From Methanosphaerula palustris E1-9c (GTDB lineage Archaea > Halobacteriota > Methanomicrobia > Methanomicrobiales > Methanospirillaceae), in NCBI RefSeq assembly GCF_000021965.1, contig NC_011832.1, positions 1,302,001 through 1,366,000 on the forward strand: a stretch of DNA of 64,000 bases. The letters run 5' to 3'. This document shows, in pieces, positions 1 through 64,000 of this stretch (within the stretch, counting starts at the first letter, position 1; each line of letters starts with the position of its first letter). The position numbers were made by a program, and so were the translations under genes. Under the pieces are notes generated by a model. It did no database searches, was not told the DNA's origin, and saw nothing but the letters and a program-made list of their open reading frames with translations.

Positions 1-303
1 GTGGACAGCACCGGCAATGTCTATGTCGCCGACTACGGCAACAACCGGATCCAGAAGTTCGCTCCTGCCGGCACGACCCCGGTGGTGATCGTCCCTGGCG
101 GGTCAGCCATCCCGCACGACCTCAACAATGACGGGCTCTATGAGGACGTCAATGGCAACGGGGTCCTCGACTTCGACGACGTGGTCCTCTTCTTCGACCA
201 GATGGATTGGATCGCCACAAATGAACCGGTCAGTGCGTTCGACTTCAACAAGAACGGCCAGATCGATTTCAATGATATCGTTATCCTGTTCAACGAACTC
301 TAG
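1..303 (+). CDS. NHL-repeat protein with dockerin-like C-terminus (3' part)
   Basis: Only the last 100 residues are in the window; the frame is open at base 1, so the gene begins upstream. The first visible segment (NVYVADYGNNRIQKF) is one NHL-type beta-propeller repeat. It is followed by two calcium-loop motifs, DLNNDGLYED and FDFNKNGQIDFND, separated by about 40 residues, which is how a type I dockerin-like module looks. Such C-terminal modules are common on secreted or cell-surface proteins of Methanomicrobiales, so an extracellular location is inferred. The true start, any signal peptide and the number of NHL repeats cannot be seen. Confidence 0.75.
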   Translation: MDSTGNVYVADYGNNRIQKFAPAGTTPVVIVPGGSAIPHDLNNDGLYEDVNGNGVLDFDDVVLFFDQMDWIATNEPVSAFDFNKNGQIDFNDIVILFNEL

Positions 304-455
304 GGATTGAAATGGATCCCTCCCTGGATTCCGGGGGGAGCAAGCGGACTCAAACTTATAATTGGGAAAAACACAGTCCCCTCGATTGGAATGTCAGTGT
401 TCGCCGGTAATGATCGTCAATTATAGTTGAAAAGATATTATCAAGGTGAAAACGA

Positions 456-1070
456 ATGAAAAGCCAATCAGAGCAGAAAGAATCTCAGTCAAAGTGGTCG
501 GCAGCAGATCTTTGCCTGCCGATCTACCTCGATCAACTCATCGTCTTTGATATGCTGGCGGTTCTTGAAAGAATTGTTAAATTAATGGAATTGGCGAAAG
601 TGTTCCAGAATCCTTCAACGACACAAGCGGTGCCCAAAAGAGGGAAAATCAGTAATAATCAGCATCCCTCTATCGCCAATCCTCAGGAAGAAATGTATCA
701 GCAGTTAAGAAATTTTCACGAACAGATGACTAAGTCTGATTCCATTGAAGTTAAGGGAAAAAGTGTTATCTCTCCAGAAATAAGCGTTGTAATTTCAATG
801 AATCGCAATTCATTCGTAAAAAATGAGTCTGAGTTTATTGGAAATATTTTCACAATCTTTGGTAAAGTAGCTAATGTTATCACATCCAATGAGAATGGCA
901 GCATTAACCTCCTATCACGGACACCACTTGCCGGCTTCAATAACAGTGAAATCCAGAAAATGTTCAATAGATTCGATGAAGCAAAGGAAAAGGGTATTGA
1001 TCTTCCAGAAGTTATTACTGAAGTCGAAGGGCCAGCTTTGCAGATAATCCCAATCGCTGCATTTCTATAA
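456..1070 (+). CDS. Hypothetical protein, AT-rich gene (possibly DUF6414-like)
   Basis: A 204-residue soluble protein with no signal peptide or membrane segment. Residues about 20-40 read LCLPIYLDQLIVFDMLAVLE, which reminds me of the N-terminal motif of DUF6414-type proteins; this is a recollection, not a search result. The rest is predicted alpha/beta with no catalytic motif I know. An AAGGTGAA ribosome binding site sits just before the ATG, supporting the start. Base composition is clearly AT-richer than the dockerin gene before it and the transporter after it, suggesting transfer. The function is unknown; DUF6414-like proteins often occur in defence or mobile contexts, but nothing else here shows such a context. 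Confidence 0.6.
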   Translation: MKSQSEQKESQSKWSAADLCLPIYLDQLIVFDMLAVLERIVKLMELAKVFQNPSTTQAVPKRGKISNNQHPSIANPQEEMYQQLRNFHEQMTKSDSIEVKGKSVISPEISVVISMNRNSFVKNESEFIGNIFTIFGKVANVITSNENGSINLLSRTPLAGFNNSEIQKMFNRFDEAKEKGIDLPEVITEVEGPALQIIPIAAFL

Positions 1071-1984
1071 ATATTACCTCATTTTTTAGTAATGTGAGAG
1101 ATCAACCATTGAATCCACTCCATACCTCGATGAACCAAAGATTGGGATTCGGTTCAATCTATAGATGAAACATAACTAATACCATCGTAACGAGGTGCTG
1201 ATCACGAAGAGGAACTTATATCACGGAGTATGGATTCTTTCAGTTCCATGTTCGACAACGTCCCAAACTCTGGGTTGTGAGTGCTGTTGATCTGGATTCG
1301 CCGGCTGAAGCAGATTCATTCTGGTTCATTTATGGTACGGTCAGAATTGACCTTTTTTTCGTCCGGATCTCCTGGTTGAATTCAAGATTTTTTCACAACA
1401 CGTCCGGCACGCTACCAACCTCATCCAGCATCGACCGGCCCGGTCCCGACCGACCCACATCTACAGATAGGACCGTCGACGCGATTGTCTTCGTCGTCCG
1501 GATCCCACTGATCCTCATCGACAACCGGATGAAGACAGCGGGAGCAGATCCTCTCGCCTCGTCGTCGAGAACGAGCCGGCATCCCCCCTGAGCGATCAGC
1601 CGGCCGCCCAGACCATCAGCTTGATAGCGCTCTCCGGGAGGCCGTGCATACCTGCGCTTTGAGAACGGGCACCACCATGATCCGATCAAAGTACGTGACA
1701 GCCCATGAGATCGATGGCACCGATGTGATCATCATATTCAAAGAGCCGGCCGGTTTTCAGTCATCGAATGAAGAGATCTGTGCCGGGTATGATGCATGAG
1801 AACGACAATGAGAGGTATAACCAGAAATCAGAACAGAATGGTCGAACGCTTCTTCGGGAGGTTACGAGAATCACCGGTCGGTTTTTCGTTTCGAAGATTG
1901 TAGTGGCCAAAACAACGATACAGGGATATTTTAAGAAGGAAAAAAGCTAATGGGAACCAGTCAAAGGCGTAGCGAGGTGACTGA
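1071..1984. other. Gene-poor stretch, no supported gene
   Basis: About 900 bases with only short ORFs (up to 104 codons at 1277-1591 and 60 codons at 1768-1950) that have no ribosome binding site, no recognisable motif and skewed composition. On the minus strand at about 1285-1195 a short coding-like stretch (HNPEFGTLSNMELKESIL) ends in a stop and could be the tail of a decayed gene. The segment 1390-1620 is GC-rich and rich in GTCGA/CCGG words, but I cannot assign it. Confidence 0.4.
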
Positions 1985-2122
1985 ATGCCAACAAGTAAGA
2001 AACAGATGGTAAAATTGAATCAGGTGAAGAAGGCTAAGGCAGAAGAACTCTCGAAGCAGGCTGCTGCGGGTAGTGATGCCGCCAAGAAGAAACTGAAGAA
2101 ACTCGAAAAAAAGCTCAAGTGA
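1985..2122 (+). CDS. Small lysine-rich basic protein, 45 residues
   Basis: A short ORF of 45 residues beginning MPTSKKQMVKLNQVKKAKAE and ending EKKLK. Fifteen of its residues are lysine, there is no arginine, and the whole chain is predicted helical with Ala/Lys/Glu periodicity, so it could form a basic coiled coil or bind nucleic acid. A strong Shine-Dalgarno sequence (GAGGTGA, 1973-1979) lies five bases before the ATG, and a GC-rich segment with a T-run follows the stop, which supports it as a real gene. Its role is unknown. It lies alone between gene-poor stretches, so neighbours give no clue. Confidence 0.6.
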   Translation: MPTSKKQMVKLNQVKKAKAEELSKQAAAGSDAAKKKLKKLEKKLK

Positions 2123-2640
2123 TCTCCCGGGAAGCTGCCTCCCTCATTTTTATGGGTCTCTGCGGCTTTCGGTGGGAGACGTTTTATACATAATTTCCTT
2201 TTCTCGATAGTGAGCACCACATATAATTGAACTTCATCAATTCCTTCATGATTCGGGGAGATCTGCTCGAAGTGTATTCCCTGAACTCATCTCTAAACTC
2301 TCCAAAGAGGATACACAGGCGATGATGATCAGCCCTCGAAATGATACTTTGAGTCGTTCCTATCCGGGTGAGATCGTTCTGAATGCCTTGATCCAGTTAA
2401 AGATCTGATCATAACTCCCCTGAGTACTGAGGAACAGGTGAAATCCGGATAGAGCAGATGCGATCGCATCCTGGATTATTGCTGGTGCCGTCATGATCAA
2501 CCCGGGCATGAGGTGTGAACCCAAAAGCGCCCTTCGGGGGATTTTTGTCGACCGGCATCGATGGCCTGGAAGAATATCTGGAACTCAACACAATGGTGGA
2601 GTGCAACGGTGGAAATAAAAGATCTGGACTCTTCCTTATT
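2123..2640. other. Intergenic region without recognised gene
   Basis: About 500 bases with stops in all frames at short spacing. It has a T-rich segment after the small lysine-rich gene and short minus-strand ORFs of about 65 codons at 2409-2694 with no ribosome binding site or motif. I see no RNA gene or repeat in it. Confidence 0.5.
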
Positions 2641-2645
2641 ACAGA

Positions 2646-2683
2646 ATATATTTCTATTTAACCCGGAAATTGCACATTCCGGG
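2646..2683 (+). promoter_or_regulatory. TATA element and inverted-repeat operator before the MFS exporter
   Basis: An AT-rich TATA-like element (AATATATTT, about 2646-2654) is followed by a perfect 7-base inverted repeat CCCGGAA-N8-TTCCGGG at 2662-2683. The repeat ends 47 bases before the exporter start codon and lies just downstream of the TATA element, the place where an archaeal repressor would block RNA polymerase. No cognate regulator gene adjoins it. Confidence 0.45.
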
Positions 2684-2730
2684 CAATACCTCATTCACCA
2701 TTACACAACCCCCATAACGATCTGATAACC

Positions 2731-4149
2731 ATGATAGAAACCAGGGATTCCAATCAACCAGACCTCCCTCCACTCGGATACAACACCCGGCATATCATCC
2801 TCGCGATTGTCCTCGTCGGTTTATTCATGTGCGTGCTCGACGTCCAGATCGTTGCGATCGCTCTGCCTACCCTTATGCAATCTCTCGGTGCAGGGATCGG
2901 AGAAGTCCAGTGGATCGCAACCGGATACGTGATTGTGGTCCTTGCCACCGTGCTGCTCTTCGGATCGCTCTCCCATTCTCTGGGCAACGGAAGACTCTTC
3001 AAGGCAGGGCTCCTGCTCTTCACCCTCAGTTCTCTGGGTTGCGGTCTTTCCCAATCGATCCCGGAACTGATCCTCTTCCGGATTCTCCAGGCGGTGGGGG
3101 CATCGATGCTGATGGGTGTCTCTGTGGCAATCATCATACAGGTCTTCCCTCCGGGCGAACAGGGCCGGGCAATGGGATATTATACCGCCGTGATCGCGCT
3201 CGGCCTGATCGTCGGCCCCAGTGCCGGAGGGTTTATCGTCGACCTCCTCAGCTGGCCGTTCATCTTCCTTGTCAATGTGCCGATCGGCCTTGTCCTCCTC
3301 GTCTGTACTCTGCGATACCTCACGGTCGACAGGGATCCGCCGGCCGTTCAGCACTTTGACTACCACGGGGCATTCTTCCTCATCGGTCTGATGGCGTCGC
3401 TTTCCCTCGCCCTGAACACGCTCTCGAACCCTCCGATCCGACTGGATTTTTTCGGCATCTGGTCCGGCATCTTCCTTCTCCTGCTCATCGCATTTGTTGC
3501 GCGTGAACGGTCCGTGGACAACCCGATCCTTCCGATAACGATCTTCTGCAAACGGTCGTTTCTCCTACCGACAATAAGCCTGATCCTGTACATCATGGCA
3601 GTTTTCCTCCTTCTGACGATCCAGCCGTTCTACTTTGAGTACGTGATGGGTCTCCGGCCATCGCATATCGGTCTCATTGCCCTGATCCTGCCACTCTCGA
3701 TGTTGTTTGCCTCTCCAGTCTTTGGCTGGTTGTACGATCGGTACCGGTCGTCGCGATATCCGTTCATAGGGATTGTGATCGTGGGTAGTGCATTCCTTGG
3801 ATGCGGCGCTGCATTCTCCTGCATGGACTTCGGACTGATTATTGCCCTATTCATCATCGGCGGAATATCCCGTTCAATCTATCAGGGACCCAACAGTATC
3901 GAGATCATGACAGCACTCCCGCCGGCACAGCAGGGAATCGGTTCGAGTCTTCTCACTGCTCTCCAGTATCTCGGTATCCTGCTGGGGATCTCGTTCGCGA
4001 CCTTCCTCATGACCGCCCAACTGGATGTGGCCGGCTATAGTGAGTTGACCGATGCCGGCCCGACGTTCCTCGCGGCGATCTTCGGGAACTGTTTGTACAT
4101 TGCCGGTCTTCTCTGCCTGGCTGGGGCTGTCTGTGAGTATAAAGTCTGA
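2731..4149 (+). CDS. MFS drug exporter, DHA2 (EmrB/QacA-like) family
   Basis: A 472-residue integral membrane protein with about 14 hydrophobic segments, the count typical of DHA2 proton-coupled drug exporters; the length also fits. The N-terminal helix carries the family signature around residues 25-60 (VLDVQIVAIALPTL then GEVQWIATGYVI), where the acidic residue in helix 1 and the W-x-x-x-x-Y pattern are conserved. Helix 5 has the antiporter motif GPSAGGFIVD near residue 162. It would export toxic hydrophobic compounds using the ion gradient; the substrate cannot be told. It stands alone on this strand, with an inverted-repeat operator upstream, so substrate-induced expression is possible. 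Bacterial-type family, plausibly acquired. Confidence 0.9.
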   Translation: MIETRDSNQPDLPPLGYNTRHIILAIVLVGLFMCVLDVQIVAIALPTLMQSLGAGIGEVQWIATGYVIVVLATVLLFGSLSHSLGNGRLFKAGLLLFTLSSLGCGLSQSIPELILFRILQAVGASMLMGVSVAIIIQVFPPGEQGRAMGYYTAVIALGLIVGPSAGGFIVDLLSWPFIFLVNVPIGLVLLVCTLRYLTVDRDPPAVQHFDYHGAFFLIGLMASLSLALNTLSNPPIRLDFFGIWSGIFLLLLIAFVARERSVDNPILPITIFCKRSFLLPTISLILYIMAVFLLLTIQPFYFEYVMGLRPSHIGLIALILPLSMLFASPVFGWLYDRYRSSRYPFIGIVIVGSAFLGCGAAFSCMDFGLIIALFIIGGISRSIYQGPNSIEIMTALPPAQQGIGSSLLTALQYLGILLGISFATFLMTAQLDVAGYSELTDAGPTFLAAIFGNCLYIAGLLCLAGAVCEYKV

Positions 4150-4530
4150 ATGGATTTTTTTACCTCCCGTACATTATAATTTGGAGAAGTAAGCATCCAG
4201 AAAATTTATTGAGCTTTGATTCCGGGATAACTGCGCCGGAGTATCGTCGTTCGTTCGTCTGGTGGATCGCCGGCAAGGTGGCGTCTCTGCTGGGTTGACG
4301 GTGAAAAATTGTGAACGCCATGATTTCGACGCCAGGGGAGGCGGACATCGCTGCCATCGATTGCAGCGATCTCCCTGATTTCGGTGGCAGGACGCACGGT
4401 TCTGGTGTGTTTTCGGGACCAATCATTAGTCGACACTTATGGTACCGTTCATTTTTATTCAGTCCTGTCAACGCACCAGCACCGACACGGTCCGAACCAT
4501 CCACCCGGACGCTGTGTGCATCATTTCGGT
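4150..4530. other. Convergent intergenic region with a short hairpin
   Basis: About 380 bases between the exporter and the convergent GMC oxidoreductase gene. T-rich tracts just after 4150 could end exporter transcription. A perfect 8-base inverted repeat ATCGCTGC-N8-GCAGCGAT lies at 4347-4370. The overlapping short ORFs on both strands show no motif or ribosome binding site. I see no gene here. Confidence 0.4.
4347..4370. repeat. Perfect inverted repeat (8-8-8)
   Basis: ATCGCTGC and its reverse complement GCAGCGAT flank an 8-base spacer. It lies in the middle of the convergent gap with no adjacent T-run, so it is not an obvious intrinsic terminator. Its role is unknown. Confidence 0.5.
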
Positions 4531-6165
4531 TTATGAACGCTGGTACGGTCGATCTGTTTCTGACTGGATGATCTGAGCGGCCATCTCACCGATGTAGGTC
4601 ACCGGCGCCATGGTATGCCCGCGATTCACCTGCGGCATGATAGACGCATCCGCAACACGCAGCCCTTCCACGCCACGGACCCGCAGATGGGAATCCACCA
4701 CAGCCATGGGGTCTTTTTCGAGATCGCCGATACGAGCGGTGCCCACCGGATGGAATACGGTGCTTGCTTCATTGCGAATGAAGGCTTCGATATCAGCGTC
4801 GCTTGCGTCCAGGGCGGGATGCACCATCTCCGTATAGGGTGAAAGGGCTGTGGTTTGGGTGAGCTGCAATGCATAACGAATGCCTTTGATAAACCTCTTC
4901 ATATCAGACGGGTCGTCGAAGTAGTTCGGATCGATGAGGGGCTTGTCATGCGGGTCCCCCGAAGCCAGCAGGACAGTTCCCCTGCTCTTCGGTATCATAA
5001 GAATCACCGGGAAGGAGTATCCGCTTCTTTCGGCGATATTTTCCACTCCTGCGAACTCTTTTTCAGAACCATTCGCGGTATGGACATACTGCAGAATCAT
5101 TTCAAAGTCCGGACCGGTGTGGGTTCCATCGCTGGATACCAGACCGGCCGCCGGGCCGGGATAGTAACAGGCAGGCCCGGTCTGCTCTTTTCGCCACTGC
5201 GCCAGAGACTCATCGCTGATAGGGTTGAAATGAGTATCTGGAATGGGTACAGAAGAGAGGGCCCGGACGTTGACCATCAGATGATCGTTGAGGTTTTCGC
5301 CGACACCCGGAACATCTGCAACCACCGGTATGCCGTGCCTGGCCAGTTCCTTTTTGGGCCCGACTCCTGATAATTTCAGGATCTGTGCCGTGTTGAAACT
5401 GCCCGCCGAAAGAATGACCTCGGCACGCGCCTCGACCTGCTGCAGTTCGCCCTTATATTCGACTTCGACGCCTACCGCCCGGTTTTCTTTAAAGATAACT
5501 TTTCGGACAAAGGTGTCGGTCTGAACGGTCAGGTTGGGCCTTTTGCGGACTTCTTCGGACAAATAACTGTCGGCAGGGGTGTGCCGGACCCTGTTGATGT
5601 AATCTTTCTGGACGATATCCGCACAATACGGATCTTCAGCCTGAAAATCTCCGATGTCGCCAAACCCGGCTTCTTTAAACGCGTCAAACTGGGTCTGAGT
5701 AAATTCTGACGGATATGCTGAATCTTCCAGATGTACCATGCCGCCCTTTCCCCGGTACCTGGTCGGTCCTAGATCAGTATCCTCAATTTTTTGGAACATC
5801 TTCAGTGCCTTTTCATAATTCCAACCCTTGGCGCCCTGCTGCTCCCAAAAATCGTAGTCTTCCCTGGTCCCCCTCATCCAGAATCCGACGTTGATTGCCG
5901 AAGATCCCCCGACAACACGACCCCGGGGAGCGTAGATCTTCCGGTTGTTTAAGCCCTTTTGCGGTTCAGTCTCATACTGCCAGTCGTAATCGGTCCCCCA
6001 AACCTTAAAGAAGGCTCCCGGTGCCCGGGAGATATCGTTGATATTCTCCCCACCTGCCTCCAGCAATAGAACGGAGACATGGGGGTCTTCACTCAGTCTG
6101 GATGCTACGATCGGTCCGGATGTACCGGCCCCTACAATGATATAGTCGTAAATCTGCTTCATCAT
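4531..6165 (-). CDS. GMC-family flavoprotein oxidoreductase (choline/alcohol dehydrogenase-like)
   Basis: About 544 residues, matching the usual 530-560 of glucose-methanol-choline oxidoreductases. The chain opens with the FAD-binding Rossmann motif DYIIVGAGTSGPIVASRL and the ribose-binding LLLEAGG. The first GMC signature is RGRVVGGSSAINVGFWMRG near residue 80, and the C-terminal catalytic region has HPVGTARIG and NRGHTMAP, giving a His-His active-site pair. It would oxidise an alcohol or polyol; the substrate is unknown. An earlier in-frame ATG at 6258 exists, but the ATG at 6165 follows a GAAGGATC ribosome binding site and places the GxGxxG motif normally. The family is rare in methanogens and looks acquired from bacteria. 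Its neighbours are a TrmB-like regulator and iron-sulfur proteins. Confidence 0.88.
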   Translation of the reverse strand: MMKQIYDYIIVGAGTSGPIVASRLSEDPHVSVLLLEAGGENINDISRAPGAFFKVWGTDYDWQYETEPQKGLNNRKIYAPRGRVVGGSSAINVGFWMRGTREDYDFWEQQGAKGWNYEKALKMFQKIEDTDLGPTRYRGKGGMVHLEDSAYPSEFTQTQFDAFKEAGFGDIGDFQAEDPYCADIVQKDYINRVRHTPADSYLSEEVRKRPNLTVQTDTFVRKVIFKENRAVGVEVEYKGELQQVEARAEVILSAGSFNTAQILKLSGVGPKKELARHGIPVVADVPGVGENLNDHLMVNVRALSSVPIPDTHFNPISDESLAQWRKEQTGPACYYPGPAAGLVSSDGTHTGPDFEMILQYVHTANGSEKEFAGVENIAERSGYSFPVILMIPKSRGTVLLASGDPHDKPLIDPNYFDDPSDMKRFIKGIRYALQLTQTTALSPYTEMVHPALDASDADIEAFIRNEASTVFHPVGTARIGDLEKDPMAVVDSHLRVRGVEGLRVADASIMPQVNRGHTMAPVTYIGEMAAQIIQSETDRPYQRS

Positions 6166-6706
6166 CGATCCTTCTTTCTTCTGCATGATTGAGTAGTGGT
6201 AGCGTCTCCAGGGTACAGTAGGTTCTTTCTTATCTACGGTTGATGGTGAATTTTTCACCTCAGAAGAATTTTTATTCCAACTTCAGACGCACCAGAACCC
6301 ATCTGACACACTGGACCGCCAGGTTTTTCCTTCTCGCTGGAGAAGACAACCCTTCTTTGTGGATCGTCTGGGTTGAACATAATATTTTTGTAACTTATAC
6401 GTGGGTATATGTCACAGTCAAACGAATGCAACGCCGGTTTCATCCTTGTTCTCGCGGATGTTTCGCTCGCAGCAGACTCCGATCCATGGGTACGTTTCCA
6501 AAGGTTCTGTTGACTCGGCGAGGGATTGAGATTTTTTCAGGTGTTGCAATATTGATCCTATCCCAACTCGTTACCAGAGCAGGTAACTCTGGACAAATGT
6601 CTTATCATAACGCTGCCTGGAGTTGTACTGTCTCATGAGCAATCAGACCGAAAGCGAGCAAAAAACTATAGTACCAGGTTATTTTAAGAGAAAAGCCGGT
6701 GCTGTT
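6166..6706. other. Upstream region of the GMC gene, no supported gene
   Basis: About 540 bases between the GMC gene and the stem-loop behind the TrmB-like gene. A 132-codon plus-strand ORF (6240-6638) lacks a ribosome binding site and any motif, so I do not call it. The AT-rich segment 6378-6420 contains TATA-like sequence on both strands and a motif shared with the TrmB-like promoter. Confidence 0.4.
6385..6411. promoter_or_regulatory. Candidate operator/promoter shared with the TrmB-like gene
   Basis: The plus strand reads TTTTTGTAACTTATACGTGG followed by GTATATG. The minus strand at 7624-7597, just before the TrmB-like start, reads TTTTGTAACTTATATACGGG followed by TAAATG. The identical TTTTGTAACTTATA core plus a following CG/GGGTA segment at both places suggests a common binding site, plausibly for the TrmB-like protein. 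Here it lies about 220 bases upstream of the GMC start codon. Confidence 0.4.
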
Positions 6707-6780
6707 GCGTTAACGGGACTTAATAAAAATGATCTCGTGATAACAGATCATTGTTGATTATTTTAAAGTCCCGACAACGC
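6707..6780. repeat. Nested imperfect palindrome (stem-loop) behind the TrmB-like gene
   Basis: The outer arms are GCGTT-aa-CGGGACTT (6707-6721) and AAGTCCCG-ac-AACGC (6766-6780). The inner arms are a perfect 8-base inverted repeat, AATGATCT and AGATCATT (6728-6735 and 6745-6752). The element ends ten bases from the stop codon of the TrmB-like gene on the minus strand. It may act as a transcript 3'-end structure or be a small non-autonomous mobile element; no flanking target duplication is evident. Confidence 0.5.
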
Positions 6781-6790
6781 GACAGAACCG

Positions 6791-7579
6791 TTATGGAGAA
6801 TTCCCGGTCCATTCAGGGTTAGCCCACATAATGTTGAAGGCATTATTGATGGCTTTCGTCACCATCTCGTTCTCGATCCAGAGCGCGACCAGGTTGCCCT
6901 GATCCACCGACTCTTCTTCAGACATCGGGAACATCATCAGCATCTCCTTGCTGTCAATCGTGAGGGTCCGGATGAATGGTTCAGGGGCTATCTGGAAGTC
7001 CTTTGTCAACCGGGAAAAGGATTCGCGGACATCGAGAATATTCTCCTTCGTACGCACCGGGTTGTTCGACGAGATACGGAGAATGACGCCTCTTCGTTTT
7101 GCAGCGTCGAGCTGCTGCTTGATCGGTTCGAGTTCCTCCGGGTAATACAGGGTGCCAAACAGATAGAGGCTCGTCCTTGCCCGCCTCATCATATCAGCCG
7201 TTTTTATTGCAATATTGCCAATACCCCGTACAATATTGGTCTTGGGGAGATATGCCTCTGTCCGTTTCTCGTAGGTCATGGTAAACTCGTTGGCCATCTG
7301 ATCGATATCGGCAAGGAGGGCAGACTTTCGGCTGCCGATAGCATCGCCGGGACAGACCGGCGTGATCTTTCCGGGTCTCCCCTTCTCGACGGTGATCCAG
7401 TGCTGGCGTTCAAGTCGCTTGATGGTATCGTAGATCTTGGTGCGGGGGATCCCGGCCTCTTCGGCAAGAGTAAACGGGGTCGTACTTCCGATCTGAGCCA
7501 GGACTGCGTAGGCTTTTGCCTCGTATGTGGTCAACCCCAGGGTCTGGAGCAGTGTGATCGTCTTCTGGTCAATGGTCAT
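6791..7579 (-). CDS. TrmB-family transcriptional regulator
   Basis: About 262 residues. The N-terminal 80 residues form a TrmB winged helix: LLQTLGLTTYEAKAYAVL, then a recognition helix around AEEAGIPRTKIYDTIKRLE, matching sugar-responsive TrmB/TrmBL regulators. The C-terminal two thirds is a ligand-binding region of the kind seen in short TrmB proteins (LYLFGTLYYPEELEPIKQQL and following). The frame extends upstream to 7645, but the ATG at 7579 begins the conserved part and lies about 30 bases from a TATA element, so the mRNA is probably nearly leaderless. The promoter shares a motif with the region upstream of the GMC gene, which suggests autoregulation and control of that oxidoreductase. 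Confidence 0.85.
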   Translation of the reverse strand: MTIDQKTITLLQTLGLTTYEAKAYAVLAQIGSTTPFTLAEEAGIPRTKIYDTIKRLERQHWITVEKGRPGKITPVCPGDAIGSRKSALLADIDQMANEFTMTYEKRTEAYLPKTNIVRGIGNIAIKTADMMRRARTSLYLFGTLYYPEELEPIKQQLDAAKRRGVILRISSNNPVRTKENILDVRESFSRLTKDFQIAPEPFIRTLTIDSKEMLMMFPMSEEESVDQGNLVALWIENEMVTKAINNAFNIMWANPEWTGNSP

Positions 7580-7596
7580 TGTACGATGTATTACAC

Positions 7597-7624
7597 CATT
7601 TACCCGTATATAAGTTACAAAATA
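7597..7624 (-). promoter_or_regulatory. TATA element and candidate autoregulatory site of the TrmB-like gene
   Basis: Read on the minus strand this is TATTTTGTAACTTATATACG followed by GGTAAATG. The TTATATAC segment is a good archaeal TATA box 25-30 bases before the ATG at 7579. The surrounding sequence is repeated near 6385-6411. The plus strand also contains GTATATAAG, so it could serve divergent transcription toward the CDGSH gene. Confidence 0.5.
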
Positions 7625-7672
7625 ATTAATAGTCCCCATGGCCATTCACGATCGTAAAAAGGTGAAGAACCA

Positions 7673-7747
7673 TTGTTCGTAGAAGAAAATATGTGTCTCA
7701 TGCAGATGCTGGACGATACCGAAAACGCCCAAGGCTGGGCACAGTAG
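7673..7747 (+). CDS. Possible 24-residue leader peptide before the CDGSH gene
   Basis: A TTG-started ORF of 24 codons (peptide tail MLDDTENAQGWAQ). It is preceded at ideal distance by AAAGGTGAAG (GGTGA at 7661-7665), and its stop lies six bases before the ATG of the CDGSH gene, which has no good ribosome binding site of its own. Translation of this short ORF could feed ribosomes to the next gene. It may instead be the decayed N-terminus of a former gene; the peptide itself is not recognised. Confidence 0.35.
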   Translation: MFVEENMCLMQMLDDTENAQGWAQ

Positions 7748-7753
7748 CATACC

Positions 7754-8455
7754 ATGACAGAGACTGAGAAAAAATCCGGAGAACCGGAAAACAACTCCAT
7801 GAAGATCACGGTCACAAAAAACGGCCCCTATATCGTGACCGGTTGCGTCCCGCTTATTCTGATGGAGATCTGCAACGATGACGAGGGCTACTGCCGGACC
7901 TGGCGTGAGGTAAAGCGGTTTCCCGTACAGGAGACCTATGCCCTCTGCCGGTGCGGCCATTCCCAGAACAAACCCTTTTGCACGGGGATGCATGCGAAGA
8001 TCGGTTTTGACGGTACCGAGACTGCGGGAAACGAGCCCTGGCTCCGGCACCCGCGGATCATCCGGGGCCCGGATCTCGAACTGCTCGATTATGAGAATCT
8101 CTGCGTGCATGCCCGATTCTGTATGCGGGCAGGCGGGATCTGGAATCTCACCGAACAGTCGGACATCCCGGAGGCCAGGGAGATTGCCATCGAGGAGGCC
8201 TGCAACTGCCCATCCGGAAGGCTTGTCATGAAGGACAGAGAGAGCGGGAAAACTATTGAGCCTGATCTGGAGAAATCGATCGTTATCATTGAGTACCCGC
8301 CGCGTGGGGAGCACGGGCCACTCTGGGTACGGGGTGGTATCCCGGTGCTATCCGCCAACGGAACGCCTTACAAGGTCAGGAACCGGCTCACGCTCTGCCG
8401 GTGCGGGAAATCTGAAAACTGGCCGTTCTGCGATGGGAACCATGTACAGAACTGA
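7754..8455 (+). CDS. CDGSH iron-sulfur protein with central divergent 4Fe-4S domain
   Basis: A 233-residue protein with two CDGSH-type 2Fe-2S motifs: CRCGHSQNKPFCTGMH near residue 65 and CRCGKSENWPFCDGNH at the C-terminus. Each has the Cys-x-Cys...Cys...His ligand set; the first reads FCTGMH in place of the strict CDGSH. Between them residues 110-165 (YENLCVHARFC ... CNCPSGRLV) look like the divergent single-cluster Fer4_19 domain, an arrangement known in bacterial and archaeal proteins. It probably transfers electrons or clusters; partners are unknown. The start at 7754 lacks a clear ribosome binding site, and Met16 (KITVTKNGPYIVTG follows) is an alternative. It forms a pair with the Rieske gene 34 bases downstream. 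Confidence 0.85.
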   Translation: MTETEKKSGEPENNSMKITVTKNGPYIVTGCVPLILMEICNDDEGYCRTWREVKRFPVQETYALCRCGHSQNKPFCTGMHAKIGFDGTETAGNEPWLRHPRIIRGPDLELLDYENLCVHARFCMRAGGIWNLTEQSDIPEAREIAIEEACNCPSGRLVMKDRESGKTIEPDLEKSIVIIEYPPRGEHGPLWVRGGIPVLSANGTPYKVRNRLTLCRCGKSENWPFCDGNHVQN

Positions 8456-8488
8456 GAAAAAAAAGATTGTTTACGAAGGTCTGATTGT

Positions 8489-8902
8489 ATGAGTTTTGTC
8501 ACCGTTGCTAAGACCGGGGAAATACCTCCCGGGACCATGAAACATATTGAGATTGCAGAAAAAGAACTGTGTATCGCCAATGTCGAGGGGGAGTTCTATG
8601 CTATTGGAGATCGGTGCGGTCACGAGAATGCAAGTCTTGCAAAGGGCACGTTGGAGGGGACATTGGTCATCTGCCCTATGCACTCTTCAAAATTTGATAT
8701 AACTACGGGAAAAAAAGTGGCCGGGCCGGTTCTTGAGCTGGCCGGTATCACCAAGAAATTCGGCGGATGTCCTGAACACGTGAGAAAAGAGATGGGGGAG
8801 ATGTTTGAGGGTATTACTGCAGCGCAGAGCTCGATCAAGACATATGATCTACCAACCTATGATGTGAAAATAGACGGCGAAAATGTCCTGGTGAACGTGT
8901 AA
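8489..8902 (+). CDS. Rieske-type 2Fe-2S ferredoxin
   Basis: A 137-residue soluble protein with the two Rieske ligand boxes: RCGHENASL (Cys-x-His) near residue 43 and CPMHSSKFD (Cys-x-x-His) near residue 64. The 20-residue spacing and the absence of a signal or membrane anchor fit soluble Rieske ferredoxins rather than cytochrome bc subunits. Residues 85-115 are a helical insertion containing KKFGGCPEHVRKEMGEMFEG, longer than in typical dioxygenase ferredoxins. It lies directly behind the CDGSH gene and is probably co-transcribed, so the two may act as a redox pair. It could serve the nearby GMC flavoenzyme, but that is inference. Confidence 0.85.
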   Translation: MSFVTVAKTGEIPPGTMKHIEIAEKELCIANVEGEFYAIGDRCGHENASLAKGTLEGTLVICPMHSSKFDITTGKKVAGPVLELAGITKKFGGCPEHVRKEMGEMFEGITAAQSSIKTYDLPTYDVKIDGENVLVNV

Positions 8903-8959
8903 GAACATCGAGCATAGAATCGTCCTGTTTGGATTTGTATAATCAAGAAAGGAGGATTG

Positions 8960-9445
8960 ATGAACTATGGAAAAGGAACTCAACAGGATGAGAGAGTGAA
9001 ATAGCATCTAAAGACCTTTGTCGACCTGGGGGAACCTGCTCGACATATCCATGACCTGCGTGAACGTCTATACGACGCCTCCCGAAGAAGAATGTTTCCC
9101 GGCACAAAAGGGTTTATCCTTTTATGGATGGATGCCGGCCGGTTTGATGGGTGAAGATAGGTCCTGTCGCTGAACGATGCACAGCAGCTGTTCGTATTCT
9201 TTTTTGCGATCTACTTCTACATGATCATCGATCGTTCCCATGCCATGTACCAGTCATGGGATACCTATTCTGCTTGGAGGAGAAAATCCCATAATCTCAA
9301 CCGTCTTCTCGCAGCATGGCTGATACTGATCATCCTACCCTCTACGATTAACATTGGGGGACGCCCGAACTGCACCAACGTCAACTCTGGCAGAACCACA
9401 GATAGGAACGCAGTGGCAATGTTGAAACTGGGAGTTATGTCATGA
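8960..9445 (+). pseudogene. Decayed ORF with in-frame amber and opal stops
   Basis: A consensus ribosome binding site (AAAGGAGG, 8948-8955 region) precedes an ATG at 8960 whose frame stays coding-like for 162 codons but meets TAG at 9002, TGA at 9152 and TAG at 9158. After the first stop come VDLGEPARHIHDLRERLYDA and similar, and after the last come a hydrophobic segment (QQLFVFFFAIYFYMII) and another (LLAAWLILIILP), like a small membrane protein. Several different stops point to a broken gene rather than recoding. The original family is not recognised. The remaining 9446-9748 holds nothing I can support. Confidence 0.4.
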
Positions 9446-9748
9446 GGAGTCTGTTGCATGTGTGGGGGGTTGATGTGAAATCTCAACGAGGTGCAGGATC
9501 GGTCATCAACCATCACCGTATCAAACTGCATTTCACCCATGGCTCGGTAATGGAATGCTGCTATCCCTTTTTTTGAGAATTAACCGCTCGCGTACTTTGA
9601 TTACAACGGCACCCGTTGGAGTCGACTTCGCCGACATTGTTGCCCTCTTCAATGATCAGACAGAGGATATGGTGAGCTCCTGCGTTTTCTGTTTATCAGA
9701 AGGTTTGGATACAGATCGGGGGTTGACAGCTGGAGTTATTCATCTCAT

Positions 9749-9771
9749 AAAAAAAGGGGGGAACAGCCCCC
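9749..9771 (-). terminator. Intrinsic-type terminator after the encapsulin gene
   Basis: On the minus strand GGGGG-CTGTTC-CCCCC is followed directly by a run of about eight T, 41 bases past the encapsulin stop codon. A strong GC stem plus T-run would end transcription of the EncFtn-encapsulin operon. Confidence 0.6.
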
Positions 9772-9811
9772 TGACTGTTCTCTTTGCGCACCCTTTCGTC
9801 TATCCGTGCGG

Positions 9812-10603
9812 TCACTTCAGCGCACAGATCGCCTTTGGCTCTCTGATCAACAGCGCCAGGCTCTCTGAGATCGTGAAGTCCAGGCTCTCCTTGGACGGTC
9901 CGGTGAACCCGATCGTCATATCCTGTCCGAGGACGATGGCGGCGTACTGCTGTCCAGTCGCGATCAGCACCCCACCGTCCTTCAGGACTGGTGCCTTGAA
10001 GATTCCGTCGGTGATCATCTGCTGCAGGTGTTCGAGCTCGGTGGTCGACCCCTGCGGATACCGCCGGAAGAGCAGGTTGTAGCGGGCCGGCGACAGGGCC
10101 AGGGCGTAGGGGCCATGGAACCCTGCCAGGTCCAGTGCGGTGACGGCCTTGATCAGGTCGTCGGCAGCCGCCCCAATCTTCTCCCAACTGGCGAGTTTAA
10201 CGGACTGAGACCCTCCTGTGTTCATCAGCCCTTTCACCTGATCGGTGCCGGTGAAGATCACCGCATCCTCCTGCCGGGCGGCCTCGATGGCTGCAACGGC
10301 TACGGCCGACGTGTTCGGGAGCATTCCGTCCCGCTCGTATGCGGCCAGGTCACGTTTGCTCAGCGAGAAGCTGGTCTGGATCAGGTCGACAGGGGCGAAC
10401 CCTGACCGGATCAGGTTCCCCTCCGAAACACTGTCCTGCAGCGGGATTGCCTTCAGCCCGAGGCCATAGGGCCCTTCGAGATGAAGGAGGCGCCGGCCGG
10501 TCAGCATACTCTTTGCGGCTTCCACCATCGTTGTATCAATGATCGTCCATGTTTCAGCAGTGATTGGGGCATCGCTTCGCCCGAGATAACTCTCTCCTAC
10601 CAT
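9812..10603 (-). CDS. Encapsulin shell protein (family 1, HK97 fold)
   Basis: 263 residues, the normal size of family 1 encapsulins (linocin M18-like). Recognisable family segments include the N-terminal RRLLHLEGPYGLGLKAIP and the central GFHGPYALALSPARYN, and the C-terminal third has the usual RYPQGSTTELEHLQQMITDG stretch. Sixty or more copies would form an icosahedral protein shell in the cytoplasm that encloses cargo carrying a short C-terminal signal. The ATG follows AGGAGGAACG at ideal spacing. The gene is 12 bases behind the ferritin-like gene, whose product ends in a cargo-loading peptide, so the two make an iron-storing or oxidative-stress compartment. It is an unusual possession for a methanogen and perhaps acquired. 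Confidence 0.93.
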   Translation of the reverse strand: MVGESYLGRSDAPITAETWTIIDTTMVEAAKSMLTGRRLLHLEGPYGLGLKAIPLQDSVSEGNLIRSGFAPVDLIQTSFSLSKRDLAAYERDGMLPNTSAVAVAAIEAARQEDAVIFTGTDQVKGLMNTGGSQSVKLASWEKIGAAADDLIKAVTALDLAGFHGPYALALSPARYNLLFRRYPQGSTTELEHLQQMITDGIFKAPVLKDGGVLIATGQQYAAIVLGQDMTIGFTGPSKESLDFTISESLALLIREPKAICALK

Positions 10604-10615
10604 CGTTCGTTCCTC

Positions 10616-11014
10616 CTAAATCTTCAGGGATCCTATGGTCTTCGGCTGTACTGGTGCGGGGGCTGGTGTTCCGGCAGGTACCGGTGGTGCTACCGCCGGG
10701 GCCGAAACAACGCCAGGAGTCCCGGCTGCCATCGCGTCGACCTCCGCTGCCCCGCGTGCCATATAGGTGTCCTCATCTCCCGCCAACAGCTGGATCAGAT
10801 GGGAGAGTTCACCGACATGCACCCGTTCCTCGTTCGCGATATCGAGCAATACTTTCTTGGCAAGTGGATTATCGGTGGCCTCTGCATGGGCCATGTACAG
10901 GAAGGTGGCCTCCTCCTCTGCGGCGAGGTCCAGACGGAGAGCCCGTATCAGTTCCTCTGGAGTCAACATTCGATTCGGAATATTTCCACTGAATGGTTTT
11001 GAAAAATCTGGCAT
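10616..11014 (-). CDS. Encapsulated ferritin-like protein (EncFtn) with encapsulin-targeting tail
   Basis: About 132 residues from the ATG at 11014, which has a GAGGT ribosome binding site (the frame extends to a TTG at 11026). The helical domain carries the EncFtn metal-binding pattern: acidic cluster LRLDLAAEEEATFLYMAHAE and the EERVH motif (E-x-x-H) 30 residues later. This half-ferritin dimerises to form a ferroxidase centre oxidising Fe(II). After a Pro/Ala-rich linker of about 40 residues the chain ends KTIGSLKI, which matches the encapsulin cargo-loading consensus (compare L-T-V-G-S-L-x). It is the first gene of the operon, directly before the shell gene. Confidence 0.92.
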   Translation of the reverse strand: MPDFSKPFSGNIPNRMLTPEELIRALRLDLAAEEEATFLYMAHAEATDNPLAKKVLLDIANEERVHVGELSHLIQLLAGDEDTYMARGAAEVDAMAAGTPGVVSAPAVAPPVPAGTPAPAPVQPKTIGSLKI

Positions 11015-11164
11015 GATGTACCTCAAATTTTACTTCGGTCGTGAGATCCTGCAGAGCATCGGGATGGAATCATATCGGTGCAGGCCGGTGTCTTACCGGT
11101 CATCATCAGGTTCATACTCGATGCGGCTGCATGATCCCGGCGAACAGGAGAAAGGTAGGGATGA

Positions 11165-11178
11165 TGCTATATAAACCT
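11165..11178 (-). promoter_or_regulatory. TATA box of the EncFtn-encapsulin operon
   Basis: On the minus strand GGTTTATATAGC is a strong archaeal TATA element about 155 bases before the EncFtn start, implying a leader of roughly 125 bases. Within this leader a short hairpin CCGGT-GTCTT-ACCGG lies at 11085-11099. Whether it regulates translation is unknown. Confidence 0.5.
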
Positions 11179-11255
11179 GGTGACCGGATACCTGGGTCCT
11201 TCCAGGAACTGTTCATCGATCCGGGTGTAATCTGATAAAAATGAGAGTGATCTGG

Positions 11256-11738
11256 TCACTGGACAATGAACGCTCCGTTCATGTTGGGGTGGATATCACA
11301 TCTGAAGTAGTAGGTACCCGGTGTGGTCGGGGCATCGAAGGTGTACGTAATCTTCTTCGGCCCGGTGATAACCTCTCCTTTAAAGATCACGGTGCTGGCC
11401 GCCGCTGAGGTGTAGACTGCAACATTATGCGGGATCCCGGTGTCCTGGTTATCAAGGGTCAACTGTACATGTGACCCTGCTGGAACCGTAATACTCGTCT
11501 TATCAAACGCGTAATTCACCGAAACCAGGGTCACCTGCGTGGTCTGCCCGACAGCAGACGGCTGGGAGGTGGGTCCTGTCGTCGATCCAGTGATGGTGGT
11601 TTCACTCACTGGAACTCCACTCACTGGAGCACTGGTTGTCATGTTCAATGATGAGGACGTCGTGCTGGTACAGCCGGCTGTCATCAGCAGCACGATGCAG
11701 AGGATCACCAGCGTTGAAATCAAAAAGATTGGTCGCAT
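11256..11738 (-). CDS. Cupredoxin-like lipoprotein (plastocyanin/azurin fold)
   Basis: 160 residues with an N-terminal hydrophobic signal and lipobox (LLMTAGCTST, Cys22), a Ser/Thr-rich linker to about residue 70, then a cupredoxin domain. Type 1 copper ligands are visible: His in GIPHNVAVY, then Cys, His and Met in YYFRCDIHPNMNGAF at the C-terminus. It would be an electron carrier or copper protein anchored on the outside of the cytoplasmic membrane. It lies about 80 bases behind the PQQ-type dehydrogenase lipoprotein on the same strand, suggesting the cupredoxin accepts electrons from that enzyme; this is inference. Blue-copper proteins are uncommon in strict methanogens. Confidence 0.87.
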   Translation of the reverse strand: MRPIFLISTLVILCIVLLMTAGCTSTTSSSLNMTTSAPVSGVPVSETTITGSTTGPTSQPSAVGQTTQVTLVSVNYAFDKTSITVPAGSHVQLTLDNQDTGIPHNVAVYTSAAASTVIFKGEVITGPKKITYTFDAPTTPGTYYFRCDIHPNMNGAFIVQ

Positions 11739-11822
11739 GGTTCCCTGTTAGGGAACTTCATACATAAAAAAGTCTTCTCTTCTGGATAGGATGTTCTGAC
11801 CAAAAAAAAGAGGAGGGTCGGT

Positions 11823-13325
11823 TCAGGGGGTTGTTGGGGTCTTCACAGCGGTCGGGGCTGTGATCTGGTAGATCTTACCGGTGGTCCCGGAAGGCCCGCT
11901 GGCCTGACTGGTCAGGAGATAGAGCTCGTGCTGGTCGTCCTCACCAAACCCTCGGACAAAACCGTTCACCCGTCCATTCTGGGAGGTCGAGATGTTCACG
12001 AGGCCAACCGACCACATCCCGTTCTGGGTGCCGGTCCCATTGATCGCGGGTGGGGTTCCAAGCAGCAGCGTCCCGTTTCCAATCGTAAAACTTTCACTCC
12101 AGTCACCAAAGAGATATTTCCCGGTGAGACCTGGGATCGCAGTCCCCCGGTACACATATCCACCGACGACCACCAGGCCGAGGTCATGGCCGAGTTCGAT
12201 GATCGGATCGGTCAGTGATTCACCCCGGGAACCAACCGTGGGTACCGTGCTGTTCGGGGTTCCGGGTTGGCTGGGATTGAAGGAGTGGGTTCCCTCCTTG
12301 AGGTTCCAGCCATAGTTGCCGCCTTTCTTGATCTGATACACGGATTCAAAGAGTTGCTGTCCGGCATCTCCGATGAACAGAGTATGCCCGTCCCCACTGT
12401 CGAACGTGGCATAGGCCGGGTTGCGGAGGCCGTAGGCATAGATCTCCGGGAGTGCCCACCCCTTGTTGACGAAGGGGTTGTCCTTTGGAATTGCATACAT
12501 CAATCCCTCGTCTCTCTGGTTTACGTCGATCCTGAGGACCTTCCCGAGCAAACTTTTCAGATCCTGAGCGTTCCCGGTTCCTGTCGTGTGACCGAGTCCG
12601 ACATCATTGGCACCGCCGCCGTCCCCGGTCGTCAGGTACAGGTAGCCGTCGTCAGGGCCGAAGAGGATCGGACCGCCGTTGTGGTTCATCGACGGCTTAT
12701 CGATCGTCAGCAGGATCCGCTCTGAACTCATATCCACCTGGTTTGGATCGGTTGAACTGACCTTGAACTCAGAGAGACGGTTGGTACAGTTCCAGCCGTC
12801 CGGACCCCCGTCACGAAGTGGGGCGCTATAGAATACGAAGATCCTGCCATTGTTCTTGTAATCTGGATGAAAAGCAATGCCCAGCAGTCCCCGCTCGTCA
12901 TAGGTTTGGGAGAGCGTGACCATTCGGTCCCGAAGGTCGAGGAAAGGGGTCGGCAGCGTGACACCGTTCTTGTCGATGATCCGAACAACGCCTGTCTGGT
13001 CGACAGCGAAGAGTCGGCCGGTGTCATCATGGGATGAGACCAGCGCAATCGGGGCTGTAAGCCCGTCTGCAACCTGTTTCAGACCGACCGTTCCACTTGC
13101 GTTTCCTGAACTGAGCACCGAGTACGAAGACTGATCCTTCATATAGGCCGGTTGCCCGCCAGACTCCCCTGGCGTTACCGTGGTCTGGATATCCGTTCCA
13201 TTTCCAGATCCTGGTGTGATAGTCTGTGTTCCTGTGGAGCTTCCAGTCTTCGAACAGCCCGCAGCAGCCATAAAAAGCAGAAGTACCACCAGTAGTGAGA
13301 TCAGAAGGTAATGGGATCGTTGCAT
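11823..13325 (-). CDS. PQQ-type soluble aldose/sorbosone dehydrogenase lipoprotein
   Basis: 500 residues. Signal peptide with lipobox FMAAAGCSKT, a Thr/Gly-rich linker, then a six-bladed beta-propeller of the glucose/sorbosone dehydrogenase (GSDH, YliI-like) family. Family segments include DERGLLGIAFHPDYKNNG, MNHNGGPILFGPDDGYLYLT, GDGGGANDVG, the calcium/PQQ-side LRNPAYATFD, GDAGQQLFESV and NYGWNLKEGTHSF. Such enzymes oxidise aldose sugars with PQQ; some archaeal members are PQQ-dependent, others have lost the cofactor. It is located on the outer face of the membrane. The downstream cupredoxin lipoprotein could be its electron acceptor. I see no PQQ synthesis gene in this window. Confidence 0.87.
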   Translation of the reverse strand: MQRSHYLLISLLVVLLLFMAAAGCSKTGSSTGTQTITPGSGNGTDIQTTVTPGESGGQPAYMKDQSSYSVLSSGNASGTVGLKQVADGLTAPIALVSSHDDTGRLFAVDQTGVVRIIDKNGVTLPTPFLDLRDRMVTLSQTYDERGLLGIAFHPDYKNNGRIFVFYSAPLRDGGPDGWNCTNRLSEFKVSSTDPNQVDMSSERILLTIDKPSMNHNGGPILFGPDDGYLYLTTGDGGGANDVGLGHTTGTGNAQDLKSLLGKVLRIDVNQRDEGLMYAIPKDNPFVNKGWALPEIYAYGLRNPAYATFDSGDGHTLFIGDAGQQLFESVYQIKKGGNYGWNLKEGTHSFNPSQPGTPNSTVPTVGSRGESLTDPIIELGHDLGLVVVGGYVYRGTAIPGLTGKYLFGDWSESFTIGNGTLLLGTPPAINGTGTQNGMWSVGLVNISTSQNGRVNGFVRGFGEDDQHELYLLTSQASGPSGTTGKIYQITAPTAVKTPTTP

Positions 13326-13550
13326 GATTGTATCACCATCATTGTAAACAAGTCAGTTCCAGCCATGTTTTTCACAGGGACGAACTGCTGTGTACTATGC
13401 TCCGATAGCGATGCAACGCTAGATATACTTTTCCTCAACTGCTTGGGAATATGCAGAAATCCTGCGGTGGAATGAAAGGATTCATAGAAAATATTCGTAA
13501 AATGACCGTGAATTGGAATAACTGCGGTGCGCTCTGGACCGATAAAAAAA
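13326..13550. promoter_or_regulatory. Promoter region of the PQQ-dehydrogenase gene
   Basis: The minus strand has a TATA-like AAGTATATCTAG at about 13423-13434, roughly 100 bases before the dehydrogenase start. The rest is the spacer to the alaS stop codon, with an A-run at 13544-13550 that reads as a T-run after alaS. No other element is evident. Confidence 0.35.
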
Positions 13551-16292
13551 TCAGGCGCCGAGGGAGGCCAGGATCAGTTTCTTGCCAGCCTGCAGAGCAG
13601 GCTCGAGTTGAGACCGGTCCTCGCTGATCCCATGAGCCATCGTGGCGTTGCCACCGCCTTTTCCATCGATGAGCAGCGCGATCTGACCGAGGATCTTGCC
13701 TGCATCCACGGATCTACTCCCTGATGAGAGGACCAGGTGGAGCGTATCCGTGCTGGAGGCGAGCAGAGCAACTCCGTCGTTTTTGGACAGTTTCCGTGCC
13801 AGTGATGCCAGTTGTGATGGATCCACATCGATCTCTTTGATCACAAGGTTCACCCCTCTGACCGATTCGTACCTGACGTTCTGCAGTTCGAGGTCTACCA
13901 GCCGTGCCCTGAGCCGTTCGACCTCTTTCCCCCGCTCTTTCCATTCGGTGAAGAACCGCTGCACGCTGCTCGGCAGGTTCTCTGGCTGGATGCGGAGCGT
14001 CTGAGCTGACTCATCCAGCAACTGTTCGACATGCTGCATCGCCGTGATCGCTGCTCTGCCGGCTGAGAATTCGATCCGCTCGATCCCGTCCTGGATGTGC
14101 TCGACCCGGAGGATCTTGATCGCACCGACTTCGCCCGTAGACTTGCAGTGCGTCCCTGCACAGGCCTCGATATCGCCGTCGACCTTCACAATCCGAATCT
14201 CTTTACCCGGGGGAACCCCACCCTGGTACAGCCCGAAACCATACTTCTGTTCGGCTTTGGTCCGTTCCTCGATCTTGATCGAGATCGGCCTGTTCTTCAT
14301 CACGATCTGGTTCGCCTTCACCTCGATCCTGCGCAGTTCTTCAGGCGTGATATGCTTGAAGTGCCTGATATCGATACGCGAGCTCTCACTTCCCTTCTGA
14401 GCGCCGGACTGATGAATATGGGCGCCGAGCACCTCTTTGCTGGCATGGAGCAGGATGTGCGTGGCCGTATGATGGCGCATCAGCGACCATCTCCGGTCTT
14501 CATCGACCATCCCTTTCACCCGTTCGCCGCGTTTCAGGCTCCCACCACTGATCTTATGCAGGATCACGCCGCCCATCTTGATGGTGTCCTCGACCCGGAC
14601 CATAGACTCGGCCGTGACAAGGGTTCCGGTATCTGCAGGCTGGCCACCTCCTTCTGGATAGAAGAGGGTCTGGTCCAGGATTACATACCCGTCGAAGAAG
14701 TCCAGAACCATCCCCTCGAACTCCACCTCGGTGGGAAGTTCATAATAGAGGGGATGCGTGTCCGGCAACCCGCTGACCCGTTCTCGGTACGATTCAAGGG
14801 GATCGTCCACCTGCTCTTTCTGGCTCTCAGAATGCATATCGGCGATCAGGGAGTAGAAGTTATCCGGCAGGTCGACCACGGCTCCCTCTTTTGAGGCGAC
14901 TTCCTTGATCAACTCGGGTGGCAGGCCATGCGAATCGTAGAGAGTGACCACCTCTTGGAGTGGTACCTTCTCACTCTTCTTCTTGTAGGTGGTGGCGACC
15001 TTCTGAATGATCCGGGTACCCCGTTCGATGGTTGCCGCATACTTCTCGACCTCGCGGTCCACGATCTCGTGGATGACATCCAGGTTCTGCTCGAACTGGC
15101 TGTTTCCGATCTTGTTGATCTGCATCTCTATCAGATCCCCGAGGTCGATGTCCATCTTGAGGTCGTTCATGACCCGCAGTGTCCGCCGTAGCACGAGCCG
15201 GGCCAGATACCCTTCCCTGACATTGGACGGGACGATCAAATCCCCAAGCATGTATGCCAGACATCGGGTGTGGTCGGCGATCGTGTAGACCTGTTCGATC
15301 GGGACGATCATCTTCTGGAGTTTCTCGATCGGAACATCGATTGTGGCGGCTACCTTCTTTCTGAGCTGGAAGAGGTTGGCACCGGAGATGTCCATAAGCC
15401 CGGCGAACTTGGCGTTCAGGGCCAGCATCTTCGTGCTTTCCGGGTTATCCAGGTGATGGTCGAGCCCGGCAGAGTGCATGATGGTGCTGACCATATCCGG
15501 GAAGACGGCATCATAGATGGTCGGCGAACCGGTCGAGGCCCAGACCATCCGTTCGAGCCCGTATCCGGTGTCGACGACCCTGGTCGACATCGGGTAATAC
15601 TGGTTCCCTTCCAGTTCGACAGGGGGGTGATCGGTCTTCTGCCGCCCAAGGCTCATAAAGACCAGTGTGGCGATCTCAAGCCCACCGATCATCACTTCAA
15701 CTGATGGACCGGCATTTCCTCCGCCGATCCAGGGGTGCTCCTTGTAGGTGATCGCATTCAGGTCGCCGCCGATGGAGTGTACAAACTCGTCGCAGAGTTC
15801 GACGGTGTGGTCCTTCCAGTAGATCTCTTCTTTGGGCGAATTGAAGGCATGATGAGCCATCATCTCAAAGAGGGTCAGGTGCCGGCCGGATCGTCCGACC
15901 GAGTCCAGATCGTTCAGACGGATGCAGGGCTGGGAGATCGTCAGCGGGTTTGCCGGCGGAGGTACGACACCGCTCGTCACATAGGGCTGAAAATCAGCAA
16001 TCGAGGCGATCGTCAGGTAGATATCGTCCCGCCATCGAGCTGCGACGGGGTACCGGTCGATCCGGGTATGCCCGTGGCGCTCAAAGAATGAGAGATAAGC
16101 TTCCCGCATCTCATCGAGGGTATGCGGTCGAAAGACAGGATTTCCGATGAAATTGTAGGGCTCACAGGGTGCATCCCCGCAGACCTGACGCTCAGGATCG
16201 CGTGTCCAGAATGATGCCCCACAGGACGTGCAGGTCTTCCGAACCAGCCCCTCGGATTTGAAATAATCGAGCTCGTAATCTTCTTCGCTCAT
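13551..16292 (-). CDS. alaS: Alanyl-tRNA synthetase, archaeal type
   Basis: 913 residues, the archaeal length. The N-terminal extension has the archaeal zinc-binding pattern TCTSCGASFWTRDPERQVCG. The class II catalytic core follows (residues 60-400, including FFERHGHTRIDRYPVAARWRDD). The editing domain has HHTATHILLHAS and CAGTHCKSTGEVG, which carry the zinc and catalytic His/Cys residues. The C-Ala/DHHA1 domain ends the protein with GGKGGGNATMAHG. It charges tRNA-Ala and clears mischarged Ser and Gly. The gene follows the Nif3-like and SWIM genes on the same strand with a 37-base gap and may be co-transcribed with them. Confidence 0.97.
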   Translation of the reverse strand: MSEEDYELDYFKSEGLVRKTCTSCGASFWTRDPERQVCGDAPCEPYNFIGNPVFRPHTLDEMREAYLSFFERHGHTRIDRYPVAARWRDDIYLTIASIADFQPYVTSGVVPPPANPLTISQPCIRLNDLDSVGRSGRHLTLFEMMAHHAFNSPKEEIYWKDHTVELCDEFVHSIGGDLNAITYKEHPWIGGGNAGPSVEVMIGGLEIATLVFMSLGRQKTDHPPVELEGNQYYPMSTRVVDTGYGLERMVWASTGSPTIYDAVFPDMVSTIMHSAGLDHHLDNPESTKMLALNAKFAGLMDISGANLFQLRKKVAATIDVPIEKLQKMIVPIEQVYTIADHTRCLAYMLGDLIVPSNVREGYLARLVLRRTLRVMNDLKMDIDLGDLIEMQINKIGNSQFEQNLDVIHEIVDREVEKYAATIERGTRIIQKVATTYKKKSEKVPLQEVVTLYDSHGLPPELIKEVASKEGAVVDLPDNFYSLIADMHSESQKEQVDDPLESYRERVSGLPDTHPLYYELPTEVEFEGMVLDFFDGYVILDQTLFYPEGGGQPADTGTLVTAESMVRVEDTIKMGGVILHKISGGSLKRGERVKGMVDEDRRWSLMRHHTATHILLHASKEVLGAHIHQSGAQKGSESSRIDIRHFKHITPEELRRIEVKANQIVMKNRPISIKIEERTKAEQKYGFGLYQGGVPPGKEIRIVKVDGDIEACAGTHCKSTGEVGAIKILRVEHIQDGIERIEFSAGRAAITAMQHVEQLLDESAQTLRIQPENLPSSVQRFFTEWKERGKEVERLRARLVDLELQNVRYESVRGVNLVIKEIDVDPSQLASLARKLSKNDGVALLASSTDTLHLVLSSGSRSVDAGKILGQIALLIDGKGGGNATMAHGISEDRSQLEPALQAGKKLILASLGA

Positions 16293-16328
16293 GGAAAACC
16301 ACGTGTTATAACGATCTTCGTCTGGTGA

Positions 16329-16670
16329 TCATAAATACTGTTGGTTGTTCATGCAGAATGGTCGCTCATCGAGGTACCAACGGGCGTATTCCTGAAAAAT
16401 TCCAGTGAGTTGCGCGATTTTGACTGCCAGAATATGACAGCAACTGCCGCCACGATAGATGAAGTCGTTGCACGTACAGAAGTCCTCGTCAACAATATAT
16501 CTGTCATTGGTACCGACCACGACCCAGAAGTCCAGGTACTTCTGTACCCTCTCCTCATCCAGAGCCTCCAGGGCCTTGATCCCCCGATTTTTATACTGCT
16601 CAATCACGGCAGCCCGAAGCGGTTCAGTCAGGGCTCCGGCCTCCTCGATATCAGCCCAGAGGTCACTCAT
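16329..16670 (-). CDS. SWIM zinc-finger protein, small
   Basis: 113 residues from the ATG at 16670, which overlaps the stop of the Nif3-like gene (ATGA); the longer upstream frame to 16784 would lie inside that gene. Near the C-terminus CTCNDFIYRGGSCCHILAVK gives the SWIM pattern Cys-x-Cys...Cys-x-His, a zinc-binding module for nucleic acid or protein contacts. The N-terminal 60 residues are helical. Such short SWIM proteins are common in methanogens and haloarchaea without a known role. Its place between a Nif3-like gene and alaS in an apparent operon suggests a housekeeping role only in the broadest sense. Confidence 0.75.
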   Translation of the reverse strand: MSDLWADIEEAGALTEPLRAAVIEQYKNRGIKALEALDEERVQKYLDFWVVVGTNDRYIVDEDFCTCNDFIYRGGSCCHILAVKIAQLTGIFQEYARWYLDERPFCMNNQQYL

Positions 16671-17383
16671 AGCGAGGGAAAGATCGAGAGTTCTGGCTGG
16701 TCGGGTATATAGGTCCAGTTCATCCGTTCTGCCAGCGCCTGCATCCCGGGGGCTTCGAGCGCATAATGTGTGGATTCGATGCACGGCAGCGGTGCCGCTC
16801 TGGCCACAGAATGCTTCATCTCTGAGGAGAGGAACACATCGGCGCCCATCTTCTTTGCCTCAGCGAGCAGGCAGGGATCAAATCCGCCTCCACCGACCAC
16901 GGCGAGCCGTTCGAGTCTGTCCAGAGTTCCATAGATCCTGACCGGTCCGGCGTTCAGGCGATCGACCATCTCGGAGAGGGAGAGCGTCACCGTGCCGACC
17001 AGACCCAGCGACATCGGTTCCGGGTCGGTCAGGGAGAGGAGTGATGCCAGTCCGGTGTTGATTCCATCCGGGGCGTGATCAAAGTTGGTATGCATCACAT
17101 AGATATTCAATTCGGCAGAGAGCACCGCTCTGAGCAGTGATGCGGTAGGACCGTCGACGGTGGTGATCGGATTCCAGAGCGGCGTGTGATGAACGACCAA
17201 CAGATCTGCCCCTGCCTGGACGGTTTCATCGATCACTTTTGGGGTCGCATCCAGGGCACAGCAGATCCTCCCGATCTCTTCCCTGCCTTCGATGATCAGG
17301 CCGATCCGCCCGGCGTCATACGGTTCGGCACCGTCTGGTGGGGCGATCTCTTCGAGTTGACCGATCAGGGCTTCCCGTTGCAT
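16667..17383 (-). CDS. Nif3-like dinuclear metal-centre protein (DUF34)
   Basis: 238 residues, the short form of the Nif3/YbgI/DUF34 family. The metal ligands are visible: VVHHTPLW (two His) near residue 75, THYALEAP (His) near 215, and Glu/Asp residues around NFDHAPDGINTGLASLL. Family members form hexameric rings with a dinuclear metal site. The biochemical role is debated; GTP cyclohydrolase I-like, metal insertion and stress functions have been proposed. It is the first gene of an apparent Nif3-SWIM-alaS operon, divergent from the homocysteine operon across 88 bases. Confidence 0.9.
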   Translation of the reverse strand: MQREALIGQLEEIAPPDGAEPYDAGRIGLIIEGREEIGRICCALDATPKVIDETVQAGADLLVVHHTPLWNPITTVDGPTASLLRAVLSAELNIYVMHTNFDHAPDGINTGLASLLSLTDPEPMSLGLVGTVTLSLSEMVDRLNAGPVRIYGTLDRLERLAVVGGGGFDPCLLAEAKKMGADVFLSSEMKHSVARAAPLPCIESTHYALEAPGMQALAERMNWTYIPDQPELSIFPSL

Positions 17384-17440
17384 ACCTACAATTTGACATC
17401 CAGCTAATTAAAGGATATATTACCTGAGGGAATATCCCCA

Positions 17441-17449
17441 GATATAAAT
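17441..17449 (+). promoter_or_regulatory. TATA box of the homocysteine operon
   Basis: GATATAAAT lies 23-31 bases before the ATG at 17472, so transcription would start only a few bases before the coding sequence and the mRNA is probably leaderless. A second AT-rich box, GGATATATTA (17413-17422), could serve the divergent Nif3-like gene. Confidence 0.55.
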
Positions 17450-17471
17450 ATTCTCAAGGGTAGTACTTTCT

Positions 17472-18980
17472 ATGGAAAAGTCCATTGGCCTGATCAACCA
17501 GCGGATCGCTGACGGCAATGCCACTGTTGTTACAGCAGAGGAGATGCCTGCCCTGGTTGATGAACTCGGTGAAGAAGGGGCCCTTGAAACAGTGGATGTG
17601 GTCACGACCGGAACATTTGGAGCGATGTGCTCGACGGGAGCATTCCTGAACTTCGGTCACGCCGACCCGCCGATCCGAATGGAACGGGTCTGGCTGAACG
17701 ATGTCGAGGCGTATGCCGGCCTCGCTGCGGTGGATGCTTATATCGGCGCCACCCAGCAGTCCACAACGCGTGGGGACCAGTACGGCGGCGCCCATGTGCT
17801 CGAGGACCTGGTATCCGGGAAGCAGATCGACCTCCGGGCCATCTCCCGCGGTACCGATTGCTATCCCCGGCGGACGATCAACACCGAGCTGATCCTTGAG
17901 GATCTGAACCAGGCCACCATGTGTAACCCCCGGAATGCATACCAGCGCTACAATGCCGCAACCAACACCACCGACCGGACCCTCCACACCTACATGGGGA
18001 TGCTCCTCCCGAACAGTGGAAACATCACCTATTCTGGGGCAGGGCTGTTGAACCCGATCACCAACGACCCGAAGTTCCGGGTGATCGGAAGCGGGACGCC
18101 GATCCTGCTCGGTGGCGGTCAGGGGATGATCGTTGGGGAAGGGACGCAGCACTCGTCCGGTGCCGGATTCGGGACCCTGATGGTCACCGGGGACCTCAAG
18201 CAGATGTCACCGGAGTACCTGCGTGCAGCCACCATGCAGGGGTATGGGGTCACGATGTACATCGGGGTAGGGGTGCCGATCCCGGTGGTTGACCTCGAGG
18301 TTGTCCGGTCCACGGCAGTCAGAGACGAGGATATCCTGGTCGATCTGGTCGACTACGGGGTGCCGAGCAGGTCACGTCCGGTTCTACGGCAGGTCAGTTA
18401 TGCCGACCTGAAGAGCGGAACGATCGATCTGAATGGGGAGGAGGTGACCGCCTCGTCGCTCTCGAGCTTCCGGATGGCCAGGCGGGTCGCGGCGGACCTG
18501 AAAGAGCGGATCCTTGCCGGAACGATGTCGATGACCCTGCCGACCCGGCAGATCGATCCGAACAAGCTCGCCCACCCGATGCATGAGACGGTGCATGCCC
18601 CGCGGGTCTGTGATATCATGGACCGGCACCAGGTGAGCATCACCGAGGACGAGGAGATCCGGACGGCGGCAAAGAAACTGTTGAAGGGTGAGACCAACCA
18701 CCTGACGGTGCTGAATCTGGAGGGACGACTGGTCGGGATGGTCACCACCTATGACCTCTCCAAGGCCGTCGCCAACCCGGGGAAGGTCTCGCTGGTCAGG
18801 GAGATCATGACGAGAAAAGTGATCACGACCACACCCGATGAGGTGGTCGACGTTGCAGCCCAGAAACTGGAACAGTATAATATCAGTGCCCTGCCGGTGA
18901 TCGATAAGGCCGGCCGGGTGCTCGGCATGCTGACGGCACTTGACTTAGGAAAACTGTTCGGCAGGAGGTGGACACGATGA
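17472..18980 (+). CDS. Homocysteine biosynthesis protein COG1900 (aspartate-semialdehyde sulfurtransferase), CBS-fused
   Basis: 502 residues. The first 360 are the DUF39/COG1900 domain, the catalytic protein of the methanogen route that makes homocysteine directly from aspartate semialdehyde (MA1821 in Methanosarcina acetivorans). Two conserved cysteines are present, Cys53 in FGAMCSTGAF and Cys130 in RGTDCYPRR, matching positions 54 and 131 of MA1821 as I remember them; they carry the persulfide. Residues 375-500 are a pair of CBS domains (HLTVLNLEGRLVGMVTTYDL and ALPVIDKAGRVLGMLTALDL), likely an adenine-nucleotide or SAM sensor. The stop overlaps the next start (ATGA), so the ferredoxin partner is translationally coupled. 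Confidence 0.93.
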   Translation: MEKSIGLINQRIADGNATVVTAEEMPALVDELGEEGALETVDVVTTGTFGAMCSTGAFLNFGHADPPIRMERVWLNDVEAYAGLAAVDAYIGATQQSTTRGDQYGGAHVLEDLVSGKQIDLRAISRGTDCYPRRTINTELILEDLNQATMCNPRNAYQRYNAATNTTDRTLHTYMGMLLPNSGNITYSGAGLLNPITNDPKFRVIGSGTPILLGGGQGMIVGEGTQHSSGAGFGTLMVTGDLKQMSPEYLRAATMQGYGVTMYIGVGVPIPVVDLEVVRSTAVRDEDILVDLVDYGVPSRSRPVLRQVSYADLKSGTIDLNGEEVTASSLSSFRMARRVAADLKERILAGTMSMTLPTRQIDPNKLAHPMHETVHAPRVCDIMDRHQVSITEDEEIRTAAKKLLKGETNHLTVLNLEGRLVGMVTTYDLSKAVANPGKVSLVREIMTRKVITTTPDEVVDVAAQKLEQYNISALPVIDKAGRVLGMLTALDLGKLFGRRWTR

Positions 18981-19363
18981 AACTGGTGGTGACCTTCTCG
19001 CGGAAGAAGGGGAACGAGCCGATCATTGCAACGGTGGTCAAGGAGACCGGCGTGCTGATCAATGTCGAACGGGCTCGGATCGACTCCTCTGAAGGGGAGG
19101 TGCTGATCGATGTGCCGGAGGAGAGTTGTGCGCTGATCCGGGACCGGATGGAAGCGCTCGGGGCCTCGGCCCGACCGCTGGAGCGGACGATCCTCTTCGA
19201 TGAGCACGAGTGTGTGGACTGCGGGGCCTGTATTGGGATCTGCTCGCAGAACGTCTTTTCCTTCGACCCGGATTGGCGTCTCATCGTGAAGGAGGAACGA
19301 TGTGTGCTCTGCGGAAGGTGCCAGCAGGCCTGCCCGCACCATGCTCTTTCATTGCTGGTATGA
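18977..19363 (+). CDS. NIL-domain polyferredoxin of homocysteine synthesis (MA1822-like)
   Basis: 128 residues from the ATG at 18977, preceded by GGAGGTG and overlapping the upstream stop. Residues 1-75 are an NIL domain (ligand-binding ACT-like fold of methionine regulation). The rest has two 4Fe-4S motifs, CVDCGACIGICSQNVF and CVLCGRCQQACPHHAL. In the characterised Methanosarcina system this protein supports the COG1900 protein, presumably by supplying electrons that release sulfide from the persulfide; the NIL domain may sense methionine or homocysteine. It overlaps the following gene by ATGA. Confidence 0.92.
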   Translation: MKLVVTFSRKKGNEPIIATVVKETGVLINVERARIDSSEGEVLIDVPEESCALIRDRMEALGASARPLERTILFDEHECVDCGACIGICSQNVFSFDPDWRLIVKEERCVLCGRCQQACPHHALSLLV

Positions 19364-20073
19364 TCCGGGCTCATTTTCAGTTTAAGGAGACGATCACCAC
19401 GATCCTGGCCGAGGAGCAGGCCTGGATCGAGGTGGCGAAGGAAGCGATGATCACCGCCCGGCAGGACCTGGAGCGGTACATCGCCAGGGATCCGTTCTTT
19501 CAGATGACGCTTGAGCCGTATACTCCGGATCATGGACCTTCGATCGCGGAACGGATGGCTGGTGCAGCCGGAGGTGCCGGGGTCGGACCGATGGCCGCGG
19601 TCGCCGGCACGATCGCCGCCATTGGGGTGGGTGCGATGGCCCGGGCAGGGGCCGCATTCGGGGTGATCGATAACGGCGGCGACATCGCCCTGATCACCGA
19701 CCGGCCGCTCAGGATCGGGATCTATGCCGGCACGTCACCAATATCCGGAAAGGTCGCGTTTGTTCTCCCGCCGCAGCCGGCGGTCTATGGGGTCTGTACC
19801 TCATCGGCGACGGTCGGGCCGTCCCTCTCGTTCGGGGTCGCCGATGCGGTGACGGTCTTTGCATCCGACCCGTCGGTCGCCGACGCCTGGGCGACGGCGC
19901 TCTGCAACCAGGTTCGGCCTGGGGTGAGCACTGCCTTTGACAGCCTCGCAGGGAGTGGTGTCGACGGGGCTGTGGCAATCCTTGGTGGCGAGGTGCAGCG
20001 CTGGGGCTCGGTTCCGCCGATGGTCAGTGCAACGGTCGACGAGAATCTGATCACTGCCGGCGAACTATATTAA
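19360..20073 (+). CDS. ApbE-like UPF0280 protein (COG2122, MA1715-like)
   Basis: 237 residues from the ATG at 19360, which overlaps the ferredoxin stop. The chain resembles the ApbE fold: AAVAGTIAAIGVGAMARAG, then NGGDIAL, then TSSATVGPSLSFGVADAVTV. COG2122 genes associate with COG1900 and the NIL ferredoxin in methanogens and are reported to support homocysteine synthesis on sulfide, but the reaction is not settled. The lack of a signal peptide separates it from classical ApbE flavin transferases. It is the third gene of a tight three-gene operon. Confidence 0.9.
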   Translation: MIRAHFQFKETITTILAEEQAWIEVAKEAMITARQDLERYIARDPFFQMTLEPYTPDHGPSIAERMAGAAGGAGVGPMAAVAGTIAAIGVGAMARAGAAFGVIDNGGDIALITDRPLRIGIYAGTSPISGKVAFVLPPQPAVYGVCTSSATVGPSLSFGVADAVTVFASDPSVADAWATALCNQVRPGVSTAFDSLAGSGVDGAVAILGGEVQRWGSVPPMVSATVDENLITAGELY

Positions 20074-20220
20074 GTCGACAACCAGGTCATCGATATTTTT
20101 ACCACTCTGGGGTGGTGACGGTGAACCCGGTTTAAATAATATCGGAAGGATTGTCCGGGATGAGTCCGCCGGAAGCAATGATTATTTATTGGCAATAGAC
20201 GTTATCAGTCAACATACCCC
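20074..20220 (+). promoter_or_regulatory. Terminator of the homocysteine operon and promoter of the REC-PAS gene
   Basis: A hairpin ACCAC-TCTGGG-GTGGT at about 20102-20117 follows a short T-run after the operon. GTTTAAATAATAT at about 20130-20143 is a TATA-like element about 80 bases before the next start codon. Confidence 0.4.
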
Positions 20221-23200
20221 ATGTCGCAGCTGTATCACATTCTCTATGTCGATGACGAGCCCGCCCTGCTCGATATAACCAGGATATTTCTGGAGAACGG
20301 AGGGGTTTTTTCTGTCGACTGCGCCATGTCCGGAAGTGAAGCTCTCTCCCGGATCGCTGCCGGGAATTACGATGCAGTAGTCTCGGATTACCAGATGCCG
20401 GGGATGGACGGGATCACGCTCTTGAAGAAGGTGCGTGAAACCGATAAAACCCTCCCGTTCATCCTTTTTACCGGCAAGGGCAGGGAAGAGGTGGTGATCG
20501 AGGCCATCAACAGCGGTGTGGATTTTTACCTCCAGAAAGGGGGTGAACCGAAGTCACAGTATGCCGAACTTTCCCATAAGATCTGTACCGCGATAGCACG
20601 GCACACCTATGAGAATGCACTGAAAGAGAGCGAAGAGCAGTACCGGAACCTGGTTGAGACCACAGGAACCGGTTATGTTATCGTTGATAAAGACGGACGG
20701 GTCACGACGGCAAATGATGAATATCTCCGGTTGACCGGCCGGTCAAGCTTTGCTGAAATCGAAGGAAGGCCGGTTACCGACTGGACTGCCCCCTATGACC
20801 TTGAGAGGAATGCACGGGAAATTGAGCATATCTTCGGGACAGGACAGGTACGGGGTCTTGAGATCGATTACCAGAGACCGGACGGGACCTTTCAACCAGT
20901 AGAGATCAACGCCTCGGTAGTTCAGTCGGGTTCGGGGCAGATCGTTCTGACCCTGTGCCGGGATATTGCAGAACGCAAACGGACTGAACGGGAACTGGAA
21001 AAGAAAAGTGAGGAGTTGAATGCCTCCTACGATCAGCTGACCGCTTCCCATGCACTGCTCCGACAGACCATCGACGAATTAAGCAGGAGCGAAGAGGCCC
21101 TGAAGTCGAGCGAGGAACGGGTCCGGCAGAAACTCGAAAGGCTCCTCTCCCCCACGGCAGAAAGTGGGAACCTGGACCTCGAAGAGATCATCGATACGCA
21201 GGAGATCCAGTCGATGATGGATGACTTCTATGCTATCACGCATATCGGTATTGGGATTATTGATCGCAGGGGAAAGGTCCTGATCGGGACCGGGTGGCAG
21301 ACTATCTGTACACACTTTCACCGGTCAAATCCGGAAACCTGTGAAAATTGTCTTGAAAGCGATATCTATCTCACGGAAGGGGTAGCACCAGGGACGATCC
21401 GGAGATACAAATGCAAAAATAATATGTGGGATCTTGTCACCCCGATCATCGTCGGTGGAAACCACGTGGGCAATCTCTTTCTTGGCCAGTTCCTGTATGA
21501 TGATGAATCCCCTGATATTAAGCTCTTCCGTGCACAGGCAGTACGGTATGGATTTGATGAAGATGCCTACCTTGCCGCTCTCGATCTGGTTCCCCGGTGG
21601 AACAGGAAGACCGTCGACACGGTCATGGCATTTTATGCCAGGTTCGCCCGGATGATCTCCACGCTCAGTTTCAGCAACATCGCGCTGGCCCGGACAGTGA
21701 GCGAGCGGGACAGACTGCTTTATTCCCTGCAGGAGAGCGAGCGGAAGTACCGCAACCTGTACCGGTTTGCGCAGGTAGGATTGTTCGAGACAAGCCTCAA
21801 AGACGGTACAGTTGTTGCATGCAACGAGGTGTATGCCACCCTTGCAGGGTATTTATCGGTTGAAGATGCAATCGGAAAGGACATTGTCCACCTGTATGAG
21901 AATCCCGACGACCGCAAAGAGGTGATCCGTCTTCTCCGTGAGCAGGGATCTATCGACGATCATATCGTTCAGTTCAAAAACCATCTGACCGGGCGTCCGT
22001 TCTGGGCGCAGTTCTCCGCCCGGATCAACCGGGAAAAGGATGAAGCGGAAGGCACCATCGTCGACATCACTGAACAGAAAAGGATTGAATCGGAGCTGGA
22101 ACGAAAGAACCAGGAACTGATGGAATCCTATGAACACCTGACCGTGTCAGAGGAGGAACTTAAAAGCCAGTTCGACGCCCTTGTTGATACTGAACGGACG
22201 CTCCGGATAAACGAAGAACGGTTGCTGATGGCGCAGGATATCAGTCACTCAGGCAGCTGGGAATATCACGTCGTGACCGATATAATCTGGGGGTCAGCTG
22301 AAGGGCTCCGCCTCTTTGGTTTCCCCCCGATAGCCGGCGATTTCCCCCTCGATGAGATCGAAGGATGCATTCCGGAGCGTGAACGGGTCCATCAGGCCCT
22401 CGTAGACCTGATCGATGCAGGGAGAGAGTATAATCTTGAATACGCCATCAACCCCGCAGACGGTTCCCCCCAAAGGTTCATTCATTCGATCGCCCGGCTC
22501 GAAAAGGATGCGCAGGGCAGGCCGCATCGGGTGATGGGTGTATTACAGGATATCACCGAACGCAAGCAGACCGAGCTCAAACTGAGAGATGCGCTCATCG
22601 AATCAGAGCGCTTTCGCGAGGCGCTGGATCATGTTTCCGCCTATATCTACATGAAGGACCTGCAGTCCCGATACGTGTATGCCAACCGGCCAACGCTGGA
22701 ACTGTTTGGTTGTTCTGCCGGGGAACTGGCGGGGTGCGACGATACTTGCTATTTCCCGCCCGACACCGTCAAGCATCTGCAGGAAGTAGATTCCCACGTC
22801 TTCGCGGGTGAACCTGTGTCTGAAGAGATTGAGGTTGCCGATACCGGGTCCGGCCGGTGCGTCGTCTATTGGGAAGTCAAGACTCCTATCTTTGTGGACA
22901 CCGAGCATACAATGGTTTCAGGTTTGCTGGGCATTTCAACAGACATCACCGAACGGAAGCGAGCCGAGGAGGCGTTTCGGGAGAGTGAAGAGCGGTTCAG
23001 GGCGATCTTCAACGCTTCGTTTCAGTTCATCGGATTGATGAAGACGGATGGCACCCTGATAGAAGCAAATCAGTCAGCATTGGACTTTACCGGGATAACA
23101 TCCGATCAGATAATCAATAAACCGCTCTGGGAGTCTCACTGGTGGCAGGGAGATGAAGAGCAGGTACGTCACCTGAAGGATGCAATTGCCCGGGCTGCGG

Positions 23201-24018
23201 CAGGGCAGTTTGTGCGGTACGAGGTGGAATTACAGGGAGCCGGGGAGACCCGGGGGCTCTTTGACTTCTCGATCAAGCCGGTTTTTGCCCCGAATGGCAC
23301 TGTTGTGCTGCTCGTCGCCGAAGGACGCGACATCTCTTCCCGCAAACAGGCGGAAGATGCTCTCGTGAAGGTGAACCGGAAACTGAACATTCTCAACGAT
23401 CTGACAAGGAAGGATCTGACGAGTCGAATCTTTGTCATGAAGAGTTTTCTTGAACTTGCAGAACATTCTGCAGTCGGGCAGACTGGTGTTCTTCAGTACC
23501 TGCAAAAAATTGAACCGGTCATGCAGTCGATCAACGAGATAACGGAATTTACCAGGGATTACCAGAATATGGGGGAAACCCCCCCGACCTGGCAGAATGT
23601 CAAGCTGACGATGCTGTATGGGATCTCCCACATCTTCCTTGGTGATATAAGCCACAGCCTCGAAACTGAGAACCTTGAGATCTTTGCTGATCCCCTGCTT
23701 GAAAAAGCGTTCCAGGGCCTCTTCGAAAACACGATCGAACATGGGGGTCAGGTAGGCCATATCCGGGTCTGGTATAAGGAAACCAACAGAGGAGCGGTCA
23801 TCTTCTTTGAAAACGATGGAGCCGGTATTCCGGAGGACCAAAAAGAGCGGATCTTTTTACGCGGTGAAGGAACACGTTCGCCGGTCCGGGGACTCTTCTT
23901 TGTCCGGGAGATCCTCGACCTCACCGGCATCACGATACAGGAGACAGGGGATCCGGTTGGAGGGGTTCGGTTTGAGATCACCGTGCCACAAGGGGCGTAC
24001 CGGCTTGCCGGTATTTAA
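20221..24018 (+). CDS. REC-PAS-PocR multi-domain sensor, degenerate histidine kinase
   Basis: 1265 residues, cytoplasmic. Order: receiver domain (1-120; DD at 11-12, phospho-Asp56 in VVSDYQMPGMDG, FILFTGKG, FYLQKGG), PAS (about 140-255), coiled coil, PocR ligand-binding domain (about 325-500; THIGIGIIDRRGKVLIGTG and NPETCENCLESD), then four PAS domains to about 1045, a HisKA-like segment (1055-1115) and an HATPase (1130-1262). The HATPase keeps an N-box (FENTIEHG) and G1 (NDGAGIP), but G2 reads GLFFVRE. The phospho-acceptor position is Lys1064 (LTRKDLTSR), where the related kinase at 39220 has His. It may therefore act as a sensor scaffold or accept phosphate on Asp56. PocR domains bind small hydrocarbon-like ligands or corrinoid-pathway cues in some proteins. 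It has no neighbouring regulator gene. Confidence 0.88.
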   Translation: MSQLYHILYVDDEPALLDITRIFLENGGVFSVDCAMSGSEALSRIAAGNYDAVVSDYQMPGMDGITLLKKVRETDKTLPFILFTGKGREEVVIEAINSGVDFYLQKGGEPKSQYAELSHKICTAIARHTYENALKESEEQYRNLVETTGTGYVIVDKDGRVTTANDEYLRLTGRSSFAEIEGRPVTDWTAPYDLERNAREIEHIFGTGQVRGLEIDYQRPDGTFQPVEINASVVQSGSGQIVLTLCRDIAERKRTERELEKKSEELNASYDQLTASHALLRQTIDELSRSEEALKSSEERVRQKLERLLSPTAESGNLDLEEIIDTQEIQSMMDDFYAITHIGIGIIDRRGKVLIGTGWQTICTHFHRSNPETCENCLESDIYLTEGVAPGTIRRYKCKNNMWDLVTPIIVGGNHVGNLFLGQFLYDDESPDIKLFRAQAVRYGFDEDAYLAALDLVPRWNRKTVDTVMAFYARFARMISTLSFSNIALARTVSERDRLLYSLQESERKYRNLYRFAQVGLFETSLKDGTVVACNEVYATLAGYLSVEDAIGKDIVHLYENPDDRKEVIRLLREQGSIDDHIVQFKNHLTGRPFWAQFSARINREKDEAEGTIVDITEQKRIESELERKNQELMESYEHLTVSEEELKSQFDALVDTERTLRINEERLLMAQDISHSGSWEYHVVTDIIWGSAEGLRLFGFPPIAGDFPLDEIEGCIPERERVHQALVDLIDAGREYNLEYAINPADGSPQRFIHSIARLEKDAQGRPHRVMGVLQDITERKQTELKLRDALIESERFREALDHVSAYIYMKDLQSRYVYANRPTLELFGCSAGELAGCDDTCYFPPDTVKHLQEVDSHVFAGEPVSEEIEVADTGSGRCVVYWEVKTPIFVDTEHTMVSGLLGISTDITERKRAEEAFRESEERFRAIFNASFQFIGLMKTDGTLIEANQSALDFTGITSDQIINKPLWESHWWQGDEEQVRHLKDAIARAAAGQFVRYEVELQGAGETRGLFDFSIKPVFAPNGTVVLLVAEGRDISSRKQAEDALVKVNRKLNILNDLTRKDLTSRIFVMKSFLELAEHSAVGQTGVLQYLQKIEPVMQSINEITEFTRDYQNMGETPPTWQNVKLTMLYGISHIFLGDISHSLETENLEIFADPLLEKAFQGLFENTIEHGGQVGHIRVWYKETNRGAVIFFENDGAGIPEDQKERIFLRGEGTRSPVRGLFFVREILDLTGITIQETGDPVGGVRFEITVPQGAYRLAGI

Positions 24019-24091
24019 TAACTGTTCGTCAGTCTCAAAATGGGAACTGGAATGATATGGACCTGGCAAAGAGATGGGGAGGCTGATGGGA

Positions 24092-24547
24092 TCAGATCAG
24101 ATCTTCCGCGTAGGCCCTTGCTCTGGTGTAGGCGTGGGGCCCCTCGAAGGTCTCAAGGAGGGCCTCCCCGTCGCTGACCGCCATCAGCGGCCCCCTCTGG
24201 TGCACGGTGAAGACCAGTTCATAGAGATCGATCTCCTCGACCAGCACCCCCTCACCCAGGGCAGAGGCCGGCTGCAGGATCAACCGTTCCTGGATCAATT
24301 CTTCAGGGATCTGTCGGAAGTAGTAGTAGAAGGTCTGATAGGCGTTCAGGTGATCTGATACGAGCAACTCGTCCCGCATCGCAGGGTCCAGGTCTTCAAG
24401 GGCCTCTGCAATACAGACCACGTCATCCTCGCAGTCTGCGAATATATCGTCAGCCGTCATCTCAAGCAGGGTCTCGTGGTCCACCATCTTTTCTTCTTCC
24501 GGTTGATCTTCATCCGTGTCTGGTTCGTTTGGGTTCATCAGCACCAT
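24092..24547 (-). CDS. Conserved-looking acidic hypothetical protein
   Basis: 151 residues, strongly acidic, particularly in the first 60 (NEPDTDEDQPEEEK ... DCEDDVVCIAEALEDLD). The central part (LNAYQTFYYYFRQIPEELIQERLILQP) and the C-terminal alpha/beta part look like a compact folded domain. No signal, membrane segment or metal motif is visible. I do not recognise the family. It is convergent with the sensor gene and divergent from the asparagine synthetase-like gene, so context gives no hint. Start choice among the two nearby Met codons is uncertain. Confidence 0.65.
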   Translation of the reverse strand: MVLMNPNEPDTDEDQPEEEKMVDHETLLEMTADDIFADCEDDVVCIAEALEDLDPAMRDELLVSDHLNAYQTFYYYFRQIPEELIQERLILQPASALGEGVLVEEIDLYELVFTVHQRGPLMAVSDGEALLETFEGPHAYTRARAYAEDLI

Positions 24548-24660
24548 CCATTCACACCTGGTAGTGGTAAGGATTAACTCTTCCTCCTGATCTGTATCCG
24601 CCTGGTTCTGGATTGTCCCCTTTTATCAGGTTGGATGTTCCACGTACCTCTGGGATTTGG

Positions 24661-25665
24661 ATGACAGCAATCGATGTGAAGGGCTGGGTTGAAAAGGATG
24701 GTAACCGCCTCTCGATCAATGAGATAGAGGAACTGATCCGCACTGGCCCGGAACAGTTCTCAGAGTGCGGCGGAGAGTTTTTGGTTCGCTGGGACGACTG
24801 CGCCGCACGGGATCACTGGGGGATCATGCCGGGGGAGATCGATGCCGGGACGGTCACCTGCAAGGGGAATATCATGTGCAGGGTCGACCCCCCTGCCGAC
24901 GCTTCTTCCCTGGAAGAGGCGATCGTCACCGCCGTCCGTCTCCGGAGCGATGAAGGAGTGACGGCCCTCTCCGGTGGCGTCGACTCGACCCTGGTTGCGG
25001 CCATCGCAGAGCGGCCGTGCGTCGCGGTTGGGGTCGAGGATTCGCATGACCTTGTCCGGGCCAGGCATGCAGCCGAGGCTCTGCACCTCTCCTGTGATTA
25101 TGTTACGATCAAACCGGATGCGGTTGAAGAAGCGCTGGCAGCGGTGATCCCGGTGATCCCTGCCCGCGATCCGGTGAACATCTCGATCGCGGCCACGATG
25201 TACTTTGTCGCCTCCTATGCCCGGGAGAACGGGTATACCCGGATCCTGGCCGGGCAGGGGGCCGACGAACTCTTCGGCGGGTACTCCCGGTACCTGGTGA
25301 GCACCGACCTTGCGGCCACTTTCGCCGAGGATTTTAAGGGACTTGCCCTGCAGGGAGCCCGGGACCAGGCCGTTGCAGGCCTCTTCGGCGCCTACCTCTC
25401 GATGCCGTACCTGGATGTCCGGGTTGTGCGCGCTGCCGAGGCGATCAGTCCCTCTGACCGGGTCTCCGGCGGGATCCGGAAAAAACCGCTCAGAGAGGTT
25501 GCAGCACGGTATATTCCGGCAGAGATCGCAGATTACGATAAGAAGGCGATGCAGTATGGAACCGGGGTCTGGAAGGTGATCCAGCACCTCGCCCGTCACA
25601 ATGGTTATAACAAGTCGGTACAAGGGTACTTAAATCACGTGGGGAGACTACACGATGGTGCTTGA
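24661..25665 (+). CDS. Asparagine synthetase-like protein without glutaminase domain
   Basis: 334 residues from the ATG at 24661 (a TTG at 24613 opens the same frame). The PP-loop SGGVDSTLVAAIA binds ATP, and GQGADELFGGYSRYL is the second synthetase signature; EKFLPxxxxDKK-type features appear as PAEIADYDKKAMQYG. The usual N-terminal class II glutamine amidotransferase domain with catalytic Cys2 is absent: the first 95 residues are a different, shorter domain. It could use free ammonia or act on another substrate. It overlaps gatC by 11 bases and thus heads the gatCAB operon, which suggests a link to amide transfer or asparagine supply. Confidence 0.85.
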   Translation: MTAIDVKGWVEKDGNRLSINEIEELIRTGPEQFSECGGEFLVRWDDCAARDHWGIMPGEIDAGTVTCKGNIMCRVDPPADASSLEEAIVTAVRLRSDEGVTALSGGVDSTLVAAIAERPCVAVGVEDSHDLVRARHAAEALHLSCDYVTIKPDAVEEALAAVIPVIPARDPVNISIAATMYFVASYARENGYTRILAGQGADELFGGYSRYLVSTDLAATFAEDFKGLALQGARDQAVAGLFGAYLSMPYLDVRVVRAAEAISPSDRVSGGIRKKPLREVAARYIPAEIADYDKKAMQYGTGVWKVIQHLARHNGYNKSVQGYLNHVGRLHDGA

Positions 25666-25924
25666 AAGTGACGTAGAACAGATCGCTGCGCTGGCTGATC
25701 TGAGGATACCGGAGGACCGAATGGGCACTTTTACCACCCAGTTCAACAGGATCCTCGAATATTTCGATATACTGGACCAGGTCGACGGTGAGGGTGGATC
25801 GATGGACCGTGGGGTGAATGTGATGCGTGAGGATCTGATCGTGCCGTCCCTGACCTCAGAGGAGGTCCTCTCCAATGCAGGTGGACAGGAGGATGGATTC
25901 ATCAGAGGACCGCGGGTGATGTGA
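25655..25924 (+). CDS. gatC: Glu-tRNA(Gln)/Asp-tRNA(Asn) amidotransferase subunit C
   Basis: 89 residues, normal for GatC. It has the family pattern IAALADLRIPEDRMGTFTTQF followed by ILEYFDILDQVD and the C-terminal MREDLIVPSLTSEEVLSNA. GatC wraps around the GatA/GatB interface and stabilises the complex. The start lies inside the end of the asparagine synthetase-like gene, and the stop overlaps the gatA start. Confidence 0.95.
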   Translation: MVLESDVEQIAALADLRIPEDRMGTFTTQFNRILEYFDILDQVDGEGGSMDRGVNVMREDLIVPSLTSEEVLSNAGGQEDGFIRGPRVM

Positions 25925-27225
25925 TGGCGGGTGAACAGGAGGACCAGTTCAACGCGTTCATCACCCGATGCACGACCGATAGGGATAAATCGGATCGGCA
26001 GAGGACCGGCCGGCTGGCCGGTCAGTACATCGCAGTCAAGGATAACATCACCACATCCGGGATCATGACCACCTGCGGTTCTGCGATCCTGAACGGATAT
26101 ATTCCCCCCTATGATGCGCATGTGATCACCAAAATAGTGAATGAAGGGGCGATCATCGCAGGGAAGACCAATATGGATGAGTTCGGGATGGGGACCACGA
26201 CAGAGAACAGTGCTTTTGGGCCGACCAGGAATCCGGTGAACCCGGAACGGGTGCCCGGCGGTTCTTCCGGCGGCTCGGCAGCTGCGGTGGCGGCCGGTCT
26301 GGTGCCGATGGCGCTCGGGACCGATACCGGCGGCTCGATTCGATGTCCTGCTTCGTTCTGTGGAATCGTGGGGCTCAAACCCACCTATAGTCGGGTCTCC
26401 CGGTACGGGCTGATCGCCTATGCCAATTCGCTCGAACAGATCGGACCGATGGCACGGACCGTGACCGGGGTATCGGACCTGATGCAGGTGATCGCCGGGT
26501 ATGATTCCCGGGACGCCACCTCCACCGATCATCCCTACCATCATACGCCCAGTGCAGATATCTCCGGAAAACGGATCGGGGTGCCGGAGGAGTTCTTCGG
26601 TACAGGGGTCGACGCCCACGTCGCCGAAACGGTCAGAAAGGCAATCGACCGGCTGGAGGCCGGCGGGGCTGAGATCGTCCCCTGCTCGATGAAGAGTATG
26701 GCCTATGCCCTGGCCGCCTATTATGTGATCTGTACCTCTGAGGCGAGTTCGAACCTGGCCAGGTATGACGGCGTCAGGTACGGCGTTCCGGTCGATACCA
26801 CACCTCAGTGGCACGACGCCTTTCGGGCGGTGCGTGGCGAAAGGTTCGGTCCGGAAGTGCAGCGCCGGATCCTGCTCGGCACCTTCGCCCTCTCTGCAGG
26901 CTATTATGGAAAGTACTATGCCAAGGCGCAGATCGCCAGGCAGCAGGTCCGGGCAGACTTCGACCGGCTCTTTCAGGAGGTCGATCTCCTTGCCGGGCCG
27001 ACGATGCCGACCGTGGCCTTCAGGCTCGGGGAGATGGCAGATCCGCTCTCGATGTACCTTGCGGACATCCTGACGGTGCCGGCGAACCTGGCCGGGGTGC
27101 CGGCGATCTCGGTGCCCTGCGGCACGGTCGACGGGATGCCGGTCGGTCTGCAGGTGATGGGGAGGCCGTTCGATGACGAAGGGGTCGTGGACGCTGCCTA
27201 TGCCTACGAACAGGGGGCGATCTGA
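25924..27225 (+). CDS. gatA: Glu-tRNA(Gln)/Asp-tRNA(Asn) amidotransferase subunit A
   Basis: 433 residues. It is an amidase-signature protein: Lys in AVKDNITTSG near residue 40, then GGSSGGSAAAVAAGLVPMA with the cis-Ser/Ser pair and LGTDTGGSIRCPASFCG holding the catalytic Ser nucleophile. It hydrolyses glutamine and passes ammonia to GatB. Start is the ATG at 25924, overlapping the gatC stop by one base; a GTG precedes it. Its stop overlaps the gatB start. In archaea GatCAB mainly makes Asn-tRNA, with GatDE serving Gln-tRNA. Confidence 0.97.
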   Translation: MAGEQEDQFNAFITRCTTDRDKSDRQRTGRLAGQYIAVKDNITTSGIMTTCGSAILNGYIPPYDAHVITKIVNEGAIIAGKTNMDEFGMGTTTENSAFGPTRNPVNPERVPGGSSGGSAAAVAAGLVPMALGTDTGGSIRCPASFCGIVGLKPTYSRVSRYGLIAYANSLEQIGPMARTVTGVSDLMQVIAGYDSRDATSTDHPYHHTPSADISGKRIGVPEEFFGTGVDAHVAETVRKAIDRLEAGGAEIVPCSMKSMAYALAAYYVICTSEASSNLARYDGVRYGVPVDTTPQWHDAFRAVRGERFGPEVQRRILLGTFALSAGYYGKYYAKAQIARQQVRADFDRLFQEVDLLAGPTMPTVAFRLGEMADPLSMYLADILTVPANLAGVPAISVPCGTVDGMPVGLQVMGRPFDDEGVVDAAYAYEQGAI

Positions 27226-28721
27226 TGGAGCAGGATACTCCGACCGGACAGGCCGTTTCGGCCTCTGAACGGGCGAAAGGGATGGTGATCATCGGGCTCG
27301 AGATCCACTGCCAGTTGAATACCGCCACCAAATTATTCTGCGGCTGTTCGACCGACTACCGTGACGACGGTCCGAACACGCACGTCTGCCCGGTCTGCCT
27401 CGGCCTTCCGGGGACGATGCCGGTGATCAATAAGAAAGCCGTGGAGTTCTCTCTGAAGGTTGCCAAGGCGTTCAACTGTGAGATCCCAGAAATCTGCGAG
27501 TTCTCACGGAAGAACTACTTCTATCCGGATCTCCCGAAGGGGTACCAGATCACCCAGTACGACAAACCTCTCGCCAACGGGGGATATGTCGAGATCGAGG
27601 GGGAAGACGGAGAGAAACGGGTCAGGCTGACCAGGATCCATATGGAAGAGGATCCAGGCCGGCTGGTCCACAAGGGCGGTGGCGATCGGGCCCGGTACAC
27701 GCAGATCGACTACAATCGGTCCGGTGTACCGCTCATCGAGATCGTCACCGAACCGGATCTCCGCTCCCCCAAGGAGGCGCGGAGGCTGTTGAACAAACTC
27801 CGGGCCACCCTTGAATACCTGAACGTCTTCGACAGTGAGAAGGAGGGATCGCTCCGGGTGGATGCGAACATCTCGATCAAAGGGAGCGAGCGGGTCGAGG
27901 TGAAGAATATCACCTCATATAAGGGCGTCGAAAAGGCACTCACCTTTGAGATCACCAGGCAGCGGAATATCATCCGGCGCGGACAGCAGGTGGAGCGGGA
28001 GACCCGCCACTTTGTCGAGACCCGCGGGATCACCACGGCCGGCCGGACCAAGGTGCAGGAGAACGACTATCGTTACTTCCCAGAGCCCGACCTGACGCCG
28101 CTTGCGGTGCGGGGCTGGCTCAAGGAGATCGAACTCCCTGAGCTTCCCGATGCACGGCGTGAACGGTTCGTCCAGCAGTATGGGGTCTCGCTGAATCATG
28201 CACGGACCCTGACCGGCGACCTGAAACTCGCCGAATTCTATGAGCAGGTCGCCGGCCTTGATCCGGTCCTCTCCGCGACCTGGGTGGCCGACACGCTTCT
28301 TGGAGAACTGAACTATCGGAATGCTCTGATCGGGATCGTCGATCCGGGTCAGTTCATCGAACTGATCACACTGCTCAAGCAGGAGACGATCACCGAGAAG
28401 TCGTGTGTCGAGGTGCTCAGGACCATGCTCGACCAGCTGGTGGAGACGAAACAGTCCGAGTCTCCGAAGCAGATCGTCGAACGGCTGAACCTCGCCAAAT
28501 CTGGCGGGGACGTCCTCTCGATCGCGATCAGCGAGGTGCTGGTCGAATGCCCGCAGGCGGTCCTCGACTATCAGAACGGGAAGAAAGGGGCCGGCAACTT
28601 CCTTGCCGGACAGGTGATGAAGAAGACACGGGGACGAGCAGATCCCAGGGAATTGAACAGGCTGCTTGCAGAAGCGATCGCTCTGCAGGAAGGGGTGACC
28701 GTTGCATCTGATAATCACTGA
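27225..28721 (+). CDS. gatB: Glu-tRNA(Gln)/Asp-tRNA(Asn) amidotransferase subunit B
   Basis: 498 residues. The GatB core has IGLEIHCQLNTATKLFCGCS with the zinc-site Cys pair, HVCPVCLGLPGTMPVIN and RKNYFYPDLPKGYQITQYD. The C-terminal 150 residues are the GatB/YqeY helical domain that holds the tRNA. It phosphorylates the misacylated tRNA and uses GatA-derived ammonia to make the amide. The gene overlaps gatA (TGATG) upstream and topA by 20 bases downstream. Confidence 0.97.
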   Translation: MEQDTPTGQAVSASERAKGMVIIGLEIHCQLNTATKLFCGCSTDYRDDGPNTHVCPVCLGLPGTMPVINKKAVEFSLKVAKAFNCEIPEICEFSRKNYFYPDLPKGYQITQYDKPLANGGYVEIEGEDGEKRVRLTRIHMEEDPGRLVHKGGGDRARYTQIDYNRSGVPLIEIVTEPDLRSPKEARRLLNKLRATLEYLNVFDSEKEGSLRVDANISIKGSERVEVKNITSYKGVEKALTFEITRQRNIIRRGQQVERETRHFVETRGITTAGRTKVQENDYRYFPEPDLTPLAVRGWLKEIELPELPDARRERFVQQYGVSLNHARTLTGDLKLAEFYEQVAGLDPVLSATWVADTLLGELNYRNALIGIVDPGQFIELITLLKQETITEKSCVEVLRTMLDQLVETKQSESPKQIVERLNLAKSGGDVLSIAISEVLVECPQAVLDYQNGKKGAGNFLAGQVMKKTRGRADPRELNRLLAEAIALQEGVTVASDNH

Positions 28722-31518
28722 AAAGAACATTGCGGCTGACAGAATAGCCCATATCCTCGCAGGAAAGACCTACGTCGAGGTGAAGAAGGACGGGGGGGTC
28801 AGTACCTACTCGTTCAACGACACGGTCGTGGTCGGTCTTCGGGGGCACGTGGTGGAGGTGGACTTCGAGCCAGGATACACCAACTGGCGGAGCGAGGTGA
28901 ACACTCCGAGATCCCTGATCTCGGCCAGGACCATCAAAGCGCCGACCGACAAGAAGATCGTCACGCTGATCCAGAAACTGACCAAAAAAGCCGACCATGT
29001 CACGATCGCGACTGATTTTGATACCGAGGGGGAACTGATCGGGAAGGAGACCTATGACCTCGTCAAGGCTGTCAAGCCGGATGTCAGGGTCGACCGGTCC
29101 CGGTTCAGTGCGATCACCGAGGAGGAGATCCAGACTGCGTTCGCTGCACCGGCCGAGCTTGATTTTGCTCTGGCTGCAGCCGGCGAGGCACGGCAACTGA
29201 TCGATCTGATCTGGGGAGCCTCGCTCACCCGGTTCATCAGCCTGGCCGCCCACCGCGGCGGCAAGAACATCCTCTCTGTCGGCAGGGTTCAGAGCCCGAC
29301 CCTTGCGATGATGGTCGACCGTGAGAAGGAGATCGAGGCGTTCGTGCCTGAACCCTACTGGGTGCTCACCGTCGATTCAAACAAGGACGGGGAGCCGGTG
29401 CTCGCCCGTCATACCACAGCACGGTTCACTGATGTGGCGATAGCAGAGGAGGCGAAAGAAGCCACCCGCGCCCCACTGATGGTGACCGAGGTGAAGGAGG
29501 GATCCAAGGTCGACCGTGCTCCGACTCCGTTCGATACCACAGGTTTCATCGTGGCCGCCGGCCGGCTCGGTTTCTCTGCCGCGAACGCGATGCGGATCGC
29601 AGAGGATCTGTACATGCACGGGTACATTTCGTATCCCCGTACAGACAACACCATCTATCCCAGGTCGCTCGATCTGAATGGCGTCCTCAAGACGCTGCAG
29701 AAGACCGAACTCTCGTCTGCTGTCATATGGGTTATGGCCAATCGGAGACCAGTGCCGACCCAGGGTAAGAAGTCCACCACCGACCACCCGCCAATCCACC
29801 CAAGTGGAGCGGCGACCAGGGCCGAACTCGGCGACGAGCGGTGGAAGATCTATGAACTGGTAGTCCGCCGGTTCCTCGCGACTCTCTCCCCTGATGCCCG
29901 CTGGATGACGATGAAGGTCCTCTTTACGGCTGGAAATGAGCCGTACACCACCACCGGAGCGACTCTGCTCGAGGCTGGATGGCGGACTGTCTACCCCTAC
30001 AGCGATGCGACCGAACACCCGCTCCCGCGCTTTGCGGTCGGCGATAGCCTGCCGATCGAGCAGGTGAACCTCGACCGGAAGGAGACCCAGCCGCCGCCCC
30101 GGTACACCCAGAGCAGGCTGATCCAGCAGATGGAAGAACTCGGGCTCGGAACCAAGAGTACCCGGCACGAGGTGATCGGGAAACTGGTCGGCCGGAAATA
30201 TATCGAAGGGAATCCGCTCAGGCCGACGCTGGTCGGACGGGCCGTGATCGAGTCGCTCGAAGACCATGCGGCTGCCATCACCCGACCGGACATGACCCAG
30301 ACGATCGATGCACATATGCAGCAGATCAAAGAGCGGAAGCGGACACGCGATGATGTGGTGACCGAATCGCGGGCCATGCTGAACCGTGCGTTCGACGAAC
30401 TGGAGGAGCACCAGAGTCAGATCGGTGAGGATATCATGGGGAGGACCGTCGAGGAGATGATCCTCGGCCCCTGTCCTGTCTGTGGGAGCGATCTCCGGAT
30501 CCATCATATCCGGAACAGCAGCCAGTTCATCGGATGCACCCGGTATCCGGACTGCCGGTTCAACATCGGACTGCCCCTGACCCAGTGGGGATGGGCGATC
30601 AGGACCGATACGGTCTGCCCAACCCATCACCTGAACCATGTCAGGTTGATCGCCAAAGGGTCCAGGCCCTGGGATATCGGCTGCCCGCTCTGTCACCATA
30701 TCGAATCCAATCAGGAGACGATGGTGCTGATCCCCTCGATGACCGAGGAGATACTCGGACGGTTGCAGCAGCATCACATCTATACCGTTCATGAAGTCGC
30801 CGATGCACCCCCTGAGGCGCTCGCCTCCGCGGCAGAGATTTCATCAACAGCGGCGGAACACCTGAAGTCTGAAGGAGAAGCGGTCCTTGGACTCCTCCGG
30901 CTCCGCTCAGAACTGCGAAAATTTGTCAGAAAGCAGGTTCCACCCCGGCGCGGCAGGAGTCATGCCAAGATCATGAAGCATCTCCATGCGAACGGTATCA
31001 ATACGATCGCCGACCTCGCAAAGGCGGACCCGACCCTGCTTCGGACAGCAGGGGTCGGGGAGAAGGAGGTGACATCCCTCCTTATGCAGGCGAAGGAGTA
31101 CTGCAACGACAAGACGTTGCGTGCCATCGGAGTGCCGGCGATCAGCCTCAAAAAGTACTATGCCGCAGGAATCCAGAGTCCCGAGGATTTCTGCAGGTAT
31201 CATCCGGTCTATCTGAGTGTCAAGACCGGAATCAGTCCGGACACCACGTTCCGGCATGCAGAGATGGTCTGCATCGCCCAGAACAGACCGGTGCCCCGCA
31301 AAGTGACCAGGGCAATGCTCGAACGGGGGCGTGCCGAACTATTGACGATTCCCGGGCTTGGGGAGACGACGATCGAGAAGCTGTACAGCGGCGGCGTGAT
31401 CGACGGCATGACCCTTGCCTCTGCAGATCCTGCGGCGCTGGCCAGCCATTCCGGGATCCCGCTCAAGAAGGTACAGGAATTTCAATCGCGGCTCCCTGGT
31501 TCCTCTCAGGCCAGTTGA
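28702..31518 (+). CDS. topA: DNA topoisomerase I (type IA, archaeal)
   Basis: 938 residues. TOPRIM at the N-terminus (LIITEKNIAADRIAHIL ... TDFDTEGELIG), type IA core with catalytic Tyr in YISYPRTDNTIYP, and a zinc finger with four Cys near residues 592-614 (CPVCGSDLRIHH ... CTRYPDC). The tail is longer than in the minimal enzyme and contains two helix-hairpin-helix regions (HANGINTIADLAKADPTLL and IPGLGETTIEKLYSGGV). It relaxes negatively supercoiled DNA. The start is a TTG at 28702 with GGGGTGA just upstream, inside gatB; no ATG would keep the essential ITEKN motif. Confidence 0.95.
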   Translation: MHLIITEKNIAADRIAHILAGKTYVEVKKDGGVSTYSFNDTVVVGLRGHVVEVDFEPGYTNWRSEVNTPRSLISARTIKAPTDKKIVTLIQKLTKKADHVTIATDFDTEGELIGKETYDLVKAVKPDVRVDRSRFSAITEEEIQTAFAAPAELDFALAAAGEARQLIDLIWGASLTRFISLAAHRGGKNILSVGRVQSPTLAMMVDREKEIEAFVPEPYWVLTVDSNKDGEPVLARHTTARFTDVAIAEEAKEATRAPLMVTEVKEGSKVDRAPTPFDTTGFIVAAGRLGFSAANAMRIAEDLYMHGYISYPRTDNTIYPRSLDLNGVLKTLQKTELSSAVIWVMANRRPVPTQGKKSTTDHPPIHPSGAATRAELGDERWKIYELVVRRFLATLSPDARWMTMKVLFTAGNEPYTTTGATLLEAGWRTVYPYSDATEHPLPRFAVGDSLPIEQVNLDRKETQPPPRYTQSRLIQQMEELGLGTKSTRHEVIGKLVGRKYIEGNPLRPTLVGRAVIESLEDHAAAITRPDMTQTIDAHMQQIKERKRTRDDVVTESRAMLNRAFDELEEHQSQIGEDIMGRTVEEMILGPCPVCGSDLRIHHIRNSSQFIGCTRYPDCRFNIGLPLTQWGWAIRTDTVCPTHHLNHVRLIAKGSRPWDIGCPLCHHIESNQETMVLIPSMTEEILGRLQQHHIYTVHEVADAPPEALASAAEISSTAAEHLKSEGEAVLGLLRLRSELRKFVRKQVPPRRGRSHAKIMKHLHANGINTIADLAKADPTLLRTAGVGEKEVTSLLMQAKEYCNDKTLRAIGVPAISLKKYYAAGIQSPEDFCRYHPVYLSVKTGISPDTTFRHAEMVCIAQNRPVPRKVTRAMLERGRAELLTIPGLGETTIEKLYSGGVIDGMTLASADPAALASHSGIPLKKVQEFQSRLPGSSQAS

Positions 31519-31597
31519 TCTGACAGGGTTTTGCCCACCCAGGACCGATCATTGAAAGTGGAAGTGGATCGAAGTATACAGTACCAGTGTGGATATC

Positions 31598-32284
31598 ATG
31601 CAGAATCGATGGAAAGACTGGGTCCATGTGACCAAACTGGACCCTGACAAGTCCCTTCCCCCGGCGGTGATCGACGAGATCGCGACCAGCGGGACCGATG
31701 CGCTGATGCTATCGGGGACACTGAATGTGACGATAGAGAATCTCGGCCATCTCTTCAAACAGGTGGCCCAGTACGGCCTTCCGCTGGTCGTGGAGCCGGC
31801 GGGGCCTGAAGCGGTTCTCTGCGAAGGGATCGACCTGCTCTTCGTGCCGAGTGTGATGAACTCAAACAGTGTCCAGTGGATCGTTGGAAAACACCAGCAG
31901 TGGGCTCAACAAAGTTCGATCCGCTGGGATAAGGTCATACCTGAAGCGTATATCGTCCTGAATTCGTCCTCCTCGGTCGGAAAGGTGACCGGTGCCGACT
32001 GTGGACTGACTCCTGCAGAGGCGGCAGCGTACGCGTCGGTCGCCGACCATTACTTCCGCTTCCCGATTGTGTACGTCGAGTACAGCGGCATGTACGGCGA
32101 CCCGAAGATGGTGAGGTCGATCGCCGAGGTCGTCGACCGCGCGATCCTGTATTATGGCGGCGGGATCTCGTCGGCAGATAAGGCCGCTGAGATGGGCAGA
32201 TGGGCCGACACGATCGTGGTTGGAAATGCGGTCTATGACCTCGGTCCCGACGTGCTCCGGGCGACCGTCAAGGCAGTTCAGTAA
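31598..32284 (+). CDS. Geranylgeranylglyceryl phosphate synthase
   Basis: 228 residues from the ATG at 31598 (a GTG at 31589 is in frame). A TIM barrel of the GGGPS/PcrB family: HVTKLDPDKSLP, the substrate loop YVEYSGMYGDP and the phosphate-binding YYGGGISSADKA and IVVGNAVYDL. It makes the first ether bond of archaeal membrane lipids from sn-glycerol-1-phosphate and geranylgeranyl diphosphate. This alone marks the genome as archaeal. It is probably co-transcribed with the methylase gene three bases downstream. Confidence 0.95.
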   Translation: MQNRWKDWVHVTKLDPDKSLPPAVIDEIATSGTDALMLSGTLNVTIENLGHLFKQVAQYGLPLVVEPAGPEAVLCEGIDLLFVPSVMNSNSVQWIVGKHQQWAQQSSIRWDKVIPEAYIVLNSSSSVGKVTGADCGLTPAEAAAYASVADHYFRFPIVYVEYSGMYGDPKMVRSIAEVVDRAILYYGGGISSADKAAEMGRWADTIVVGNAVYDLGPDVLRATVKAVQ

Positions 32285-32287
32285 CCC

Positions 32288-33037
32288 ATGCCAGAGGTAC
32301 AGATCGTTCTGGTCGAGCCCCTGTATGAGGGGAATGTCGGTTCGGTCGCCAGGGTCATGAAGAACTTCGGGTTCTCGCGGCTGGTGCTGATCAACCCGTG
32401 CCCGCTCGGCAACGAGGCGAGGGCGAGGGCTTCCCATGCACAGGACCTGCTGGATTCGGCCAGGGTCTGTTCCCTTGAGGAGGTGTACGCAGAGAGTGCG
32501 CTCACCATCGCGACCACCGGAGAGTTGAGCAAGACCATCTGCAACCCGATGCGGATGCCGTACTATGAACCATCCGAGATCAGGTCAATGATCGCAGAGA
32601 TCGACGGGACGATCTCGATCCTCTTCGGTCGCGAGAACTGGGGGCTGAACAACGGTGAGGTGGCGGCCAGCGACCTGATCTGCACCATCCCGACCTCGCC
32701 GGAGTACCCGATTCTGAACCTATCGCATGCGGTGGGGCTCGTCTGTTATGAACTCGCGCATCTCCCGCGCGGCATTTACCTGCTGGCGGATCGGTTCGAG
32801 ATGACCTGCCTGTACGATCACATCTCGTCGTTCCTCGATCAGATCGATCATCCTCCCTATAAGCGCGAGGTGACGATGCTGACGATCCGGCGGCTGCTGG
32901 CCAGGACACAGATGACCCCCCGCGAGGTCTCGACCCTGCACGGGCTTCTTCGTAGGACCGAATGGTACCTGAACGGGGGCCAGCAGGTTTTTTCTGAAGA
33001 GGCACCGGCGGACTTCACCGACCCGGGAACAGAATAA
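32288..33037 (+). CDS. SpoU-family RNA methyltransferase, TrmJ-like
   Basis: 249 residues. The SPOUT trefoil-knot motifs are clear: PLYEGNVGSVARVMKNFGF (motif 1), FGRENWGLNNGEV (motif 2) and YPILNLSHAVGLVCYEL (motif 3). The C-terminal 70 residues form the helical extension of TrmJ-type enzymes, which 2'-O-methylate nucleotide 32 of tRNAs. The exact target cannot be read from sequence. It sits between the GGGPS and dCTP deaminase genes on the same strand. Confidence 0.9.
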   Translation: MPEVQIVLVEPLYEGNVGSVARVMKNFGFSRLVLINPCPLGNEARARASHAQDLLDSARVCSLEEVYAESALTIATTGELSKTICNPMRMPYYEPSEIRSMIAEIDGTISILFGRENWGLNNGEVAASDLICTIPTSPEYPILNLSHAVGLVCYELAHLPRGIYLLADRFEMTCLYDHISSFLDQIDHPPYKREVTMLTIRRLLARTQMTPREVSTLHGLLRRTEWYLNGGQQVFSEEAPADFTDPGTE

Positions 33038-33070
33038 CTCTTCTACTCTTCTTCACCAATAACTAATTGA

Positions 33071-33631
33071 ATGATTCTCGTCGACTGGCAGATTATGGAC
33101 CGGATCAGCCGCGGGCAGATCAAGGTCGAACCGTTTGAACCCGGCCTTATCCAGCCGAATTCGCTCGATATCAGGCTTGGCGATCACTTTGTCTGGTATG
33201 TTCCGGGCGACCGCGTCATCGATCCGTATGATAAAGAGAGCGTGACCGCTGAGGTGGAGGAGATGAACGCGAACGAGGTGATCCTCTATCCGGGTCAGTT
33301 CATGCTCGCCGAGACCAAGGAGGTGCTCTCCCTCCCCGACAATGTCGTCGCAAGTATCGAAGGAAAGAGCAGCATCGCCCGGCTCGGGATTGAACTTCAC
33401 CAGACCGGCGGCTGGATCGATGCAGGGTTCATCGGTTCGATCACCCTGGAGATGTGCAATGTCAATCAGCGGCCGGTGAAGATGTATGCCGGGATGCCGA
33501 TCGGGCAGCTGGTCTTCTATACCACAGAGCGGGCAGAGCAGCCGTATAACCTGAAGCAGGATGCGAAGTACCAGGGGCAGCGACAGGCCACCCTCTCGCG
33601 GTACCATGAAAACCAGCGGTTCATTCAGTGA
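33071..33631 (+). CDS. dcd: dCTP deaminase
   Basis: 186 residues. Conserved segments are [24 protein letters not shown] and [17 protein letters not shown] with the catalytic Glu, and the C-terminal QLVFYTTE. It deaminates dCTP to dUTP for dTMP synthesis. Archaeal members may also have dUTPase activity (as in Methanocaldococcus); the sequence does not decide this. Start is an ATG 33 bases behind the methylase gene. Confidence 0.93.
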
Positions 33632-33689
33632 ATATATACCGCATGAGTTCCCATATTATAACGATTATTTTTCCTGGTGAGAGTGAAAT

Positions 33690-35519
33690 ATGCGACTTCT
33701 CCTGATACATTCTGATTATATCGAATACGAGGCGCAGAAGAAGACCAAGATGGCAGAGGCCGACCCGGTTCCTAAGGACGGGATGACCGAGGCCCTGACT
33801 GTCTTCACTGCTGTCGAGGCGGTGGACGAGGAGGATATCGATGACGTGGTGGCACAGTCGGTGGCAGAGATCGAGAAGACTGCAACCCAGCTTGCGGTGA
33901 AGAATCTGCTGATCTATCCGTATGCTCATCTCTCTTCAGATCTCTCATCCCCGGAGGCGGCGGTGGCCGCGCTCAGCGCGATCGAGAGGAGACTGAATGA
34001 GACCGGTCGATATGAGGTGAAGAGGGCTCCATTCGGCTGGTACAAGAAGTTCAAACTCTCATGCAAGGGGCACCCGCTCTCCGAGCTCTCCAAGACGATC
34101 GTTCCGGGCGCCGGGGCTGCGGTCAAGGAGAAGAAGGAGGTCACCCACGAGTTCTTTGTGATGACCCCCGACGGCGAACGCCACGAGACCGGCGAGTTCC
34201 TCGAAGGCAGATTCGGTGCGCTGGTGAAGAAGGAGATCGGAATCGCCGAGCCTGTCGGCGGCGAACCGATCCATGTCGACCTGATGCGGTCAAAGGAACT
34301 GGTCGACTATGAGCCGGCCAGCGATGTCGGAAACCTCCGCTGGTTGCCCCGCGGGAAGATCGTCCGGGACCTGCTGGCAGATTATGTGCTGCATATGGTC
34401 CTCGAGTATGGTGGTTCTCCGGTGGAGACGCCGGTGATGTACGATCTCGGCGACAAGGCGATCTATGAGCATGCCGACAAGTTCGGGGAACGGCAGTACC
34501 GGTTCAAGAGCGGAAACCGGAACATGATGCTCCGGTTTGCAGCCTGTTTCGGGATGTTCTCGATCATGCGGGACATGCACATCTCCCCGAACACCCTTCC
34601 GATCAAGATGTACGAACTCTCCACCTACTCGTTCCGGCATGAACAGCGTGGCGAGGTGATCGGACTCAAACGGCTCCGTGCGTTTACGATGCCCGACATG
34701 CACAGCCTCTGCCTCGATATGGAGGGGGCGCTGCATTGCTTTGAGGAGCAGCTCCGGCTCGGCTGGAAGTCGGGAGAGGACTTCGAGACAGAACTGGTCG
34801 GGGTCTTCCGGTGTACCAGGGGGTTCTATGAGAAGTATGAAAACTGGGTGAAGAGTATCGTCGCCGAGTCACGGGTGCCGATGTTGATCGAGATCCTCAG
34901 CGACCGGGTCCATTACTGGATCGCCAAGGTCGACCTGGCTGCGATCGACGGGCAGGGACGGCCGATCGAGAACCCGACGGTTCAGATCGATGTCGAGTCC
35001 TCGACCCGGTTCGACATCAAGTATCACCTGGATGGAGAGGTCGTCCACCCTCCAATCCTCCACTGTTCGCCGACCGGTTCGATCGAGCGGGTGATTTGCG
35101 CCCTCCTTGAGAACACCGCCAACCAGTCGGTCCCTCAGCTTCCGGCCTGGCTTGCACCGACGCAGGTACGGCTGATCCCGGTTGCCGAGCGGCACACGTC
35201 ATTCGCTGACGAACTCTGCACTCGTCTGAACAAGGCACAGATCCGGACAGACCTTGACGACCGCGAAGAGAGCGTCGGCAAGAAGGTCCGGGAGGCCGGC
35301 ATGGACTGGGTCCCCTATGTGATCGTGATCGGGGATGCTGAGATGGAGACGGGAAAACTGACGGTCACCATCCGGAAGCTCTCTGAGCCGAGGGTTCCGC
35401 ACAAGGAACAGCTGGACGTTGAGGAACTGATCACGCTGGTCAGGACCAGCACCGATGGGATGCCGTTCCGCCCGCTCTATACGACGCGCAACCTCTCCAA
35501 GAAGCCCCGGTATATCTGA
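33690..35519 (+). CDS. thrS: Threonyl-tRNA synthetase, archaeal type
   Basis: 609 residues. The N-terminus ([20 protein letters not shown]) is the archaeal D-tyrosyl-tRNA deacylase-like editing domain, which replaces the bacterial TGS/N2 domains. The class II core includes [24 protein letters not shown] with zinc Cys, [16 protein letters not shown] (motif 2 region) and [14 protein letters not shown] (motif 3). The anticodon-binding domain fills the last 110 residues ([16 protein letters not shown]). It makes Thr-tRNA and clears Ser-tRNA(Thr) by the archaeal domain. Confidence 0.97.
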
Positions 35520-35957
35520 ATAAATCGGATATCATCCTTTTTTTACCACAGATATATTCCAGGAAGTGTACTGTTTAAGGCCAGGTTAAGTATGCAGTCG
35601 CCTCACTGGATATTTTGTGGAGTGGATCTTTTATTTCCGATGTATCAGGCGCATACTCTGGAAAAAATGAAGAGTCCTTTGATTTTTGGTGAGTTTTTAC
35701 CCCTGGACTGTGCCGTTGACGAGTATAATCTTTCTGACTTGGTGGGTTCACGATTCCATCCTATGTCGATTCTTTTTAGTTTGGACAATGTATGCAAATT
35801 TTTGGACATTGGATTACTTTTGAAGAATGGATGTAAAAATTAAATAGCATTGGATAATAGTCGGGTATACCTGGATGAGTTCAGATTTCATTCATGATAA
35901 GATCTGAAACCATCTGGAAAAAAGATCGAATGAAAACGAAAAAATGGATGTAAGGAT
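35520..35957. other. AT-rich intergenic region before the corrinoid cluster
   Basis: A T-run at 35536-35545 after thrS could end that transcript. The rest is much AT-richer than the housekeeping genes. An 83-codon ORF (35592-35843) has a weak AAGG upstream and no recognisable motif; I leave it uncalled. The word AATGGATGTAA occurs twice (about 35826 and 35944), the second containing part of the ribosome binding region of the corrinoid gene. The promoter of the corrinoid cluster must lie here. Confidence 0.45.
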
Positions 35958-36608
35958 ATGCGTGATCCGTCTGTGAATCTTCTTGTTGAATACCTGATTG
36001 AAGGAGACAGGAAGAGAAGTCTCAGTGAAGCAAAAAGACTCCTTGATGCCCATGTAGAACGGGAAAAAATCATCATAGACGGGGTAGAAATGGCGATGAA
36101 GCGGCTGGAGACCAAGTGTACCATCGAACAGTTCAATCTGCTTGAGATTATGATCGCCGGTCGCGCTGCCATGGAGGTGGTAAATTACCTGTACCCACCG
36201 GACAGTCCCCGGCACAATACAGAGGGAACAGTCGTCATCGGGACCCCGGAAGGTGATGTACATGACCTTGGGAAAAATATCCTCAAAATGGTTTTGACCG
36301 CAGAGGGATACCAGGTTGTCGATTGTGGCAAAGATTGTCCTCTCGATCTGATGGCTGATGCCGTTAAGCGAGAGGGCGCTCTTGCGATCTGTATAAGCGG
36401 CCTGATAACCCCTATGATTCCGCTTGTGAGGCAGATGAAAACCAAACTGGCCGAGCGGGGAATGATGAATGTCAAAGTTATTGCGGGGGGTGCAGCGTTA
36501 CGGCAAGCCACTGCAAAAAGTTTAAATGTCGATTTTGTCGCCGATACGGCCTTCGATGTATCGGGGTATCTCAAAGAGACGGCTGGGGAGAATGATGAAC
36601 AGCATTGA
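35958..36608 (+). CDS. Methyltransferase corrinoid protein (MtaC/MtbC-like)
   Basis: 216 residues, the normal size. The N-terminal 85 residues form the helical cap of cobalamin-dependent methyl carriers; the rest is the B12-binding Rossmann domain. Base-off/His-on cobalamin binding is shown by GTPEGDVHDLGKNI (Asp100, His102, Gly105), the Ser in ICISGLITPM and the late VIAGGAALRQ. It would carry a methyl group on Co(III) in the cytoplasm. The following gene encodes an MtaA/MtbA-like protein and overlaps it by 17 bases. No substrate-specific methyltransferase gene (MtaB, MttB, MtbB types) is in the window, so the methyl donor is unknown. An AAGGAT site precedes the ATG. Confidence 0.92.
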   Translation: MRDPSVNLLVEYLIEGDRKRSLSEAKRLLDAHVEREKIIIDGVEMAMKRLETKCTIEQFNLLEIMIAGRAAMEVVNYLYPPDSPRHNTEGTVVIGTPEGDVHDLGKNILKMVLTAEGYQVVDCGKDCPLDLMADAVKREGALAICISGLITPMIPLVRQMKTKLAERGMMNVKVIAGGAALRQATAKSLNVDFVADTAFDVSGYLKETAGENDEQH

Positions 36609-37608
36609 ACGCATCGTGTCAACGCTGAATTTTGAAAAACCAGACCGGGTGCCGGTGATCGCACAGGTCTTCGGTCATGCGGCAACAGTAGCCGGCATGA
36701 ATCTTGGTGAGTATATCAGGGATGGCGAACTGCTTGCACGGGGTCAGATCAGGGCCCTGGATCGGTACGGCTATGATGCAGTCTTTGCCCTGATGGACAC
36801 GTCCGTGGAGACCGAAGCAGCTGGATCTGTCCTGACTTATTTTAAAAATAAATATCCTATCGTCAAATCGTATGCTCTCTCGCAGGACACTGATCCGGAC
36901 AACCTATCAGTACCGGATCCGCACCAGGCCGGGCGTATGCCGGCTCTCTTAAACGCCGCAGGGATCCTGCGGGAGGAGATCGGTGACGAGGTGCTGGTTG
37001 TCGGCTGTGTGCTGGGGCCTCTAACCCTGGCAACCCAGCTGCTCGGTATTGAACAGGCTCTCTATCTGGCAATCGATGATCCTGAACAGTTTGGCCGTGT
37101 GCTGGATTTCGCGACAGACGTCGTTATCCGATTTGGTACAGCGCAGATCGAAGCGGGAGTGCATCTACCAGTGGTTTTTGATCCATCAGCTTCACCAGCT
37201 GTGATCCCCCCCATGTTCTTTTACGAGTTTGAGGTGCCACGGCTTACACGGTTATTCTCATCCTTAAAAGAACATGGCGCGGTAGCAAACTGGCTGCATA
37301 TCGCCGGGTCTGTCGGCTCTATCCTTCCGTTTTACCCGGAAGCCGGCGTTGATATTGCAAATTTCGATTACTCTGTCAACCCGCTGGATGCTCAGGAAGC
37401 ACTTCCCAGAACCGTTCTTGATGGTAACATCAGGCCATGGTCCTTTGTGGAGGCACCACCTGAAGAGATCACACGTGAATCGTCCCGACTCATGGACAGG
37501 TTCGCGCACCGTGGGGGTTTTATCCTGTCGTCAGGGTGTGAGATTCCCCTGGAGTCCCGACAGGAGAATGTGATGGCCCTGGTCATGGCTGCCCGCACGA
37601 GGGGCTAG
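36592..37608 (+). CDS. Uroporphyrinogen decarboxylase-family methyltransferase homologue (MtaA/MtbA-like)
   Basis: 338 residues from the ATG at 36592 (tandem ATGs, GGGGAG just upstream). The URO-D TIM-barrel begins RIVSTLNFEKPDRVPVIAQV, as in MtaA/MtbA, which move methyl groups from corrinoid proteins to coenzyme M. Those enzymes bind zinc through His-x-Cys...Cys. Here the site reads His236-Ile-Ala238 (NWLHIAGSV) and Cys316 (LSSGCEIPLE), so the middle Cys is Ala. It may use another ligand or substrate, or have lost CoM activation. It lies between the corrinoid gene (overlapping) and the activator gene (two bases downstream), so the three products surely work together. Confidence 0.87.
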   Translation: MMNSIERIVSTLNFEKPDRVPVIAQVFGHAATVAGMNLGEYIRDGELLARGQIRALDRYGYDAVFALMDTSVETEAAGSVLTYFKNKYPIVKSYALSQDTDPDNLSVPDPHQAGRMPALLNAAGILREEIGDEVLVVGCVLGPLTLATQLLGIEQALYLAIDDPEQFGRVLDFATDVVIRFGTAQIEAGVHLPVVFDPSASPAVIPPMFFYEFEVPRLTRLFSSLKEHGAVANWLHIAGSVGSILPFYPEAGVDIANFDYSVNPLDAQEALPRTVLDGNIRPWSFVEAPPEEITRESSRLMDRFAHRGGFILSSGCEIPLESRQENVMALVMAARTRG

Positions 37609-37610
37609 TC

Positions 37611-39227
37611 GTGCCAGTGCTGACGGTTCGTCTCGAAGATCGGGTAGTAGATACCCATTTTGTCGCTGGCCAGTCTCTACGAGAAATTCTGGATTCAACT
37701 GATATACGGGTACGTGCCGGGTGTAATGGGAGCGGGGCATGCGGTTTATGCCGCATTCGGATCGAATCGGGAAACGTCCATAAGCCGACAGAAATAGAAC
37801 GTTCTATCCTTGACAGTTCCCTGCGTGCACAGGGGGTTCGTCTCGCCTGCCAGGTAAAACCGGAAAAAAATCTACAGATCAGGATCCTTGATCGGGCCCC
37901 TCGATCAAATTGGAGAAATCTACCGGAGACGAAAGGGTGTTGTATCGCACAACAACCTTTCTTCCCCTTAAGAGATTTTTCCCGCAGAGAAACAACTCTG
38001 TATGGCGTGGCAGTGGACCTCGGCACCACGCACATCAACATCTCACTCTATAACCTTGTAGCAGGCAAACGGTTGGCAGGACGAGTTGGCCAAAATCCGC
38101 AGATGGATTCCGGTTCTGATATAATGACACGTCTCGTTGTCGCGTCCGGGTCGATCGAACAGGCTAACAGGTTGAGCAGGCAGGTAAGAGAGGCAATTGG
38201 TGAAGCACTGCAGGATATTGCATCCCGCGATGGAATCAATCTTTTACAGGTGGTCCGGTTTTCCCTCGTAGGAAATACAGCCATGCTGGCGTTACTCTCC
38301 GGACGAAATTATGATCTCCTCATTACGCCCGGCCACTGGGCAGGAGATATTGAGTGCTTGCCACAAGATCCCGGGGCCTGGGCGGCCGAATGGGAGATTG
38401 ACCCTGATGCAGCGATAGAGATCCTGCCACCACTTGCCGGTTTTGTGGGTTCTGATCTGCTGGCAGGCGTGCTTGCAACGCACCTGACCGACAGCAGAGA
38501 GAAGAGCCTCTTCATTGATTTCGGTACCAATTCTGAAATGGGTGTTTGGGATGGAGAGGTGCTGTGGGTTACATCGGCTGCCGGAGGACCTGCATTTGAG
38601 AGCAATGGTTTTACGTGCGGGATGCCGGCTGAACCCGGGGCGGTCTACCGGGTACGCTTCAGGGATGAAACACTGTCTCTCTCTATTATTGCCGGGGATG
38701 ATCTCCGGGGGCTGTGCGGTTCGGGAATCATCGATCTCATAGCAGGTCTTGTTGAACGGGGGATAGTAACAGAAAAAGGTCAGTTTGCACCTGAATATTC
38801 AGATGAGGGGTTTGTTGTTTCAAAACATGATCCACGGATCGTCCTGAAAAAATCAGATGTCGATCTATTTCAGCGTGCCAAGGCCGCAATAGGGACCGGT
38901 ATCCAGGTTCTGCTGGAAAAAGGAGGTATGGATCCTTCAGATATAGAGCACATTTATATCGGCGGAATTTTTGGTCACTTTCTGGATATAAAAAATGCTC
39001 AGAAGATCGGGCTGTTGCCCATGATAGCTCCCGATAGGATCCATCTATGCGGAAACACCGCATTGAAAGGATGCGAGATGGCTCTCCTTTCATCTCAGGC
39101 TGTCGACAAACTGAAACATATACGCAGAATCGCACGTTTTATCAACCTTTCAGAGTGTCGTAATTTTGATGATATCTATTTAGAGAATCTCTACCTCCAG
39201 CCATTTTGGGGGATGAACCATGACTAA
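37611..39227 (+). CDS. RACo-like corrinoid reductive activase (2Fe-2S plus ASKHA ATPase)
   Basis: 538 residues; GTG start right behind the methyltransferase-like gene. Residues 1-90 are a plant-type 2Fe-2S ferredoxin domain (CNGSGACGLC, then LACQV). From about residue 125 follows the DUF4445/ASKHA region with ATP-binding loops YGVAVDLGTTHINISLY, IDFGTNSEMGVW and YIGGIFGHFLDIKNAQKIG. This matches activators that use ATP to reduce inactive Co(II) corrinoid back to Co(I). Methanogen RamA is a different, ferredoxin-type version (with 4Fe-4S centres), so this form is of the bacterial acetogen/O-demethylase type. Its presence confirms that the corrinoid protein is redox active. The stop overlaps the sensor kinase start by 8 bases. 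Confidence 0.92.
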   Translation: MPVLTVRLEDRVVDTHFVAGQSLREILDSTDIRVRAGCNGSGACGLCRIRIESGNVHKPTEIERSILDSSLRAQGVRLACQVKPEKNLQIRILDRAPRSNWRNLPETKGCCIAQQPFFPLRDFSRRETTLYGVAVDLGTTHINISLYNLVAGKRLAGRVGQNPQMDSGSDIMTRLVVASGSIEQANRLSRQVREAIGEALQDIASRDGINLLQVVRFSLVGNTAMLALLSGRNYDLLITPGHWAGDIECLPQDPGAWAAEWEIDPDAAIEILPPLAGFVGSDLLAGVLATHLTDSREKSLFIDFGTNSEMGVWDGEVLWVTSAAGGPAFESNGFTCGMPAEPGAVYRVRFRDETLSLSIIAGDDLRGLCGSGIIDLIAGLVERGIVTEKGQFAPEYSDEGFVVSKHDPRIVLKKSDVDLFQRAKAAIGTGIQVLLEKGGMDPSDIEHIYIGGIFGHFLDIKNAQKIGLLPMIAPDRIHLCGNTALKGCEMALLSSQAVDKLKHIRRIARFINLSECRNFDDIYLENLYLQPFWGMNHD

Positions 39228-42200
39228 AAAACCATTTCGTAATACCCAGGAATATTTTCATGCCTTTATCAGGACTGCGCAATACATCCCTAACCTGACA
39301 ACACGACAGGATATTCTGAGTGAAACCGGCAGTGTCTTAGTCAACTTCTTCGGTGCAGATCTTATTGGATTCTTTGAACCGGGAAAAGACGGCGAGATTG
39401 AAGGCCATCACTGGGTTTTACCGGAAGGTATGCCGGGTACTGCACTCCTGACCAGGGAAACAGAAATGATCGTTACTGGAGTCCTGGAAACAGGATTTCT
39501 TGCTGCACAACAGATAGATATAACGGAACCATATGCAACTGTTTTTTTACCGATCCTATGGGAGAATCAGACTGCAGCAGTCATGCTGATAGGCCACCGG
39601 ACATCCGATCCCATTCCAAAAGAATTGCTCAATATCTATCTTGCAGTTGCAGGCCTCGTGACCAATGCACTTGCCGGTGCCTACAAGGGATTTAAAAATA
39701 TCAAAGCGAGAAAACGTGCGGAGGAGAGTCTGGAGTATGAGAGAAAGCAACTGCTTTCGCTTTTTAACAGTATTGATGAGATCATCTATGTCTCCGACCT
39801 GTATACCTATGAAGTACTGTACATGAACGATGCATTCCTGCGATTACTCAAAAAGGATGCAGTTGGTGGACTCTGTTATCAGGAACTTCAGGGACTGGAT
39901 CATCCCTGTGAATTCTGCACAAATGAGATCCTTTTAAAAAACAGGGATAAACCCTATCGGTGGGAATACCATAACCCCTTCATCAATAGGGATTTTGAGA
40001 TCGTCGATCGGGTTATTACCTGGCCGGATGGGCGGGATGTACGATTTGAATTTGCCAAGGATATCACCGAGCGGAAAGTGGCGGAGGACGCACTCCTTGT
40101 TAAGAACCAGATCTTCGAGACCACTGTAGAAGGTGTATCTCTGATCCGGACCTGCGACGAGGTGATCGTTTATACCAATTCAAAATTTGAAAAGATGTTT
40201 GGTTATGAAAAAGGAGAGTTAATCGGGAACCATGTATCAGTGGTCAATGCTCCTAACGATGAAATGAGTCCCAGGAGTTCTGCAGAAGAGATCATGAAAG
40301 CCCTCGATGAAATGGGTAAATGGAGAGGGGAAGTAAAAAACATCAGAAAAGATGACACCATAGTCTGGTGTTCTGTCGTCGTCTCCACGTTTGAACATCC
40401 TGATTTTGGAAGTGTCTGGATTTCTGCTCATACTGACATCACCGAGCGTAAGCAGGCTGAAGAGGCTGTTCAGACTGCTGTAAAATTAAACCAGTTGATC
40501 GATACGATGTCGGTCAGTGAATGCATGAGTTTTACTCTCGATGAAGCAGAACGACTGACCTCAAGCAGGATCGGCTTTTTTCATTTCGTCGATCCGGATG
40601 AACAGATGCTCCACCTGGTCACCTGGTCGACAGAAACCCGAAAACACTGCTCTATCCCTGAGGAACACGAGCAGAACTATCCGGTTTCCAAAGCCGGCGT
40701 CTGGGTAGATTGTCTCCGTGAGCGTAAACCGGTTATCCACAATGATTACATCAGCCTCCCCCACAAAAAAGGCCTGTCTAAAGCCCATATTCCCGTGACC
40801 CGGGAACTGGTTGTTCCGATTTTCGATGAGGATACCATTGTCGCAATCATCGGTGTGGGCAACAAAACGACAGATTATGATGAGATGGACATCGACGTGC
40901 TGACCCTTCTTGCAAGCAACGTATGGACGTTGATCCAGCGCAAGCGGGCGGAAGAGGCCCTCAAAGAGAGCGAGCAGAAATTCCGCGAGATCTTCAATAA
41001 TGTCAATGATGGAATTGAACTTTACGAGTTCAGGAGTGACGATCTTCCCGGGAACTACCTGGAAGTGAACGACGTCACCTGCCGGATGCTCCAGTATTCC
41101 CGGGAAGAACTCCTTCATCATAGCCCACTCGATTTTATTACAGATTCACACAAATCCTCTTTGAGCGATATCAGGAAAGAATTAGTCACCCTCGGACTTT
41201 CACAGTTTGAAACGGAATATCGGAGAAGAGACGGAACGATAGTTCCCGTTGAAATAAACGCTCATATCGTTGTCCTCCACGAAAAAAATATGCTCCTCTC
41301 CGTTGTCCGGGATATCACCGAACGGAAGAAAATCGAGGAAGAAGAACGGTTGACACGCGAGCGGTTCGAGATGCTATTGAAGGTTTCCGAGATGCAGGAT
41401 GCCAGCGAAACGGACTTATCCGAATATGTCATGGAAGTTGCCTGCCGAATGACTGGCAGCACGTTCGCATTCATTGGGATTATGACATCTGACGAATCGG
41501 TGATGGATCTCATTTCGTGGTCGAGGTCAACCATGCTGGACTGCAAGGTTGCCGTATCGCCGATTCATTTCCCGGTACAAAGAGCCGGCATATGGGCGGA
41601 TGCAATACGGACGCACAAGCCGAAGATCGTCAATCATTATTCTGCACCTCATCCGGGCAAAAAAGGGTTACCCGTGGGACATGTCAGGATCACGCGGTTC
41701 CTCTCGCTCCCGATACTTGTCAATGGGAAGGTCGTTTTGGTTGTAGCGGTTGCCAACAAACTGTCAGATTACGATGAAGCCGATGTCACCCGATTGACAC
41801 TCATGATGCAGGGTGTGTGGGGCAATCTCCAAAAAAGGAGATCAGATGAAGCACTCAAGATGAGCGAGGAGAAGTTTCGTGACATATTCAACAATACCTC
41901 TGATGCGATGCATCTTCATCTGATCGGGGACGCCGGGTCACCCGGCAGATTCACCGATATCAACGATGTTGCCTGCCGGATGATTGGATATACCCGGGAA
42001 GAGATGCTTGCAAAAACCCCGCTCGAAATCGCAGTTGACTATTACAACCCTTCCCTGGAAAAAAATATTGAAGAACAACGAACCATTGAAAGTGCAAGAT
42101 TTGAAACGGAGTATCGGACAAAGGATGGAATGCTCATCCCTGTCGAAGTCAACACCCATGTTGTCACCATTCTGGGAAAAAAATTGATGCTCGGGACTGC

Positions 42201-42897
42201 CCGGGATATCTCTGAGCGGAAACGGGTTGAAGAGGCCCTGCAACTGGTCAATAAGAAGCTGAACCTGCTCTCAAGCATCACCCGTCATGATATCAACAAC
42301 CAGATCTTCGCCTTGAAGGCATTCCTTGAACTCTCAAAAGAATCTCTTGATGATTTCACCATGACTTCGGAGTGTCTCTGCAAGGCGGAGCGAGCTGCAA
42401 ATGCCATTGAACGTCAGATAGCCTTCACGAAGGAGTATCAGGATCTGGGGGTACATGCACCGGTCTGGCAGAGTGTGGATGCAAGTATTACTAAAGCGCT
42501 GACTGTGTTGCCCATGCGGGACGTCCGGATTGCTTCGGAGGTCAACGATCTCGAAGTGTTTGCTGATCCGCTTTTTGAGAAGGTGTTTTATAATCTGATC
42601 GATAATGCCCTGAAATACGGCGGGCAGAGGATGACTGTGATTCGGGTCTCCTCACAAAAATCCAAAAGAGGACTGGTTATTTCTGTTGAGAATGATGGGG
42701 TAGGTATTTCAGCAGAGGATAAAAAACGCCTCTTCGAGCGGGGCTTCGGGCACAATACCGGCCTGGGTCTCTTCCTCTCCCGCGAGATCCTTGCAATTAC
42801 TGGCATCACGATTACTGAAGCCGGTGAATCCGGTCAGTGTGCGAGGTTTGAGATGATCGTGCCGAAAGGAGGGTATCGATTTGTGTCCGAGGCATAA
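39220..42897 (+). CDS. GAF/PAS sensor histidine kinase coupled to the corrinoid cluster
   Basis: 1225 residues, no membrane segment. Approximate order: GAF (15-170), PAS (180-285, with HPCEFC), PAS (290-410), GAF (415-575), PAS (580-705), GAF (715-870), PAS (875-1005), HisKA (1010-1075) with phospho-acceptor His1023 in ITRHDINNQ, HATPase (1085-1222) with N-box IDNALKYGG, G1 ENDGVGIS and G2 GLGLFLSREI. The two later GAF domains are close repeats of each other (PVSKAGVWVDCLRERKPVIHN versus PVQRAGIWADAIRTHKPKIVN). It overlaps the activator gene by 8 bases with GGGGGATG upstream, so it is made together with the methyl-transfer proteins. No response regulator lies beside it; output is unknown. Methanosarcina kinase MsmS, which controls methylsulfide methyltransferases, offers a parallel. 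Confidence 0.92.
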   Translation: MTKKPFRNTQEYFHAFIRTAQYIPNLTTRQDILSETGSVLVNFFGADLIGFFEPGKDGEIEGHHWVLPEGMPGTALLTRETEMIVTGVLETGFLAAQQIDITEPYATVFLPILWENQTAAVMLIGHRTSDPIPKELLNIYLAVAGLVTNALAGAYKGFKNIKARKRAEESLEYERKQLLSLFNSIDEIIYVSDLYTYEVLYMNDAFLRLLKKDAVGGLCYQELQGLDHPCEFCTNEILLKNRDKPYRWEYHNPFINRDFEIVDRVITWPDGRDVRFEFAKDITERKVAEDALLVKNQIFETTVEGVSLIRTCDEVIVYTNSKFEKMFGYEKGELIGNHVSVVNAPNDEMSPRSSAEEIMKALDEMGKWRGEVKNIRKDDTIVWCSVVVSTFEHPDFGSVWISAHTDITERKQAEEAVQTAVKLNQLIDTMSVSECMSFTLDEAERLTSSRIGFFHFVDPDEQMLHLVTWSTETRKHCSIPEEHEQNYPVSKAGVWVDCLRERKPVIHNDYISLPHKKGLSKAHIPVTRELVVPIFDEDTIVAIIGVGNKTTDYDEMDIDVLTLLASNVWTLIQRKRAEEALKESEQKFREIFNNVNDGIELYEFRSDDLPGNYLEVNDVTCRMLQYSREELLHHSPLDFITDSHKSSLSDIRKELVTLGLSQFETEYRRRDGTIVPVEINAHIVVLHEKNMLLSVVRDITERKKIEEEERLTRERFEMLLKVSEMQDASETDLSEYVMEVACRMTGSTFAFIGIMTSDESVMDLISWSRSTMLDCKVAVSPIHFPVQRAGIWADAIRTHKPKIVNHYSAPHPGKKGLPVGHVRITRFLSLPILVNGKVVLVVAVANKLSDYDEADVTRLTLMMQGVWGNLQKRRSDEALKMSEEKFRDIFNNTSDAMHLHLIGDAGSPGRFTDINDVACRMIGYTREEMLAKTPLEIAVDYYNPSLEKNIEEQRTIESARFETEYRTKDGMLIPVEVNTHVVTILGKKLMLGTARDISERKRVEEALQLVNKKLNLLSSITRHDINNQIFALKAFLELSKESLDDFTMTSECLCKAERAANAIERQIAFTKEYQDLGVHAPVWQSVDASITKALTVLPMRDVRIASEVNDLEVFADPLFEKVFYNLIDNALKYGGQRMTVIRVSSQKSKRGLVISVENDGVGISAEDKKRLFERGFGHNTGLGLFLSREILAITGITITEAGESGQCARFEMIVPKGGYRFVSEA

Positions 42898-42904
42898 ATA
42901 TACC

Positions 42905-43356
42905 GACACCAGTGGAAGGTTGGTATTCCCCATTCCTTCATCATCGGCCAGGGGCTCATGCCGGTTCCGCCGGGCGCTCCGTCGATGGTGAGCAGGTCGA
43001 TCTTCGCCTCAGAACCATACCGGAGGACCATCGCCAGTTCTCTGACAGAGTAGGCCCCGGTCTTGAGGGTGACCCGTTATCTGGACAAGGATCTCGCCGA
43101 GGCCCTTGTGGAACTTCCTGTAGATCTCGATCCGGCGGTCCATCTCCGGGGATCTCTGGACCTTGCCGTTGTTATCCCGGACCAGGCCGGGGTCGATACC
43201 GCAGACGTTCTCTCCACAGACGAGGGTGATGACGGAGATGGCAGCCCCGATGGCACCGTGCTCCCAGTTGGCCCGTGCGATCTCGGTCGATCCGAGGGCG
43301 CCGGTCGACCTGCTTTTGCATTTCTGATGATCCCCTCTAAGGAATCCTTTAATCAT
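42905..43356 (-). pseudogene. Relic of FMN-binding glutamate synthase domain
   Basis: Reading the minus strand from 43356, LGSTEIARANWEHGAIGAAI and VITLVCGENVCGIDP are typical of archaeal glutamate synthase (GltB-like, FMN domain), continuing to RRIEIYRKFHKGLGEILVQ. At about 43075 the frame shifts and resumes as TLKTGAYSVRELAMVLRYGS then DLLTIDGAPGGTGMSPWPMM and KEWGIPT. Intact proteins have roughly 80-90 residues between these parts, so an internal deletion caused the shift. Both ends are missing. The relic abuts the sensor kinase gene, marking a rearrangement junction. Confidence 0.75.
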
Positions 43357-43390
43357 TCAGTTCATTGAAGGCAAAAATGGGTGAATTGGA

Positions 43391-44515
43391 TTAAACTGGT
43401 CGTTCCCCATCGTTCTCTCTTCTCTTGATGATGAACCGCTGGATCAGCCAGACTATGACCCCGGCGAGGAAACCGATCGTCACTGACGTGGCCGCCGATA
43501 CGATTCCGGTGACAAGGGTCGTCGGGAGGGCATTGGTCTTCAGACCGGATCGACCGAGATCGATCGCAACGAAGAAGAGGAGCGAGCCGAGGAGGCCGAC
43601 CGGGAAGAGGGTGACGACTCCATGATCGGCAGAGAAGATCGCGATGACGATCAATACCCCCCCGGCAATGTAGTTGGCGATGGAGGTACTGGCCCCGAAC
43701 CGGTACAGGGCCGCGACCCCTCCTGCCCCGTGGCAGACCGGGATCCCACCGAGCGGGGCTGATATCAGGTTCATGATCCCAAGAGAGGTGGAGACCCGGG
43801 CGGGGGAGACCCTGGTCTTGAAGAGATCCCCGGTGATGAGGACGACGGCTGCTATCGAGTTGGTCAGGGTCTGGATCATCTGGGGGACCACCATGGATCC
43901 GGCTGCAGCGGGCCAGTCCCCAATTCCGGGTATCGTCAACCCCTGGGGGAACGGAAATCCCCAGGCCGGCAGCCCGTGCAGGCTGATTCCCAGCGCTACC
44001 CCGATGACGAGGACTGCAATCGCTGACAGGTCAGGGAGGCGGCTGAACCGGTGTGCCATGATGAAGAAGAGGATGATCCCCACTCCGATGATCGCAAGGT
44101 AGGGGTCCGGGATTGCGTACTGGAATCCGGAACGGACGAGCAGGAGTGCAAGTCCGAGCTGGATCCCCCGGGTTACCGGTTCTGGAATGCGTTCGACGAT
44201 GACAGAGATCCAGCCGGATATACCGAGTGAGAGGAAGAGGAACCCGAGGATCAGGCCGGCAGCGGCCATCGTTCCCCTGTCGGCCTGGCCGGCGATGACG
44301 AGCACGGCGATGACCTTCATCGGTTCGACCGGGATGGGGGTCTTGTAGACGACGCCGGCGAAGAGATGCCAGAGGCCGAGGAGGAGGAGAACCGGACCGG
44401 CAGGTGCTCCGGTGGCGAGAATCATGCCGAACGTGAGCGGAAGGATGGTCCCGAAGTCGCCGAGGGATCCTGAGATCTCGGAGAGGGCATGATGAAAGGT
44501 GATGGAACGAGTCAT
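43391..44515 (-). CDS. Putative molybdate/sulfate transporter (MOT1-like, SulP relative)
   Basis: 374 residues with 10-11 hydrophobic segments. GSLGDFGTILPLTFGM near residue 16 and TPIPVEPMKVIAVL near residue 58 are the two signatures of MOT1-type anion transporters; GGIPVCHGAGGVAALYRFG near residue 258 is a third. These proteins take up molybdate or sulfate across the cytoplasmic membrane. Molybdate is attractive, because methanogens need molybdopterin enzymes and a moeB-moaD-moaE set lies nearby, but specificity is not shown. The gene is 22 bases behind the double-cubane ATPase gene on the same strand and probably shares its transcript. Confidence 0.85.
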   Translation of the reverse strand: MTRSITFHHALSEISGSLGDFGTILPLTFGMILATGAPAGPVLLLLGLWHLFAGVVYKTPIPVEPMKVIAVLVIAGQADRGTMAAAGLILGFLFLSLGISGWISVIVERIPEPVTRGIQLGLALLLVRSGFQYAIPDPYLAIIGVGIILFFIMAHRFSRLPDLSAIAVLVIGVALGISLHGLPAWGFPFPQGLTIPGIGDWPAAAGSMVVPQMIQTLTNSIAAVVLITGDLFKTRVSPARVSTSLGIMNLISAPLGGIPVCHGAGGVAALYRFGASTSIANYIAGGVLIVIAIFSADHGVVTLFPVGLLGSLLFFVAIDLGRSGLKTNALPTTLVTGIVSAATSVTIGFLAGVIVWLIQRFIIKRRENDGERPV

Positions 44516-44537
44516 GTTTATCGCGGCGACCCGGAGG

Positions 44538-45299
44538 TCACTCCATACAGGCGATCGCCGCCCCCAGCGCTCCGGTTATCTGGGGTTCCGGCGGCACCAC
44601 CAGGTCAAGCCTGAGTTCCTTCTCCAGCGCTGCCTTCACTCCGCTGTTCTTCGCCACCCCTCCGACGAAGACCACCCGGCCGTTCAGGTGTACCTGCCGT
44701 GCCATCACCGCCACTCGTTCTGCTATCCCCCTGATCAGGCCGGCAGCGATATCCTCCCGGGTACTGCCCTGGGCCCGGAGCGAGATCACTTCGGACTCGG
44801 CAAAGACGGTGCAAGTACTGCTGATCGCGACAGGGCTGGTGGACGCCCGGGCCAGGTCACCCAGGTCCTGGAGCGGTACCTCGAGCGCCCGGGCCGTATA
44901 TTCGAGGAACTTTCCAGTCCCTGCAGCACATCGGTCGTTCATCAGAAAGTCCAGGACCTTGCCGGCCCTCACCTGGATCACCTTGCTGTCCTGGCCGCCG
45001 ATATCGATGATCCCGTCTGCATCCGGCATCAGGGCCGCGACCCCCCGCGCATGTGCAGTGATCTCGCTGACGGTCCTATCAGCACAGGTCACGGTCTTTC
45101 TGCCGTACCCGGTGGCACAGATCCGCTCCACCGCCCTTTCCTGCAGATTTACCTCAGCAAGGATGCCGCCGAGGACTGCCCGGATCGCTTCCCGAAAATC
45201 AAATCCTGTCGGTCCAACCCGATAGGCCAGCAGGTCGCCGTCATCCAAAAGTACCACCTTGGTGGTCGCGGCCCCGGCGTCGATGCCGGCGACGATCAC
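44538..45299 (-). CDS. ASKHA-type ATPase activator of the double-cubane protein (BadF/HgdC family)
   Basis: 253 residues, the size of 2-hydroxyacyl-CoA dehydratase activators. ATP loops: GIDAGAATTKVVLLDD, DIGGQDSKVI and FVGGVAKNSG. The bridging 4Fe-4S cluster of the homodimer is held by Cys in NDRCAAGTGKF and in SSTCTVFAESEV. It uses ATP hydrolysis to push a low-potential electron into its partner. It overlaps the partner gene by four bases (ATGA), so the two form a unit. Related activators serve dehydratases, benzoyl-CoA reductase and double-cubane reductases. Confidence 0.92.
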   Translation of the reverse strand: MIVAGIDAGAATTKVVLLDDGDLLAYRVGPTGFDFREAIRAVLGGILAEVNLQERAVERICATGYGRKTVTCADRTVSEITAHARGVAALMPDADGIIDIGGQDSKVIQVRAGKVLDFLMNDRCAAGTGKFLEYTARALEVPLQDLGDLARASTSPVAISSTCTVFAESEVISLRAQGSTREDIAAGLIRGIAERVAVMARQVHLNGRVVFVGGVAKNSGVKAALEKELRLDLVVPPEPQITGALGAAIACME

Positions 45300-46462
45300 T
45301 GGATCATCTCCAGAAATGCTTCCACTCTGACCCCGATCTGCTCCTTATCTGCGTCTCCATAGTCTGTCTCGATGGCGAGCATCGGCACTCCCACCTCTTT
45401 GAGGGCCTGCTGCACCCGGTGCCGTTCGGTGTTGTACCCCTGGCAGTTCTGGAGCGTGGCATAGACCACCCCGTCAACCGAGTACTGCCGGACGAGGTCG
45501 AGGATATGCTCGATCCGTCTGTCATTGGGGGTCATGCAGGCGCAGGGGATCTGCAGGTAGCGTTCGGCCAGCGCCACCAGTGGATCTCGCTCCTCGTTCT
45601 CATCGACCAGGTGCCAGAACGCCCGGGTCCCGGTACAGCTCTCCTCAACGACGATCACCCCGCCCCGTTCCTCAACGATCTCAGGTACTTTCTGGTTCCC
45701 TGCGGTCACCGGACAGCCCGAGAAGAGGATCCTGGGTCGTTTCACCGTCCTCTCCTGATTGGTCCCCTGCAGCGCCTCCAGCCTGGTGACGAGGGTTTCA
45801 AGCCGGCGTCTGAACTCCGTAGGATGGAGTTGAAACTGTCGCTGCATCATCCGGATCACTGCCACTCCCCCTATCGGTGGGGGATTCTGCTGGCGGAGGG
45901 TAAAGAGGCGCATCAGCAGGCGTCGTGTTCGGTTGGCATTCCGGATCTCCCTCCACAATGCTTCATCCGTCACCTGGTTGCCGGTCAGTTCCTCCATCAC
46001 CCTGCGGAATTTCTGCAGTTCGCTGGTGAAGTAGAGGAGGGCCCCCGGGGTGTCGGGCTTCTGGGGCAGGTCGATCATATGAGTTGGTACCAGGTCGGCC
46101 AGCAGTTCGAACATCTTCTTCTTGCCGTCGCAGGTCGTCTCTCCGATCACCAGATCGATGAGGGCGACGTGCGGGCAGGCCGCTGTTTGGGGGTCATCCC
46201 TGGTGATGATGGATCCGAACGAGGACCTGATCAGCGGGCAGAGGGAGCGAGGGAGAAATTCATCTGCCGCTGGGATGAGGGCATTGCTGCCGCCACAGAG
46301 GATCATCCGATCGGCGCCTGCAGCATAGATGATCTCGTCGGGGACATACAGGCAGAACGTTCCGACGATCTTCGTCCCGGCCTTCCTCTCCCTGGTGAGG
46401 GCGGTGATGCGGGCCGGATACGCATCAGTGAAGCGATCCGGATCTGATGCTGACGAAAGCAT
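45296..46462 (-). CDS. Double-cubane-cluster protein (HgdB/2-hydroxyacyl-CoA dehydratase-like)
   Basis: 388 residues. One single protein takes the place of the two dehydratase subunits, as in the double-cubane-cluster proteins described by Jeoung and Dobbek. Possible cluster cysteines lie in GTFCLYVPDE, RSLCPLIRSSFG, ETTCDGKKKMFE, FSGCPVTAGN, VVEESCTGTR and LQNCQGYN; the DGKKKMFE motif is typical of the family. The known reductase of this type reduces small molecules such as acetylene; the physiological substrate is unknown. The downstream genes are its ATPase activator and an oxyanion transporter. Because there is no CoA ligase or acyl-CoA gene nearby, a dehydratase role is less likely. Confidence 0.88.
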   Translation of the reverse strand: MLSSASDPDRFTDAYPARITALTRERKAGTKIVGTFCLYVPDEIIYAAGADRMILCGGSNALIPAADEFLPRSLCPLIRSSFGSIITRDDPQTAACPHVALIDLVIGETTCDGKKKMFELLADLVPTHMIDLPQKPDTPGALLYFTSELQKFRRVMEELTGNQVTDEALWREIRNANRTRRLLMRLFTLRQQNPPPIGGVAVIRMMQRQFQLHPTEFRRRLETLVTRLEALQGTNQERTVKRPRILFSGCPVTAGNQKVPEIVEERGGVIVVEESCTGTRAFWHLVDENEERDPLVALAERYLQIPCACMTPNDRRIEHILDLVRQYSVDGVVYATLQNCQGYNTERHRVQQALKEVGVPMLAIETDYGDADKEQIGVRVEAFLEMIQ

Positions 46463-46572
46463 GGTGCCAGTATTTCTACACCTGTGGTTTTATTCCCTTG
46501 CTTCCATCAGTTCCAACCCTGAGGAAAAAAGATCGGAATGCTGAAATAATTACGCGCTGCAACCAAGAGCGT

Positions 46573-47085
46573 ATGAACTGGAAGATAATCGCAATCCTGC
46601 TCCTTTCACTGGCTGTCATGATGATGGGTGCCGGATGTACAACGACCCCAACGGTAAATAATACGACAACAACGACGACCGTCCCGGCCACAACCGCCGG
46701 GCTGGCTTCTGCCACCGGGTTATCTGCAGCGGCCACCACGGTGGCGGCAGCCACCGGTGGCGACAACTCACTGACTCCAGGGCCAACCCAGGCGATGCCG
46801 AAGGGGAATGATGTCTTTGTGCAGGTGAATCAGAAAGATCCGATCGATCACTCGATCACGGTGATCTATAACGGTGGTGCCGGCATGAACTCGGTCACCG
46901 GATGTACCGTCCATCTGATCCGCTCGGACGGGACTGACGAGACCAAATCGCTGACCACGCAGACTGGCTCTGAATTGACCTTCAAGGGGACTAAAAACCC
47001 TGACAGGATTGTCGTCACGGTCACTACCAACTCCGGGCAGACCTATACGATCATCGATCAGATGTCTGCCCTGGCTCCCCGATAA
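46573..47085 (+). CDS. Thr-rich lipoprotein of unknown function
   Basis: 170 residues from the ATG at 46573, followed by a signal sequence and lipobox MMMGAGCTTTP. The in-frame upstream extension to 46447 lies before the signal peptide and is not credible. Residues 25-65 are a Thr/Ala-rich linker, probably glycosylated. The remaining 100 residues form a beta-rich domain (DVFVQVNQKDPIDHSITVIYN and following) that is repeatedly seen in secreted Methanomicrobiales proteins, with no catalytic motif. It should sit on the outer face of the membrane. It is divergent from the double-cubane gene. Confidence 0.75.
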   Translation: MNWKIIAILLLSLAVMMMGAGCTTTPTVNNTTTTTTVPATTAGLASATGLSAAATTVAAATGGDNSLTPGPTQAMPKGNDVFVQVNQKDPIDHSITVIYNGGAGMNSVTGCTVHLIRSDGTDETKSLTTQTGSELTFKGTKNPDRIVVTVTTNSGQTYTIIDQMSALAPR

Positions 47086-47181
47086 TCTTCTTTTTTGTGA
47101 TACTCATCATTCTTGACGAGTGGTTTGGAATCATTCGGTTTTTCCCAATAATCTCTTCTTGCAGATCAGAACAGGAAGAGA

Positions 47182-47877
47182 TCAGAGAATCGAACGCTGC
47201 TGATGGCGGACCTTCCAGGTGAGGAGGATTCCCTCCTCCATCCTGAGGACATCTGCCAGATCGAGTCCGACAAAGTCCTGGGCCGCGAGAAAACCCTCGC
47301 CGTCTGCGAGAGTCGGGGCATCCTTTCCGCCGATCACCATATTCCCAATGAAGGTCTGGATCTCGTCGACCAGGTCTTCTTTGATGAGTGACCAGATCAG
47401 GGTGCCTCCTCCTTCAACCATCAGCCGGCGCACACCCCTGGCATGCAGCGCATCGAGGAGGGCGGGGAGATCGACCGATTCAGTACCGGTCGTGATCACA
47501 TCGGCCTTTTCACGAAGCAGTTCCCGGTTCTTCTCATCTGCCTCTCCTGCGACCGCGACGATCCGCTGTCCAGACCCTTTATTCAGGATCGCAGCCTCTA
47601 TAGGGGTTCTCCCCCGGCTGTCGACGACCACCCTGATCGGATTCTCGTCTTCACCCCGCGCGGCCCGGCCGGCCTTCAACTCAGGATCCTTGACGGTCAG
47701 GGAGGGATCATCGGCGAGGACTGTGCCGATGCCGACCATGATTGCATCGCTCCCTGCTTTGATCTGGTCGACCCGCCGAAAGTCGATGGATCCTGAGATC
47801 TTCACCTGTCGACGTTCACGGGTGGAGAGTTTGCCATCTGCACTCATCGCCACATTCACAAAGACATAGGGGCGCAT
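47182..47877 (-). CDS. 2,5-diamino-6-ribosylamino-4(3H)-pyrimidinone 5'-phosphate reductase
   Basis: 231 residues from the ATG at 47877 (the frame extends to 47949). It is a RibD C-terminal/DHFR-like reductase: VNVAMSADGKLSTRERRQ, GSDAIMVGIGTVLADDPSLT, VVVDSRGRTP and LMVEGGGTLIWSLI. In archaea this stand-alone enzyme (MJ0671 type) reduces the ribose side chain with NAD(P)H in the branch leading to riboflavin and the F420 deazaflavin. It is convergent with the lipoprotein gene, and its gene end is preceded by T-rich sequence. Confidence 0.93.
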   Translation of the reverse strand: MRPYVFVNVAMSADGKLSTRERRQVKISGSIDFRRVDQIKAGSDAIMVGIGTVLADDPSLTVKDPELKAGRAARGEDENPIRVVVDSRGRTPIEAAILNKGSGQRIVAVAGEADEKNRELLREKADVITTGTESVDLPALLDALHARGVRRLMVEGGGTLIWSLIKEDLVDEIQTFIGNMVIGGKDAPTLADGEGFLAAQDFVGLDLADVLRMEEGILLTWKVRHQQRSIL

Positions 47878-48031
47878 AAAGTAGTGTTGGAAGTGGGTGG
47901 TTATCAGATCTCTGGCTATCCAGTGGTGATAAAAAAAGTATCTGGGCAATTATTGCCGAAACCCTGTCCTTTTTTTCTCATTAGTGAATACAGGATACCA
48001 TATCAGATATTCACAATTGTGATTAATACGT

Positions 48032-48102
48032 GCCCGGGTGGCAGAGAGGCTATGCGTCTGACCGCAGATCGGAGAAGGTGAGTTCAATTCTCATCCCGGG
48101 CT
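48032..48102 (+). tRNA. tRNA-Cys (anticodon GCA)
   Basis: A 71-base cloverleaf: acceptor GCCCGGG/CCCGGGC (48032-48038 with 48095-48101), D-stem GCA/TGC, anticodon stem TCTGA/TCGGA (48057-48061 with 48069-48073), loop CCGCAGA with GCA at 48064-48066, four-base variable loop, T-stem GTGAG/CTCAT with TTCAATT loop. The discriminator base is T, the identity element of tRNA-Cys, and CCA is not encoded. The base before the anticodon is C instead of the nearly universal U33. Position supports a free-standing gene between the reductase and the MoeB-like gene. Confidence 0.87.
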
Positions 48103-48196
48103 TTCTTTCACTTTATGTTATATCCTCCCTTTGGAAGACGATAAGGAGCAAGTATATGGATATAGCAGTATTCACTACAATTATGGGGAAGCAGCA

Positions 48197-48934
48197 GTGA
48201 CGCTCAGCACAGATGAACGATCCCGATATGGTCGGCAGATGCTGATCTTCGATGAAGACGGGCAGGAGCGACTGAAGCAGGCGACGATCGTAATCGCAGG
48301 CGCTGGAGGTCTCGGTTCACCGGTGGCAGTGTACTGTGCGGCTGCAGGTATTGGCAGGATCGTGTTGATCGATAAGGATACTGTCGACCTCTCCAATCTG
48401 AACCGGCAGATTCTCCATTCGACTCCGGATATCGGGAGGAGGAAGGTCATCTCTGCAGAGGAGAAACTGCAGGCCCTGAATCCGGATATTGAGGTTGTGG
48501 CGATCCACGAGACGATCGATGCCGGGAACATCGGGGATCTGGTCGGGGATGCCGATGGGATCGTCGACGCGATGGATAACTACCCGATCCGGTTCCTGCT
48601 GAATCAGACCGCCCTGAGCAAAGGGATCCCCCTTTTTCATGGTGCGATCAGAGGATTCCATGGCCAGGCAACCACGATCGTTCCCGGGGAGACCCCCTGC
48701 CTCTCCTGTATCTTTCCCCATGCCCCTCCAAAGGAGGTCTTTCCGGTGGTCGGCGTGACTCCCGGGATCATCGGAATGATCCAGGCAGGCGAGGTGATCA
48801 AGTACCTGACCGGGACCGGAACTCTGCTCGCCGGAAGGTTGCTGCTCTGGGACGGTCTCAATAGCCGGACCGAGGAGATCACCGTCGCGGCAAACCCACA
48901 CTGCGAGGTCTGCGGTTCACCGCAGAAGGAGTAA
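48197..48934 (+). CDS. moeB: MoeB/ThiF-family adenylyltransferase
   Basis: 245 residues from the GTG at 48197, which has GGGGA seven bases upstream; the frame stays open to a TTG at 48131. The E1-like Rossmann motif is VIAGAGGLGSPVAVYCAAAGIG, followed by the conserved DLSNLNRQIL and DAMDNYPIRFLLN. Zinc is held by two CxxC pairs, CLSCIF and CEVCG. It adenylates the C-terminal glycine of a ubiquitin-like carrier. That carrier (MoaD-like, ending Gly-Gly) is encoded five bases downstream, and MoaE follows, so a role in molybdopterin synthesis fits; ThiS activation is the alternative. Confidence 0.9.
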   Translation: MTLSTDERSRYGRQMLIFDEDGQERLKQATIVIAGAGGLGSPVAVYCAAAGIGRIVLIDKDTVDLSNLNRQILHSTPDIGRRKVISAEEKLQALNPDIEVVAIHETIDAGNIGDLVGDADGIVDAMDNYPIRFLLNQTALSKGIPLFHGAIRGFHGQATTIVPGETPCLSCIFPHAPPKEVFPVVGVTPGIIGMIQAGEVIKYLTGTGTLLAGRLLLWDGLNSRTEEITVAANPHCEVCGSPQKE

Positions 48935-48939
48935 CCAGG

Positions 48940-49221
48940 ATGACAGCGATAACTATCAGATTCTTCGCCCAGTTCCGTGAACTGCTCGGCGAGCGGATTC
49001 AACTCGTGGTACCTGAGGGGACCACGATCACAGAGGCGGTACAGATCGTCTGCAGAGAGCGGAATGAAGCAGCAACGGCACTCTTTGGTGAGGACGGGAC
49101 CTTTCGGGAGTATGTGATCCTCATGCAGAACGGCATCCGGGTGAACCGGACAGAGGCAGCGACAACGGTCGTTGCAGACGAAGACGAAGTGGCGGTTTTT
49201 CCCCCGGTTGCAGGAGGATGA
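48940..49221 (+). CDS. moaD: MoaD-like ubiquitin-fold sulfur carrier
   Basis: 93 residues. The beta-grasp chain starts ITIRFFAQFRELLGER, as in MoaD, and ends VAVFPPVAGG with the Gly-Gly tail that is thiocarboxylated. It lies between the activating enzyme and MoaE, and overlaps the moaE start by four bases, so it should be the small subunit of molybdopterin synthase. Confidence 0.92.
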   Translation: MTAITIRFFAQFRELLGERIQLVVPEGTTITEAVQIVCRERNEAATALFGEDGTFREYVILMQNGIRVNRTEAATTVVADEDEVAVFPPVAGG

Positions 49222-49664
49222 ATACCATGGCTGAAGAGGACAGGATCCGGATTGCAATCCAGCATGAGGATTTTGACATCGGTGTATTGATCGGAGAGGC
49301 CAGGGAGCAGAGCAGTGGTGCGATCGTTACGTTTGTTGGAATCGTCAGGGATGATGGTATCGAGACACTGGAGCTGGAGGCCTATGAGGAGGTTGCTGTC
49401 AGGGAATTGCGAAAGATCGTGGAAAAGGCTGTCAGCCAGCACAACCTTCATTCCGTGACCGTCGTCCACCGGGTTGGACCCCTGAAGGTCGGCGAGAACA
49501 TTGTGGCTATCGTCGTCAGCGCCGGCCACCGGCGTGAGGCATTTCTCGGGTGCGAAGTTATCATCGATTGGCTCAAGACGGAGGTGCCGATCTGGAAGAA
49601 GGAACACCGGAACGATGGTGCAACCTGGGTGAAGGGAGAATCCCCTGAGGCAGAGCACCTCTGA
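49218..49664 (+). CDS. moaE: Molybdopterin synthase catalytic subunit
   Basis: 148 residues. MoaE motifs: GAIVTFVGIVRDDG, LEAYEEVAVRELRKI, VVHRVGPLKVGENIVAIVVS and the Lys-rich active-site end VPIWKKEHRNDGATWVKG. With thiocarboxylated MoaD it converts precursor Z to molybdopterin, needed for formylmethanofuran dehydrogenase and formate dehydrogenase. The ATG overlaps the moaD stop. It is the last gene of the moeB-moaD-moaE operon; T-rich sequence follows the stop. Confidence 0.95.
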   Translation: MNTMAEEDRIRIAIQHEDFDIGVLIGEAREQSSGAIVTFVGIVRDDGIETLELEAYEEVAVRELRKIVEKAVSQHNLHSVTVVHRVGPLKVGENIVAIVVSAGHRREAFLGCEVIIDWLKTEVPIWKKEHRNDGATWVKGESPEAEHL

Positions 49665-49936
49665 TAGTATAATTCCGTCTTTTTTTGCCGGTAACCTGTG
49701 GTGAGGGATACCAGTATTTCAGATTAGTGCCGGCAGGGTTTTATCCAGTTGTACTTCTCCCGGGGTCAGATTGTAATGACTGAAATGTGTTTTTTGGTTT
49801 TTAGTGTAAATCCGGTCAGTATTGGGGGTAGATTTGGTAAAGTGCGGTAGTACCGGACTCGTTTGAAAATATTTCCAGGACTTCGGCCATCTCATATTTT
49901 AATATGCATCATTATCCTAACAGTACCAGACGATAC
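49665..49936 (+). promoter_or_regulatory. Terminator of the moa operon and promoter of the PKD-DAC gene
   Basis: A T-run at 49680-49686 follows moaE. A TATA-like CATATTTTAATATG at 49893-49906 lies 31-44 bases before the ATG at 49937, arguing that this ATG and not the one at 49904 (inside the TATA element) is the start. Nothing else is recognised in the roughly 200-base gap. Confidence 0.45.
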
Positions 49937-51886
49937 ATGGGGAACTGTTTGTATGACCCAGGGAGACTGAGACCTCACTATGCACAGGTTATCATCTGTG
50001 CAGTGCTCTGTCTTCTCCTCTCAATGGCAATCCCTTCTCTGGCATCAGCTGCTGACCCGCTGCTGCCCAATGAGACAACTCCAACGGTGGTACCGGTAAC
50101 GCCCACCACAGTCCCGACGGTGAGCACAACGACTACCACCGCCACACCGTCGCCGACCCTGACCACAATTCCAACGACAACAATAACAACAACTATTCCG
50201 ACATCGACCATTCCCACCACGACCCAGATCCCGACGGTGACGACGACAGTCTCAACACCGATGACGACGGTCTCAACACCGACAACCACGATCCCAACGC
50301 TCACCACGATAACGACCACACCGATCACGACCCTGACGACGATCTGGACTCAATCGACCGCCACGACCACATCCACCTCACATACCCCGCCGGCCCTCCT
50401 GATCAATCCGCCGAGCATCGACCAGTTGAAGGTTACTGTCGACGGGACCTCGACGCCTGGGGAGTATGGTCAGACGATCAGCAGGATCTCATGGAACTGG
50501 GGTGATGGTAGGATTGAGGACCAGCCCTTCCCTGCCTCGCACACCTATGCACGGGCAGGTAAATATGTGGTTGCGGTCACCAGTTACCAGAGTGACGGAA
50601 CCTACAACACCCGCACCCTTGATGTGGAGTTGACGACCCCAACAATCACCACGACAGCAGTCACGACGACCATGCCTCCGCCGGGCGCGCCCCGTCTGAT
50701 CCTGAACGCCCCCGAGATCAACAACAGCACGGTCATGGTGAATGGTATTCCGCAGGCGGGAAGCCCGTCGATGTCCATCCAGAAGTTAATGGTAGATTGG
50801 GGAGACCAGAAGAAGGACGAATATGTGGCTTTCCCATTTCAGCATACCTACGATAGTCCCGGGCAGTACCAGATCTGGATCACTGGTGTCCAGAGCGATG
50901 GACAGTCAACCCTCCAGAACCTGACCGTTGAGATCAGTTCCCAGGTTCCCAGCACCCTCCCAACCTCCGGTTCACCCACGGCCGTCCCCTTCTGGGCCAA
51001 GCCCGGAATCATCCCCGGGTTGCTGGTCGTGCTGATCGCAGCAATAGTTGGTGGTGGGGCGATGCTCTGGCGGCGGCGCGAGCTGGGGTCCGTGGTGATC
51101 CCGACCTCAGAACCACTCGAAGAGGCCGTGGCCGCTTATACCCGGGCCCGTGAGCATGGTGATCTGGTGCAGGCCCGGAAGAGCGCCCTTGAATGTGCCC
51201 AGTTGCTGGTGATCCTTGCTGAGGCAGAACCTCAGTACAGCTCGGCGTACCTTGAGAAGGCGGACGACTGGAAGGCGATCGCTCGTTCACTGACCCAGCA
51301 TCTGGAGGACGAGCCAGAACAGGCAGACCCAGGCCCGACGCTCTCCCTCGAAAAGAACGGAGCATGGGGGGACGCCGAGAAGGGGGAGGATGTAACCCTC
51401 GATGAGATGTCGACCGAGGTTCTTGAGGGAACCGACATCGATCCGGTGGTCTTTGAAGCAGTGCTGACGATTGCCCTTGAGATCGCTCGGGAAGGCAGAG
51501 AAGGGCAGTCTGTCGGGACCGCGTTCATCGTTGGTGATGCCGAACAGGTGATGAACGCCTCGACCCAGTTCATCCTGAACCCGTTCAAGGGACATCTGGT
51601 CGAGGAACGGTTGATCACGGATCCGAATCTGCATGAGAACATCAAGGAGTTCTCACTCCTCGATGGTGCTTTTGTCATCGCGAGCAACGGTGTGGTCGAG
51701 GCGGCAGGTCGGTACATCACGGTTGACACCAGTGGTGTCTCCCTGCCGGCAGGTCTCGGTTCGCGCCATGCTTCGGCAGCAGGGATCACCAGGGTCACCA
51801 ACTCGGTTGGTGTTGTTGTCTCACAGAGCGGAGGATTGATCAAGGTGATCAAGGGTGGAAAGATCCTCTGGACGATCACGCCATAA
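49937..51886 (+). CDS. Membrane receptor-like protein: signal, Thr-rich stalk, two PKD domains, TM, cytoplasmic diadenylate cyclase (DAC) domain
   Basis: 649 residues. Signal peptide with cleavage near PSLASA/AD (about residue 38). A Thr/Pro-rich stalk to about 150, two PKD domains (SWNWGDGRIEDQPF and LMVDWGDQKKDEYV), a transmembrane helix (IIPGLLVVLIAAIVGG, about 354-377) with WRRRE on the cytoplasmic side, a helical linker (about 385-470), and a C-terminal DisA_N/DAC domain (about 490-649). DAC hallmarks: FILNPFKGH, DGA at 576 (LLDGAFVIAS), and the RHR-like GLGSRHASAAGIT with Arg-His at 610-611, where the third Arg is Ala as in archaeal DacZ sequences I recall. It would make c-di-AMP from two ATP in the cytoplasm in response to surface cues. 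DacZ enzymes are usually soluble, so this fusion is unusual. Neighbours are unrelated. Confidence 0.85.
   Translation: MGNCLYDPGRLRPHYAQVIICAVLCLLLSMAIPSLASAADPLLPNETTPTVVPVTPTTVPTVSTTTTTATPSPTLTTIPTTTITTTIPTSTIPTTTQIPTVTTTVSTPMTTVSTPTTTIPTLTTITTTPITTLTTIWTQSTATTTSTSHTPPALLINPPSIDQLKVTVDGTSTPGEYGQTISRISWNWGDGRIEDQPFPASHTYARAGKYVVAVTSYQSDGTYNTRTLDVELTTPTITTTAVTTTMPPPGAPRLILNAPEINNSTVMVNGIPQAGSPSMSIQKLMVDWGDQKKDEYVAFPFQHTYDSPGQYQIWITGVQSDGQSTLQNLTVEISSQVPSTLPTSGSPTAVPFWAKPGIIPGLLVVLIAAIVGGGAMLWRRRELGSVVIPTSEPLEEAVAAYTRAREHGDLVQARKSALECAQLLVILAEAEPQYSSAYLEKADDWKAIARSLTQHLEDEPEQADPGPTLSLEKNGAWGDAEKGEDVTLDEMSTEVLEGTDIDPVVFEAVLTIALEIAREGREGQSVGTAFIVGDAEQVMNASTQFILNPFKGHLVEERLITDPNLHENIKEFSLLDGAFVIASNGVVEAAGRYITVDTSGVSLPAGLGSRHASAAGITRVTNSVGVVVSQSGGLIKVIKGGKILWTITP
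50086..50385 (+). repeat. Threonine-codon low-complexity tract
   Basis: ACC/ACG/ACA-rich imperfect repeats encode the stalk of the PKD-DAC protein. The local duplication GACGACGGTCTCAACACCGA occurs near-identically twice around 50235-50282. Such tracts vary in length by slippage. It is not a CRISPR array, since it lies inside an open frame and lacks regular spacers. Confidence 0.6.
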
Positions 51887-51933
51887 TCTTTTTTTTTTAT
51901 TAAAAAAGTTTCAAAATTGTGTTTTTAAGCGCT

Positions 51934-52188
51934 TCACTCTTTCTGTCGATCTCCGGTCGGGAGTGGATCGGTCAATTTATGATACAGTTCCTCGCCGACG
52001 CATTCCCTGGCATATTTGCACCAGTGGACGCAGGATTCGATATCGTTATACACCGGGGTGCCGCAGACTGAGCAGTGAACGACACGATCATTTGAGAAGA
52101 CCTCGACCTCGACCCCGCACTGGGGGCAGTGCTTGATCGTCAGGGTCGGTGTTCGAAGGTTGGCAGTTCCGGGGCAGTGGTCGAACAT
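51934..52188 (-). CDS. Small cysteine-rich zinc-ribbon protein
   Basis: 84 residues from the Met at 52188 (or 88 from 52200). It has a ribbon HCPQCGVEVEVFSNDRVVHC with CSVCGTPVY, giving CxxC...CxxC. A further set of Cys and His residues follows: ESCVHWCKYARECVGEELY. The C-terminal half recalls small methanogen proteins with a second cysteine cluster. No enzyme motif is present; it may bind zinc or an iron-sulfur cluster. It is convergent with the PKD-DAC gene across T-rich sequence on both strands and divergent from acs. Confidence 0.7.
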   Translation of the reverse strand: MFDHCPGTANLRTPTLTIKHCPQCGVEVEVFSNDRVVHCSVCGTPVYNDIESCVHWCKYARECVGEELYHKLTDPLPTGDRQKE

Positions 52189-52366
52189 AGCAGGGCTCAT
52201 CTGATGCTAACTGAATTTCATCTGGAAATATTTCTCCTTTTCTGAGAGGCTCTGCAGATTGTGAGGTCATCATCAATCGGATCCTTCTGGGGACCTGTGT
52301 ACAACATCACCCTACCATCATCTTTTTTTTCGGAGAGATTGTCGACAACTGCCGAAGACCACCACA

Positions 52367-52395
52367 TTAAATATATATGATCATTATTAATAATG
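52367..52395 (+). promoter_or_regulatory. TATA box and perfect palindrome before acs
   Basis: TTAAATATATATG (52367-52379) is a strong TATA element. Directly after it is a perfect 14-base palindrome CATTATT-AATAATG (52382-52395), nine bases before the acs start codon. Transcription would start almost at the ATG, so a protein bound to the palindrome would block the promoter. No regulator gene is adjacent. Confidence 0.5.
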
Positions 52396-52404
52396 TAGAA
52401 TAAG

Positions 52405-54300
<1,896 letters not shown>

Positions 54301-54307
54301 TACCACA

Positions 54308-54320
54308 TTTTTTATATACT
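54308..54320 (+). promoter_or_regulatory. TATA box of tbp
   Basis: TTTTTTATATACT lies 23-35 bases upstream of the tbp start codon, so the transcript is probably leaderless. The T-run beginning in the same place may also end acs transcription. Confidence 0.55.
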
Positions 54321-54342
54321 GCTCTGTGGCATTTAATTAACC

Positions 54343-54903
54343 ATGGACAAGAGGCCAGAGGATTCACTCAAGATTGAGAACATTGTTGCTTCTGCAAAGG
54401 TGACCGATCATCTGGACCTCCCGGCCATCGCCTCTCAGTTGGAGGGTGCAGAGTACGACAAGAAGCGTTTCCCTGGAGTCGTGATCCGAATCAAGGATCC
54501 AAAGATTGCAGCTCTGGTTTTCAACTCAGGCAAGGTGGTGCTGACGGGGGCTAAGAGTATCGACATTCTTGACCGGGGGATTGCTCTCCTCTCAGATATG
54601 CTCAGGGCAATCGGGGTTGAGATCGATGGAACGCCAACCTACACGGTCCAGAACATCGTGACCTCTGCAGACCTGGGTTCGACGATCAACCTGAATAAGA
54701 TCGCAGTTGGATTCAACCTCAACAAGATCGAGTACGAGCCAGAACAATTCCCTGGCCTGGTCTATCGGCTCGACGATCCCAAGGTCGTGCTCCTCCTCTT
54801 CGGTTCGGGAAAAATGATCATCACCGGCGGGAAACATACGGTGGACGCAGAGCGAGCCGTGCAGAGGATTATGAGCGACCTGACCGGTCTTGGGCTGATC
54901 TGA
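54343..54903 (+). CDS. tbp: TATA-box-binding protein
   Basis: 186 residues, full archaeal length. The two saddle repeats are seen as IENIVASAKVTDHLDLPAIA and VQNIVTSADLGSTINLNKIA, each followed by its FPGVVIRIKDPK or FPGLVYRLDDPK strand and a GKVVLTGAKS or GKMIITGGKH strand. TBP binds TATA elements and recruits TFB and RNA polymerase. A very short C-terminus rather than an acidic tail is present (GLGLI). It is the clearest single sign of an archaeal chromosome here. Confidence 0.97.
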   Translation: MDKRPEDSLKIENIVASAKVTDHLDLPAIASQLEGAEYDKKRFPGVVIRIKDPKIAALVFNSGKVVLTGAKSIDILDRGIALLSDMLRAIGVEIDGTPTYTVQNIVTSADLGSTINLNKIAVGFNLNKIEYEPEQFPGLVYRLDDPKVVLLLFGSGKMIITGGKHTVDAERAVQRIMSDLTGLGLI

Positions 54904-54950
54904 ACCTTTCACCGTAGGTACGATCGATAGTCATCAAAAAAAACGAGTAG

Positions 54951-55412
54951 TTATCGGCCATAGACGACCGATGTCGTGCCGAACTGGATCACATGCCCCT
55001 GCATCGCTTTGACCAGGTCTTCCTGTTCTGAACCGGGCGCCAGTTCAAGTCTGGTGTCGAGCCCATAGACCTTGATCTCATACCGGTGTGCCTGCCCGTT
55101 CGGTGGACAGGGTCCGCTGTATCCGATCTCACCTTTTGCGTTCTTTCCCTGCACAGCACTGATTGGGAACGAGACGGTCAGATCCTTTGGGATGTTCTCT
55201 GGGACGATCGAGACCACGTCCATATTCCAGATCAGCCAGTGGGGAAATGTGCCGCCACCCGGGGCATCGGCGTCAGTCATCATGAGGGCAAGGGACGCAA
55301 TGCCGTTCTCTTCGATTCCATCGACCTCAAGCGCTGGTGAGACATTGTTACCATCGCAGGTATACTGGGGTGGCAGGTTCTTTACAGAGATTCGCACCGT
55401 CAGGGGTTTCAT
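54951..55412 (-). CDS. YbhB/YbcL-type PEBP family protein (copy 1)
   Basis: 153 residues from the ATG at 55412 (frame opens at 55421). PEBP ligand-pocket motifs: PPQYTCDGNNVSPALEV, MTDADAPGGGTFPHWLIWNM, and YSGPCPPNGQAHRYEIKVYGLD. The prokaryotic members are small phosphate or lipid headgroup binders with unclear roles; Raf-kinase inhibitor naming derives from eukaryotic relatives. A second copy lies directly upstream on the same strand at 55460, so this is a tandem duplication. Confidence 0.88.
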   Translation of the reverse strand: MKPLTVRISVKNLPPQYTCDGNNVSPALEVDGIEENGIASLALMMTDADAPGGGTFPHWLIWNMDVVSIVPENIPKDLTVSFPISAVQGKNAKGEIGYSGPCPPNGQAHRYEIKVYGLDTRLELAPGSEQEDLVKAMQGHVIQFGTTSVVYGR

Positions 55413-55459
55413 AGGTATCAAAATCGGATTGATCCTATAAATAATCTTTGAATCAGAGA

Positions 55460-55915
55460 TCAGCGCCTGTACATCGCGATGGTGTTCCCGAACTGAATCA
55501 CATGCCCCTGCATTGCAGCGTTCAACTCGTCTTTGGTGAACCCGCCGGGAAGGTCCAGCTGGCTGTCAAGCCCATAGACCTTGAAGGTGATCTGATGGGT
55601 CTCCCCCTCCTTTGGGCAGGGTCCCCGATACCCGATCGTTCCAAAGTCGTTCATCCCCTGAATGGCGGAGAAGGGAAGATCGATCACCTTTTCTTTGGGA
55701 ATTCTGGGTGGGACCACGACAACCGGCGGAATGTTGCAGATCAGCCAGGTGGTGAAGGTACAGCCCGGTTCAAACGGATTGATGGCCACGACGGCGAGTG
55801 ACTTCACCGCTGGATCGAGGGGACCGTAGACGATTCGCGGTGAAACATTCTCTCCATAACAGGTGAAGATCTCGGGCAACTCACCATAGTCCAGACGCAC
55901 GGTTAGATCTTTCAT
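55460..55915 (-). CDS. YbhB/YbcL-type PEBP family protein (copy 2)
   Basis: 151 residues starting MKDLTVRLDYGELPEIFTCYG. It has the same layout as its neighbour (ENVSPRIVYG, AINPFEPGCTFTTWLICNIP, YRGPCPKEGETHQITFKVYG). Copy 2 replaces the DADAP metal/ligand-pocket segment by NPFEPG, so the pocket differs and the two copies have diverged in specificity. The gap between the two genes is 47 bases with an AT-rich promoter-like stretch, so each may have its own promoter. Confidence 0.87.
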   Translation of the reverse strand: MKDLTVRLDYGELPEIFTCYGENVSPRIVYGPLDPAVKSLAVVAINPFEPGCTFTTWLICNIPPVVVVPPRIPKEKVIDLPFSAIQGMNDFGTIGYRGPCPKEGETHQITFKVYGLDSQLDLPGGFTKDELNAAMQGHVIQFGNTIAMYRR

Positions 55916-56023
55916 GATTTATCACAACAATAAGTTACGATAGCGCTCCTTGGTAATAAATCATACAGAACCGATCTGGTCATCCCTTTATCCGGTTTTG
56001 CGCAGATACTCTGGGGAAGAGCG

Positions 56024-57106
56024 ATGCAGGTACATTGGCGGCGGATCCAGGCGGCACGTAACACCTATGCGATACTGGCAGCGGCCTGCGAACAGGCCGG
56101 GTTCACCATGGACCTGGTGGATCGGCCGATCCCGGATGTGACCTGCTACAGCCTGAACTCCCTCTCTGCGCCGGCTCTGAAAGAAGAGATCCGGACGGCC
56201 CCCTGCATCACCATCGCCGGCGGGCCCTATGCAACGGCCTGCTATCAGGAGGCGGCGACCTGGGCTGATTACGTGGTGGTGGGCGAGGGGGAACATACCC
56301 TGCCTTCCCTCCTTGCTGCCATCGAGGAAGGGGACGGGAGGATCCCGTCGGGGGTCGCAACCAGCGATGAGTATACGCCGGCCCGGTCCAGTGTGGTGCT
56401 GGACGCATTCCCACCGTTCTCGCAGGTGAAGGGATATATCGAGATCAGCCGTGGATGTCCGCATCGGTGCGGATACTGTCAGACCCCCCAGATCTTCGGC
56501 CACTGCATGCGTCATCGTTCGATCGAGGCGGTGGTCCGGGCGGCCGAGCGGTGCCGGGATGTGCGGTGTGTCACCCCGAACGCCCTGGCCTACGGTTCAG
56601 ACGGCATCCATCCCCGGCTTGATAAGGTCGAGCACCTGCTTAGAAGGCTCTCCGGAGCGGTCTACATCGGGACGTTCCCCAGCGAGGTCAGGCCGGAGTT
56701 CATCACCCCAGAGGCTCTCGACCTGATCTGTACCTACTGCAGCAATACCCGCCTCCACTTCGGAGCACAGTCCGGGAGCGACCGTGTGCTGACCGCACTC
56801 GGACGGGGGCACACGGTGTCGGCCGTCGAGGAGGCGGTCGACCTCTGCAGGGAGGCAGGGATCACCCCGGTGGTGGACATGATCGTGGGGTTGCCCTGCG
56901 ACGATGACGAGAGTGAGCGGGCGACTGGAAAACTCATTCGCTGGGTTGCAGATAGGGGAATCGTCCATGCTCATCAGTTTATGCCGCTTCCGGCCACTCG
57001 GCTTGCAAATTCGGCTCCCCGGCCGTTATTGCCCGAGACCGTCCACATGCTCGGCCACCTCTCTTTGACCGGAAAACTGACTGGATCTTGGCGGATCCGA
57101 CATTAA
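56024..57106 (+). CDS. B12-binding-domain radical SAM protein (TIGR04013-like)
   Basis: 360 residues. N-terminal 130 residues form a cobalamin-type Rossmann domain (ITIAGGPYATACYQEAATW, VVVGEGEHTLPSLLAAI) without the DxHxxG His, as usual for this group. The radical SAM core follows with CPHRCGYCQTPQ (CxxxCxxC) near residue 145 and later PSEVRPEFI, FGAQSGSDRVL and DMIVGLPCDDDES. It reductively cleaves S-adenosylmethionine; methylthio or ring modification of a target is possible, but the substrate is unknown. Archaeal-wide TIGR04013 proteins are common in methanogens. It stands alone, with the phosphoesterase gene 31 bases downstream. Confidence 0.87.
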   Translation: MQVHWRRIQAARNTYAILAAACEQAGFTMDLVDRPIPDVTCYSLNSLSAPALKEEIRTAPCITIAGGPYATACYQEAATWADYVVVGEGEHTLPSLLAAIEEGDGRIPSGVATSDEYTPARSSVVLDAFPPFSQVKGYIEISRGCPHRCGYCQTPQIFGHCMRHRSIEAVVRAAERCRDVRCVTPNALAYGSDGIHPRLDKVEHLLRRLSGAVYIGTFPSEVRPEFITPEALDLICTYCSNTRLHFGAQSGSDRVLTALGRGHTVSAVEEAVDLCREAGITPVVDMIVGLPCDDDESERATGKLIRWVADRGIVHAHQFMPLPATRLANSAPRPLLPETVHMLGHLSLTGKLTGSWRIRH

Positions 57107-57137
57107 GGTTTTTTACCAATCGGTCGAATGATGTACT

Positions 57138-57779
57138 ATGATGGATGTGCTATTGATAGCAGATCTGCATGGACAATTCGGAAAACTTGAATCCTTTCTC
57201 GAAATTGGAGCCGATGCGATGATCATAGCCGGGGACATAACCAACTTTGGACCTCTTGACCCGGTAGATGCCCTGTTCTCTCGAATAGATGTACCCAGCT
57301 TTGCCGTTCCTGGCAACTGCGACCCACGGGAGATCATAGACGTGATCGAGCATTCCGATGGAGTCAATCTCCACGGCTCGCGCCTCTCCTTAGGAAAGGT
57401 GACTCTTGCAGGTATCGGTGGATCCAATCCCACCCCATTCAGTACACCCTTTGAATTAAAGGAAGAAGAGATCGATCAGATACTGACCCAGGTAATCTCC
57501 ACCATGGAGCGGTCTATCCATAATGTATTGGTCTCCCACGCCCCACCAAAAGGAGTGCTTGACCTTGTCGGCGAAGATCACGTCGGCAGTGAGAGTGTCA
57601 GGAACCACATGAAAGACTTCGACCTCGTCTGCTGTGCCCATGTGCACGAGCAGCGGGGTGTCGCAGATGTCGATGGTGTCAAGGTCGTCAATCCAGGACC
57701 TGCATCAGACGGCTACTGCGCCCTTATCCACCTCGGCGACGAGGCAAAAGACATCAAGATTGAACTGCTCCAGGTCTGA
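57138..57779 (+). CDS. Calcineurin-like metallophosphoesterase (YfcE/MJ0936-like)
   Basis: 213 residues. Metal-binding motifs in order: LLIADLHGQFG (D-x-H), IIAGDITNFG (GD-x), PGNCDP (GN-C-D in place of GNHD, with the His replaced by Cys), VLVSHAPP and CCAHVHEQRG. Such enzymes hydrolyse phosphodiesters with two metal ions; the Cys in GN-C-D is also seen in archaeal relatives. It may degrade nucleotide second messengers, including cyclic dinucleotides, but nothing in the sequence shows this. Its stop is followed by a clear terminator. Confidence 0.88.
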   Translation: MMDVLLIADLHGQFGKLESFLEIGADAMIIAGDITNFGPLDPVDALFSRIDVPSFAVPGNCDPREIIDVIEHSDGVNLHGSRLSLGKVTLAGIGGSNPTPFSTPFELKEEEIDQILTQVISTMERSIHNVLVSHAPPKGVLDLVGEDHVGSESVRNHMKDFDLVCCAHVHEQRGVADVDGVKVVNPGPASDGYCALIHLGDEAKDIKIELLQV

Positions 57780-57795
57780 AGTGACCCGAGGCCGG

Positions 57796-57830
57796 CGGGA
57801 TCTCTTCTGATCCCGTTCACCACTTTTTTT
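57796..57830 (+). terminator. Hairpin and T-run after the phosphoesterase
   Basis: CGGGATC-TCTTCT-GATCCCG is a perfect 7-base stem (57796-57815), followed by a run of seven T at 57823-57829. It lies just after the phosphoesterase stop codon. Confidence 0.65.
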
Positions 57831-57843
57831 ACTTATCCTGATC

Positions 57844-57984
57844 GGATACGGGACGGACCGACTGGGCGGGGACGATCAACCCTTTGTTCTACTCTAGGAC
57901 GCTGGTCATACAGGGGCTGGGACTGGTGGAGGTTCGGGCCACCGGCGTCCGGACCGAGATGGGGAAGATTGGGAGCGTCCTCTG
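57844..57984 (+). pseudogene. Fragment of a cation-transporting P-type ATPase
   Basis: A short piece of the actuator domain: GTDRLGGDDQPFV, then after a one-base insertion at 57889 YSRTLVIQGLGLVEVRATGV and RTEMGKIGSVL. This matches the segment after the TGES motif of archaeal P-type ATPases (compare PFVYSGTLV...TGxRTEMGKI). Neither end of the gene remains. The rest of the gap to the cheW gene (57985-58155) has no gene; a weak TATA-like TCTTTTTAG lies about 58068. Confidence 0.7.
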
Positions 57985-58155
57985 GTTCGAGGTCTATCAA
58001 TTCTGGAGAGGAAGAGCGGGGATACGATCGTCTCACTGATGTCGATCCGATGCCGTTCCTCACAACTCTTTTTAGTCCAGCCTTCGAATGGGATCTGTTA
58101 GGCCCCGGTGGATCTGATGAAGAGGGATTGGCAGGATGAGAGATGCGGAGCAGCA

Positions 58156-58641
58156 ATGCCGGTGGCGGAAACGAACCGTGAGATGATCCTCTTCGACCTC
58201 GATGGGCAGAGGTTCGGAATCGAACTCAGGCAGGTTCAGCGGGTGGTCAGGGCGGTGGCGATCACGCCAGTCCCGGGTGCACCCGCGACTGTGCTGGGCC
58301 TCCTCAATATCGGAGGTACGGTCATCCCGGTGATGAATATGCGCAGGATCCTGCACCGGCCTGAACGGGAACTCCAGTTATCAGATCAGTTGTTGATTGT
58401 GCACACGGCAGATCGGGTTGTCGCTCTACTCGTCGATGGGGTTTTGGGTGTCTATGGACCCCGGGTGGGGGGCGAGGTCCCCCTCGATACCATCCTCCCT
58501 GGCAATGGATTGATCAGAGGTGTGCTCAGGGATCAGGGGGATCTGATCTTCATCCAGGATGTCGATGCGTTCCTCTCCGCTTCAGAGATTGAGATTTTTG
58601 ATTCTGCCAGCGAGCAACACCCCGGGGTTCCGCGGGTATGA
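58156..58641 (+). CDS. cheW: CheW-like scaffold protein 1 (Wsp/Frz type)
   Basis: 161 residues from the ATG at 58156, which follows CGGAG; GTG 58108 and ATG 58117 are in-frame alternatives. The chain is a CheW beta-barrel: LFDLDGQRFGIELRQVQRVVR, PGAPATVLGLLNIGGTVIPV and a C-terminal LIRGVLRDQGDLIFIQDVD. It links receptors to CheA. The start of cheR overlaps the stop (ATGA). A second CheW follows cheR, as in Wsp-type operons. Confidence 0.92.
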   Translation: MPVAETNREMILFDLDGQRFGIELRQVQRVVRAVAITPVPGAPATVLGLLNIGGTVIPVMNMRRILHRPERELQLSDQLLIVHTADRVVALLVDGVLGVYGPRVGGEVPLDTILPGNGLIRGVLRDQGDLIFIQDVDAFLSASEIEIFDSASEQHPGVPRV

Positions 58642-60134
58642 TCCCCTTTTCAGAGATCCAGTTGAGGGTGATCAGCAATCGGGTCACCGCGATGCTTGGC
58701 CTCTTCTATCCAGAGGGCCGGTGGGGGGATCTGACCAGAGGGATCACCGCGGCCGCCGGGGAACTCGGTATTTCCTCCCCTGAAGCATTCGTCGAATGGT
58801 TGATAGATGCACCCCCTGAGAGCAGGGAGATCGAGGTGCTTGCACGGTATCTGACCATAGGAGAGACCTACTTCTTCCGGGAGAACCAGGTCTTTTCGAT
58901 CCTGAAAGAGACGATCTTCCCGACGTTGATACAGAGCCGGAGGGGAACCGACCAGCAGATCAGGATCTGGTGTGCCGGGTGTTCAAGCGGGGAGGAGCCG
59001 TACTCGGTGGCTATCCTCCTCCACCGGCTCATCCCAGATATCGAGGATTGGAGGGTCACCATCCATGCCACCGACATCAACCCTGATGTTCTGAAGAAGG
59101 CCAGCCAGGGGATCTATACCGAGTGGTCATTTCGGGAGACTGAACCCTGGCTGAAGAGAACATACTTCACCGAGGTAGGAAGAGGGACGTATGAGGTGAT
59201 CCCGGCAGTAAAAAGGATGGTGACCTTCTCCAGGTATAACCTGGTCAATCCCCCTCCCAGTTCTCCGTTGGATTTCAGTGCGTTCGATATCATCCTCTGC
59301 AGGAACGTGCTGATGTATTTCTCGCCTGGGCAGGCCCGAAGCGTCGTCAGTCACTTCTTTGAGCACCTCAATCAGGATGGCTGGCTGATCGTGAGCGTTA
59401 CCGAGGTCTCGGCCCATCTCTTCCCTCAATTCAAAGGAATCATTTTCCCCCAGGCGATGCTCTATCAGAAGAAGGTAGGGAGCTTCCAGCAGGAGAGGAC
59501 CGGGCCAGTGGTCGCACCACCGGCAGTCCAGCCCTCCCGGGTGAAGAACTTGCCACGCGCTCTTCTGCCGGCGACATCGGGGGCGCCTGACCAGATCAGG
59601 CCGGTACCGGCACCAGAACCGGCCGACCTGGCGATCTTCCGGAACGAAGCCAAAACTCTCTTTACCCGGCGGAGGTATCGTGACGCGATGGAGCGGGGGC
59701 AGAAGGTGCTGGAGATCAGGCCGGGCGATGCTGACATGATGGCACTTCTCTCCCGTTGCTCTGCCAACCAGGGAGACCTGACCGAGGCGAAGGAGTGGTG
59801 CGAGCAGGCGATCCTGGCCAGACGGACAGAACCGGTGTTCCATTATCTGATGTCCAGCATCCTCCAGGAACTGGACGAGGAGGGGGAAGCCATACGGTCA
59901 CTGCAGCGGGTTCTGTACCTCGATCAGAATGCCGTCCTCGCACACTATGACCTCGGGAACCTCGCCCTTCGCAGGGGGGAGATCGATGAGGCGGTCAGGC
60001 AGTTCGGCATCACCCAGCGGATCCTCGCCACCAGGGGAGAGAACGAGGAGATCCCTGACTCGGGGGGCCTGAACTCCGCGAGCCTGGCCCGAATCGTCAA
60101 GGCCACGATGGAGAGGTTGGGTGAGCAGGTATGA
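58638..60134 (+). CDS. cheR: CheR methyltransferase with C-terminal TPR repeats
   Basis: 498 residues. The CheR domain has the N-terminal helical part to about residue 75, then the SAM site IWCAGCSSGEEPYSVAI (near 110), and DIILCRNVLMYF (near 215). After a linker of about 50 residues, TPR-like repeats fill the last 170 (RRRYRDAMERGQKVLEIRPG and similar). It methylates glutamates of the MCP. The CheR-TPR fusion is typical of Wsp and Frz alternative pathways, where TPRs guide receptor binding. It overlaps the cheW genes on both sides by ATGA. Confidence 0.94.
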   Translation: MIPFSEIQLRVISNRVTAMLGLFYPEGRWGDLTRGITAAAGELGISSPEAFVEWLIDAPPESREIEVLARYLTIGETYFFRENQVFSILKETIFPTLIQSRRGTDQQIRIWCAGCSSGEEPYSVAILLHRLIPDIEDWRVTIHATDINPDVLKKASQGIYTEWSFRETEPWLKRTYFTEVGRGTYEVIPAVKRMVTFSRYNLVNPPPSSPLDFSAFDIILCRNVLMYFSPGQARSVVSHFFEHLNQDGWLIVSVTEVSAHLFPQFKGIIFPQAMLYQKKVGSFQQERTGPVVAPPAVQPSRVKNLPRALLPATSGAPDQIRPVPAPEPADLAIFRNEAKTLFTRRRYRDAMERGQKVLEIRPGDADMMALLSRCSANQGDLTEAKEWCEQAILARRTEPVFHYLMSSILQELDEEGEAIRSLQRVLYLDQNAVLAHYDLGNLALRRGEIDEAVRQFGITQRILATRGENEEIPDSGGLNSASLARIVKATMERLGEQV

Positions 60135-60700
60135 ATCAGGAAGAGTACGGGATGGTCGGTGGGTCGGCGGATGCTGAGACGGTGAGACGTATACTTGCAG
60201 AGCGAGCCAGGGCTCTGGCTCAGGTGGAGGGGGAAGGGGCGATCCCCCTCGATACCTGCGAGATCCTCGAATTTGAGATGGGAACAGAGCGGTATGGTAT
60301 CGAGGTCTCGGAGATCCGCGAGGTGCTCCCCCTTCAACAGTATACTCCTCTCCCCTGCACGCCCCCGTTCGTCTTTGGAATCATCAATGTCAGGGGAGAG
60401 ATTTTCTCGATCGTCGACCTGAAGAAGTTCTTTGGATTACCGGATCAGGGAATCACCAACCAGAACAAGGTGATCATCCTGGACAACGGCAGCATGGCAT
60501 TCGGGATCCTTGCTGACCTGATCGTCGGGGTCCGACATGTGGATACCGAGAGCCTGATCCCTCTTCCCCTCACCATCTCCTCCATCGGGGAGGAGCACCT
60601 CCGGGGGATGACGGCCGATGGACTGATTGTGTTGGATGGTGAAAAACTGCTGGGAGATCCCAGGATCCCTGTCCATGAAGAGGTTGATGCCGGGATCTGA
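60131..60700 (+). CDS. cheW: CheW-like scaffold protein 2
   Basis: 189 residues; ATG overlapping the cheR stop, with GGTGAG just before. The first 50 residues are a helical extension, then CheW: ILEFEMGTERYGIEVSEIRE, PFVFGIINVRGEIFSIVDLKKFFG and IVGVRHVDTESLI. It differs from the first CheW, so the two may scaffold different receptors or act at different sites. In Pseudomonas Wsp, WspB and WspD are likewise two CheWs around a CheR-TPR. Confidence 0.92.
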   Translation: MNQEEYGMVGGSADAETVRRILAERARALAQVEGEGAIPLDTCEILEFEMGTERYGIEVSEIREVLPLQQYTPLPCTPPFVFGIINVRGEIFSIVDLKKFFGLPDQGITNQNKVIILDNGSMAFGILADLIVGVRHVDTESLIPLPLTISSIGEEHLRGMTADGLIVLDGEKLLGDPRIPVHEEVDAGI

Positions 60701-60713
60701 ACTGGAAGGAATT

Positions 60714-60764
60714 ATGAGTATGGTGCGTGAGATCATTATCAGGAATTTCGAGGGGAGCAGATGA
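60714..60764 (+). CDS. Possible 16-residue coupling ORF before the MCP gene
   Basis: MSMVREIIIRNFEGSR, with GGAAGGA at good distance before the ATG, and a stop overlapping the MCP start (ATGA at 60761). It could bring ribosomes to the MCP start, which also has its own GGGGAG site. It may be a chance ORF in the spacer. Confidence 0.25.
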   Translation: MSMVREIIIRNFEGSR

Positions 60765-62392
60765 ACTATTTCAATAATAAGAAGATTCGGACCAAACTGA
60801 TCATTGCGTTCGTGATCTTCATGCTGGCCCTGGTCGTCGTGGGTATCGTGGGATTCGTCAATATGAAGAATATTAACGATGGCATGACGACGCTCTATGC
60901 CGATCACACCGTGACCATCGAGCATGTCGGGGTCGCCGACAGCACCCTCTTCAAACTCCGGGGGGACCTCTTCAAGTATATCATCATCCCTGATGAACGG
61001 ACGCAGCTTGAACTGGATATCAATACGGATATCGCCACCATCAACACCGAGATGCAGGTCGTTCGATCATCCCCGTTGAGTGCAGAGCAACAGACCACCC
61101 TTGCAGAATTTGATAAAAACTGGACAACCTACCAGGATGGCATAAAAGAGACGCTCAACGAGGTCAAAACGGCTAAAAGTTCAGAGATTAGCGATGCTGT
61201 CAAGGATGGCAGCCCGCTGATGAATACGAGGGCTGCCGTGGATACTGCGCTCGAGACACTCTCTGAACAGGTGAACGCCGATGCAGGGAAGATCAGCAGA
61301 CAGGGTGATACCACCTTTGCCAATGCAGTCCTGCTGATCATCGGTACGGTGGTCTTTGCCGGTGTAATTGCAATCCTGCTGATCTCTGTGCTCACCACAA
61401 GTGTGGCGACCCCGCTCGAACGGTTGGCCGATGTCACCCGGAAGGTGGCGTCGGGTGATCTGAGGATCGAGATCCCCCGCGAAGAGCGGAACGACGAGGT
61501 GGGAGTCCTGGTCGATTCCACACGCATGATGCTGGAGAACCTGCGTACCCTGGACCGGGAGATCCTGGAGGGGGTGAACATCCTTGCCTCATCAGTCAGC
61601 GAACTGATGACGACGATGGCTCAGACCGCTTCTGGTGCCCAGGAGACTGCGACCTCGATCTCAGAGACGACAGCCGCCGTTGAAGAGGTGAAACAGACCA
61701 CCGAGGTGGCCAGTCAGAAGGCGAAGAACGTCGCTGACAATGCAGCGAGCGCTTCGTCGATGGTGGAGACCGGGAGGGTCTCGGTCGAGGAGACGATCGC
61801 TGGTATGAACCGGATTCAGCAGCAGATGGACTCGATCGGGGAGAGTATTGGACGGCTGAACGAGCAGAGTCTGGCGATCAGTGAGATCATCGGGGTGGTG
61901 AACGATGTAGCCGAGCAGGTGAATATCCTCTCGGTGAATGCTTCCATCGAGGCGGCCAAGGCCGGGGACCAGGGGAAAGGGTTCGCTGTTGTGGCGCAGG
62001 AGATCCGTATCCTGGCAGATGAGTCCAAGCGAGCGACCGGTCAGATCCGAAAACTCCTCAAGGATACCCAGAAGGCAGTGAGCTCGGCGGTGATGGCTGT
62101 CGAGCAGGGGAGCAGGGTGGTCGAGGCCGGCGTCCGGCAGTCGACCGAGACGGGAAATTCGATCCGGGTCCTGGAGGAGTTCAATGAGCAGTCTGCGCAG
62201 TCTGCGACCCAGATCGCTATCTCGAGCAAGGAGCAGTTGGTGGGGATGGAACAGGTCGCGATCTCCATGGAGAATATCAAGACGGCGAGCGTGCAGAATC
62301 TGCAGGGGGCCAGGGAGGCTGAGAAGGTCGCCAGAAATCTCCAGGATCTGGGATTGAAACTGAAAGAGATGATGAACCGATATCAGACCTGA
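60761..62392 (+). CDS. Methyl-accepting chemotaxis protein (MCP)
   Basis: 543 residues. TM1 about 13-34, an extracytoplasmic helical sensor of about 150 residues (4HB-like), TM2 about 186-209, HAMP about 210-262, then the coiled-coil signalling domain. The hairpin tip reads VNDVAEQVNILSVNASIEAA followed by KAGDQGKGFAVVAQEIRILA, a clear MCP tip in which the usual DQTNLLALNAAIEAARAG is slightly changed. Glu/Gln methylation sites are plausible but not assigned. Ligand is unknown. It lies between the second cheW and cheA and is the receptor of the operon. GAGGGGAG precedes the start. Confidence 0.95.
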   Translation: MNYFNNKKIRTKLIIAFVIFMLALVVVGIVGFVNMKNINDGMTTLYADHTVTIEHVGVADSTLFKLRGDLFKYIIIPDERTQLELDINTDIATINTEMQVVRSSPLSAEQQTTLAEFDKNWTTYQDGIKETLNEVKTAKSSEISDAVKDGSPLMNTRAAVDTALETLSEQVNADAGKISRQGDTTFANAVLLIIGTVVFAGVIAILLISVLTTSVATPLERLADVTRKVASGDLRIEIPREERNDEVGVLVDSTRMMLENLRTLDREILEGVNILASSVSELMTTMAQTASGAQETATSISETTAAVEEVKQTTEVASQKAKNVADNAASASSMVETGRVSVEETIAGMNRIQQQMDSIGESIGRLNEQSLAISEIIGVVNDVAEQVNILSVNASIEAAKAGDQGKGFAVVAQEIRILADESKRATGQIRKLLKDTQKAVSSAVMAVEQGSRVVEAGVRQSTETGNSIRVLEEFNEQSAQSATQIAISSKEQLVGMEQVAISMENIKTASVQNLQGAREAEKVARNLQDLGLKLKEMMNRYQT

Positions 62393-62411
62393 TCGCCGGC
62401 CCAGGATCACC

Positions 62412-64000
62412 ATGGACAGTCACGAGATCGAATTTTTAAAGAGGCTGCTGGTCACCTACCGCACCGAGGCTCAGGAGCATCTCGCCACCCTCTCTTCCCA
62501 GCTGGTCGAACTGGAGGCCAGCAGGGATGACCAGGTGAAGTCTCGGGAGATCCTGGAACTGGTCTTCCGGGAGGCGCACAGTCTGAAGGGCGCCTCCAGG
62601 GCGGTGAACCTGGTCCAGGTCGAGAGGGTCTGCCAGGCGATCGAGAGCGTCTTCTCGGTCCTCAAACAGCAGAGCGCCTCCCCGTCAAAGGAGCTCTTCG
62701 ATCTCTTCTCTGAAGTCATCGACACCGTCAGGACGATGGTGGCGGCCGCCGATCCCCAGGTCCCCCAGCCCGAGAGTCCGCAGACGAAGCGGTTGATCGC
62801 CCGTCTCGAACACCTGGCCAGAAACGTTGCAGCCACTCAGGCAGGGCCTGCAGCGAATGTCGCGACCGGGATAGAACCCCTGGAGGGAACGGCCGGCGGC
62901 GGCACCCCGGGGACCCTCGAGGGGATCGGGCCTGTCAGAAAGGCAAAGGACGAGGTGGTGCCGGAGACGACCGTCAGGATCTCCGTCGATAAACTCGAAC
63001 GGATCCTCCACCAGGTTGAGGAGTTCCTCCTCCTGAAGCTGGCGGTAAACGACCAGTTCAGTGAACTGCAGAGGATCCAGGCCCTGGTTGAGTCCTGGAG
63101 CGACGAATGGACGCGCGTTTCCTCCGACCTCGTCACCCTCCGCCAGGTCACCGGTGCTGCGTCATCTGAACGACTTGAACGGGTCCAGCCTTTCATCGAG
63201 CGCCAGCTGACCTTCCTTGACTGGAACCACCAGTTCATGCGGTCCCTGGACGGGGGTTTGAACGGATCGATCCGTTGCATGGATCGGGGCCGGCGATCCC
63301 TCGAGACCCTGGTCGACACTCTCCTCGATGACATGCGGGATGTCCTGATGCTTCCTGCTTCTTCCCTGTTTGATTCATTCCCGCGGTTGGTTCGGGACCT
63401 TGCACAGGCCCTGGGCAAGGAGGTGCGGCTCGAGATCCGGGGGAGCAGCATTGCGATCGATCGCAGGGTTCTGGACGAGATGCACGACCCGCTGATCCAC
63501 CTGCTGCGAAACGCGATCGATCATGGGATCGAACCCCTCACAATACGGAAGGAGCAGAAGAAGACCCGGTACGGACAGATTACGATCGAGATCGAGCTTC
63601 GGAGCGGGAGACAGGTGGGGATCACGATCGCTGATGACGGGGCCGGCGTCGATCTCCCCCAGGTAAAGCGGGCGGCGGTGAAGGGGGGTCTCATCTCCGA
63701 ACGGGAGGCCGAGCGGATGAACGATCAGGAGGTGACCAACCTCCTCTTTCGGTCAGGGATATCGACCAGCCCGATCATCACCGATCTCTCCGGTCACGGT
63801 CTCGGCCTGGCCATCGTGCTTGAGAAGGTCGAAAAACTGGGCGGGAGCGTGACCGTCGAGAGCACCCCTGGTGCGGGCACATCCTTCCACCTGCTCCTGC
63901 CGCTCACCCTGGTGAAATTCAAGGGGGTGCTGGTCACTCAGGATAACCGGTCGTTCGTCTTCCCGATGGCCTATGTCGAGCGGACGCTCCAGGTGTCGGT
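62412..64000 (+). CDS. cheA: CheA histidine kinase (5' part)
   Basis: The gene starts at the ATG 62412 (AGGATC upstream) and runs past the window end; about 529 residues are visible. Hpt domain with phospho-acceptor His56 in EAHSLKGASRAV; a linker; dimerisation helices; HATPase with the N-box LIHLLRNAIDHGIEP, G1 ADDGAGVDL, and GHGLGLAIVLEKVEKLGG; the CheW-like domain begins at the end (LVKFKGVLVTQDNRSFVFPM). A receiver domain could follow outside the window, as in WspE or FrzE. It is 19 bases behind the MCP gene and receives signals from MCP and CheW. The response regulator and CheB must be downstream, outside the window. Confidence 0.95.
   Translation, partial: MDSHEIEFLKRLLVTYRTEAQEHLATLSSQLVELEASRDDQVKSREILELVFREAHSLKGASRAVNLVQVERVCQAIESVFSVLKQQSASPSKELFDLFSEVIDTVRTMVAAADPQVPQPESPQTKRLIARLEHLARNVAATQAGPAANVATGIEPLEGTAGGGTPGTLEGIGPVRKAKDEVVPETTVRISVDKLERILHQVEEFLLLKLAVNDQFSELQRIQALVESWSDEWTRVSSDLVTLRQVTGAASSERLERVQPFIERQLTFLDWNHQFMRSLDGGLNGSIRCMDRGRRSLETLVDTLLDDMRDVLMLPASSLFDSFPRLVRDLAQALGKEVRLEIRGSSIAIDRRVLDEMHDPLIHLLRNAIDHGIEPLTIRKEQKKTRYGQITIEIELRSGRQVGITIADDGAGVDLPQVKRAAVKGGLISEREAERMNDQEVTNLLFRSGISTSPIITDLSGHGLGLAIVLEKVEKLGGSVTVESTPGAGTSFHLLLPLTLVKFKGVLVTQDNRSFVFPMAYVERTLQVS

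Follow-up and report, generated by a model that had tools for sequence, protein, structure and literature searches.

The window, a 64,000-nucleotide stretch of the Methanosphaerula palustris E1-9c genome (NC_011832.1, positions 1,302,001 to 1,366,000), contains a single open frame at 49904–51886 on the forward strand, with zero internal stops, whose product combines a predicted surface region with a C-terminal diadenylate cyclase (DAC) domain. Of its two possible in-frame ATG start codons, at 49904 and 49937, the latter was preferred because the N-termini of relatives (MGN/MGR) align at this position, which bears out the start chosen in a preliminary description of the locus. The gene thus spans 49937–51886 and encodes 649 amino acids followed by a stop. 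A predicted Sec signal peptide occupies residues 1–38 (49937–50050), as suggested by the sequence with its ASA/A cleavage-like site, by hydropathy and by a modelled helix at residues 13–34. The order from outside to inside is then a Thr-rich tail, PKD1, PKD2, a transmembrane (TM) helix, a helical bundle and the DAC domain. The tail (residues 39–149, 50051–50383) consists of 49% Thr and 14% Pro and is predicted to be disordered, also in the structure model. PKD domain 1 (residues 150–233, 50384–50635) carries the motifs WNWGD and QSDG, and PKD domain 2 (residues 250–334, 50684–50938) VDWGD and QSDG; both were assigned by Pfam, AlphaFold2 modelling and Foldseek. The one TM helix (residues 359–383, 51011–51085; model, hydropathy and sequence) ends in arginines, and by the positive-inside rule the C-terminus is therefore predicted to be cytoplasmic. 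This side would hold a three-helix bundle with an MIT-like fold (residues 392–458, 51110–51310; model and alignment) and the DAC (DisA_N) catalytic core (residues 517–642, 51485–51862; Pfam, NCBIfam and Foldseek). Within the core lie the DGA motif (D576–A578, 51662–51670), invariant among PKD-type DACs, and a GSRHA motif (residues 608–612, 51758–51772), identified from the sequence and its relatives as the counterpart of RHR. The preliminary description had recognized the signal peptide, the two PKD domains, the single TM helix, the C-terminal DAC domain with its DGA motif, and the topology, all of which stand. It had, however, taken the Thr-rich part for a stalk, whereas this is an N-terminal, membrane-distal tail and does not lie between the membrane and the PKD domains; it had overlooked the bundle between the TM helix and the DAC domain; and its second motif, although present as GSRHA, is not a canonical RHR.

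The Pfam DAC profile (PF02457) matched with E = 4.3e-19 and 68.7 bits against a cut-off of 27, covering profile positions 3–118 of 119, so that the C-terminal part has the significant DisA_N/DAC match on which the preliminary description had staked its reading. PKD_4 matched over two stretches (4.2e-12, 46.4 bits against a cut-off of 27), and PKD at 1.3e-8. The AlphaFold2 model was based on a 30-row alignment of proteins from the window and the related loci, and its mean pLDDT of 75.7 and pTM of 0.39 make the placement of domains relative to one another untrustworthy. Individually, PKD1 (about 150–233) and PKD2 (about 250–334) were modelled at a pLDDT of ~95 and the DAC domain mostly at 85–97, with the TM helix at 359–383. 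In Foldseek, the PKD fold matched solved PKD domains, with a TMt of 0.89 to Vibrio PKD1 domains, and the DAC fold matched DisA/CdaA structures.

The bundle, modelled alone with nine relatives, reached a pLDDT of 88.6, and most of its top Foldseek matches were MIT domains, including an archaeal Vps4-like MIT (TM ~0.7, rmsd 1.6, but E 0.2–0.5). No Pfam match, MIT included, was obtained for residues 392–458 even at E 10, and on the strength of the model the bundle is MIT-like in fold only. It is missing from several relatives (L041–L043, L049). At L046, L053 and other Methanoperedens loci, soluble DACs were observed that carry an MIT-like domain at the N-terminus (Pfam MIT 4e-6 to 8e-6, just below the curated cut-off). 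Homology of the bundle to this N-terminus was unsupported, with a probability of 4.7% in a profile comparison; both resemble MIT.

For the distribution of the architecture, a search profile (A2) built from 13 PKD-type proteins was run over 232 Methanomicrobiales genomes. The 108 Methanoregulaceae genomes covered represent 17 genera; the PKD part and DAC occur together in 28 of them (29 genomes counting the cut-off copy L140). The combination was found neither in the 124 other Methanomicrobiales genomes nor, outside the family, in a 393-genome draw from the phylum, which contributed about 310 further genomes. PKD, TM helix and DAC lie in one open frame in 25 genomes, including M. palustris, a few of these frames starting at a contig edge; among the remaining cases two run off contigs and one (L128) diverges close to the C-terminus of DAC. 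Every PKD-DAC genome with a completeness of at least 85% carries another DAC, and this constant company fits an accessory, regulated cyclase. In a tree of 106 DAC domains, obtained by a short search and labelled by simple motif rules corrected by eye, the PKD type makes up one side of a branch (SH-aLRT 97), and the five architecture labels need just 6 changes; from these sequences, the PKD-type proteins appear to form one clade with a single origin. Across six pairs of relatives, dN/dS was 0.06–0.15 for DAC and 0.16–0.65 for the PKD part (NG86; rough values, as some dS exceed 1). By this estimate the DAC domain is under strong purifying selection and is the most constrained part of the protein. 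The W-x-W-G-D and QSDG positions of the PKD domains are near-invariant in the alignment of relatives, which together with the constrained dN/dS argues that the PKD part is not a free spacer.

The archaeal DAC classes DacV to DacZ, defined by their attached domains, go back to Corrigan & Gründling 2013, as cited by Braun et al. 2019 (PMC6741144), where M. palustris B8GHP5 is listed as the sole representative of DacV. B8GHP5 is almost surely the 649-aa protein described here; the match rests on organism and elimination, since M. palustris holds only this DAC and a DacZ. The architecture, which the preliminary description had believed to be undescribed, has thus almost surely had a class name since 2013, with the M. 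palustris protein as the only member in that list. No experiment on class DacV was found in the literature searched. What is added here appears to be the distribution across the family, the single origin, the RHx pattern and two parts of the protein, the helical bundle and the Thr-rich tail at its distal end.

When compared to NCBIfam models, the protein was most similar to DacZ, in the DAC half only; its DAC belongs to the DacZ-like, archaeal kind. The DAC aligns to positions 121–267 of the DacZ model (2.2e-36) and has the RHx pattern in common with haloarchaeal-type relatives, but its 125.6 bits fall below the full-length cut-off of 430 (NF041371). In contrast to DacZ/CdaZ of H. volcanii and M. 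jannaschii, the protein lacks the DacZ_A (PK_C-like) domain and is predicted to be membrane-anchored with an ectodomain; in the tree, its DAC lies outside the branch holding the M. palustris DacZ. CdaA/DacA of Firmicutes is likewise a membrane-linked cytoplasmic DAC of the same fold, but its TM domain is N-terminal and it lacks an ectodomain, and the score of our protein against its model (TIGR00159) was 31.5 bits with a cut-off of 188.8. Two further architectures of the Methanomicrobiales, TPR-TM-DAC and REC-PAS-PAS-DAC, combine a related DAC with a separate input part; the input domains differ from PKD, and the REC-PAS kind is without a membrane anchor. We would guess that these two correspond to classes DacW and DacX.

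The M. palustris genome (2,922,917 bases, one contig) contains exactly two DAC genes according to the DAC search. The other one (L002) encodes a 272-aa soluble protein with DacZ_A (3e-24) and DAC domains, and is the one soluble DacZ whose presence the preliminary description had left to be checked. The genome has 144 PKD_4 matches, and PKD is so common here that it points to no specific ligand. Very large PKD-repeat proteins are clustered at 1865000–1912000 of the same contig (open frames of 1753, 2555 and 3296 aa). An operon partner was considered among moeB-moaD-moaE upstream and acs downstream and rejected, as neither is conserved around orthologs; the ortholog neighbourhoods held no conserved neighbour gene pointing to a partner. 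A bacterial-type promoter scan stayed at chance level, the bacterial model not being meaningful for an archaeon. Elsewhere in the window, two adjoining tandem genes of the PEBP family (PF01161) lie at 54951–55915 on the reverse strand.

A protein that crosses the membrane once and displays an arm outside the cell lends itself naturally to controlling how catalytic domains pair, much as receptor cyclases do. Judging by its sequence, the protein is most likely a membrane-anchored cyclase that is active and in which the envelope-facing PKD part would influence the pairing of the DAC domains. The signal peptide would export the Thr-rich tail and both PKD domains into the S-layer space, the TM helix would span the membrane, and the MIT-like bundle would connect it to the DAC domain, which would convert two ATP into c-di-AMP. 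As DAC domains work only as head-to-head dimers (PMC8573169), we propose that association or strain of the PKD domains with envelope or extracellular partners may tune the output by altering how two DAC domains meet. That this single-pass cyclase supplies c-di-AMP in response to the envelope, in addition to the soluble DacZ of the same cell, seems to us slightly better than an even proposition. The other input parts borne by related DACs (TPR, REC-PAS, TrkH) count for such regulated input; against the proposal count that neither a coiled coil nor a HAMP-like transmitter could be recognized in the protein and that several relatives lack the helical bundle. c-di-AMP is implicated in osmoregulation (PMC8646023), and an effect on K+ or osmolytes may lie downstream. 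A more specific version is unlikely: here the two PKD domains would couple the cyclase mechanically to the S-layer, and DAC pairing, and with it the output of c-di-AMP, would be set directly by turgor or by strain in the envelope. A PKD domain from an S-layer protein of Methanosarcina mazei has high mechanical strength, which increases under force (PMC2862302); this permits a strain-sensing reading and does not establish it. If true, the protein would be a one-protein envelope-tension sensor upstream of archaeal K+ homeostasis.

The preliminary description's proposal that surface or envelope contact would control c-di-AMP has a serious, though less likely, rival: the PKD/Thr part may tether DAC to the envelope without sensing and thereby place c-di-AMP synthesis close to K+ channels or other targets in the membrane. 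In this genome PKD domains occur as generic surface modules, sister DACs share the TM-DAC plan with unrelated ectodomains (TPR, or that of L184), and a fusion of DAC to a TrkH transporter fits membrane placement just as well. For anchoring, however, the TM helix alone would be enough, and the PKD part has persisted throughout the clade, both of its domains retaining conserved residues. An artefact, by frameshift or assembly, that fused a surface-protein gene to a DAC gene had been named beforehand as a danger to the whole reading; its probability is now negligible, as 24 other genomes have the same order in one frame and the M. palustris genome is finished (PMC4645200). Nothing was found in its favour, the orthologs rule it out, and the fusion is genuine.

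Another rival reading is that the DAC domain is catalytically dead and only binds ATP or c-di-AMP, making the protein a receptor or regulator instead of a synthase. While D576-G577-A578 is present, the RHR position reads R610-H611-A612, without the third Arg, and an RHR to AAA mutation kills Bacillus CdaS; the second DAC of the genome and the relative L128, which departs from the DAC C-terminus, would also suit a dead domain. We nevertheless regard this as very unlikely. DGA and GSRH are kept in 27 of 27 PKD-type sequences, in what is the most constrained part of the protein, and almost none of the archaeal relatives examined has the third Arg, the main DACs of related genomes included: the motif reads RHS or RHA in PKD-type relatives, mostly RHV, RHA or RHS in the TPR and REC-PAS types, and RHM in haloarchaeal-type DacZ genes drawn from the phylum (haloarchaeal identity inferred). 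DacZ of H. volcanii is active, Mn2+-dependent and makes c-di-AMP (PMC6741144). The retained DGA, the RHx pattern common to archaeal relatives, the low dN/dS of DAC and the active H. volcanii enzyme thus argue for a working synthase.

We know of no signals established as setting archaeal c-di-AMP, and a cyclase that itself carries an arm facing the envelope offers a concrete starting point for finding them. The Methanomicrobiales join one cyclase to different inputs (PKD, TPR, response-regulator/PAS, K+ transporter), so that it becomes testable which conditions c-di-AMP signals in archaea. The TPR type has a signal peptide, a Thr/Pro-rich region, an apparently exported TPR part, a TM helix and DAC (L003, L004, L008, L011, L012, L022–L024, L030, L031; TPR checked by Pfam on L011 and L030). 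REC-PAS-PAS-DAC, a soluble response-regulator-like cyclase, is very common in Methanoregulaceae (L005, L009, L014, L066 and about 30 others). A further ectodomain type is represented by L184 (genome G118), with a signal peptide, an ectodomain without Pfam match, a Pro/Thr linker, a TM helix and DAC. In three Methanomicrobiales genomes of one family and two genera (G116, G108 and G115; f2), a TrkH K+ transporter and a C-terminal DAC form one in-frame fusion: L045:1277-3475 (TrkH 3e-45, DAC 8.5e-18), L065:2438-4498 (TrkH 1.3e-47, DAC 4.6e-16) and L072:2426-4393, which is truncated where its contig ends and was assessed only by eye. This fusion joins a K+ channel subunit to the synthase of a K+-controlling messenger and is more surprising than PKD-DAC; a limited literature search found no paper on it. 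TrkA_C proteins are candidate downstream c-di-AMP parts, and a DHH-DHHA1 protein of M. palustris with a TrkA_N-like N-terminus (L164, near 173688 of the contig; N-terminus read by eye) is a candidate c-di-AMP phosphodiesterase.
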